A DNA stretch of 33,238 nucleotides from positions 1 to 33,238 of the forward strand of contig JAGRGB010000214.1 of NCBI GenBank assembly GCA_020445745.1, given 5' to 3'. Within the stretch, counting starts at the first letter, position 1, and each line of letters opens with the position of its first letter. Of the stretch, positions 1 through 33,238 are shown piece after piece. Made by a program: the position numbers and the translations under genes. The DNA comes from Rhodocyclaceae bacterium (GTDB taxonomy: Bacteria; Pseudomonadota; Gammaproteobacteria; Burkholderiales; Rhodocyclaceae). Below the pieces are notes generated by a model, which saw nothing but the letters and a program-made list of their open reading frames with translations, was not told the origin of the DNA and searched no databases.

Positions 1-681
1 CAGCCGAGATACAACGCCCGCGAGTCGTGGCGGATCTTCGGGATTATGTCAGAGTTCGTCGAGGCCACCGAACGGCTCAACGCGATCCGTCCGGCGGTGT
101 CGATCTTCGGCAGCGCCCGCACGCCGGCCGACCACATGTACTACATCCTCACCGAGAAGATCTCGCGGCTGCTGTCGGATGCCGGCTTCTCGGTGATCTC
201 CGGCGGTGGCCCCGGGATCATGGAGGCCGCCAACAAGGGAGCCTACTTCGGCAAGAGCCCGTCGATCGGGCTCAATATCCAGTTGCCGATGGAACAGGGC
301 GCCAACCCCTACCAGGACATCTCCCAGACCTTCCAGCACTTCTTCGCGCGCAAGTTCATGTTCGTCAAGTTCGCGTCGGCCTACGTGGTGATGCCGGGCG
401 GCTTCGGCACCCTCGACGAACTGCTCGAGGCGATGACCCTGATCCAGACCGGCAAGAGCCGGCGGATTCCGATCATCCTGGTACACAAGCCGTTCTGGCA
501 GGGCCTGCTCGACTGGGTCCGTGAGCGGCTGATCGGCGAGGCAATGATCAATCCCGAGGATCTCGACCTGGTGCAGCTGATCGACGAGCCGGAACAGGTG
601 GTCGAGGCGATCTTCAAGCACTACGAGACCCGCGGCTTCCTGCCGCTCCCCGAGGAGCACGAGCTGATGCTGAACCTGTGA
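1..681 (+). CDS. LOG-family (TIGR00730-type) Rossmann protein, 5' end outside the window
   Basis: Putative nucleotide-processing protein of the LOG / 'lysine decarboxylase-like' family. Family members hydrolyse nucleoside 5'-monophosphates to free base plus ribose 5-phosphate. The signature motifs are present: GGGPGIMEAANKGA and PGGFGTLDELLEA, which form the phosphoribosyl/nucleotide site. An ATG lies at 46, but the same frame is open to base 1 and encodes RYNARESWRIFGIM, which continues naturally into the family's N-terminal helix. The true start is therefore probably upstream of the window and this is a 5'-truncated view (226 residues visible). It ends just before a candidate promoter for the next gene. 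Family assignment is firm; the exact substrate is not determined by the sequence. Confidence 0.88.
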   Translation, partial: QPRYNARESWRIFGIMSEFVEATERLNAIRPAVSIFGSARTPADHMYYILTEKISRLLSDAGFSVISGGGPGIMEAANKGAYFGKSPSIGLNIQLPMEQGANPYQDISQTFQHFFARKFMFVKFASAYVVMPGGFGTLDELLEAMTLIQTGKSRRIPIILVHKPFWQGLLDWVRERLIGEAMINPEDLDLVQLIDEPEQVVEAIFKHYETRGFLPLPEEHELMLNL

Positions 682-694
682 GCCGGTCCGCGTT

Positions 695-703
695 TGCTAG
701 AAT
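695..703 (+). promoter_or_regulatory. Extended -10 promoter element for the DUF2782 gene
   Basis: TGCTAGAAT forms a TGn extension plus a TAGAAT hexamer (698-703), immediately after the LOG stop codon and 27 bases before the ATG at 730. No convincing -35 hexamer is seen at the usual distance, as is common for extended -10 promoters. It may drive the DUF2782-thrB pair. Confidence 0.45.
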
Positions 704-729
704 CGCGCCCTCGACTACTGGAGTCCGCC

Positions 730-1056
730 ATGCGCCTTGCATCGTTCGCGCTGTTCGCCGCCCTGGCCATGCCGGCCTGGGCTCAGGAGGCTGCCCGGCC
801 CGCGGACGCGGAGGTGCCGCCGCCGCCGCCGATCGTCGAGGGCGACGAGGTGGAGCCGGAAGTGACCATCATCAAGCGCGGCGAGGACACCGTCGAGGAA
901 TTCCGCGTCGACGGCCGGCTGTACATGGTCAAGGTGACGCCACCGCACGGCGTGCCCTATTACCTGGTCGACCGCAAGGGTGACGGTCTGCTCGAACGCA
1001 TCGAGACGCTCGAACCCGGTACCTCGGTGCCGATGTGGGTGCTCAAGCGCTGGTAG
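730..1056 (+). CDS. DUF2782 family small exported protein
   Basis: A 108-residue protein with a clear Sec signal peptide (MRLASFALFAALAMPAWA, cleavage near AWA-QE), so it is predicted periplasmic. The mature part begins with an acidic/proline stretch (EVPPPPP) and then a compact domain with VTIIKRGEDTVEEFRVDGRLYMVKV and a C-terminal VPMWVLKRW, typical of DUF2782. The start at 730 is chosen because GGAG lies about 7 bases upstream and the signal peptide begins there; an upstream TTG (694) in the same frame would add a non-signal extension. The family is commonly adjacent to thrB and polA in Gammaproteobacteria, as here with thrB 27 bases downstream. Function unknown. Confidence 0.85.
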   Translation: MRLASFALFAALAMPAWAQEAARPADAEVPPPPPIVEGDEVEPEVTIIKRGEDTVEEFRVDGRLYMVKVTPPHGVPYYLVDRKGDGLLERIETLEPGTSVPMWVLKRW

Positions 1057-1083
1057 CGCAATAAACGGTCGGCGGGTCAAGCG

Positions 1084-2025
1084 ATGTCGGTGTTCACTCC
1101 GGTCACGGTCGAGGCACTCGCCGGCTGGCTCGACAATTACGCGGTGGGGCGCGTGGTCGCGCTGCAGGGCATTGCCGAAGGCGTGCAGAACAGCAACTTC
1201 TTCGTCACCACCACCCTCGGACGCTACGTGCTGACGCTGTTCGAGACGATGGACCGCTCGGAGCTGCCGTACTACCTGCACCTGATGGCCCATCTCGCGC
1301 GCCACGGCCTGCCGGTGCCGGCCCCGATCGCCGACCGCGACAACGAGTACCTCGGAACCCTCGCCGGCCGGCCGGCGGTGCTGGTGGCACGGCTCAGCGG
1401 GAAATCGGTGATGGCGCCGACCGCGGACCACTGCGCCCGTGTCGGCGCGATGCTGGCCGGACTGCACCTGGCCGGGCTCGGTTACGGGCGACGCCAGCAC
1501 AATCCACGCAATGCCGAGTGGCGCGCGGCGACCGCCGACGCACTACGCGAGTGCCTGCCGGCCGACGAGCGCGCCCTGCTCGATCAGCAGATCGCCGCCG
1601 AGGCACGGTTTGACGACAGCGAGCTGCCCCACGGCGCGATCCATGCCGACATGTTCCGCGACAACGTGCTGTGGGACGGCGAGTTCATCGGCGGCGTCAT
1701 CGATTTCTACTTCGCCGGGCACGACGCGCTGCTGTTCGACGTCGCGGTCACCGCCAACGACTGGTGCACCGCGGCCGACGGCCGCTTCGACGGGGCGCGG
1801 ATCGACGCCTTCCTCTCGGCCTATGCCGCCGACCGCCCGTTCACCGACCAGGAACGCGCCCACTGGCCATCGATGCTGCGCACCGCGGCGCTGCGCTTCT
1901 GGCTTTCGCGCGCGGCGGATTACCATCTACCCCGGGACGGCGAGATGGTGCTGGTCAAGGATCCCGATGAATACCGCGACCTGCTGCGCGTGCGCTGCGG
2001 GGAAAATCCGCCGTTGCCGGCCTGA
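1084..2025 (+). CDS. thrB: Homoserine kinase (APH-fold type)
   Basis: Phosphorylates L-homoserine with ATP to O-phosphohomoserine, the branch step to threonine, in the cytoplasm. The 313 residues match the proteobacterial ThrB of the aminoglycoside phosphotransferase fold, not the GHMP-kinase ThrB of enterics. An N-terminal lobe carries GVQNSNFFV (33-41). The catalytic loop HGAIHADMFRDN is at 183-194 with Asp189 as the expected base, and the metal-binding IDFYFAGHD is at 206-214. Length is normal for TIGR00938 proteins. It follows the DUF2782 gene closely and is probably cotranscribed with it. Only a weak ribosome site precedes the ATG. Confidence 0.95.
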   Translation: MSVFTPVTVEALAGWLDNYAVGRVVALQGIAEGVQNSNFFVTTTLGRYVLTLFETMDRSELPYYLHLMAHLARHGLPVPAPIADRDNEYLGTLAGRPAVLVARLSGKSVMAPTADHCARVGAMLAGLHLAGLGYGRRQHNPRNAEWRAATADALRECLPADERALLDQQIAAEARFDDSELPHGAIHADMFRDNVLWDGEFIGGVIDFYFAGHDALLFDVAVTANDWCTAADGRFDGARIDAFLSAYAADRPFTDQERAHWPSMLRTAALRFWLSRAADYHLPRDGEMVLVKDPDEYRDLLRVRCGENPPLPA

Positions 2026-2068
2026 AGGGGCCGATCCGCGACCAGAGCCGTAGCGACCGACCGACAAA

Positions 2069-2857
2069 ATGCAAGCGAACACACTCTCCGCCGGCCACGG
2101 CCTGACCTGGATCCGGCACGGCTTCGACCTGTGGAAGCGCAACCCGGCGCTGATGACCTTCCTGAGCTTCGGCTACCTGCTGCTGGTGGCGCTGATAAGC
2201 GTCGTGCCGGTCGTCGGACAGCCGGCAGCGACGCTGATGATGCCGGCGCTGTCCCTCGGCGTTCTGAACGGTGGCCGCGCGATCGCCCGCGGCCAGCGCG
2301 GCGGCCCGGATCTGATGCTGTCGGGCTTTCGCAGGAACCTGCCGACGCTGGTGACGATCGGCGGCATCTATCTGGTCGGCAGCCTGCTGGCGCTGTTCGC
2401 GACCGCCCTCGGCGATGGCGGCCTGTTGCTCGAGGCGATGACCGGAAAGCGCGGGATCGACGCCTCGCTGGCCGAACAGCCCGGATTCCTGGCAGCAGTG
2501 ATGATCGGCACGGTGGCCTCGACGCCGGTGATGATGGCCTACTGGTTCGCGCCAATGCTCGCCGCCTGGCACGACCTGTCGGCGCCCAAGGCGATGGTCT
2601 TCAGCATGATCGCCTGCGCCCGCAACTGGAAGCCGTTCCTGACCTACGCCCTCGGCCTGATGATGATCGCGGCGATTCTGCCGGCCGTCGTGATCGGCGT
2701 CATCGGGAGCTTCTCGCCGACCGTGGCGGCACTGATCTCGGTACCCCTGCCGCTGATCATGGTGCCGATCGTGTTCGCCACCTTCTACCCGAACGTCCGC
2801 GACATCTTCGGCGACGACGCCGACGCCGACGCCGACGCAGCGACGGGCGATGGCTGA
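2069..2857 (+). CDS. BPSS1780-family integral membrane protein
   Basis: A 262-residue polytopic inner-membrane protein of unknown function. After an amphipathic N-terminus (GLTWIRHGFDLWKRNP) there are about six hydrophobic segments near residues 28-50, 53-68, 91-113, 139-165, 190-214 and 219-240. The tail is acidic and repetitive (DDADADADA, 249-257). The pattern, including WYF-type aromatic residues before segment ends and a C-terminal YPNVRDIFG, matches the BPSS1780 family. The last codons overlap nadD by 8 bases, so the two genes are translationally linked. No catalytic motif is visible. Confidence 0.8.
   Translation: MQANTLSAGHGLTWIRHGFDLWKRNPALMTFLSFGYLLLVALISVVPVVGQPAATLMMPALSLGVLNGGRAIARGQRGGPDLMLSGFRRNLPTLVTIGGIYLVGSLLALFATALGDGGLLLEAMTGKRGIDASLAEQPGFLAAVMIGTVASTPVMMAYWFAPMLAAWHDLSAPKAMVFSMIACARNWKPFLTYALGLMMIAAILPAVVIGVIGSFSPTVAALISVPLPLIMVPIVFATFYPNVRDIFGDDADADADAATGDG
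2815..2838 (+). repeat. GACGCC hexanucleotide repeat (about four copies)
   Basis: Four near-perfect GACGCC units at the end of the membrane-protein gene encode the alternating Asp-Ala tail. Copy-number change would alter tail length by two residues without breaking the frame. Confidence 0.6.
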
Positions 2858-3515
2858 CGGCGGACCGCTCGGCCTGCTCGGCGGCACCTTCGACCCGATC
2901 CACCACGGCCACCTGCGGCTCGCCGAAGAAGCCGCGGAAGGCCTCGGTCTCGGCGGTGTACGGCTGATCCCCTCGGGCCGCCCGCCCCACCGCGGCGAGC
3001 CGGCGTCGTCGCCGGGACACCGGCTGGCGATGGTCGAACTCGCGGCCGCCGGCAATCCGCTGCTCGAGGTCGATGCCGCGGAGGTCGCCGACCCTCGGGC
3101 CAGCTACACCGTCGACACCCTCGAACGCCTGCGCGGCGAGCTGGGCGCGGCACGACCGTTGGTGCTGATCCTCGGTGCCGACGCCTTCGCCGGGCTGGCC
3201 ACATGGCATCGCTGGCGCGAGCTGTTCGCGCTGGCCCATGTCGCGGTCGCCAACCGCCCGGGCCACGCCCCCCATGCCCGCCGCTGGCCGGCGCTGCTCG
3301 ACGCGGCCCTGGACGACGCGTGCTCGCCCCGCCTGACGACGGACGAGCAGGCCCTGGCGAGAGCGCCTGCCGGCAGCGTGGTGCCCTTCGAAATGACCCC
3401 GCTGGCGATTTCGGCGACCCGCATCCGCGAACTGCTGGCCGGCGGCCACAGCGCCCGTTACCTGTTGCCGGATGACGTTCTCGACTATATTTGGAAGCAT
3501 TCGCTTTACCGCTGA
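2850..3515 (+). CDS. nadD: Nicotinate-nucleotide adenylyltransferase
   Basis: Transfers AMP from ATP to nicotinate mononucleotide, giving deamido-NAD, in NAD biosynthesis. The nucleotidyltransferase signature GTFDPIHHGH is at residues 12-21 and the second signature ISATRIRE at 187-194; the C-terminus (LPDDVLDYIWKHSLYR) is typical for NadD. The 221-residue length fits the bacterial family. The ATG lies inside the previous gene (8-base overlap). Downstream, rsfS starts 4 bases after the stop, reproducing the widespread nadD-rsfS-rlmH order. Confidence 0.96.
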   Translation: MADGGPLGLLGGTFDPIHHGHLRLAEEAAEGLGLGGVRLIPSGRPPHRGEPASSPGHRLAMVELAAAGNPLLEVDAAEVADPRASYTVDTLERLRGELGAARPLVLILGADAFAGLATWHRWRELFALAHVAVANRPGHAPHARRWPALLDAALDDACSPRLTTDEQALARAPAGSVVPFEMTPLAISATRIRELLAGGHSARYLLPDDVLDYIWKHSLYR

Positions 3516-3519
3516 CACA

Positions 3520-3888
3520 ATGGACATACGGAAACTGCAGAAAGTCGTGGTCGCCGCCCTCGAGGAGATCAAGGGCAAGGACATCGAAGTCATCAACACC
3601 ACCCGCCTCACCGCGATGTTCGATCGCATCGTGATCTGCACCGGTGATTCGAATCGTCAGACCCGCTCGCTGGCACGCAACGTCCAGGACAAGGTGCGCG
3701 AGTCCGGCGGTCAGGTGGTCAGTGTCGAAGGCGAGGAAAGCGGAGAGTGGGTGCTGGTGGATCTCGGCGACATGGTGGTCCATGTGATGCAGCCGGCCGT
3801 TCGCAGCTACTACAATCTCGAGGAGCTGTGGTCGGCTACGCCGGCGGCACGGCGGCGGTTGGTCGGCGCATCGGCCGACGACCGATAG
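3520..3888 (+). CDS. rsfS: Ribosomal silencing factor RsfS
   Basis: RsfS binds ribosomal protein uL14 on the 50S subunit and blocks subunit joining in stationary phase or starvation. The 122-residue product begins [22 protein letters not shown] and contains the diagnostic C-terminal [18 protein letters not shown] (about 78-95) followed by YYNLEELW. An in-frame ATG at 3472 inside nadD would add 16 unrelated residues, so 3520 is preferred; it lies 4 bases past the nadD stop. Arrangement with nadD upstream and rlmH downstream is the usual one. Confidence 0.95.
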
Positions 3889-3904
3889 CCCGGCGCCGAC
3901 CTCC

Positions 3905-4375
3905 GTGCGCCTGTTGCTGGTCGCCGTCGGCACCCGCATGCCGTCCTGGGTCGACGCCGGTTTCGACGAGTTTGCCCGCCGCATGCCCCGCGAGCTGCCC
4001 CTGGAACTGGTCGAGGTCAAGGCCGAGCCGCGCAACATCGGCAAACCCGTGGACGTGATGCTGCGGGCCGAAGCCCAGCGCATCCGCGCGGCCCTGCCAT
4101 CGCGCTGCCGGCGCGTAGTCCTCGACGAGCGCGGTCGCGATACCACCACCCGGGCGCTGGCTGCCCGGTTGCAGGGGTGGATGAACGGTGGCAGCGACGT
4201 CGCGCTGCTGGTGGGTGGACCGGACGGGCTGGCCCCCGATCTCAAGCAGGACGCCGACGAGTCGCTGCGCCTGTCCAGCCTGACGCTGCCCCATGCCCTG
4301 GTGCGTCCCTTGCTCGCGGAGGCTCTGTACCGTTCATGGAGCCTGCTCGGGAACCACCCCTACCACCGCGAGTGA
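3905..4375 (+). CDS. rlmH: 23S rRNA pseudouridine-1915 N3-methyltransferase
   Basis: SPOUT-class, SAM-dependent methyltransferase modifying pseudouridine 1915 in helix 69 of 23S rRNA. The 156-residue length and the knotted-fold motif LVGGPDGL (102-109) are typical, as is the C-terminal [11 protein letters not shown], which forms part of the active site. The start is GTG at 3905, the only start that gives the canonical N-terminus [10 protein letters not shown]. It lies 16 bases after rsfS. This gene closes the nadD-rsfS-rlmH block before a 220-base gap. Confidence 0.95.
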
Positions 4376-4406
4376 CACGCCCGAGCGCCGCCGCGCCAGT
4401 TGGCGC

Positions 4407-4412
4407 TATAGT
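4407..4412 (+). promoter_or_regulatory. Possible -10 hexamer upstream of maf
   Basis: TATAGT sits in the 220-base gap between rlmH and maf, about 185 bases before the maf ATG. No good -35 hexamer is found 16-18 bases upstream, so this is a tentative promoter. It would give maf a leader of about 175 bases that contains two small overlapping reading frames. Confidence 0.25.
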
Positions 4413-4488
4413 GCGGATTTGTTGCACAAGACAGCGACACCATGAACCCAGAAATCGCAGCCGACGGCTTGCCGCGGTTCGTCACGCC

Positions 4489-4599
4489 ATGAATGCACGA
4501 GGACCCTGGGCCTCGCGGAGGCTCGCCCGGCGAGGGACGACGCTGCGTGTCCCATTGCGCAGCAAACCAGGACACACCCGCCGACGGTTCCGCGGATGA
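4489..4599 (+). CDS. Possible 36-residue leader peptide upstream of maf
   Basis: An ATG at 4489 opens a 36-codon frame whose TGA overlaps the maf start as ATGA (4596-4599). Its own start overlaps, again as ATGA (4489-4492), the stop of a 15-codon frame beginning at ATG 4442. The peptide is very arginine-rich (RRLARRG, HTRRRFRG), which is also what non-coding G+C-rich DNA yields, and no strong ribosome site is visible. It is listed because two consecutive 4-base overlaps leading into a real gene would be compatible with translational coupling. Confidence 0.2.
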   Translation: MNARGPWASRRLARRGTTLRVPLRSKPGHTRRRFRG

Positions 4600-5210
4600 T
4601 TCCACCGCGCATCTATCTCGCTTCGCGCAGTCCGCGCCGCCGCGAACTGCTTCACCAGATCGGCGTCCAGTTCGACCTGCTCACCTTCCGCAGCGGCGAA
4701 CGCGGCGAGGACGCCGATCTCGACGAGAGCCCGCTCGGCCACGAGGATCCGGAACGCTACGTCACCCGGCTGGCATTGAACAAGGCGGAGTGCGGCGTGC
4801 GCCGCCTGGGCTGGCGGCAGCTGACCCGCCGCCCGGTGCTGTCGGCCGACACCGCGCTGGAGGTGGATGGCCGCATCGTCGGCAAGCCTGTGGGGGCACC
4901 GGAAGCAGCGCGCATCCTGACCGGCCTCGGCGGTCGCCGCCACCGCGTGCTGACCGCCGTCGCGGTCAGTGACGGGGAGCAGACGCGCTACCGGCTGAAC
5001 ATCAGCGAGGTCAAGTTCCGCACCTTGGCGGAGGAGGAGATCCGGCGTTATGTCGCCTCCGGGGAACCTCTCGACAAGGCCGGTGCCTACGGAATTCAGG
5101 GACGTGCCGCGATGTTCATCGAAGAAATCCACGGCAGCTACAGCGGCATCATGGGACTGCCGCTGTTCGAGACCGCGGAATTGCTCAGGGAGTTCGGTTA
5201 CCCCCTATGA
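4596..5210 (+). CDS. maf: Maf-family nucleoside triphosphate pyrophosphatase (YhdE-like)
   Basis: Hydrolyses non-canonical or excess nucleoside triphosphates (dTTP/UTP and modified forms in YhdE-type members) to the monophosphate plus pyrophosphate. The phosphate-binding motif LASRSPRR is at 8-15, SADT at 83-86 with the metal-binding Asp85, and the C-terminal block contains GAYGIQG and SYSGIMGLP. The 204-residue length is normal. The ATG at 4596 overlaps a short upstream frame. It precedes rng, the standard maf-rng pairing in Proteobacteria. Assignment to the YhdE rather than the YceF subgroup rests on the rng neighbourhood and general sequence, so substrate preference is inferred. Confidence 0.93.
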   Translation: MIPPRIYLASRSPRRRELLHQIGVQFDLLTFRSGERGEDADLDESPLGHEDPERYVTRLALNKAECGVRRLGWRQLTRRPVLSADTALEVDGRIVGKPVGAPEAARILTGLGGRRHRVLTAVAVSDGEQTRYRLNISEVKFRTLAEEEIRRYVASGEPLDKAGAYGIQGRAAMFIEEIHGSYSGIMGLPLFETAELLREFGYPL

Positions 5211-5256
5211 CCTTAGCCAGGAACAAGCAGACCTGCGCCCGTCGCGATGGGCGATC

Positions 5257-5281
5257 GGCAAGCCGTGGCCCACGGCTTGCC
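5257..5281 (+). promoter_or_regulatory. Perfect 11-bp hairpin in the rng leader
   Basis: Bases 5257-5267 (GGCAAGCCGTG) pair perfectly with 5271-5281 (CACGGCTTGCC) around a 3-base loop GCC. Flanking GATG (5246-5249) and CATC (5282-5285) can extend the stem asymmetrically. It sits between the maf stop and the rng ATG at 5305, with its 3' edge 23 bases before the start. No T-run follows, so it is not a normal intrinsic terminator. It could be an RNA-processing or autoregulation element for RNase G; that role is inference. Confidence 0.6.
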
Positions 5282-5304
5282 CATCTCTCATTACCGGTGC
5301 AGTC

Positions 5305-6756
5305 ATGCCCGAGGAATTTCTCGTCAACTTCACCCCCCAGGAGACCCGTGTCGCCCTGATGCAGAAGGGGGTCGTGCAGGAGTTGCACGTCGAGCGGTCC
5401 ACCAGTCGGGGCATCGTCGGCAACATCTATCTCGGCCAGGTCGTGCGCGTGCTGCCGGGCATGCAGTCGGCCTTCGTCGAGATCGGCCTCGAACGCACGG
5501 CGTTCCTGCACGTCGCCGACATCTGGAGCGAGCGCAACGGCGAATCGCCACGGCCGATCGAGCGCATCCTGTCGGAGGGCCAGAAGATCACCGTCCAGGT
5601 GCTGAAGGATCCTCTCGGCACCAAGGGGGCGCGGCTATCCACCCAGATCAGCATCGCCGGCCGCCTGCTGGTGTATCTGCCGCAGGACCGACACATAGGC
5701 ATCTCCCAGCGCATCGAGAACGAAAGCGAACGCGAGGCGCTACGCAAGCGCCTCGCCGCGCTGATACCCGGCGACGAGGCCGGCGGCTACATCGTGCGCA
5801 CGATGGCCGAGAGCGCTTCCGACGACGAACTCGCCACCGACATCGCCTACCTGCGCAAGCTGTGGGGCGAGATTCGCAGCCACGCGGGCGACGCGACCCC
5901 GCCCCGGCTGCTGTACGAGGACCTCAATCTGGGCCAGCGCTTGCTGCGCGACCTGGTCAGCGAGGAGACCGCGCGGATCGTGCTCGATTCCCGCGAGAAC
6001 CACCAGAAGCTGAGCGCCTTCGCCGCCGAGTACATGCCCCGCGTGCTGCCGCTGATCAGCCACTACACCGGCGAACGGCCGCTGTTCGACATGTACGGCG
6101 TCGAGGACGAGATCGAGAAGGCATTGGCGCGTCGCGTGGATCTCAAGAGCGGCGGCTACCTGATCATGGATCAGACCGAGGCGATGACGACGATCGACGT
6201 CAACACCGGCGGCTTCGTCGGTGCCCGCAATTTCGACGACACCATCTTCAAGACCAACCTCGAGGCGGCCCAGGCGATCGCGCGCCAGCTCCGGCTGCGC
6301 AATCTGGGCGGCATCATCATCATCGATTTCATCGACATGGAGAGCCAGGAGCACCGCGACTCGGTGCTCGACGAGCTCAAGCGCACCCTGGCCCGCGACC
6401 ACACCAAGATGAGCGTGTCGGGCTTCACCCAGCTCGGGCTGGTGGAGATGACCCGCAAGCGCACCCGGGAATCGCTGGCGCACCTGCTGTGCGAGCCGTG
6501 CCCGACCTGCGAGGGCCGCGGCGAGGTCAAGACCGCGCGCACGGTGTGCTACGAGATCCTGCGCGAACTGCTGCGCGAGGCGCGCCAGTTCAACGCGCGC
6601 GAATTCCGCGTGCTGGCCGCGCCGGACGTGATCGACCTGTTTCTCGACGAGGAATCCCAGGCGCTGGCGATGCTCTCCGAGTTCATCGACCGCACGGTGT
6701 CGCTGCATCCGGAGGCCAGCTACACCCAGGAACAGTACGACATCGTGCTGCTATGA
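5305..6756 (+). CDS. rng: Ribonuclease G
   Basis: Endoribonuclease of the RNase E/G family that matures the 5' end of 16S rRNA and degrades some mRNAs. The 483 residues match RNase G rather than the much longer RNase E. An S1-type RNA-binding domain covers about 35-125. The catalytic metal ligands are expected at Asp298 (TTIDVNTGGF) and Asp341 (IIIIDFIDM). The Zn-link motif CPTC is at 399-402, with an additional Cys396. The frame is open well upstream, but MPEEFLVNFTPQETRVA at 5305 is the family N-terminus. It overlaps the next gene by ATGA (6753-6756), so translation is probably coupled through to the prenyltransferase. Confidence 0.96.
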   Translation: MPEEFLVNFTPQETRVALMQKGVVQELHVERSTSRGIVGNIYLGQVVRVLPGMQSAFVEIGLERTAFLHVADIWSERNGESPRPIERILSEGQKITVQVLKDPLGTKGARLSTQISIAGRLLVYLPQDRHIGISQRIENESEREALRKRLAALIPGDEAGGYIVRTMAESASDDELATDIAYLRKLWGEIRSHAGDATPPRLLYEDLNLGQRLLRDLVSEETARIVLDSRENHQKLSAFAAEYMPRVLPLISHYTGERPLFDMYGVEDEIEKALARRVDLKSGGYLIMDQTEAMTTIDVNTGGFVGARNFDDTIFKTNLEAAQAIARQLRLRNLGGIIIIDFIDMESQEHRDSVLDELKRTLARDHTKMSVSGFTQLGLVEMTRKRTRESLAHLLCEPCPTCEGRGEVKTARTVCYEILRELLREARQFNAREFRVLAAPDVIDLFLDEESQALAMLSEFIDRTVSLHPEASYTQEQYDIVLL

Positions 6757-7733
6757 GCGAAGCCCGCCGCCTCGCGCGACCTGCGGAGCCGCAGCCGCAG
6801 GACTTCGGGTCGTCGCCGCGGCGTTGGTTCGCGGCAACCCGTCCGGCCTTCCTGACGATCACCCTGGTCGGCTGCCTGATCGGCCTCGCCACCGCCCATC
6901 GGGCGGGCGTCCGGCTCGACCCGCTGACTGCCGCCCTGACGATTCTGCTGGCGCTGCTGGTGCACGCCGGCGCCAACGTCGTCAACGACGTCTGCGATGC
7001 CGACAACGGCAGCGACGACGCCAACCTGTCGCGGCTCTACCCGTTCACCGGCGGCAGCCGGATGATCCAGAACGGCGTGCTCGGCCGCGACCAGGCCGCA
7101 CGCTTCGGTGGCGCCCTGCTGCTGGCCGTGATCCCGGCCGGGTTGTGGCTGGTCTGGCACAGCGGCGCCGGTCTGCTGGCGATCGGAGCGGCCGGGCTGG
7201 TGGTGGCCTGGACATATTCGGCGCCACCGCTGCGACTGATGAGCCGTGGCCTCGGCGAGCTGGCGATCGTCGCCGGCTGGCTGCTGGTGGTGGTCGGCGC
7301 CGACTACGTCCAGCGCGGCGGCTTTGCTGGCTTGCCCACGGTGGCCGGCCTGTCGTTCGCGATGCTGGTCGCGGCCCTGCTCTACATCAACCAGTTCCCC
7401 GACCACGACGCCGACGCGGCTGCCGGCAAGCGCACCCTGGTGGTCCGGCTGGGCACCGGCAACGCACGCTGGGGCTATCTGCTGCTGGTGCTCGCCGCCT
7501 ACGGCTGGCTGATTCTCCAGGTCGGCCGCGGCGCGCTGCCGCAAGCCAGCGCGGCGGCGGCGTTCACGGCGCTGCTGTCGCTGCCCGCGGGACGCACACT
7601 GCTGAGCCACGCGGACACCCCGGCCGAGCTGGTCCCGGCGATCCGCCAGACCATCCTCGCGGCCCACATCCACGGCCTGCTCCTGGCCGGCACGATCGCC
7701 TTCGGGCATGCCGGCGAGCTGTATCCCCAATGA
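6753..7733 (+). CDS. UbiA-superfamily (MenA-like) prenyltransferase
   Basis: Integral membrane aromatic prenyltransferase of the UbiA superfamily. The 326 residues carry the first Asp-rich motif NDVCDADNGSD (78-88) that coordinates the Mg-pyrophosphate, and a second at 217 onward (DHDADAAAGKRT). About eight hydrophobic segments are spread through residues 32-322. The spacing and the LYINQFPDHDADAAAGKRTL block resemble 1,4-dihydroxy-2-naphthoate prenyltransferases (MenA), the naphthoquinone branch, more than 4-hydroxybenzoate prenyltransferase UbiA. The acceptor cannot be read from the sequence. ATGA overlaps join it to rng upstream and to the HAD phosphatase downstream. No other quinone gene is in the window. 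Confidence 0.85.
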   Translation: MSEARRLARPAEPQPQDFGSSPRRWFAATRPAFLTITLVGCLIGLATAHRAGVRLDPLTAALTILLALLVHAGANVVNDVCDADNGSDDANLSRLYPFTGGSRMIQNGVLGRDQAARFGGALLLAVIPAGLWLVWHSGAGLLAIGAAGLVVAWTYSAPPLRLMSRGLGELAIVAGWLLVVVGADYVQRGGFAGLPTVAGLSFAMLVAALLYINQFPDHDADAAAGKRTLVVRLGTGNARWGYLLLVLAAYGWLILQVGRGALPQASAAAAFTALLSLPAGRTLLSHADTPAELVPAIRQTILAAHIHGLLLAGTIAFGHAGELYPQ

Positions 7734-8401
7734 TTCGCTTCGATAGCGCACGCTGCCAGGCGCTGATCTTCGACATGGACGGCGTGCTGCTCGACTCCGA
7801 GCGCATCGCCTACGAGATCGGTCGCCAGATATGCGAAGACATGGGCCTGCCGTGGCGGCACGAGGTGGCGATGCAGATGATCGGCCGCAATTCCCGTGAA
7901 TTCGAGGCGCTGCTGAAGGGCGCCTATGGTCGGGACTTCCCGGTCGCCGAGCACCAGCAGGCGTTCGCCGAACGCTACGAGGCCGTCATCGCGGCCGGCG
8001 CCATCCCCCTCAAGCCCGGCGTCGAAGCGCTGTTCGCGCGGCTCGACGAGATCGGCCTGCGCCGCGTCGTCGCGACCTCGACGCGACGCAGCCGGGCTCT
8101 GCCGAAGCTCGAGGCGACCGGCCTGCTGGCGCGTCTCGACGGCGTCGTCGCCGGCGACGAGGTGCTCCGCGGCAAGCCCGCTCCGGACATCTTCCTGGCC
8201 GCGGCCGGCTTGCTCGGCCGCGAGCCCGGCGATTGCACCGTGGTCGAGGACTCCAATCCCGGCGTGCGCGGCGCGCTGGCGGCCGGCACCCAGGTCGTGA
8301 TGGTGCCCGACATGCTGATGCCGGCAGCGGATGTCGCGGCCGCGCGGATCTCGGTGCTGCCGTCGCTCGACGCCTTCGCCCGGCTGCTCGACGGGCCGTG
8401 A
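7730..8401 (+). CDS. HAD-superfamily hydrolase (phosphatase/phosphoglucomutase-like)
   Basis: A 223-residue HAD-like protein. Motif I FDMDGVLLDSE gives nucleophile Asp15 and acid/base Asp17. Motif II is ATSTRRS (about 114-120), motif III the Lys of GKPAPDIF, and motif IV VEDSNPGV. The helical cap lies between motifs I and II (subclass IA), as in beta-phosphoglucomutase, sugar-phosphatase and phosphoglycolate phosphatase relatives. All catalytic residues are present, so it should be active, but the substrate is not predictable. Its start overlaps the prenyltransferase stop as ATGA (7730-7733), closing the rng-prenyltransferase-HAD chain. Confidence 0.88.
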   Translation: MIRFDSARCQALIFDMDGVLLDSERIAYEIGRQICEDMGLPWRHEVAMQMIGRNSREFEALLKGAYGRDFPVAEHQQAFAERYEAVIAAGAIPLKPGVEALFARLDEIGLRRVVATSTRRSRALPKLEATGLLARLDGVVAGDEVLRGKPAPDIFLAAAGLLGREPGDCTVVEDSNPGVRGALAAGTQVVMVPDMLMPAADVAAARISVLPSLDAFARLLDGP

Positions 8402-8469
8402 GCGAACGCCGGCGCGACGACGCCGACCGCGCCCTCAAGCACCTCGCGGCCCGGCCGACATACTTCTGA
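8398..8469 (+). CDS. Possible 23-residue peptide after the HAD gene
   Basis: A GTG at 8398 overlaps the HAD stop as GTGA and opens a 23-codon frame (SERRRDDADRALKHLAARP, then TYF). Four-base overlap is the normal junction in this operon, which is the only support. It is too short for composition to be informative and I do not recognise it. Confidence 0.18.
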   Translation: MSERRRDDADRALKHLAARPTYF

Positions 8470-8587
8470 GACTGCCCCTGCGCGCGCGGCAGCCACATAC
8501 GATGCGCCGGCAAGGCCTTCGCGCTGGCCGACGCCATGACATGACGATTAAACTGGTGCCGGGCCATCACCCGGACAAGGAGTTGCC

Positions 8588-9199
8588 GTGCAGTTGATTG
8601 GCATGCTGGATTCCCCGTTCGTGCGTCGTAGCTTCATCGTCGCCCAACGGCTGGGGATCGCGCTCGAGCACCGGCCCCTTTCGGTGTTCCGCAATTTCGC
8701 CGAGTTCCACGCCATCAATCCGCTGGTGCGGGCGCCGACGCTGATCCTCGACGACGGCAGCTGTCTGGTCGACAGCGGCCTCATCGTCGAACACCTGATG
8801 AGCCTCGCCCCCGATGGCAGACTGCTGCCCGGCGATCCGGCCGGGCGTCTGTTGTGCCGCCAGCTCACCGGCCTCGGCCTGTCGATGTGCGACAAGGCGG
8901 TGCAGCTCTACTACGAACTGGGCGTTCGCCCCCAGACATTGCGCTGGCCGGAGTGGATCACCCGCTGCACCGCGCAATTGCGCGACAATGCGGCGATGCT
9001 CGAACAGCACTGCGAGTGCCCGGAGGGCTGGTTGCAGGGGGACGTGCCACGCCTGTCCGACATCACCGTCGCAGTCGCCTGGCGTTTCACCCATCACGTG
9101 CTGCCGCACATCCTCGATCCGAACGAATACCCGCGGCTCGGGGCGCTCGGCGATCGTGCCGAAGCGCTGCCGGAATTCGTCGCGGCCGACTTCGAGTGA
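8588..9199 (+). CDS. Glutathione S-transferase family protein (YibF-like)
   Basis: A 203-residue protein with the thioredoxin-fold N-terminal GST domain (LIGMLDSPFVRRSFIVAQRLG, about 3-23). It has NPLVRAPTLILDDG with the cis-Pro loop (about 45-58) and the glutathione-contact segment LVDSGLIVEHL, followed by an all-helical C-terminal domain. The N-terminus SPFVRR resembles YibF-type GSTs and also SspA-like proteins; glutathione transfer activity is unproven. GTG at 8588 is chosen because a strong ribosome site AAGGAG (8577-8582) lies 5 bases upstream. It stands alone in its 386-base-flanked setting before ruvA. Confidence 0.85.
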   Translation: MQLIGMLDSPFVRRSFIVAQRLGIALEHRPLSVFRNFAEFHAINPLVRAPTLILDDGSCLVDSGLIVEHLMSLAPDGRLLPGDPAGRLLCRQLTGLGLSMCDKAVQLYYELGVRPQTLRWPEWITRCTAQLRDNAAMLEQHCECPEGWLQGDVPRLSDITVAVAWRFTHHVLPHILDPNEYPRLGALGDRAEALPEFVAADFE

Positions 9200-9460
9200 G
9201 CCGGATCGGTAGCGGCGCCCGGGCGGGCGCTGGCACGACCTCGACGCCCACCGCGCTGGTCGCGGATCGGCTGGGCACCGGCGATCCCCCGCGCGGCTGC
9301 CCGCAGGAGGCCATCACCCGCCCCGGGGGTGAGGCGGGGATTCCGACAAGCACTGCGTCGAGGCCGTCGAGCGGGCTGGCTGTGCAAGGCCGGTCCTCCC
9401 ATGGCGCGCAGCGACAGGAGGGCATTCCGTGAGCACTGGCGCGAAGGATCGGACCGGCCG
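9200..9460. other. 261-base gap before ruvA
   Basis: Nothing recognisable as a gene. It contains a G+C-only hairpin GCGCCC-GGGC-GGGCGC at 9214-9229 without a T-run, which could weakly end GST transcription. No LexA box of the CTGT-N8-ACAG type was found upstream of ruvA. Confidence 0.4.
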
Positions 9461-10063
9461 ATGATCGGAAGGATTCGTGGGACACTGGCGGAGAAGAATC
9501 CGCCACGCATCTTGGTCGACGTGCAGGGCATCGGCTACGAGCTCGACGTGCCGATGAGCACCTACTACGGACTGCCGGAATGCGGCCAGGCGGTGAGCCT
9601 GTTCACCCATTTCGCGGTCCGCGAAGACGGGCATTTCCTGTACGGGTTCTCGACCTGCGACGAACAGGCCACCTTCCGCCAACTGCTCAAGGTGTCGGGC
9701 ATCGGTGCACGGACCGCGCTGGCCGTGCTGTCGGGGCTGTCGGTCGATGAGCTGCGGCGCGCGGTGTCGCTGCAGGAAGCGGGCCGGCTGGTGAAGATTC
9801 CGGGCATCGGCAAGAAGACCGCCGAGCGCCTGTTACTGGAATTGCGCGACCGGCTCGGGCAGGGCCTGGCTGCAGACGTGGCGGGGACCGTGCCGACAGC
9901 CGGCGGCGAGAGCGCAGCGGACGCGCGCAGCGACGTCGTGCATGCGCTGCTGGCCCTCGGCTACAGCGAGAAGGAGGCCCTCCGCGCCAGTGAAGGCCTG
10001 GCGGCCGACGGCGACGTCTCGGACGGCATCCGCGTCGCCCTGAAGAAACTTTCGAAGGCCTGA
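9461..10063 (+). CDS. ruvA: Holliday junction DNA helicase subunit RuvA
   Basis: RuvA tetramers bind Holliday junctions and load the RuvB motor for branch migration. The 200-residue protein shows the N-terminal OB-fold domain ([31 protein letters not shown], about 1-63), two helix-hairpin-helix motifs ([18 protein letters not shown] and [19 protein letters not shown]), and the C-terminal RuvB-contacting domain III (about 150-200; [16 protein letters not shown]). The frame is open 44 codons upstream, but MIGRIRG is the canonical start. ruvC and ruvB, normally its operon partners, are not adjacent: upstream is a GST-like gene, downstream a convergent copper oxidase. Confidence 0.96.
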
Positions 10064-10081
10064 ACGCCGAACCGCCCGCCG

Positions 10082-10098
10082 CGGCGCTGGCCGCGCCG
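10082..10098. terminator. Hairpin between convergent ruvA and the copper oxidase gene
   Basis: CGGCGC-TGGCC-GCGCCG forms a 6-bp stem with a 5-base loop in the 40-base gap between the two stops. No T-run on either strand, so it is at best a weak bidirectional terminator. Confidence 0.35.
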
Positions 10099-10103
10099 GG
10101 ACC

Positions 10104-11528
10104 TCACTCGACCGCGATGGTCCCCATCATGCCGCCGGCGGCATGCTCCAGGATGTGGCAGTGGAACATCCACTCGCCGAGATTGTCGGCGACGAAGGCC
10201 ACGTCCACCGATTGCCGTGGCGCCATCAGCACGGTGTCGCGCCAATCCTGCTCGACCACCGGCCGGCCGTCGACGCCGACGACCCGGAAGAAATGGCCGT
10301 GCAGGTGCATCGGGTGGGCAAAGTCGGTCTGGTTGATCAGCCGCAGCACGACGTGGTCGCCCTTGCGCACGTAGAGCAGGGGGTCGTGCAGCAGCGCATG
10401 TTCGTGCTGGGCGCTGAAGTTCATGGTCCAGGCGAGCTTCTCCTTTTCCATGATCTCCTGGATATTGGTCGGCTTGCCGTCGATCATGCCGATCACCGGC
10501 GAGCCGCGCATGCCGCCCTCGAACACGATGTAGTGGTCGATCGCCTTGGCGACGTCGGGCTCGGGCAGATCATTGGCAGCGAGTTGCATCGGCGCACCCA
10601 GCGGCTTGTCGCGCAGCGGTGCGTCGTCGAGGTAGCTGACCCTGGCGATCTGGCCGCGGCTGCGCCGGTCCACGTCCAGGACCTTGTGCTCGCTGCCCGG
10701 CGCCGCCATGAAGTCCACCACCAGGTCGACCCGCATGCCGGGGCCGAGATCGACGGTCTCCAGTTCGCGCGGCTTGATCGCCTGGCCGTCGAGGGCCACC
10801 GCGTGCAGCGTGTGCCCGGCCAGCCTGAGGCGGAAGATGCGGGCCGACGCAGCGTTTATCAGGCGCAACCGCATGCGCTCGCCGGAGCGCACCGCCAGCG
10901 CCACCTTCTCGCCCGCCTGCTGGCCGTTGACCAGCACGACGTTGCCCAGGCGGCCGTCGTTGGCGATGTCGAGAATCCGGCCGAAATCATTGATCTGGCG
11001 GCCCTTGGCGTCGACGCGCACGTCCGACAGCACCCACACCACCTCGCGGTCCACCTCGATCGGCGCGTCCTCCTCGACGATCAGCGGGCCGTACAGACCC
11101 CGCGGCACCTGCTCGAAGCTGATCTGATGGGGGTGATACCAGAAGGTGCCGGAATCCTTCACCTCGTACTCGTAGCTGTACATCTCCCCCGGCTTGATCG
11201 GGTACTGGGTGACGTAGGGAACACCGTCCATCGCGTTCGGCACCCGCAGCCCGTGCCAGTGCACCGTGGTATCGATGCCGGACAGGTCGTTGTTGACGAC
11301 GACCTTGACGCGATCACCCTTGCGAAAGCGCAGCTCCGGCCCCGGCACCGAACGGTTGAAGGCCCAGAAGTCGGTCATCGGGCCGTCGGGGGCAAGGGCC
11401 TGCTCGAAATGGCCAGCGCTGAGCACGAACTCGCGGGACCCCGCAGCCGCGCGGGCGATCCCCGGCAAGGCGGCGAGACCCGCCGCGGCAGCACCCGTCT
11501 TCAGGAAATCCCTTCTGCTCGTCGTCAT
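10104..11528 (-). CDS. Tat-exported multicopper oxidase
   Basis: A 474-residue three-cupredoxin-domain blue copper oxidase (laccase/CueO-like). The N-terminus has a twin-arginine signal, TSRRDFLKTGAAAAGLAALP, predicting folded export to the periplasm. All four copper motifs are present: HWHG (90-93), YHPH (131-134), HPMHLHGH (405-412) and HCHILEH (456-462), followed by Met467 as the likely type 1 axial ligand. This is a complete type 1 plus trinuclear site, so oxidation of a substrate with reduction of O2 to water is expected; the substrate is unknown. Three domains and the trinuclear motifs argue against a two-domain NirK nitrite reductase. It is the last gene after the PilJ-N protein (40-base gap), probably cotranscribed. 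Confidence 0.92.
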   Translation of the reverse strand: MTTSRRDFLKTGAAAAGLAALPGIARAAAGSREFVLSAGHFEQALAPDGPMTDFWAFNRSVPGPELRFRKGDRVKVVVNNDLSGIDTTVHWHGLRVPNAMDGVPYVTQYPIKPGEMYSYEYEVKDSGTFWYHPHQISFEQVPRGLYGPLIVEEDAPIEVDREVVWVLSDVRVDAKGRQINDFGRILDIANDGRLGNVVLVNGQQAGEKVALAVRSGERMRLRLINAASARIFRLRLAGHTLHAVALDGQAIKPRELETVDLGPGMRVDLVVDFMAAPGSEHKVLDVDRRSRGQIARVSYLDDAPLRDKPLGAPMQLAANDLPEPDVAKAIDHYIVFEGGMRGSPVIGMIDGKPTNIQEIMEKEKLAWTMNFSAQHEHALLHDPLLYVRKGDHVVLRLINQTDFAHPMHLHGHFFRVVGVDGRPVVEQDWRDTVLMAPRQSVDVAFVADNLGEWMFHCHILEHAAGGMMGTIAVE

Positions 11529-11568
11529 GTCGCTCGTCCCCCCGCGGCAGGCCCTGCGCCCGCCTGCT

Positions 11569-12345
11569 TCATTGGCTGGATTGTTCGTACATCCGCGTCA
11601 CGCGTTCGCTGGCGACCAGAATCGACTCGGTGGCCTCCGCGACGATCAGGCGATAGGAGGTCGCGCCCTCGGCGGCGATCGCGGTCTGCAGCCACTCCCA
11701 CTGCAGGGCCATCTCGTCGAGTTCGCGACGGATCTCGTCGGTGTTCTCGCGCTGGGCGCGAAGCCGCTCGAGGCCGCCGGAGAATTCATTGGCCGCGGCG
11801 TCCAGCTCCTCACGGACGGCCGCCGACTCGACGCCCCAGCTCACCAACATGTAGGCCTTGGCAATGCGCTGGCACAACGCGCTCTGTCGACCCGCCAGCG
11901 TCACCAGGCGGTTGCCCGGCGTGTCGGCGCGGTCCTGGAGGTGTTGCAGCAGGCGCTTCGCAGCGAGATCGACCTCGTCGGTCTGGCGCGACAGCGACAA
12001 GGCCCTGTCGCGCGACACCGGCTCCAGCGCGCCGCTCTTGAGCGGCTGCCAGGCCAGCGCCAGTTCCGACAAGGCCTTCTGGGTGCCGTCGTCGACGGCG
12101 CTGTGATCGAGCTTGCCGAGGTTCGCATCGAAGCCGGCCAGCGCACTGGTCAGTTGATTCATCGCCGCGGTCGGCAGCACGTTGAGACCGATCTGGCTGT
12201 AGGCCTTGACCACCCGCTGGGCGAGCATGCGCTGCTGACTGGCGAGGCCGACCGGGCCCTGGTCGGCCATCGCCCGGCCGGCGAGCACCGCGACGGCAAG
12301 CCCCAGGAACCATGCCGACATCGCCCTTCGCATCTTCAGCGTCAT
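11569..12345 (-). CDS. Secreted protein with two PilJ-type N-terminal (nitrate/nitrite-sensor-like) domains
   Basis: A 258-residue protein with a signal peptide (hydrophobic core about 11-22, cleavage near AMA-DQ) and two copies of the helical module of the PilJ N-terminal domain family (PF13675 type). The first copy carries SQQRMLAQRVVKAYSQ (about 36-51) and the second GRQSALCQRIAKAYML (about 152-167). In the family these domains are the periplasmic sensory part of PilJ and NarX/NarQ-like sensors. Here there is no C-terminal membrane segment, HAMP, kinase or MCP signalling domain, so it appears to be a free periplasmic ligand-binding or accessory protein. It lies 55 bases after the helical-protein gene and 40 bases before the copper oxidase. 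Confidence 0.78.
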   Translation of the reverse strand: MTLKMRRAMSAWFLGLAVAVLAGRAMADQGPVGLASQQRMLAQRVVKAYSQIGLNVLPTAAMNQLTSALAGFDANLGKLDHSAVDDGTQKALSELALAWQPLKSGALEPVSRDRALSLSRQTDEVDLAAKRLLQHLQDRADTPGNRLVTLAGRQSALCQRIAKAYMLVSWGVESAAVREELDAAANEFSGGLERLRAQRENTDEIRRELDEMALQWEWLQTAIAAEGATSYRLIVAEATESILVASERVTRMYEQSSQ

Positions 12346-12400
12346 CCCAATCCTCTCGTTCCGATCTGGTGCGCCGGTCGGCGCGAAAGCTGCCCTTCCT

Positions 12401-13270
12401 TCAGAAAACCGGAACGCCCATCGACTGCAGGGCGCGGTTCAGCTGCTTGGTGGCCTCTTCCATCAGGGTCACCGCTTCCTTGTATTTGCCGGCATCCGCT
12501 TCGCTCTCGGCCTCGAGCTTGAGCCGTCGCCCTTCGCCGACGAAGCGGTCGACGAGCTGACGCTTGCCACCCTCGGCACGCCCCTCGCCGATCATCATGT
12601 CCACCATGATCTGGTTGCTGCCGAACCGCTTCTGCTCGTAGGCGTACTCTTCGGCCGGGGTCTCGAAGTTGAGCGACAACACCACTTCCTGGCCCGCACG
12701 CAGGCGCGACAGCTCCTGCACCGCGAGCTTGTAGGCGTCCGCCATGTGCCGGTTGGCCTCGCCGAGACGATCGGCGCCGGCGAGCTTGTTGCCTTCCGCA
12801 GCGAGGCGGTCGATCTCGCCGAGCACCCGGATCGCTTCCTGTTCCAGCTTGGGGTCACGCCTCAGGTCATCCACCGCGGCGCGATAGGTGCGCACCTGCT
12901 CGGTCATGTCGGCCAGTTGCTTGCGCTGGGCGCTGTCGGACAGCCCGCCTTCCGACGACAGGCGGCGCGACGCCGAAGAGGCCGACTTGAGGGCCGCATC
13001 GAGCGCGCTCGCGGCATCGTCGAGCCGGCCTTCGTCGATTGCCTTGCGGGCGTCGTCGAGCAACCCCTTGCCCTTCTCGACGAGCATCGGGGTCTCGGCG
13101 TCCCGGCCATAGGCAGAACTCTTGGCCGCCGGCGAATTGACCAGCATCTCCACCAGCCGGAACTTCTGTTCGATCAGCCTCCTGCGCTGCTCATCGTCCG
13201 AACCGGCCTGCGAAAACGCCGCACCGGCCATCGCCAGCAGGATCACCAGCGCCAAAACATTCCTGATCAT
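12401..13270 (-). CDS. Periplasmic helical/coiled-coil protein of unknown function
   Basis: A 289-residue protein with a signal peptide (MIRNVLALVILLAMAGAAFSQ) followed by an almost entirely alpha-helical, charged mature part. Repeated Lys/Glu/Ala-rich helices such as GKGLLDDARKAIDEGRLDDA and AGKYKEAVTLMEEATKQLNR resemble TPR-like helical pairs. The start at 13270 is favoured over an in-frame ATG at 13363 because it begins the signal peptide and AGGA lies about 8 bases upstream. I do not recognise a named family. It is first in the apparent three-gene cluster with the PilJ-N protein and the copper oxidase, behind a palindrome at 13350-13363. Confidence 0.72.
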   Translation of the reverse strand: MIRNVLALVILLAMAGAAFSQAGSDDEQRRRLIEQKFRLVEMLVNSPAAKSSAYGRDAETPMLVEKGKGLLDDARKAIDEGRLDDAASALDAALKSASSASRRLSSEGGLSDSAQRKQLADMTEQVRTYRAAVDDLRRDPKLEQEAIRVLGEIDRLAAEGNKLAGADRLGEANRHMADAYKLAVQELSRLRAGQEVVLSLNFETPAEEYAYEQKRFGSNQIMVDMMIGEGRAEGGKRQLVDRFVGEGRRLKLEAESEADAGKYKEAVTLMEEATKQLNRALQSMGVPVF

Positions 13271-13349
13271 GAGGCCATCCTGAATAATCCGGGGTTCGGG
13301 GCCACCGGGGATCTTACACGCCCCGCAGTCGATCCCTGAGCATACAACA

Positions 13350-13363
13350 TTGACCGAGGTCAA
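13350..13363. promoter_or_regulatory. Perfect palindrome TTGACC-GA-GGTCAA, candidate operator
   Basis: Two 6-base half sites (TTGACC and GGTCAA) are separated by two bases; read as TTGAC-N4-GTCAA it has the geometry of a CRP/FNR-superfamily site (FNR consensus TTGAT-N4-ATCAA). It lies 12 bases past the sppA stop and 80 bases before the start of the helical-protein/PilJ-N/copper oxidase cluster. Binding by an FNR/DNR-type regulator is inference; the C/G at the inner half-site position departs from the FNR consensus. Confidence 0.45.
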
Positions 13364-13375
13364 CCCTTGCGCGGT

Positions 13376-15211
13376 TCAAGGCGAACGGCACTGGCAATGG
13401 GCGTACAGGTGGCCGGGGTCGTTCCAATGGATCAGGTCGCCGAGTTCGCCGGTGATCTGGGCGACCAGCGCGTCGACGCCGGTGGCGGCGGCGGGCACCG
13501 GGCGGTCCAGCCCGAGGGCGTGCAACAGGCGCTCGACGATGCGCTCGCGGGCGTCCAGGTCGGGCTCGATCCACTCGACCCGGTAAGTGCCCAGGGCGGC
13601 GCGCGCGGCCGCGGCGTCGATCGCCTGGGTGAGGCCGCCGAGGTGGTCGACGAGACCGTGTTCGACAGCCTGGCTGCCGCTCCAGACCTGCCCCTGGGCG
13701 ACCTTCTCGACTGCCGCCGCGTCCATGCCGCGCGCGCTCGCGACGAGCCCCACGAAACGCCGATAGCCGTTCTCGATGCTGCTCTTCAGCGCCGACGACA
13801 TCGGTTCGGACAGGGGTCGTCGCGGATCGAGTCCACCGGCGATCGGCGAGGTACCGACGCCATCGACCGCGAGCCCGCCGCGCGCCAGCAGGCCCGACAG
13901 GTCGGGGAACATGCCGAAGATGCCGATCGAGCCGGTCAGCGTCGAATGGTCTGCCCAGATCTCGTCGGCCGCCAGCGACACCCAGTAACCGCCCGATGCG
14001 GCCACCGAACTCATCGACGCGACCACCGGCTTGCCGGCCTGGCGGATCAGATCGACCTCGCGCCGGATTCGCTCCGACGCGAACACGCTGCCGCCCGGAC
14101 TGTCGACGCGCAGCACCACCGCCTTGTAGGCGTCTTCGTCACGCACCCGGGCAAGCATCGCGGCAACGGTCTCGCCACCGGCGATGCCGATCGGGCTCTC
14201 GCCATCGATGATGGCGCCCTGCACGGCCACCACCGCGACTCGCCTGCCGTCGGCCGGTTGCTGCGCACGGACCCCGGCCAGGTAGGCGCCCAGTTCGGTG
14301 CGGCGCGGCGCCTTGCCCTCTTCGAGGCGGCCGAAGCGCGAGACCTGCAGGGCCTGCCACTGGTCCGGAGTCATCAGGCCGTCCACCAGTCCGGCCTGCA
14401 CGGCCAGCTGCGCGGCGTCGCCGCCTGCGCTCGCCAGCCGCGCCGGATAGTCGTCGACCAGGGCGTCGAGCGAGTCGGCATCGAACTTGCGGTGGGCCGC
14501 AACGCCGCTCAGCCATTGCGCCCACAGGCCGTCGAGCAGGTGAGCGGTCGATTCCCGGTGGCGATCGGACATCGACTCGCGGGTGAATGGCTCGACCGCC
14601 GACTTGTGGATGCCGACGCGGAACACGTTGATGCGGACGTCGAGCTTGTCGAACAAGCCCTTGAAGTAGGTCGGATAGCTGGCAAAGCCGTGGGCCAGCA
14701 CGAAGCCGTCGGGCGCCATGTAAACTTCGTCGGCCTGGCTCGCGAGGAAGTACTGGGCCTGGGTGAAACGACTGCCCCACGCCAGGACCGGCTTGTCGGG
14801 CGCCGCTTCGCGGAAGCGCTCGATGGCCGCCGCCAGTTCCTGCAGCTTGGCGAGGCCGGCGGCGGCCAGGGGATCGGTCTCGATCACCACGCCGCGGATC
14901 CGCCCGTCGTGCGCCGCCGCGTCGAGGGCCTCGAGCACTTCGTGCAGCGGCGTCTGGCTCGGGCCGGCGCCGCGCCGCAGCAGGGTCAGCGGATCGGCCA
15001 CCGCGACCTGCTCGACGAGCTGACCGGCCGGACGCACCAGCAGCGCCGATCCGTCGATCACCGGGTCCGGCTTGCGGGCCAGGAGCGCCGCCAGCACGAG
15101 CGCCAGCAGCAGCAGGAAGATCAGATTGACGACCAGCCGTCTGAACCCGTCGATCACTGCCCAGGCGCCACCCAACAGGCGCATCAGAAGGCCTTTTCCG
15201 CTATTGCTCAT
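13376..15211 (-). CDS. sppA: Signal peptide peptidase SppA, 67K type
   Basis: Membrane-anchored serine protease that degrades cleaved signal peptides in the periplasm-facing membrane. The 611-residue length is that of the long, tandem-domain enterobacterial form. An N-terminal anchor segment lies at about 24-46 (LVVNLIFLLLLALVLAALLA). The Ser-Lys dyad is placed by alignment to known motifs: Lys203 in RVGIHKSAVEPF and Ser406 in SVAASGGYW. The C-terminal half also has RVDSPGGSVFASE. MSNSGKGLL at 15211 is preferred to an in-frame ATG at 15322, since that would extend through the divergent promoter region. It is transcribed away from the lipoprotein/protease pair. Confidence 0.94.
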   Translation of the reverse strand: MSNSGKGLLMRLLGGAWAVIDGFRRLVVNLIFLLLLALVLAALLARKPDPVIDGSALLVRPAGQLVEQVAVADPLTLLRRGAGPSQTPLHEVLEALDAAAHDGRIRGVVIETDPLAAAGLAKLQELAAAIERFREAAPDKPVLAWGSRFTQAQYFLASQADEVYMAPDGFVLAHGFASYPTYFKGLFDKLDVRINVFRVGIHKSAVEPFTRESMSDRHRESTAHLLDGLWAQWLSGVAAHRKFDADSLDALVDDYPARLASAGGDAAQLAVQAGLVDGLMTPDQWQALQVSRFGRLEEGKAPRRTELGAYLAGVRAQQPADGRRVAVVAVQGAIIDGESPIGIAGGETVAAMLARVRDEDAYKAVVLRVDSPGGSVFASERIRREVDLIRQAGKPVVASMSSVAASGGYWVSLAADEIWADHSTLTGSIGIFGMFPDLSGLLARGGLAVDGVGTSPIAGGLDPRRPLSEPMSSALKSSIENGYRRFVGLVASARGMDAAAVEKVAQGQVWSGSQAVEHGLVDHLGGLTQAIDAAAARAALGTYRVEWIEPDLDARERIVERLLHALGLDRPVPAAATGVDALVAQITGELGDLIHWNDPGHLYAHCQCRSP

Positions 15212-15238
15212 CACCCGCCCCGCCACTTCGATGCCCCG

Positions 15239-15244
15239 ATTATG
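15239..15244 (-). promoter_or_regulatory. Possible -10 element for sppA
   Basis: CATAAT on the minus strand lies 28 bases upstream of the sppA ATG. The -35 region (GGCGCC at 17-base spacing) is poor. Supported mainly by position in the 105-base divergent gap. Confidence 0.3.
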
Positions 15245-15259
15245 CCCGCACCCGATGAT

Positions 15260-15288
15260 TTGGCGCCTCGTCTGCCTTGCGATACGCT
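15260..15288 (+). promoter_or_regulatory. Sigma-70-like promoter for the lipoprotein/protease pair
   Basis: TTGGCG (15260-15265) and TACGCT (15283-15288) are separated by exactly 17 bases, in the divergent gap between sppA and the lipoprotein gene. The predicted transcript start would be about 20 bases before the ATG at 15317. Confidence 0.5.
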
Positions 15289-15316
15289 GGCGCCCACCCA
15301 TCGATTGCCGACCCGG

Positions 15317-15664
15317 ATGCATCCCATGGCCCCGCGAACCGGATACGCCCTGCTGCTGGGCGCCCTGCTGCTGTCCTCCTGCGCAAGCCCGGTCACCCAG
15401 CCGCCCGGCGATCTGCGCGTGATCGTGAGGTTCGGCGCGAGCACCGACCCCGTCGATCCGGCCTTGCTGCGCCGCCTGTCGGATGCGGCTCGAAGCGAGG
15501 TACGTGTCTCGGCCAGGATCACGGATACCGAATCGGCATACTGGCTGCGGTGCACCGAGCGCGATCCGTTCTGCGAAGACATGATGCTCCGCCTGCTTGC
15601 CGTACCGCCGGTCGAAGAAGTCATGCCGGATCGTTATCGATATCCTTCGGAACCGACACGATGA
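15317..15664 (+). CDS. Small lipoprotein resembling a free-standing protease propeptide (I9-like)
   Basis: A 115-residue lipoprotein: hydrophobic signal followed by a lipobox ending LLSSC (Cys22), then Ala at +2, which suggests outer-membrane sorting. The mature domain of about 85 residues starts DLRVIVRFGAS and ends MMLRLLAVPPVEEVMPDRYRYP. This parallels the propeptide of the next gene's protease (DARVIVKLRDQ ... LLARLADDPAVEFAVEDRLR) and the general pattern of inhibitor I9 domains (strand, helix, strand, then a 'PxVExVxPDR' edge strand). The match is by eye and no search was possible. Its TGA overlaps the protease ATG as ATGA (15661-15664), so the two are almost certainly coupled. Role as protease inhibitor or folding chaperone is inference. 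ATG 15326 is an alternative start. Confidence 0.72.
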   Translation: MHPMAPRTGYALLLGALLLSSCASPVTQPPGDLRVIVRFGASTDPVDPALLRRLSDAARSEVRVSARITDTESAYWLRCTERDPFCEDMMLRLLAVPPVEEVMPDRYRYPSEPTR

Positions 15665-17568
15665 ATCGGATTATCAGGGTTGCAGTCGCGGTCCTGGCCG
15701 CGATGGCCTGCGCCTCGGCCGCCGCCGATGCGCGGGTGATCGTCAAGCTGCGCGACCAGACCACGGGCCTGCGGCAGGCCCAGGCCGTCGAGCGCACCCG
15801 CTCGCTGGCCCAGCGCATCGGCGTCGCGCTCGCCCACCGCAACCAGCCTGCACCCGGCATGCTGGCGCTGCGCGCGTCCGGCATCGCGATCGGCGACCTG
15901 CTGGCACGCCTGGCGGATGACCCGGCAGTCGAATTCGCCGTCGAAGACCGCCTGCGCACGGCCCGTGCGCTGCCGAACGACCCCCTGTTCGACACCCAGT
16001 GGTATCTGCAGTCGGTCGAGGCCGCGGCGATCGGCGCGGACCGCGCCTGGGACATCGTCACCGGCGACGGCGCGATCGTCGTGGCGGTGCTCGACACCGG
16101 AATCCGCCCCGGCCACCCGGACCTCGCGCCACGGCTGGTGGCGGGCTACGACTTCATCACCGACGCCGCGCTGTCCGGCGACGGCGACGGGCGCGACGCC
16201 GACCCGAGCGACGTCGGCGACTTCATCGATGCCGCCGCGCAGAGCGACCCGGCACTCCAGGCCGTCTGCGGCGCCGGGCTGCTGCCGCAGGAAAGCAGTT
16301 GGCACGGCACCCGGGTGGCCGGCATCATTGCCGCGGCCGGCAACAATTCGCTCGGTATCAGCGGCGTCAACTGGAACGCCCGCGTGCTGCCGCTGCGGGT
16401 GCTCGGCAAATGCGGCGGCTTCGATTCCGACATCATCGCGGCGATGCGCTGGGCTGCCGGACTGTCCGTGCCGGGCCTCGACCTCAACCCGACCCCCGCG
16501 CGCATCATCAACATGAGCCTTGGCGGCGAAGGTGCCTGCACCGCCGCCTACGAGCAGGTGATCCAGGAACTGCTGTCCCGCGGCGTGCTGGTCGTGAGTG
16601 CCGCCGGCAACGAGACCGGCCCGGTGGAATCACCGGCCAACTGTGCGGCTGCGCTGGCCGTCGGCGGCCTGCGGCACATCGGTACCAAGGTCGGCTACAG
16701 CAGCCTGGGCCCCGAGATCGACGTCAGTGCGCCCGCCGGCAATTGCGTCAATCCCACCCTCCCCTGCCTGTTCCCGATCGACACCACCAGCAATGCCGGC
16801 ACCACGACGCCCGCTGCCGACACCTATACCGATGGCAACGTGCCGACCATCGGCACCAGCTTCAGTGCGCCCCAGGTGGCCGGCGTCGCGGCGCTGATGC
16901 TGAGTGCGAATCCCGCCCTCGGTCCGAACGACCTGATCGATCGCATCAAGAGCAGCGCCCGCCCGTTCCCCAGCGACCCGACGATTCCGACCTGCCCGGT
17001 CACGGCCACCGGCATCGACAACCTCGGTCAGTGCAACTGCACGACGCTCACCTGCGGCGCCGGGATGCTCGACGCCGGCGCCGCCGTGGCCGCCGCCGCC
17101 GCCCCGGTGGCGGCGATCAGCGCCGCCGCGGCTGCAACCGCCGGCACCACCACCACGCTGGACGCCGGTGCCAGCGTGGCGATGGCCGGACGCACCATCG
17201 TCGGCTGGCTGTGGTCCATCGTCAGTGCGCCGGACGGGGCCAGCCTGACCGTGGTCGACGCCGAGCGCACCGGCCTGCAGACGCCGGTCGAGGGCAGCTA
17301 CGTGGTCCGCGTGACGGTCACGGATTCGGCCGGCGCCAGCGACGAGGCAGTACATGTGGTCACGGTGTCCGCGGCCGCCCCGCCGCCCGTCAGCGAGCCC
17401 GAGCCGAGCGGCGGGGGCGGAGGCGGCGGCGGCAGCAGCGGCTGGCTGTTGCCGCTGACGCTGCTGGTCGCATGGCCGTGGCTGGAGGTCCGGCCGACGC
17501 GCCGAAGCCGATCCGCCGTCCACAACCGGCCCCCTAAAGAGATCGACCCCACCTCCGTTGACTGCTGA
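15661..17568 (+). CDS. Subtilisin-like (S8) serine protease with GlyGly-CTERM-like tail
   Basis: A 635-residue secreted protease. Signal peptide 1-24 (ACASAAADA); I9-like propeptide about 25-105; S8 catalytic domain about 110-475 with Asp145 (VLDTGIRPGHPDL), His215 (WHGTRVAG), oxyanion Asn317 (SAAGNETG) and Ser400 (GTSFSAPQVAG). Several Cys in the catalytic domain suggest disulfides. A beta-sandwich, PKD-like domain follows (about 495-570). The end has a Gly run (584-591), a hydrophobic stretch (about 594-610) and a basic cluster RPTRRSRS, the order of a GlyGly-CTERM sorting signal cut by rhombosortase. About 20 extra residues after the basic cluster are unusual. Its start overlaps the lipoprotein stop. 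Substrates unknown. Confidence 0.93.
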   Translation: MNRIIRVAVAVLAAMACASAAADARVIVKLRDQTTGLRQAQAVERTRSLAQRIGVALAHRNQPAPGMLALRASGIAIGDLLARLADDPAVEFAVEDRLRTARALPNDPLFDTQWYLQSVEAAAIGADRAWDIVTGDGAIVVAVLDTGIRPGHPDLAPRLVAGYDFITDAALSGDGDGRDADPSDVGDFIDAAAQSDPALQAVCGAGLLPQESSWHGTRVAGIIAAAGNNSLGISGVNWNARVLPLRVLGKCGGFDSDIIAAMRWAAGLSVPGLDLNPTPARIINMSLGGEGACTAAYEQVIQELLSRGVLVVSAAGNETGPVESPANCAAALAVGGLRHIGTKVGYSSLGPEIDVSAPAGNCVNPTLPCLFPIDTTSNAGTTTPAADTYTDGNVPTIGTSFSAPQVAGVAALMLSANPALGPNDLIDRIKSSARPFPSDPTIPTCPVTATGIDNLGQCNCTTLTCGAGMLDAGAAVAAAAAPVAAISAAAAATAGTTTTLDAGASVAMAGRTIVGWLWSIVSAPDGASLTVVDAERTGLQTPVEGSYVVRVTVTDSAGASDEAVHVVTVSAAAPPPVSEPEPSGGGGGGGGSSGWLLPLTLLVAWPWLEVRPTRRSRSAVHNRPPKEIDPTSVDC

Positions 17569-17589
17569 ACACGCAACTGAGGAGTCGTG

Positions 17590-17994
17590 ATGAAGCCGGG
17601 ACCCGTAGAGCGCCGCAGTTCGCAGCGCATCGTCACCCACCAGCTCGGTCAAAACCGATTTTGGCTGTCCTGGTATGCCGGTCGCGTCCTGCTCGAGAAT
17701 CTCTCGATCGGAGGATTCTCGATGAGCCTTTCCACGCCGCCGGCGAGTCACCGTCCGTTCGAGTTCCTGGTCGAGCGCGACGGCATCCTTGGCGGCGTGA
17801 GCGGTCTCGCCCAGGTGGTCAACTACAACAGCCACGTCAATGGCGGGCTCGCCGGCTGCCGCTTCGTATCCCTCAGCGACGAAGCATCCGACCGTCTGAC
17901 CGACTGGCTCGCGGGCCACGTTCTCGACGTCGCTGCGGTGCCGGTGAGCGACGTCGAGGCCGAAGACATCGTCCTCGGTCCGTCGATCGTCTGA
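17590..17994 (+). CDS. PilZ-domain c-di-GMP receptor protein
   Basis: A 134-residue single-domain PilZ protein. The two ligand-binding motifs are present: the Arg motif in ERRSSQR (RxxxR type, about 8-14) and NLSIGG (D/NxSxxG type, about 37-42). It should bind c-di-GMP and act through a protein partner. A strong ribosome site GAGGAG (17579-17584) precedes the ATG at 17590; a GTG three bases earlier is a less likely start. It begins 21 bases after the protease stop and may be cotranscribed, but nothing else links the two. A diguanylate cyclase lies elsewhere in the window (25002-27065). Confidence 0.85.
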   Translation: MKPGPVERRSSQRIVTHQLGQNRFWLSWYAGRVLLENLSIGGFSMSLSTPPASHRPFEFLVERDGILGGVSGLAQVVNYNSHVNGGLAGCRFVSLSDEASDRLTDWLAGHVLDVAAVPVSDVEAEDIVLGPSIV

Positions 17995-18015
17995 CCGTCC
18001 GATACGGGTCGCAGC

Positions 18016-18036
18016 TGCCGGCGTCCGTCGCCGGCA
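18016..18036. terminator. 8-bp hairpin between convergent PilZ and UspA genes
   Basis: TGCCGGCG and CGCCGGCA pair perfectly around a 5-base loop TCCGT, directly next to the UspA stop codon. No T-run follows on either strand, so it may stop transcription inefficiently or protect mRNA 3' ends. Confidence 0.45.
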
Positions 18037-18465
18037 TCAGCCCTTGACCACCATCACCGAACAATCGGCCAGTTGCACCACCCGCGACGCACACGAACCC
18101 AGCAGGGTCTTCTCGAGACCCTTGGCATGGGACGGAATGACGATCAGGTCGACACCGAGCCGGCCGGCCTGCCCGGCGATCTGTTCCGCCGGATTGCCCT
18201 GCGCGACCAGCGCGACGGTACGGATCTCCGCCGGAAAGGTATCCGCCACGTAGGCGCGCAGGCTCCTGGCGACCTCCTCGGTGGCCTTCTCCATCGCCGA
18301 ATCCGGAAAGAACGACGCCACCAGCGGCATGCCGAAACCCGGGATCACGGTCAGCACGAACAGTTCCGCACCGTGACGGGCGGCTTCCTCGCCAGCGAAC
18401 TCGACCGCCTTCTTGGCGAGGCGGGTCGCCTGCAGGTCGATGGGCAACAGGATCTTCTCGATCAT
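18037..18465 (-). CDS. Universal stress protein (UspA family) linked to the TRAP transporter
   Basis: A 142-residue single-domain Usp protein (MIEKILLPIDLQATRLAKKAVEF; C-terminal VVQLADCSVMVVKG). The ATP-binding loop normally GxxG-x9-G[ST] is degenerate here (SHAKGLEKTLLGS lacks the first Gly and is one residue short), so nucleotide binding is uncertain. The start at 18465 gives the canonical N-terminus; an in-frame upstream ATG would lie inside the permease gene. It follows the TRAP permease by 55 bases. In Halomonas the UspA-like TeaD, encoded with the TeaABC TRAP transporter, tunes transport, so a similar regulatory job is plausible here. Confidence 0.85.
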   Translation of the reverse strand: MIEKILLPIDLQATRLAKKAVEFAGEEAARHGAELFVLTVIPGFGMPLVASFFPDSAMEKATEEVARSLRAYVADTFPAEIRTVALVAQGNPAEQIAGQAGRLGVDLIVIPSHAKGLEKTLLGSCASRVVQLADCSVMVVKG

Positions 18466-18520
18466 CGTCTTTCCCCGTTCGAATGGGTCGCGTCCAGGCG
18501 GACACCGGGTGGCGCCGGCG

Positions 18521-21103
18521 TCAGCCGCCACCGGCCTTGTGGCGGCGCAACTGCAGCATCGCCACCAGCGCCAGCAGTATCGTCGCCGGTATGAACATCA
18601 GTTGCTTCGGCGGCCGCTCGGCTTCGACCCGGATATCGAGGATCTGCCAGTCGAAATCGAGGCCGGCCTGCTGTGCCGGGCTGCCGAACGTGACGTTGTC
18701 GGCGAGCACCTTGCCGTCCTCGATGCGGGTCTCGAGGCCGGCGTTCATCAGCCGCTCCTGGCCCGATCCAGACGGCCCCAACGGCAGTTGCACGGCTTTT
18801 TCGACCAGATCCCCGTCGATCGTCTCGCCCTTGACCATCATCACCAGCTTGCCTTCCGCGGGCACCTGTTCGGCAAACTGGACGATCTCGGCGGCCGGCA
18901 CCACGCGGGTCGGCTCATACACCATGTCCCACCAGTAGCCCGGGCGGAAGAAGGTGAAGGTGACCAGCAGCAGCGCCGCCGACTCCCACAGTCGGCTGCG
19001 GGTCAGCCAGTAGCCCTGGGTCGCGGCAGCGAACAGCAGCATGCCGACCACGGCCCCGACGATCACGACGATCAGTTCGAACCAGCCATCGATGCCGATC
19101 AGCAGCAGCTGCGTGTTGAACACGAACATGAACGGCAGGATCGCCGTGCGGATGTCGTACATGAAGCCCTGGATGCCGGTCTTGATCGGGTCGGCCTTGG
19201 CGATCGCCGCCGCGGCGAAGGCCGCCAGGCCGACCGGCGGCGTGTCGTCGGCGAGGATGCCGAAATAGAACACGAACATGTGCACTGCGACCAGCGGCAC
19301 GATCATGCCTTCGTTGGCCGCCAGCGTCACCACCACCGGCGCCATCAGGCTGGACACCACGATGTAGTTGGCGGTGGTCGGCAGGCCCATGCCGAGCACG
19401 ATGCAGATCGCCGCAGTGAAGATCAGCGCCAGCATCAGGTGGCCACCCGAAATCAGTTCGACGAACTCGATCATGACCTGGCCGATGCCGGTCAGCGTGA
19501 TCGTGCCGACGACGATGCCGGCCGCGGCGGTCGCCACGCCGATGCCGATCATGTTGCGTGCGCCGATCGCCAGCCCGTCGATGCAGTCGTCGATGCCCTG
19601 GCGCAGCGTGCCGGCGGCAGGCTCGTGGCGGAACCGGGCGAGCAGCGGACGCTGGGTCAGCACGATCCCGATCATCAGCACGGTCGCCCAGAACGCCGCC
19701 AGCCCCGGCGAGAAGCGCTCGACGATCAGGCACCACATCAGCACCACGATCGGCAGCAGGAAATACAGGCCGACCTTGACCGTGGGCCCGACCTCCGGCA
19801 ACTCCAGCACCGGGTCGTTGGGGTCGTCCATCTCCAGTTCCGGATAGCGGGCAGCGAACTTGAGCAGGCCGACATACGCGGCCGCGATCAGCAGCGCGAC
19901 GATGTAGATCGCGGCACCGCCGGCCAGCGTCTTGATCCAGCCGATGCCGTAGTACACCACCAGGCCGATCGCACAGGTGCCGGCGACGACGCCGGCGAAG
20001 CTCGCCAGCTTCTGGGCCAGGGTCGACCGGGTCCGGCGCGGCAGGCCCTTCATGTCGGCCTTCAGTGCTTCCAGGTGGACGATATAGACCAGCGCGATGT
20101 AGGAGATCACCGCCGGCAGGATCGCGTGCTTGATGACCTCGATGTAGCTTATGCCGACGTACTCGATCATCAGGAACGCCGCAGCCCCCATCACCGGCGG
20201 GGTCAGCTGGCCGTTGGTCGAGCCGGCCACCTCGACCGCGCCGGCCTTGGTGCCGGGGAAGCCGACCCGCTTCATCAGCGGGATCGTGAAGGTGCCGGTG
20301 GTCGCGACGTTGGCGATCGACGAGCCCGAGATCAGCCCCGTGGCGGCCGAGGCCACCACCGCCGCCTTGGCCGGTCCGCCGCGCATGTGGCCGAGCAGCG
20401 CGAACGCCATCTTGATGAAATAGTTGCCGGCGCCGGCCTTCTCGAGCATCGCGCCGAACAGCACGAACAGGAACACGAAGCTGCTGGAAACGCCGAGCGC
20501 GACGCCGAACACGCCTTCGGTGGTCAGCCATTGGTGCGACATCACCTTCGACAGGCTCTGGCCCTTGTGGGCGATGACCTCCGGCATGTAGGGGCCGAAG
20601 AAGGTATAGACCAGGAACACCGTGGCGACGATCATCAACGGCGGACCGAGGGCGCGGCGGGTCGCTTCGAGCAACAGCACCATGCCGCAGATGCCGACCG
20701 CCAGGTCCACCGGGGTGGGGGCCCCCGAGCGCGCCGACAGCTCCGTGTAGAACAGGAAGATGTAGGCGGCACTGGCGGCGGCGGCGATCGCCATGACCCA
20801 GTCGGCGATCGGGATGTGCTGGCGCGGCGACGATGCGAACGCTGGATAGGCGGTATAGGCGAGGAACAGCGCGAAGGCGAGGTGGATCGCGCGCACCTCG
20901 GTATCGTTGAACACGCCGACTCCGGCCATGAAGGGCAGCGGCGACGCCACCCAAAGCTGGAACAGCGACCAGACCAGCGCCGTGCCGAACAGGATCCGTC
21001 CGGGCAGGCCCGGCGGATGGCGTGCGCCGCTGTCGCTCTCGGCAACCATCTCCTGCAGTTCGCGATCGGTGTCGCGCACATCGCTGTCTGGTGTATCCCG
21101 CAT
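18521..21103 (-). CDS. Fused TAXI-TRAP transporter permease with DUF3394 tail
   Basis: An 860-residue inner-membrane protein combining the small (4-TM) and large (12-TM, DctM-like) TRAP subunits, the arrangement typical of TAXI systems. The N-terminal about 45 residues are cytoplasmic and acidic. The large-subunit core shows SGSSIANVATTGTFTIPLMK and GSTNGQLTPPVMGAAAFLM, and a second repeat with GMGLPTTANYIV and DDTPPVGLAAFAA. These paired half-site loops bind Na+ and substrate. The last about 170 residues are a DUF3394-type periplasmic domain with a PDZ-like segment (VTFGSPAQQAGLDFDWQI) and a final membrane helix. It works with the receptor encoded upstream. Substrate not predictable. Confidence 0.93.
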   Translation of the reverse strand: MRDTPDSDVRDTDRELQEMVAESDSGARHPPGLPGRILFGTALVWSLFQLWVASPLPFMAGVGVFNDTEVRAIHLAFALFLAYTAYPAFASSPRQHIPIADWVMAIAAAASAAYIFLFYTELSARSGAPTPVDLAVGICGMVLLLEATRRALGPPLMIVATVFLVYTFFGPYMPEVIAHKGQSLSKVMSHQWLTTEGVFGVALGVSSSFVFLFVLFGAMLEKAGAGNYFIKMAFALLGHMRGGPAKAAVVASAATGLISGSSIANVATTGTFTIPLMKRVGFPGTKAGAVEVAGSTNGQLTPPVMGAAAFLMIEYVGISYIEVIKHAILPAVISYIALVYIVHLEALKADMKGLPRRTRSTLAQKLASFAGVVAGTCAIGLVVYYGIGWIKTLAGGAAIYIVALLIAAAYVGLLKFAARYPELEMDDPNDPVLELPEVGPTVKVGLYFLLPIVVLMWCLIVERFSPGLAAFWATVLMIGIVLTQRPLLARFRHEPAAGTLRQGIDDCIDGLAIGARNMIGIGVATAAAGIVVGTITLTGIGQVMIEFVELISGGHLMLALIFTAAICIVLGMGLPTTANYIVVSSLMAPVVVTLAANEGMIVPLVAVHMFVFYFGILADDTPPVGLAAFAAAAIAKADPIKTGIQGFMYDIRTAILPFMFVFNTQLLLIGIDGWFELIVVIVGAVVGMLLFAAATQGYWLTRSRLWESAALLLVTFTFFRPGYWWDMVYEPTRVVPAAEIVQFAEQVPAEGKLVMMVKGETIDGDLVEKAVQLPLGPSGSGQERLMNAGLETRIEDGKVLADNVTFGSPAQQAGLDFDWQILDIRVEAERPPKQLMFIPATILLALVAMLQLRRHKAGGG

Positions 21104-21222
21104 CTCGATTCTCGCCTGTGGTGGCGCGGGTGCAGCGCGCCCTCCCGCCGGTTCGGTGGATTTCGGGGGTCGTCAGCGGCGCCCGTCCGCCGCGGAGCGG
21201 CACCCGCCCTGGCCCGGAGCTG

Positions 21223-21249
21223 CCGGCGGCGCAGGGGCAGCGCCGCCGG
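21223..21249 (-). promoter_or_regulatory. 10-bp hairpin between receptor and permease genes
   Basis: CCGGCGGCGC (21223-21232) pairs perfectly with GCGCCGCCGG (21240-21249) around a 7-base loop. It begins 9 bases after the receptor stop codon in the 155-base gap before the permease. No U-run follows. Such intercistronic hairpins usually protect the upstream message or partly attenuate, giving more binding protein than permease. Confidence 0.55.
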
Positions 21250-21258
21250 ACCTCCCGC

Positions 21259-22230
21259 TCACATCAGGCCGGCTTCCTTGTAGTACTTGGCCGCGCCGTC
21301 GTGCAGCGGCGCCGACAGGCCGTCCTTGACCATCTGCTCCTTCGTCAGGTTCTCGAAGGCCGGATGCAGCCGGAGGAAGTCGTCGAAGTTCTCGAACACC
21401 GATTTGACCACCTGGTAGACCGTCTCGGCCGGGGTGTTGGTCGATGATACGAAGGTCGCGCCGACACCGAAGGTCCGCGTGTCGTCGGGGTTGCCCTGGT
21501 ACATGCCCCCCGGAATCACTGCCTTGCGGTAATAGGCATTGTCGGCGACCAGCTTGTCGATCACCGGCCCCTCGACGTTGACCAGGACCGTGTCGCAGGT
21601 CGTCGTCGCCTCCTTGATCGAGCCGGCCGGGTGTCCGACCGTATAGACCATCGCGTCGATCTTGTTGTCGCACAGCGCCTTCGACTGCTCGGCCGCCTTC
21701 AACTCCGAGGCCAGCGCGAAGTCGTCCATCGTCCAGCCCTTGGCCGCCATCACCACTTCCATGGTGCCGCGCTGCCCCGAGCCTGGATTGCCGATATTGA
21801 CCCGCTTGCCCTTCAGGTCATCGAAATTCTTGATGCCGGCATCGGCCCGCGCGACCACGGTGAAGGGCTCGGCATGGACCGAAAACACCGCCCGCAGTTC
21901 CTTGTTGGGACCCTGTTCCTCGAACTGGCTGGTGCCGTGATAGGCGTGGTACTGCCAGTCCGACTGGGCGACGCCCATGTCCAGCTCGCCGGCGCGGATG
22001 GTGTTGAGGTTGTAGACCGAACCACCGGTGGACTCCACGGAGCAGCGAATGCCGTGCTCCTTGCGCCCCTTGTTCACCAGCCTGCAGATAGCCCCCCCGG
22101 TCGGATAGTAGACGCCGGTAACGCCGCCGGTACCGATCGTGATGAAGGTGTCGGCGGCCAGCGCCAGCGTCGAGGCGCCGGTCAGGGCGGCAGCAAGCAT
22201 GGAAGCGAAGACAAACTTTCTGGTCTGCAT
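21259..22230 (-). CDS. TAXI-family TRAP transporter solute-binding protein
   Basis: Periplasmic substrate receptor of the TAXI class (TIGR02122-like). The 323 residues start with a signal peptide ([27 protein letters not shown]). The mature protein has the family N-terminus [20 protein letters not shown], then [27 protein letters not shown] and [12 protein letters not shown]. The start at 22230 is supported by a strong AGGAGGAG (22235-22242). Characterised TAXI receptors bind small carboxylates or amino acids such as glutamate; the ligand here is unknown. Order receptor-permease-Usp on one strand suggests one operon. Confidence 0.93.
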
Positions 22231-22287
22231 GTAACTCCTCCTGGTAGGTGATCGAGTCGAGTGCGGTTGCCGGAGCACACGCGCCGG

Positions 22288-22323
22288 GGCCGGGGCCGGA
22301 GCCGTCCGGCCGGCGCCCCGGCC
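22288..22323 (-). promoter_or_regulatory. G+C-rich inverted repeat upstream of the receptor gene
   Basis: GGCCGGGGC (22288-22296) and GCCCCGGCC (22315-22323) are perfect 9-base complements around an 18-base loop, 58 bases before the receptor ATG. The 236-base gap between the DadA-like and receptor genes holds no gene. The repeat may be a leader hairpin or the end of the DadA transcript, but chance is possible in such G+C-rich DNA. Confidence 0.3.
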
Positions 22324-22466
22324 ACAGGATCATCGGCGCCTGCGACAGGCGACGAACACGGTTGACGGCACCTTCCGCCGGTAGCGGGAAGCCGTTCCAT
22401 CGTTTAAGGATATACCCCGAAACCGCTGTCTGCCGCGCCAATGGCCGATCCGCAGGCAAAAAACGG

Positions 22467-23795
22467 TCACCGGAGCGCCGCCCTGGCGGCCCCTCGGCCT
22501 CCGCAATCGCCGCGCGAGGCCTCCCCGTCGCGCAGTGCCGCCGCCCCACCGGGCGCGAATGCCGCATCCGGCACCGGCGCGCCGCGCCCGGCCATCCGCG
22601 CCGCCAGCAGTCCGGCGCAGCCGGCCGCGAGGGTGAAACCGAGCGCACCGTGGCCGACGTTCAGCCACAGGCCGTCGATGGTGCTGTCGCCGACGATCGG
22701 CGTGCCGCCGGGCGTTGCCGGCCGCAGGCCGGCCCACGGTCGCAGGTCGGCGAGATCCACCGCCGCACCGAACCAGTCGCGGGTCTCGCGCGCGAGGGTC
22801 GCGATCCGGCCGGCAGGCGCCGAGGCGTCGTAGCCGACGATGTCGGCCATGCCGGCCACCCGCAGGCGATTGCCGATGCGCGCATAGACGATCCGGCGTC
22901 GCTGGTCGGTCACGCTGACCGCCGGCACACCACCAGCCTGCACGATTGCCGGACTGATGCTGTAGCCCTTCAGGGGATAAAGCGGCAGGCGGACGCCGAG
23001 CGGTCGCAACAGGTCGGCAGCATGGACGCCACTGGCGATCACGCAGGCATCGGCCTCGATGCGGCGCCGGTCGGTGCGCAGCGCGCGGAAACGGCCGCCC
23101 GATGCCTCGATCGAGTGCGCGGTCTCGGACAACAGGACGCGGGCCGGCGCGGGATGGGCACGCAGGCCGTGCTCGAAGGCCTGGCACAGCGCCAGGCAAT
23201 CGCCGACTTCCTCGTCCGGCGTGAAGATGCCACCGACCAGTTGCGGCGCGACCCGCGCCAGCGCCGGCTCGATGTCGCGACAGCCGCGCCCGTCGAGCAC
23301 CTGCCGGGGTGCGCCTTCCGATTCCGACCGCGCGAGCCCGCGGCACGCCGCTGCGAATGCGTGCCGATCACGATAGACGACCAGCTTGCCGTTGCGCCGC
23401 CAGCCGAAGTCGAACGCGGGATCACCGGCCAGTGCTCCGACCTGCTGCCGGCTGTAGCGCGACAGCAGCGTCAGTGCTGAGATCGACGCGGCGTGGTCGC
23501 GTCGGTTGCAGGCACGCAGGAATGCCGCCAGCCACCGCCATTGACCGGGATCGAGACGGGGACGCAGGCGCACCGCGGCGTCGCGGCCGAGCAACCAGTG
23601 CGGATAGCCGGTGAATAGCGCCGGATCGGCCAGAGGTGCGACGTGGCGGTAGGACAACTGTCCTCCGTTGGCGTGGCTGGCGCCGAGACCGACTGCATCG
23701 CGCGATTCGACCAGGCTTACCGCATGCCCGTCCCGCTGGAGGTACCAGGCGGTCGCCAGGCCGATGATGCCGCCGCCGACGATACAGATTTCCAT
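22467..23795 (-). CDS. DadA-like FAD-dependent amino acid dehydrogenase
   Basis: A 442-residue FAD oxidoreductase of the DAO/DadA superfamily, probably oxidising a D-amino acid (or related amine) to the oxo acid and passing electrons to the membrane. The N-terminal dinucleotide-binding motif GGGIIGLATAW follows MEICIV. The DadA-type signature GASHANGGQLSYRHVAPLAD appears near 38-57, and the C-terminal FAD-contact block has LWLNVGHGALGFTLAAG. A low-complexity, Arg/Gly-rich tail of about 30 residues follows. MEICIV at 23795 is preferred to upstream starts because it begins the Rossmann strand. It is divergent from a LysR gene that likely controls it, and upstream of the TRAP receptor on the same strand. 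Confidence 0.85.
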   Translation of the reverse strand: MEICIVGGGIIGLATAWYLQRDGHAVSLVESRDAVGLGASHANGGQLSYRHVAPLADPALFTGYPHWLLGRDAAVRLRPRLDPGQWRWLAAFLRACNRRDHAASISALTLLSRYSRQQVGALAGDPAFDFGWRRNGKLVVYRDRHAFAAACRGLARSESEGAPRQVLDGRGCRDIEPALARVAPQLVGGIFTPDEEVGDCLALCQAFEHGLRAHPAPARVLLSETAHSIEASGGRFRALRTDRRRIEADACVIASGVHAADLLRPLGVRLPLYPLKGYSISPAIVQAGGVPAVSVTDQRRRIVYARIGNRLRVAGMADIVGYDASAPAGRIATLARETRDWFGAAVDLADLRPWAGLRPATPGGTPIVGDSTIDGLWLNVGHGALGFTLAAGCAGLLAARMAGRGAPVPDAAFAPGGAAALRDGEASRGDCGGRGAARAALR

Positions 23796-23893
23796 ACCAT
23801 GAAGCTCACTTTGATTTGGCCGGAAATTCGGCCTGACGCATTTCATGATAGGGCTTGCAAGGGAGAATCGGGTTTCGGATGATTGGGATAGTC

Positions 23894-23908
23894 ATACCTT
23901 TAAGGCAT
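23894..23908. promoter_or_regulatory. LysR-type T-N11-A operator at the lysR start
   Basis: ATACCTTTAAGGCAT is a near-perfect palindrome (one mismatched pair) containing T-N11-A, the LysR-family box. It ends 2 bases before the first ATG of the LysR gene, inside the 115-base divergent gap with the DadA-like gene. The position suggests autorepression of lysR. A second dyad, GGCCG-N6-CGGCC (about 23818-23833), lies nearer the DadA-like gene. Confidence 0.6.
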
Positions 23909-23910
23909 GG

Positions 23911-24849
23911 ATGATGCGCCTGCGCCAGATCGAAATCTTCCGCGCCGTGATGCTCAGCGGTTCGGTCAGCGCCGCGGCGCGCATGCTCCACGTATCACAA
24001 CCGGTGGTTTCGCGAATCGTCCGGCATGCCGAACAGTCGCTGGGCTTCGCCCTTTTCGAGCGCAGCCGTGGTCGCCTCGTGCCGACCCCGGAAGCCGAAG
24101 CCCTGTACTGCCAGGTACGGCGCAGTTGGACCGAGATCGAGCGCATCGACGCACTGGTCGGCAGCCTGCGCCAGGGTGGCGCCAGCGGATTGCGCATCGC
24201 AGCGACGCCGACCCTTGCCGCCAGCCTGCTGCCGCAGGCGGTCGCGGCACTGCAACGGCAATATCCGGCGATGCAGTGCGACCTGTGGGCAATCCATACG
24301 GCGGAGATCGAGCAGCGACTCGCCACCCAGGAGATCGATGCCGGCATCGCACTGGAACCGCCCGAACGGGTCACGGTGGCGGTCTCGCAGCTTGCCGATA
24401 CGGAGATCCTGCTGGCCGTGCCGCAAGCCTGGTCCATGACGGTGACGCCCAGCCGGCGGCTACTCGCGGACCGCCCGTACATCGCGCTGGCCGAGAGTAC
24501 GCCGCTGGGCGACGCACTGACCGGCCTGCTCGAGCGCGCCGGCTGGCAGGCCGAAGCCGGCCTGCGGGTGCAGACCTACCGGATGGCGGGATCGCTGGTC
24601 GAGCAGGGCGCCGGCCATGCGTTCATCGACGGCTTTACCGCGGTCGGCCTCGACCCCGACAAGGTCGCGCTGTTCCGCATCCGTCCGTCGCTGCCGGTTC
24701 ATCTGCACCTGATGCGGGCAAGCACCGCCGCCCCGTCGCTGACCCTGCCGCGTCTCGACAAGGAGTTGCGCAGGGCGGCACTCGCATTGCTCGCCGAACT
24801 ACCGGCACGCCTCCAGCCCGACTCCGCGCTGCTCGACGGCGGCGACTGA
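23911..24849 (+). CDS. LysR-family transcriptional regulator
   Basis: A 312-residue LTTR. The N-terminal winged helix-turn-helix is clear (MRLRQIEIFRAVMLSGSVSA, then ARMLHVSQPVVSRIVRHAEQSLGFALFER, about 2-55), followed by a linker helix and the two-lobed effector domain (about 92-300; GLRIAATPTLAASLLPQAV). Tandem ATGs at 23911 and 23914 are both possible starts. It is divergent from the DadA-like gene with an LTTR box between them, the classic layout for a regulator of the adjacent catabolic gene. Effector unknown; it could be the substrate of the DadA-like enzyme or of the TAXI transporter. Confidence 0.92.
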   Translation: MMRLRQIEIFRAVMLSGSVSAAARMLHVSQPVVSRIVRHAEQSLGFALFERSRGRLVPTPEAEALYCQVRRSWTEIERIDALVGSLRQGGASGLRIAATPTLAASLLPQAVAALQRQYPAMQCDLWAIHTAEIEQRLATQEIDAGIALEPPERVTVAVSQLADTEILLAVPQAWSMTVTPSRRLLADRPYIALAESTPLGDALTGLLERAGWQAEAGLRVQTYRMAGSLVEQGAGHAFIDGFTAVGLDPDKVALFRIRPSLPVHLHLMRASTAAPSLTLPRLDKELRRAALALLAELPARLQPDSALLDGGD

Positions 24850-24945
24850 GGAGCGCCACCAGGTCCGCACCGAGGCCGCGCCTGACCATTTCCAGGCGCC
24901 ACCCCCGGACCGTCGCCGATCGCAGGGCCGGAACACGACGGCGGT

Positions 24946-24975
24946 CTGACAAGCACCAGGCGGCCTCGTTATCAT
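24946..24975 (+). promoter_or_regulatory. Sigma-70-like promoter for the diguanylate cyclase gene
   Basis: CTGACA (24946-24951) and TATCAT (24970-24975) with an 18-base spacer lie between the lysR stop and the GTG start at 25002, implying independent transcription of the cyclase. Confidence 0.5.
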
Positions 24976-25001
24976 GGCATCTCCGTCCGCAGTCGGCGAC
25001 C

Positions 25002-27065
25002 GTGGCCTTGCAAAACCTGCAGCACAAGTTCCTGCGCCTGTTTCTGCCGACGGCCACGCTGCTGGCAATCGGCGCCTTCGTCCATGGCCAGGGCGAGATC
25101 GACCGTCAGATCGACCAATTGCGCAGCCGGGATGCGCAGGCCATCGGCCTCGGTGCCGGTTCCCTCGGCGGGCGCATCGCGACGATCAGCCGCGACCTCG
25201 CATATCTTTCCGCCAGCAACAATCTGCGCCAGGCAGTCGATGATCCGTCGCCAGGGAAGCTCGCGGATCTGGCGGAGGACTTCGCGGCCTTCGCGCGCAG
25301 CAAGGCCGTCTACGACCAGATTCGCTGGATAGACGAAACAGGCATCGAGCGGGTGCGAGTGGACCTGATCGGCGGACGGCCCGAAATCGTTCCGCGGCCG
25401 CGTCTGCAGGACAAGGCACAGCGCTATTACTTCACCGACACCGTCAAGCTGCGCCCCGGCGAACTCTTCATTTCACCGCTCGACCTCAACATCGAGCAGC
25501 ATCGCATCGAGCTGCCCCACAAGCCGATGCTGCGGGTGGCGACTCCGCTCACCGACAGCGCCGGCCGCAAGCGAGGCATAGCCATTGTCAATTACCTCGG
25601 CAGGGACATGCTCGACGCCTTCGTGCATCAGACGGCGGCAATCGCCGGGCGTGCGACGATGGTGGATCGCGACGGCTACTGGCTGAAGGGCCGAACGCCG
25701 GACGACGAATGGGGGTTCATGTTCGATCGACCCGATCTGAGCATGGCGGCGAGGTATCCCGCCGCCTGGCAAAGGATCAGCGCCGACGACCAGGGCCAGG
25801 CCCGTCTCGACGACGGCGTGTGGACCTGGCAGACGGTTCGTCCGCTGTTGAACGGCCCAATCCCGGACACCGGCCCGGCCGACCTGTCTGCCGCCGACCA
25901 GCACGTGGTCGAGTCCCGGCAATACGTCTGGAAGGCCGTCGCCTTGCTGTCGGCGTCGACCCTGGCCGCGACGGCACGCACGGTGTGGACCAGCATGGCG
26001 GCCTATGGTGTGCTGCTCGCCGCCGCCCTGGGATATGGCTGCTGGTTGCTGGCCCAGGCCTGGGAGGCGCGCGCCGAAGCGGAGGCGCGCCTGCGGCGAC
26101 TCAACGCCGATCTGGAGACGACGGTCAATGCGCGCACAGAGGAACTGCGCCTCAGCGAACAGCGCTTCCGCGACGTTGCCCATATCTCCGCCGACTGGAT
26201 CTGGGAAGTGGATGCCGAGGGCCGCTATCTCTACGCGTCGGAGACCGTGCGGGAACTGCTCGGCTACAGCCCCGCCGAAATCGTCGGACGGACCGCGTTC
26301 GACCTGATGGCGCCTGACGAAGCGAAGCGGGTAGGTGCCGAGTTTGCCAGCATCGCAGCCACCCGAAAGCCCTTTCGCGATCTGGAGAACGTCGTGTTGG
26401 GCAAGGACGGCGAAGCGCACATCACGCTCACCAACGGCATGCCGATCCTCGACGCCGACGGCATGCTGCTCGGCTACCGCGGGGTGGATCGCGACATCAC
26501 CGCGCAGCGGCGAATGGCGCAGCAGATCCAGCAGATGGCATATATCGACAGCCTGACCGGGCTGCCCAACCGTCGTCTGGTCGCCGACCGCCTGGAAACC
26601 GCATTGGCAGCCAGTCGGCGCAGCGGCCGCCATGGCGCGCTGCTGTTCCTCGATCTCGACAATTTCAAGCCGCTCAACGATCGCCACGGCCACGAAGCCG
26701 GCGACCTGCTGCTGATCGAAGTCGCACGCCGCCTGCAAGCCTGCGTCCGCGAGACCGACACCGTCGCACGTCTCGGTGGCGACGAGTTTCTCGTCGTCCT
26801 CGGCGCCCTCGATGCGGACCGCGAGGTCGCGGCAACCCAGACGGCCCATGTCGCCGAAAAGATCGCCGCGGCCGTCGGTGCACCCTGCCGGCTGGGCCTG
26901 CCGCGGCGAGTCATCGAGTACCGCTGCACCGCCAGCATCGGCGCAGAACTGTTCCGCGGGCACGAAATCGGCCGCGAGGAGGTCTCGCGCCGTGCGGATT
27001 CGGCGATGTACGCGGCCAAGGCGGCGGGCCGCGCCGCCATCCGCTTCTATGCCGGCGACAGCTGA
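25002..27065 (+). CDS. Membrane PAS-GGDEF diguanylate cyclase
   Basis: A 687-residue signalling protein making c-di-GMP from two GTP. Membrane segment about 8-26; periplasmic sensor region about 27-325 (double-Cache-like, with LSASNNLRQAV and QRYYFTDTVKLRPGELFISPLDLN); second membrane segment about 330-352; short coiled coil; PAS domain about 381-505 (FRDVAHISADWIWEVDAEGRY); GGDEF domain about 515-685. The catalytic motif is intact (RLGGDEF, 592-596 for GGDEF), and an inhibitory I-site RETD (583-586) lies five residues before it, so product inhibition is expected. No EAL domain. The start is taken as GTG 25002 (TTG 25008 also possible); the frame is open far upstream through lysR but that part is a shadow. 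Confidence 0.9.
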   Translation: MALQNLQHKFLRLFLPTATLLAIGAFVHGQGEIDRQIDQLRSRDAQAIGLGAGSLGGRIATISRDLAYLSASNNLRQAVDDPSPGKLADLAEDFAAFARSKAVYDQIRWIDETGIERVRVDLIGGRPEIVPRPRLQDKAQRYYFTDTVKLRPGELFISPLDLNIEQHRIELPHKPMLRVATPLTDSAGRKRGIAIVNYLGRDMLDAFVHQTAAIAGRATMVDRDGYWLKGRTPDDEWGFMFDRPDLSMAARYPAAWQRISADDQGQARLDDGVWTWQTVRPLLNGPIPDTGPADLSAADQHVVESRQYVWKAVALLSASTLAATARTVWTSMAAYGVLLAAALGYGCWLLAQAWEARAEAEARLRRLNADLETTVNARTEELRLSEQRFRDVAHISADWIWEVDAEGRYLYASETVRELLGYSPAEIVGRTAFDLMAPDEAKRVGAEFASIAATRKPFRDLENVVLGKDGEAHITLTNGMPILDADGMLLGYRGVDRDITAQRRMAQQIQQMAYIDSLTGLPNRRLVADRLETALAASRRSGRHGALLFLDLDNFKPLNDRHGHEAGDLLLIEVARRLQACVRETDTVARLGGDEFLVVLGALDADREVAATQTAHVAEKIAAAVGAPCRLGLPRRVIEYRCTASIGAELFRGHEIGREEVSRRADSAMYAAKAAGRAAIRFYAGDS

Positions 27066-27423
27066 TCCGATGGGAGTTCGCCCTTGCCACGGCTGGTCGT
27101 GACCATGGAAGTCGTCGTTCCGACGCGTGTCGTGACAAGGGCTGCGGCAGGACCCACTGCGAAAGACAAATCGGGAGGCGAGACCCCACCGCTTCCGATA
27201 CTGCAAGGAGTGTCACAGTCCCTGAGCATCGACAACTGCCGGCGCGTACCCGAATCGGCGCGGCGAAGCGCGCGTGTTCGCGCAGATGCGCGTCTCGATC
27301 GACGAAATTCGCCTTGAGCCGCCCGGGAGCGGGTGGGCCGCCATATCAGACCAGACGCCACATCAATACAACTTTTCTAGACCTGACCCTGGACACACTC
27401 TTAGCCCACCAGCGTCCACCTCT
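27066..27423. other. 358-base gap with a low-G+C end
   Basis: No gene recognised. The gap separates the diguanylate cyclase from the convergent DUF364 operon. Its last part (about 27350-27412) is visibly poorer in G+C than the surroundings and includes TAGACCTGACCC. A weak dyad TGGAC ... GTCCA (read on the minus strand) lies past the operon end, without a U-run. No clear intrinsic terminator is visible for either gene. Confidence 0.5.
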
Positions 27424-28422
27424 TCAGGCATTGCCGGGCGGCGCCGGCCTCCGGCTGCGAGCATCCCACTGCCGCTTGTAGCGGGTGTCCAGTTCGGCGA
27501 GGGCGTCGGTGACCGCTTCCAGCTCGGCCAGCTCCGGAAATCGCCCACGATTGCCGGCGTCATACCAGGACGTCATGGCCTGCTTCAGCGCGGCGCGGCG
27601 TTCCGCGGTTGCGGCGATCTGGCGCTTCAGCGTCGCCATGGCCCCGGCCCCGATGTCTGCCACCGCGTAGCGGACGCCATCGCCGAACAGGCGGGTGCCG
27701 CCACCTTCGCTGGCGATGGTGGCAGCCCGCCCGGCATCTATCGGCAGAACACCTGCGATGAAGTCGATGCCGAAGTCGGCGAACCCGGGCCACCACGGCA
27801 CGGACGGCCCCATCAGCACGGTGACTGCGTTTGCGGCCAGCTCGGCCAGCCGCGGGAAGGTCTTGTTGATCAGCGACGTGGCGGTCAGGAATACCCAGTC
27901 GGCCGCGGGAACCAGGTATTCGGCAGCGGGATCGGGCAGGTCGTCGCCGGCCGGCTGTCGCTCCAGTACGGTGACGTCGAGCCCGTCGGTCAGCGCGTCC
28001 AGCCCCGGGTAGCGACCGACGACCACGACCTTGCGCCGCTCGAGGCAGGGACGGAAATGTTCGAACACCGCCAGATTGGACGGAGCCGTGCCGCAGATCG
28101 GTACCGCCCGTGCCATCAGCGCATTGCCCGGCCCGTTGATTACCGCGTTGGCGGCGGCCAGCCCGACGGTGGCTTCGAAGGGGTCCCAGGACCTCATCCA
28201 GGCGGCCACCTCGGCGGCCGGGCGGCCCGCCACGGTACCGGGAAAGCGGAGTGTCCTGGAAGCGAGGCCGGGGCTCTGGGCAAAGCCGATGGACTGCGCG
28301 GTGCGGCAAAAGGTCCAGGTCAGCCCGAGGCAAAGCTGATCGATGCGCGTGCCGGTGCCGGTGCCGAGGCTGGCGAGGATGCGTTCGTAGACCAAGTGTG
28401 GGCAGCTGACCGGGGCACTCAC
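27424..28422 (-). CDS. DUF4213-DUF364 (putative metal-chelation domain) protein
   Basis: A 332-residue protein with an N-terminal enolase-N-like DUF4213 region (about 10-110; GLTWTFCRTAQSIGF, then GRPAAEVAAWMRSWDPFEATVGLAAANAVIN) and a Rossmann-like DUF364 region (about 115-265; KVVVVGRYPGL, DWVFLTATSLINKTFPRLAELA, VTVLMGPSVPWWP). Pfam labels DUF364 'putative heavy-metal chelation', but no member's reaction is settled. A helical C-terminal extension of about 60 residues follows. The start is GTG 28422, overlapping the previous stop as GTGA; longer open frames upstream are shadows. It is the last gene of the four-gene operon. Confidence 0.82.
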   Translation of the reverse strand: MSAPVSCPHLVYERILASLGTGTGTRIDQLCLGLTWTFCRTAQSIGFAQSPGLASRTLRFPGTVAGRPAAEVAAWMRSWDPFEATVGLAAANAVINGPGNALMARAVPICGTAPSNLAVFEHFRPCLERRKVVVVGRYPGLDALTDGLDVTVLERQPAGDDLPDPAAEYLVPAADWVFLTATSLINKTFPRLAELAANAVTVLMGPSVPWWPGFADFGIDFIAGVLPIDAGRAATIASEGGGTRLFGDGVRYAVADIGAGAMATLKRQIAATAERRAALKQAMTSWYDAGNRGRFPELAELEAVTDALAELDTRYKRQWDARSRRPAPPGNA

Positions 28423-28748
28423 GGCGTCTTCTCCGCGCGCCGCAGGCGCAGTCCGCCCTTGAGCATGACCAGGTCGTGCAGATCGCACAGCATGAAGTGG
28501 CGATTCGCCGGATCGCCGAAGTGGGCCACGGTGGCGGGCTGACCGTCGTGATAACGGCGGGCGACGAGGCGAAACGCTTCCGGCAGGGACCGGTTGTACG
28601 GCGAGGGCCGGACCAGCAGGCGGATCACCTGCTCGAAAAGCATGGCATAGCGGTCGCCGTCCGGCTCCCGGTAGATCGATCCGAGGCCCTCGCCATATGT
28701 CCCGAAGAGCCGGATGTAGTCGCCGACGTCGGGCTGCCGCGAACTCAT
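28419..28748 (-). CDS. 109-residue orphan protein of the four-gene operon
   Basis: I do not recognise this protein. It has no signal peptide or membrane segment and is rich in Arg, Leu, Asp and Tyr, with segments such as GDYIRLFGTYGEGLGSIY (N-terminal), RPSPYNRSLPEAFRLVARRY (middle) and DPANRHFMLCDLHDLVMLKG (near the C-terminus). One Cys (in FMLCDLHD) is followed by two His-containing motifs. Both ends overlap neighbours by four bases (ATGA with the nitroreductase gene, GTGA with the DUF364 gene), which is strong evidence that it is a real, cotranslated gene. It is probably a small soluble partner or adaptor. ATG 28754 is an alternative start. Confidence 0.7.
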   Translation of the reverse strand: MSSRQPDVGDYIRLFGTYGEGLGSIYREPDGDRYAMLFEQVIRLLVRPSPYNRSLPEAFRLVARRYHDGQPATVAHFGDPANRHFMLCDLHDLVMLKGGLRLRRAEKTP

Positions 28749-30424
28749 GACCATCCACCTGCGGTCCACCGCCGTGCTGCCAGGTGCCCGTGGGCAGATT
28801 CGCTGAGCAGGCGTGCGTCGTCGAGCGCGCGTCCAACGGTGAAATGGTAGATCACCTGCCACCGGGCTCGCACATCGCTCGCCAGGCCGAGCACGCTCAG
28901 AACCTCGTCGTCGAAGAAGCAACCGATGCCGGTGCCCTGCAAGCCGGCCGCCTCCGCCTCCAGGTACAGGACCTGGCCGATCAGCCCGGCTTCCCAGTGC
29001 AACCGCCTCCAGGCCCAGGCGCCTTCGTCGCGCAGCACCTGCCCGAGGTCGGCGAGCATCGCCAGCGCGAAGGCACCGTGACCCGCGATGCCCTGGTGAC
29101 AGCTCAGACCGGAGGCGGTGTGTCGCAAGTCGGCCGGCGCCCGCACGCGATGGAGCGGCACAGCGTCGCCCGCCAACGACTGTGCTGCGCGCTCGCTGCC
29201 GCCGATCGCCTGCAGCAGCGACCGACCGCGCTCGCCGCCGCGCGGCAATACGTAGAGACCGGGGTCGAGGCCGTCGACGCGATGGGCGAAGACCGCCAGA
29301 TCGATCGCCGGCGGGTAGGGAAAGGCGTCGAACGGAACCGCGCCCCTCGCCGCCAGCGTGCGCGCCAGCACCCGCCGGAACGAGGCCGCGGAAATTCCGG
29401 TGGTGGCGTCCATGCGCTGGGCGCTGCGGCGCGAGCGGATCAGGCTCGCGGCGTCGACGTCGCGCACCGCCGGCGCCACCGCGCCCGGCTGCGTCGGTGC
29501 CGGCCACGCCCGCTGCATGACCAGGTCCGGCTTGACCGTGGCCGGCATCACCCGCGCGATCTGGGGCCACACTACCGATTCCGCGCTGAGGCGGCTGGCC
29601 TGCCCTTGCCAATGGGACCACGCGGCGGCCAGCACCGCCCAGTCCGGCGCGTCGTCGACGCCTTCGCCGATGAGCGCGATCATCTCCGGTTGCTCGGGCT
29701 CGGCGCCGGCGAAATCGGCGTCCCGGTCCAGGCCCAGCAGGCCCGCGAGTTGCTCGTCCCCGGGTTCGGGATCGGCGCGCAACGCCCAGCCGAGCGCCGC
29801 TGCCGCATAGCGCGCGGCGCCGAGCGCGTGGCCGACGTCCAGTTGGCAGTAGCGATAGGCCCGGGCGCCGTACTTCCAGGCTTCGCGCCAGACGATGCTG
29901 CTCCACGCGATCGCGCCGAAGCTGCGGGGGTGGGCCCGCTCCAGCGCCCGCGCCGCCGCGGCGGGCAGCTCGGCCCGGCGTTCCAGCGCGTGCTCGTGGG
30001 GGGCGTAGTGGTAGAGGCCCGGCGTGATCGTCGCGGACACCGCGCGCCACAGCAACAGATAGCCTTCGGTGGGATGGAGGTTGCCGCTGGAGGGGTTGTT
30101 GCGCAGCGCCCAGCGCTCCGCGCCAAGGCGCTTCCAGGCGGAGAGGCCGAGGGCCAGTTCGAGGAACAGGCCGAGGCTGCGCTCGTCGACGGGCTGAGGC
30201 CGCGCCGGTTGCAGATGGAGCGCATCAAAGCTGCCCGGACCGCCACCGTCGATCAGCGGCAGTTCGAGCGCCGCCGCCGGGCGCCAGCGCCGGAACGGAT
30301 CCGGCTGGGCATCCCAGTCCAGGTAGCCCGGGCCCGGCGCATAGCCCCGCAGATGGTGCTTGGTGACCTCGTGATAGGCCACTACCGCGTCGATCCGGCT
30401 GTCACCGCCCGGCACGCGGCTCAT
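28745..30424 (-). CDS. Tandem nitroreductase-fold protein, SagB-type dehydrogenase family
   Basis: A 559-residue protein made of two nitroreductase-fold halves. The N-terminal half (about 10-260) has the SagB-like FMN-site pattern LRNNPSSGNLHPTEGYLLLW and GLYHYAPHEHAL; the C-terminal half (about 300-540) has SLIRSRRSAQRMD, GLYVLPRG, and the late motif GQVLYLEAEAAGLQGTGIGC followed by FFDDEVLSVLGL. SagB-type enzymes are FMN oxidases that turn azolines into azoles in some peptide natural products, but many relatives lie outside such clusters. No YcaO gene or precursor peptide is present here. ATGA overlaps join it to the Fe-S protein (30421-30424) and the orphan (28745-28748). Confidence 0.83.
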   Translation of the reverse strand: MSRVPGGDSRIDAVVAYHEVTKHHLRGYAPGPGYLDWDAQPDPFRRWRPAAALELPLIDGGGPGSFDALHLQPARPQPVDERSLGLFLELALGLSAWKRLGAERWALRNNPSSGNLHPTEGYLLLWRAVSATITPGLYHYAPHEHALERRAELPAAAARALERAHPRSFGAIAWSSIVWREAWKYGARAYRYCQLDVGHALGAARYAAAALGWALRADPEPGDEQLAGLLGLDRDADFAGAEPEQPEMIALIGEGVDDAPDWAVLAAAWSHWQGQASRLSAESVVWPQIARVMPATVKPDLVMQRAWPAPTQPGAVAPAVRDVDAASLIRSRRSAQRMDATTGISAASFRRVLARTLAARGAVPFDAFPYPPAIDLAVFAHRVDGLDPGLYVLPRGGERGRSLLQAIGGSERAAQSLAGDAVPLHRVRAPADLRHTASGLSCHQGIAGHGAFALAMLADLGQVLRDEGAWAWRRLHWEAGLIGQVLYLEAEAAGLQGTGIGCFFDDEVLSVLGLASDVRARWQVIYHFTVGRALDDARLLSESAHGHLAARRWTAGGWS

Positions 30425-31782
30425 GGCCCACCCCGCGCTTCCAGGTGCTGGAACAGGATCGACGCCAGATGGCGCCCGCGGTGGTCGCCCTGACTCTTCA
30501 TCTGCTGACGGCACGAAAAGCCATTGGACATCACGGCCGCATCCGGTGCCGCCCTGAGCGCCGGCATCAGCGCCTGTTCGGCGATCGCCACCGAGAACGC
30601 CGCATGTTCCGCCTCGATGCCGAAGGTCCCGGCCATGCCGCAGCAGCCCGCGTCGACCATCTCGAACTCGAGGTCGGGCACCATTCGCAACACGCGGCGC
30701 ACCGCCTTCATCGCCCCCACCGCCTTCTGGTGGCAGTGTCCGTGGACCAGCAGCCGCTGCCCAGCCGCGCTCTTGAGCGGTATTTCGAGGCGCCTGGCCA
30801 TCAGTTCCCGGGCCAGGAACTCCTCGAACATCAGCACGGCGCGTCCGACCACCGCCATCTCGGCGTCGAGGCCCAGGGTCTGGGCATCGTCGCGCAGTCC
30901 GAGCACGCACGAGGCCTCCAGGCCGACGATCACGCGCCCGGCGTCGACGTGCGGTTTCAGCGCGGCGAGCATGCGGGCCGCTTCGGCACGGGCCTCGTCG
31001 ACGAACCCCTGGGCCAGATAGGTGCGACCGCAGCACAGGGGCCGGTCCGGCTGTTCCGCATCCGGTGTCGCTTCGGCCACCCGCAGCCCGTAGCCGCCGG
31101 CGGCCAGCACCGCCCAGGCGGCCTCGGCGATCTGCGGCTCGAACTGCCGGGTGAAGGTATCCACCAGCAGCACGACCTCGGGCATTCCCGCGCGGCCGGC
31201 GTGGCGGGTTCGACCCGGCCCCGGGAAGGGATCGCGTGCGGGCTCCGGCAACGGCCGCGCTGCCGACAGCCCCAGCCCCCGCTCAGCCACGCGGGCCACG
31301 AGCGCAAAACGGTTGCGCCAGCGGATCAGCAAGCGCAGCCACCGGTGTCGATGCAGCCATTGCGGCAAGCCAGCGAACAGGCGGCTGCGCAGGTCGGGCC
31401 CTTGCCGCGCCACCCGCTGGGCCAGGTATTCGGCCTTGATCAGGGCCATGTCCACATGGGCCTCGCACTCGCGCTTGCAGCCCTTGCAGGCCAGGCAAAG
31501 GTCCATCGCCTCGGCCAGCTCCGGGTCGGCGAGGGCCTGCTCGACCAGGTCGCTCGACAACGCCGCCTTGAGCAGGCGCACGCGACCACCGGTGGACAGT
31601 CCGGGGTTGCCGCTGAGCTGGAAGCTGGGGCACATCACCTGCCGGCCCCGGGTCTCGCAGATGCGGCTGTTGATGCAGGCCGCCACCGCCTTGGCGAAGT
31701 CGCCGCCGTGCTTGGGAATGTCCGCGTAGGCGTCCCCCATGCCGGCGTCGCGGTAGGCGGACCAGTCCAGATGTGTCTTCAT
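30421..31782 (-). CDS. Fe-S / CCG-domain oxidoreductase subunit (GlpC/LutA/YdiJ-C-terminal-like)
   Basis: A 453-residue soluble protein. The N-terminal ferredoxin-like part has Cys36, Cys42 and Cys51 (MCPSFQLSGNPGLSTGGR) and the cluster CLACKGCKREC (Cys96, 99, 102, 106), fitting two [4Fe-4S] clusters as in the C-terminal half of D-lactate dehydrogenase-type FAD/Fe-S fusions. Two CCG-type cysteine-rich domains follow, with CCG at 250-252 and CCG at 380-382 plus a CHQK motif before the latter, as in GlpC, LutA and heterodisulfide reductase subunit B. The FAD-oxidase partner usually fused or adjacent is absent here. MKTHLDW at 31782 is favoured over an in-frame ATG at 31875. First gene of the four-gene operon. 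Confidence 0.85.
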   Translation of the reverse strand: MKTHLDWSAYRDAGMGDAYADIPKHGGDFAKAVAACINSRICETRGRQVMCPSFQLSGNPGLSTGGRVRLLKAALSSDLVEQALADPELAEAMDLCLACKGCKRECEAHVDMALIKAEYLAQRVARQGPDLRSRLFAGLPQWLHRHRWLRLLIRWRNRFALVARVAERGLGLSAARPLPEPARDPFPGPGRTRHAGRAGMPEVVLLVDTFTRQFEPQIAEAAWAVLAAGGYGLRVAEATPDAEQPDRPLCCGRTYLAQGFVDEARAEAARMLAALKPHVDAGRVIVGLEASCVLGLRDDAQTLGLDAEMAVVGRAVLMFEEFLARELMARRLEIPLKSAAGQRLLVHGHCHQKAVGAMKAVRRVLRMVPDLEFEMVDAGCCGMAGTFGIEAEHAAFSVAIAEQALMPALRAAPDAAVMSNGFSCRQQMKSQGDHRGRHLASILFQHLEARGGP

Positions 31783-32096
31783 GCCGCTCGTCGGTTCCTT
31801 GCAGTCCCCATCGGAGATGCAAGGGATGCGCCAGCCTGCCCGCCTCGCTCCCGCCATCGGCGGCGATCCCGGCATCGTCCCGGATTACTTCGGCGTCCCC
31901 GCGGCACGGGCTCACGATGCCCCTGTCGGATCTCCTACAATCGGCGCGGACACGACACGGAAGCGCCATCCGCGGCCGCGCCGCCGATCCGGCGATGCCC
32001 AGGCGCCGGCCGTGCCCGGCTGCCAACGGAGACCGCCGCCTGCCGGATCGCTCGAACGCGCCGGGGTCCCCGCGGCGGAAATCCCGCAGCCGGGAT
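31783..32096. other. 314-base gap upstream of the four-gene operon
   Basis: Leader/promoter region of the operon on the minus strand; no gene recognised. No convincing -10/-35 pair was found on the minus strand. On the plus strand TACAAT (31936-31941) looks like a -10 hexamer but has no good -35 and no gene downstream. An inverted repeat lies next to the operon start (31797-31824). Confidence 0.5.
31797..31824 (-). promoter_or_regulatory. Inverted repeat in the four-gene operon leader
   Basis: CCTTGCA and TGCAAGG (7-base perfect complements, 14-base spacer) lie 15 bases before the ATG at 31782. On the minus strand the proximal arm includes GCAAGGA, the only ribosome-site-like sequence before the gene, so a hairpin here could hide it; alternatively it is a protein-binding site. 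Confidence 0.4.
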
Positions 32097-32585
32097 TCAG
32101 CCGCGCGCGGCTTGCCGCGCCAGCCCCTCCTCGATCATTTCCGGCCGCAGGATGCGCAGCCGCCCACGCACGAGGCGGTGGCGCGACAGCCGCAACAGGG
32201 CCTTGTCGCGGCTGATCAGCAGCGGCGCGCCGGCGGCCACGGCCAGCTCGAGGAACTTCTGGTCATCGGGATCCCTGCAGGCCGGCAGGACCGGGGCGGG
32301 CGTCGCCGCGAGGTCGATGCGCCGGCAATGCGCCAGATAGACGTCGGCGATGCGGCGCTGCCTCTCGGGCGTCAGTTCGAAGCGGGGGTAGGCCAGCACC
32401 CGGCAAAGTTCCGTGATGGTCCCCTCGGAAGCCAGCGGCTCGAGGATGCCATCCGCCACCAGTGTGCGCAGGCGGACGAGGCCCGGGTCCTCGAACAGCC
32501 ACAGCGCGAGCACGGTATTGGTGTCGAGCACACAGGCTGCCGGCAACGGCGGCAGGCCTTCGGTGATCGGCTGTGGCGCGTTCAT
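32097..32585 (-). CDS. PIN-domain protein (PIN_3 / COG1569-like), no antitoxin beside it
   Basis: A 162-residue PIN-domain nuclease-like protein. The acidic metal site is visible: Asp21 (VLDTNTVLALWLF), Glu59 (TITELCRVLAYPRF), Asp105-Asp108 (CRDPDDQKFLELAV) and Asp127 (LLISRDKALL). The RVLAYPRF and DPDDQKFLELA blocks match the family often annotated as the toxin of PIN toxin-antitoxin pairs. No small antitoxin gene lies on either side. The ATG at 32585 follows the U-run of the phaC terminator by only a few bases and has no ribosome site, so it may be leaderless or expressed by read-through. Confidence 0.8.
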   Translation of the reverse strand: MNAPQPITEGLPPLPAACVLDTNTVLALWLFEDPGLVRLRTLVADGILEPLASEGTITELCRVLAYPRFELTPERQRRIADVYLAHCRRIDLAATPAPVLPACRDPDDQKFLELAVAAGAPLLISRDKALLRLSRHRLVRGRLRILRPEMIEEGLARQAARG

Positions 32586-32592
32586 GGCAAAT

Positions 32593-32618
32593 AAAAAAGG
32601 GGCCGCGAGGGCCCCCTT
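32593..32618 (-). terminator. Intrinsic terminator of phaC
   Basis: On the minus strand GGGGCC-CTCGC-GGCCCC (32599-32615) is followed by a run of six T and then ATTT: a standard Rho-independent terminator 24 bases past the phaC stop codon and just before the PIN gene. Confidence 0.85.
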
Positions 32619-32638
32619 CGGTCGAGCGGTCGAAGGCC

Positions 32639-33238
32639 TCAGGCTGCCTTCTTGCTGTCCACGCGCATCTTCACGTAGGAGCCCGGCGCGTCCTCGATCG
32701 GCTTGAGCTTGCCCTTGGCCGGATCGCGCGACGGCGCCTTGGCGTCGTCGTGGGCGGTGACCCAGTCCTGCCAGTCCACCCACCACGAGCCGGCGTGCTG
32801 CTGGGCCTTGGAGAACCATTCGTCGGAGGTCTTGGGCAGCTTGGCAGCCGGGTTGATCCAGAAGCCGTACTTGTTGGCCGCCGGCGGGTTGATGATGCCG
32901 GCGATGTGACCCGAGCCGCCGAGCACGAAGCGGGTCGGGCCGCCGAAGACGGTGGCACCCATGTAGGTGCTCTTCCACGGCGCGATGTGGTCTTCGATCG
33001 CCGAGATGAAATAGCACGGGATCTTGATCTTCGACAGGTCGATCTTGACACCGTCGATCTCGATGCCGCCCGGTTCGATCAGCCGGTTCTCCAGGTACAT
33101 GTTGCGCAGGTAGAAGCTGTGCATGGTCGCCGGCATGCGGGTCGAGTCGGAGTTCCAGTAGAGCAGGTCGAACGGGAACGGATCCTTGCCCATCAGGTAG
33201 TTGTTCACCACGAAGGACCAGATCAGGTCGTTGGCACG
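32639..33238 (-). CDS. phaC: Class I poly(3-hydroxyalkanoate) synthase, C-terminal part
   Basis: Polymerises (R)-3-hydroxyacyl-CoA into PHA storage granules. Only the last 199 residues are in the window and the frame runs off the right edge. Visible hallmarks are RANDLIWSFVVNNYLMG, DPFPFDLLYWNSDSTRMP, the catalytic Asp in AIEDHIAPW and the catalytic His in GSGHIAGIINPP. The catalytic Cys lipase-box lies upstream, outside the window. The Lys-rich end and the Trp-rich WFSKAQQHAGSWWVDWQDW segment are usual for class I enzymes. It ends at a strong terminator. Confidence 0.96.
   Translation of the reverse strand, partial: RANDLIWSFVVNNYLMGKDPFPFDLLYWNSDSTRMPATMHSFYLRNMYLENRLIEPGGIEIDGVKIDLSKIKIPCYFISAIEDHIAPWKSTYMGATVFGGPTRFVLGGSGHIAGIINPPAANKYGFWINPAAKLPKTSDEWFSKAQQHAGSWWVDWQDWVTAHDDAKAPSRDPAKGKLKPIEDAPGSYVKMRVDSKKAA

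Follow-up and report, generated by a model that had tools for sequence, protein, structure and literature searches.

A putative NifA-regulated accessory operon of the nif regulon encoding iron-sulfur, tandem nitroreductase and DUF364 proteins in a Rhodocyclaceae bacterium

The window, i.e. the whole 33,238-nt stretch of Rhodocyclaceae DNA analysed here, carries on its minus strand four genes, A, B, C and D, in an operon that runs from position 31782 to 27424 (Table 1). Their open reading frames and overlaps were all as described in the original prediction of a four-gene overlapping operon: the junction sequences GCCATGAGC, GTCATGAGT and GCCGTGAGT contain the 4-base overlaps ATGA, ATGA and GTGA, respectively. 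Such overlaps are frequent in operons of bacteria, so that by themselves they prove little.

Table 1. Genes of the operon and predicted regulatory sites upstream of it.
Feature	Position	Strand	Size or basis
Gene A, Fe-S/CCG protein without FAD half	30421..31782	-	453 aa; Pfam/NCBIfam matches
Gene B, tandem SagB/ThcOx-type nitroreductase	28745..30424	-	559 aa; Pfam/NCBIfam matches
Gene C, family without Pfam model	28419..28748	-	109 aa; homologues found
Gene D, DUF4213-DUF364 protein, extra C-terminal stretch	27424..28422	-	332 aa; GTG start
NifA-type upstream activator sequence (UAS) TGTAGGAGATCCGACA	31924..31939	minus-strand reading	TGT-N10-ACA motif
Sigma54 -24/-12 promoter-like site TGGCGCATCCCTTGCA	31818..31833	-	motif match

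The full A-B-C-D set was also found in a Rhodocyclaceae metagenome-assembled genome (MAG; L144) and in the alphaproteobacterium Filomicrobium (L145), and B-C-D without the full set in a gammaproteobacterial MAG (L146). Thus, the gene-neighbourhood check proposed for the unit gave recurrence in distant genomes. The overlaps recur in relatives at 47-82% identity. In Filomicrobium, the A/B and B/C junctions are both ATGA and the C/D junction is TAATG (1 base); L144 has ATGA at A/B and GTGA at C/D, with a B-C gap of 149 nt; in L146, the B/C junction is ATGA and the start of D is uncertain.

The product of A matches the Fer4_8, Fer4_17 and CCG families, all above the Pfam cut-offs, and resembles GlpC and the C-terminal Fe-S half of YdiJ-type FAD/Fe-S dehydrogenases, with which it shares the cysteine motifs and the CCG domain. 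It differs from them in being a stand-alone protein with no FAD half and in scoring far under the family cut-offs, none of which was reached (149.7 vs. 278 for GlpC, PRK11168; 119.9 vs. 1350 for YdiJ; 59.5 vs. 333 for GlcF). In the nine full-length orthologues aligned (the truncated L144 sequence was excluded), 14 cysteines of A are invariant. No fused FAD half was found in these nine sequences, and the missing FAD-oxidase partner that had been pointed out earlier is indeed absent both as a fused half and among the four genes.

In the Pfam search, B showed two nitroreductase stretches, and it passes the NCBIfam SagB model TIGR03605 (87.2 bits vs. a cut-off of 78.4). It is related in sequence to PDB 3eo7, a protein of similar length (511 residues), and falls in the same sequence family as 3eo7 and the SagB/ThcOx dehydrogenases; it differs from these in that there is no peptide-substrate gene among the operon's four and in its cysteines 193, 442 and 502, which, like the motifs NPSSGNLHP, KYG, RYCQ.D.GH and TGIGC, are at least 95% conserved in 45 B sequences. 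In a tree, the B protein of the operon does not group with the main nif clade of B proteins, although one common clade was not rejected (AU p 0.23); a single nif origin of B was neither shown nor rejected.

Gene C, for which the Pfam search returned no family, had been taken for an orphan. This did not hold, since its homologues form a small family that is often located inside nif clusters. C and D are neighbours in two further genomes (G580 and G583). Copies of C with no core nif gene nearby occur at four loci (L241, L257, L260 and L264), three of which have weak matches to NifL-type sensors. No C match was found on the plasmids searched. A relationship of C to RfaH was set aside, the matches being weak (20 bits vs. 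a cut-off of 124; PDB E-values of 0.12 and 0.41). In Methylococcus EFPC2, D is preceded by a gene for a 119-aa hypothetical protein, which was rejected as a homologue of C because C gives no match there.

The D protein contains DUF4213 (7e-19) and DUF364 (PF04016; 3e-37), both above the Pfam gathering score. Over ~245 residues it is homologous (2e-34) to the DUF364 protein Dhaf4260 (PF04016; PDB 3l5o; PMC2954201). Nine pocket residues of Dhaf4260 were placed by hand on the alignment, with Thr133 of the Dhaf4260 paper left unplaced; six of these positions are kept in D (G46, N92, G136, E154, T180 and T188) and three are changed (A48, P51 and N186 for G39, R42 and D180). Besides these changes, D differs from Dhaf4260 in its ~80 extra C-terminal residues and in belonging to a nif-associated subgroup. 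The genome context of DUF364 includes transport of Mo, V, W and Fe (PMC2954201).

Upstream of A, at a distance of 157 nt from its ATG, lies the only TGT-N10-ACA motif of the 33-kb window. TGT-N10-ACA is the consensus of the NifA upstream activator sequence. A related consensus is quoted in PMC3916325. A sigma54 -24/-12 site lies 106 nt downstream of the UAS and 51 nt before the ATG of A. In Markov controls, ~0.02 UAS/sigma54 pairs are expected by chance anywhere in the window, whereas UASs counted on their own are expected by chance at a mean of 2.2 per window. In related genomes, nifH and nifB are preceded by UAS/sigma54 pairs in an equal layout. Such a pair was found before A in five of the seven best A orthologues, our own included. 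In G205 and G047, the strict pair was absent before A, where there were looser -24/-12 matches and no UAS; Methylococcus EFPC2 has a pair only with a looser -12 element. The pair also precedes A in Filomicrobium and B in L146, so that it lies upstream at every locus of the set whose operon start is on the contig. At loci L066 and L022, and perhaps L012, L020 and L039, the scan covered a shortened flank anchored off the gene start. In the window, the UAS and the sigma54 site lie just upstream of the operon, outside the stretch covered by the original prediction.

The source genome (G000) carries nifA, nifQ, nifE, nifN, nifX, nifZ-like genes and modB, as well as a partial nifK that runs off the end of its contig; neither nifH nor nifD was detected in this assembly. 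The nif genes found are on a contig or contigs other than that of the operon. A nifA gene scored above the cut-off in all four genomes with the set or B-C-D (our own, L144, L145 and L146). L144 and L145 also have nifD, which was not found in L146, a 2.2-Mb MAG.

Among 250 genomes of the order, 39 were counted as nif+, including the source genome, whose one match was to nifE and below the cut-off, and G030, with a partial match. A, B and C, taken singly, are each enriched in diazotrophs: the carriers are nif+ in 8/8 cases for A (Fisher p 2e-7), 5/5 for C (p 7e-5) and 22/40 for B (p 7e-11), p-values that are not to be taken literally because the genomes are related to one another and that refer to groups defined after the match lists were seen. 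The A group consists of the stand-alone matches with E < 1e-119 plus the partial match of G024, drawn from 87 genomes with E < 1e-60. Most of the remaining A-like matches of these 87 genomes lie in frames of ~1000 aa, and G058, with a 46% match in a 509-aa frame, was excluded. The B group comprises 40 of 46 genomes, the six matches dropped having E > 1e-12 and covering part of one domain only. Strict nif specificity of B was ruled out, since nifD is missing from 18 of the 40 B genomes.

In other diazotrophs, A, B and C are often located apart from each other. It had been proposed that genes found in unrelated places would mark the unit as accidental; this rule would mislead, since the separated genes track the same trait. 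At one locus of G071, nifHDK lie together with B, a paralogue of A and an ankyrin gene, and the best A of this genome adjoins nifB; in G111, A is near nifB, nifA and nifL; and the nif plasmid of Methylococcus EFPC2 has A, B and D.

For D, 166 relatives were found, of which the best 80, mostly from methanotrophs, were used. Core nif genes were near D in 64 of these 80 loci and in 45 of the 51 among them that span at least 15 kb; of the 16 loci without nearby nif genes, 10 genomes were tested and 9 had nifD elsewhere. The gene order in G577 is D-modC-modB-C-nif. Some methanotroph loci have rhodanese and ankyrin genes downstream of D. A role of D as a substitute for NifQ was ruled out, as each of the 17 genomes or records with D that were searched also has NifQ. 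Overall, NifQ was found in 46 of the 48 genomes or records searched, and those that missed it (G128 and G200) have no D match.

The UAS/sigma54 pair, the nif genes of the genome, the recurrence of the set with a like promoter and the enrichment in diazotrophs all point to an accessory operon of the nif regulon that, judging from sequence, would be regulated by NifA (probability roughly 0.9). The fuller account, which adds to NifA/sigma54 control a proposed chemistry of the parts, is likely. The four genes probably encode uncharacterized nitrogenase helpers and not a peptide-modifying or lactate-oxidizing system. The original prediction of a redox unit was right in that families and recurrence indicate a unit of redox-type proteins; it missed the connection to nitrogen fixation, seen in the UAS/sigma54 pair and the co-occurrence with nif genes.

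When fixed nitrogen is low, NifA and sigma54 would turn on A-B-C-D along with the nif genes. B is predicted to bind FMN, and electrons could pass in either direction between B and the clusters of A, a protein like the Fe-S half of an FAD dehydrogenase minus its FAD half; we put at even odds that A and B form one such small flavin/iron-sulfur redox couple. D, together with C, may handle a Mo- or cofactor-related small molecule between molybdate uptake and NifEN/NifX, a tentative assignment that is suggested by the pairing of C and D and by D and modBC lying side by side in one genome. It is conceivable, if improbable in full, that C and D are an unrecognized pair that acts in FeMo-cofactor assembly at a stage after molybdate uptake and before NifEN/NifX, beside NifQ and not in its place. 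Here they would be joined to a dedicated A-B couple that would set the redox state of the metal or cofactor intermediate, and the tandem nitroreductase recruited for this would be of a second lineage, distinct from the one in most nif clusters sampled.

Azole-forming relatives of SagB use O2 as the electron acceptor. This counts for an alternative in which the operon protects nitrogenase from O2 or redox stress, with B an FMN oxidase spending electrons on O2, A a link to the quinone pool, and D and C restoring oxygen-damaged metal. In line with this, B of Methylococcus EFPC2 is in a run with genes for an ankyrin protein, a rhodanese, an ArsC/Spx-like protein, a Rieske protein and a truncated haemoglobin, with nifH close, and the C gene of L240 is adjacent to B and an ankyrin gene, that of L242 to a gene for an ArsC/Spx-like protein. 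However, D goes with nifENX-type genes and, once, with mod genes, although rhodanese and ankyrin genes come after it at some methanotroph loci, and we consider this alternative rather unlikely. Less likely still is synthesis of a small molecule, a metallophore or modified cofactor, for Mo or Fe uptake, in which D would condense or hydrolyse a pterin-, flavin- or siderophore-like compound, B oxidize it and A serve as the electron carrier. The pocket of DUF364 and the gene neighbourhoods of the family have led to a proposal of chemistry of this kind (PMC2954201), and six of the nine placed pocket residues are kept in D; on the other hand, three differ, and the operon's four genes include no transporter or ligase. 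A reduced FAD/Fe-S system for 2-hydroxyacid oxidation, akin to lactate utilization or YdiJ, would account for the resemblance of A to GlpC and the C-terminal half of YdiJ and is nonetheless very improbable, given scores far below both cut-offs, no FAD half among the four genes and eight genomes with the best A matches that are all nif+. An azole-peptide or other natural-product cluster of the SagB type, suggested by the score of B above the SagB model cut-off, can be practically dismissed, as the promoter and the nif association point elsewhere and YcaO, whose absence had been noted originally, is encoded neither by the four genes nor by the eight window neighbours typed.

If the locus is read as a nif accessory operon, four proteins with no assigned function acquire a setting, a likely regulator and partners that can be tested. 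If C and D act in molybdenum or cofactor handling, their role would be an additional step in a pathway whose reconstruction in other hosts is being attempted. In the open-access literature searched, neither DUF364 nor SagB was linked to nitrogenase, and the relevant papers were PMC8467165 and PMC9542535. A parallel is offered by Avin_02430-Avin_02390 of Azotobacter vinelandii, described in PMC9542535 as a sigma54- and activator-dependent nitrogenase accessory operon with a nitroreductase and a transport function. It differs in that the place of the Fe-S/CCG, C and DUF364 proteins is taken by ABC transporter parts, a nickel-binding GTPase and a glutamate-cysteine ligase, and its regulator VnfA1 is that of the vanadium nitrogenase (PMC9542535). 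Another parallel is azo2278-azo2280 of Azoarcus olearius BH72, three adjacent genes of unassigned role, the first of which, azo2278, has two nitroreductase domains, like B; the excerpt of PMC8467165 that describes them does not mention a DUF364 gene. They were induced 490-, 373- and 443-fold in the RNA-seq reported there, and the paper finds it compelling to examine how they relate to N2 fixation (PMC8467165). The tandem nitroreductase family may include this very strongly induced gene group.

The four genes of the operon, A to D, lie on contig C167 of a 4.88 Mb genome assembled in 217 contigs, and their overlapping junctions (ATGA, ATGA and GTGA) were verified as originally predicted. The original prediction saw in them a redox operon with an orphan third gene and did not propose nitrogen fixation. 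The sequence evidence gives good support for reading A-B-C-D as a putative NifA-regulated accessory nif operon.

Features of the operon, its upstream region and other parts of the window
Feature	Position	Strand	Description
UAS (NifA-type), TGT-N10-ACA	31924-31939		157 nt before A; sole copy in window
-24/-12 (sigma54 promoter-like) site	31833-31818		TGGCGCATCCCTTGCA; 51 nt before A
A		minus	453 aa, Fe-S/CCG protein
B	28745-30424	minus	559 aa, tandem SagB-type nitroreductase
C		minus	109 aa, no Pfam family
D		minus	332 aa, DUF4213-DUF364
PIN_3-domain protein	32097-32579		upstream of operon
Frame without Pfam match	32639-33238		precedes PIN_3 gene, leaves window end
DctM/DUF3394 permease and NMT1_3 binding protein (TRAP-like pair), DAO-family oxidoreductase, LysR regulator	18521-24849
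Multicopper oxidase	10104-11528		Tat signal

In a control of 300 first-order Markov sequences of window length, the UAS alone was not rare (mean 2.2), but UAS-sigma54 pairs, counted at 60-300 nt spacing, were expected at a mean of only 0.02 per sequence. The same layout precedes nifH in two other loci (L133 and L096), nifB in a third (L135) and the IscA/IscU/IscS-like operon in the nif cluster of the source genome's own contig C9. Both sites are found before A in five of its seven best orthologues (own gene counted). They also precede A in Filomicrobium, and Methylococcus EFPC2 has the UAS with a looser -12 element; upstream of A in G205 and G047 the UAS was not found, and the -24/-12 matches were all of the looser kind. 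In the gammaproteobacterial MAG L146 the set begins with B, and the two sites lie upstream of that gene. Among 30 B upstream regions (including our operon-internal B, and a few anchored inexactly) there were three UAS and no strict -24/-12 site.

A scan of genome contigs with D yielded 166 relatives, of which the best 80 were kept. The complete set recurs in a Rhodocyclaceae MAG (L144; 82, 77, 78 and 75% identity for A to D, with A cut by the contig start) and in Filomicrobium (64, 52, 68 and 60%), and L146 carries B-C-D (47, 66 and 61%). The junction overlaps recur in part of the relatives; in L144, B and C are 149 nt apart. By eye, the genes flanking the L144 operon resemble those of the TRAP-like region of the window. 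In Filomicrobium the operon lies at ∼ 3.69 Mb vs 1.21-1.23 Mb for the nif genes of the same chromosome, so that regulation in common, not position, would link them.

Judged by its homologues, gene C belongs to a family. It was found in 5 of the 250 genomes of the order sample, all five nif-positive (39 of the 250 are); the four copies outside our genome have no A, B or D within the surrounding 16-19 kb. Of the other genomes, C occurs in 3 of 302 in the class sample: within 10 kb of nifZ genes in G427; on a 4.5 kb contig shared with a divergent B and an ankyrin gene in G421; and twice in G497, where one copy adjoins an ArsC/Spx-like gene and around the second the only matches are weak NifL-type and response-regulator ones. 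C is also present in 4 of another 377 genomes sampled across the phylum, each of them with at least one copy inside or beside nif genes. C adjoins D in G580 and G583. G577 has D and modC overlapping at their ends, with modB (both mod genes over the cut-offs), C and the nif genes after them. G577, G580 and G583 belong to a single family and have two or three C copies each, some away from core nif genes: no core nif gene lies near the copies in L257, L260 and L264, the last two of which have weak matches to NifL-type sensors.

The best stand-alone matches to A came from 8 of the 250 order genomes, all eight nif-positive. A adjoins B in G205 and lies near nifB, nifA and nifL in G111; in G071 the best A adjoins nifB, and a single locus unites nifHDK with an A paralogue (42%), B and an ankyrin gene. 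On the nif plasmid of Methylococcus EFPC2, genes A, B and D lie among nifHDKENX, rnf, nifA and nifL. With 14 cysteines invariant across nine full-length orthologues, A looks like the lone Fe-S half of an FAD/Fe-S dehydrogenase.

B is more widespread (46 of 250 order genomes at E 0.001, 40 once partial matches are dropped); 22 of these 40 are nif-positive, and nif genes are close to B in 6 of the first 20 loci examined. One clade of 20 in the B tree (45 rows) comprises 18 nif-positive, no nif-negative and two unlabelled rows. The four B proteins of this operon and its relatives form a separate clade outside it (support 100/99), and a joint clade of the two was not rejected (p 0.23). B retains nitroreductase-type motifs; cysteines 193, 442 and 502 are conserved in at least 95% of 45 tandem nitroreductases. 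The cysteines of A, the motifs of B and the A-B linkage suggest that the two may act as a redox couple. According to the available text of PMC8467165, azo2278-2280 of A. olearius BH72 are induced 490-, 373- and 443-fold, and Azo2278, which we infer to be a B homologue, has two nitroreductase domains. A VnfA1/sigma54 operon is described as including a nitroreductase (PMC9542535, in part). The accessible part of PMC2820453 names none for the nif island of Pseudomonas stutzeri A1501, azo2278-2280 were not found in the text of PMC3916325 or PMC9769520, and we found no open-access paper joining SagB or DUF364 with nitrogenase.

From its gene content, the source organism itself appears to be a diazotroph, with a gap in the nif genes as assembled. 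Contig C9 matches nifE (55%) and nifN (45%) of Methylococcus EFPC2, as well as its nifX, NifX-associated, nifZ-like and IscS/IscU-like genes, and carries modB (over the cut-off); nifK residues 141-519 reach the contig end (L143:11410-12558). Contig C116 holds nifQ and nifA. In this assembly nifD was not found and a NifH search gave only three short matches of at most 31 bits; in the L144 genome nifD likewise lies at a contig end.

D was found in six of the 250 order genomes (our own, two at 32-33% and three marginal) and is common in methanotrophs. Among the best 80 of the 166 loci, a core nif gene is present within 64 of the stretches (45 of the 51 that span at least 15 kb); of ten genomes tested for the other 16 loci, nine have nifD. 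The available part of the DUF364 structure paper (PMC2954201) makes the case for an enzyme with a connection to Mo, V, W or Fe, and six of the nine pocket residues placed are kept in D. Because of these two points and the modBC and nifENX neighbourhoods, we favour a role for D and C in molybdenum or cofactor handling. Protection against oxygen is a serious rival, and the idea of D as a replacement for NifQ failed.

Two further families accompany D. Directly upstream, in 60 of the best 80 of the 166 loci, is a 119-aa family that matches no Pfam entry (e.g. L096:1784-2143), in many loci downstream of a NifX-associated gene; a 143-aa family, also without a Pfam match (L096:3279-3710), follows D in many methanotroph loci (45 of the same 80). 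Two Azospirillum DUF364 relatives among the plasmid matches (H19 and H20) are annotated as DUF2478. By eye, a ∼ 285-aa protein with a VPYLGPG stretch lies beside nif or nif-accessory genes in L242:10742-11593, L239:12801-13664 and L133:13403-14260.
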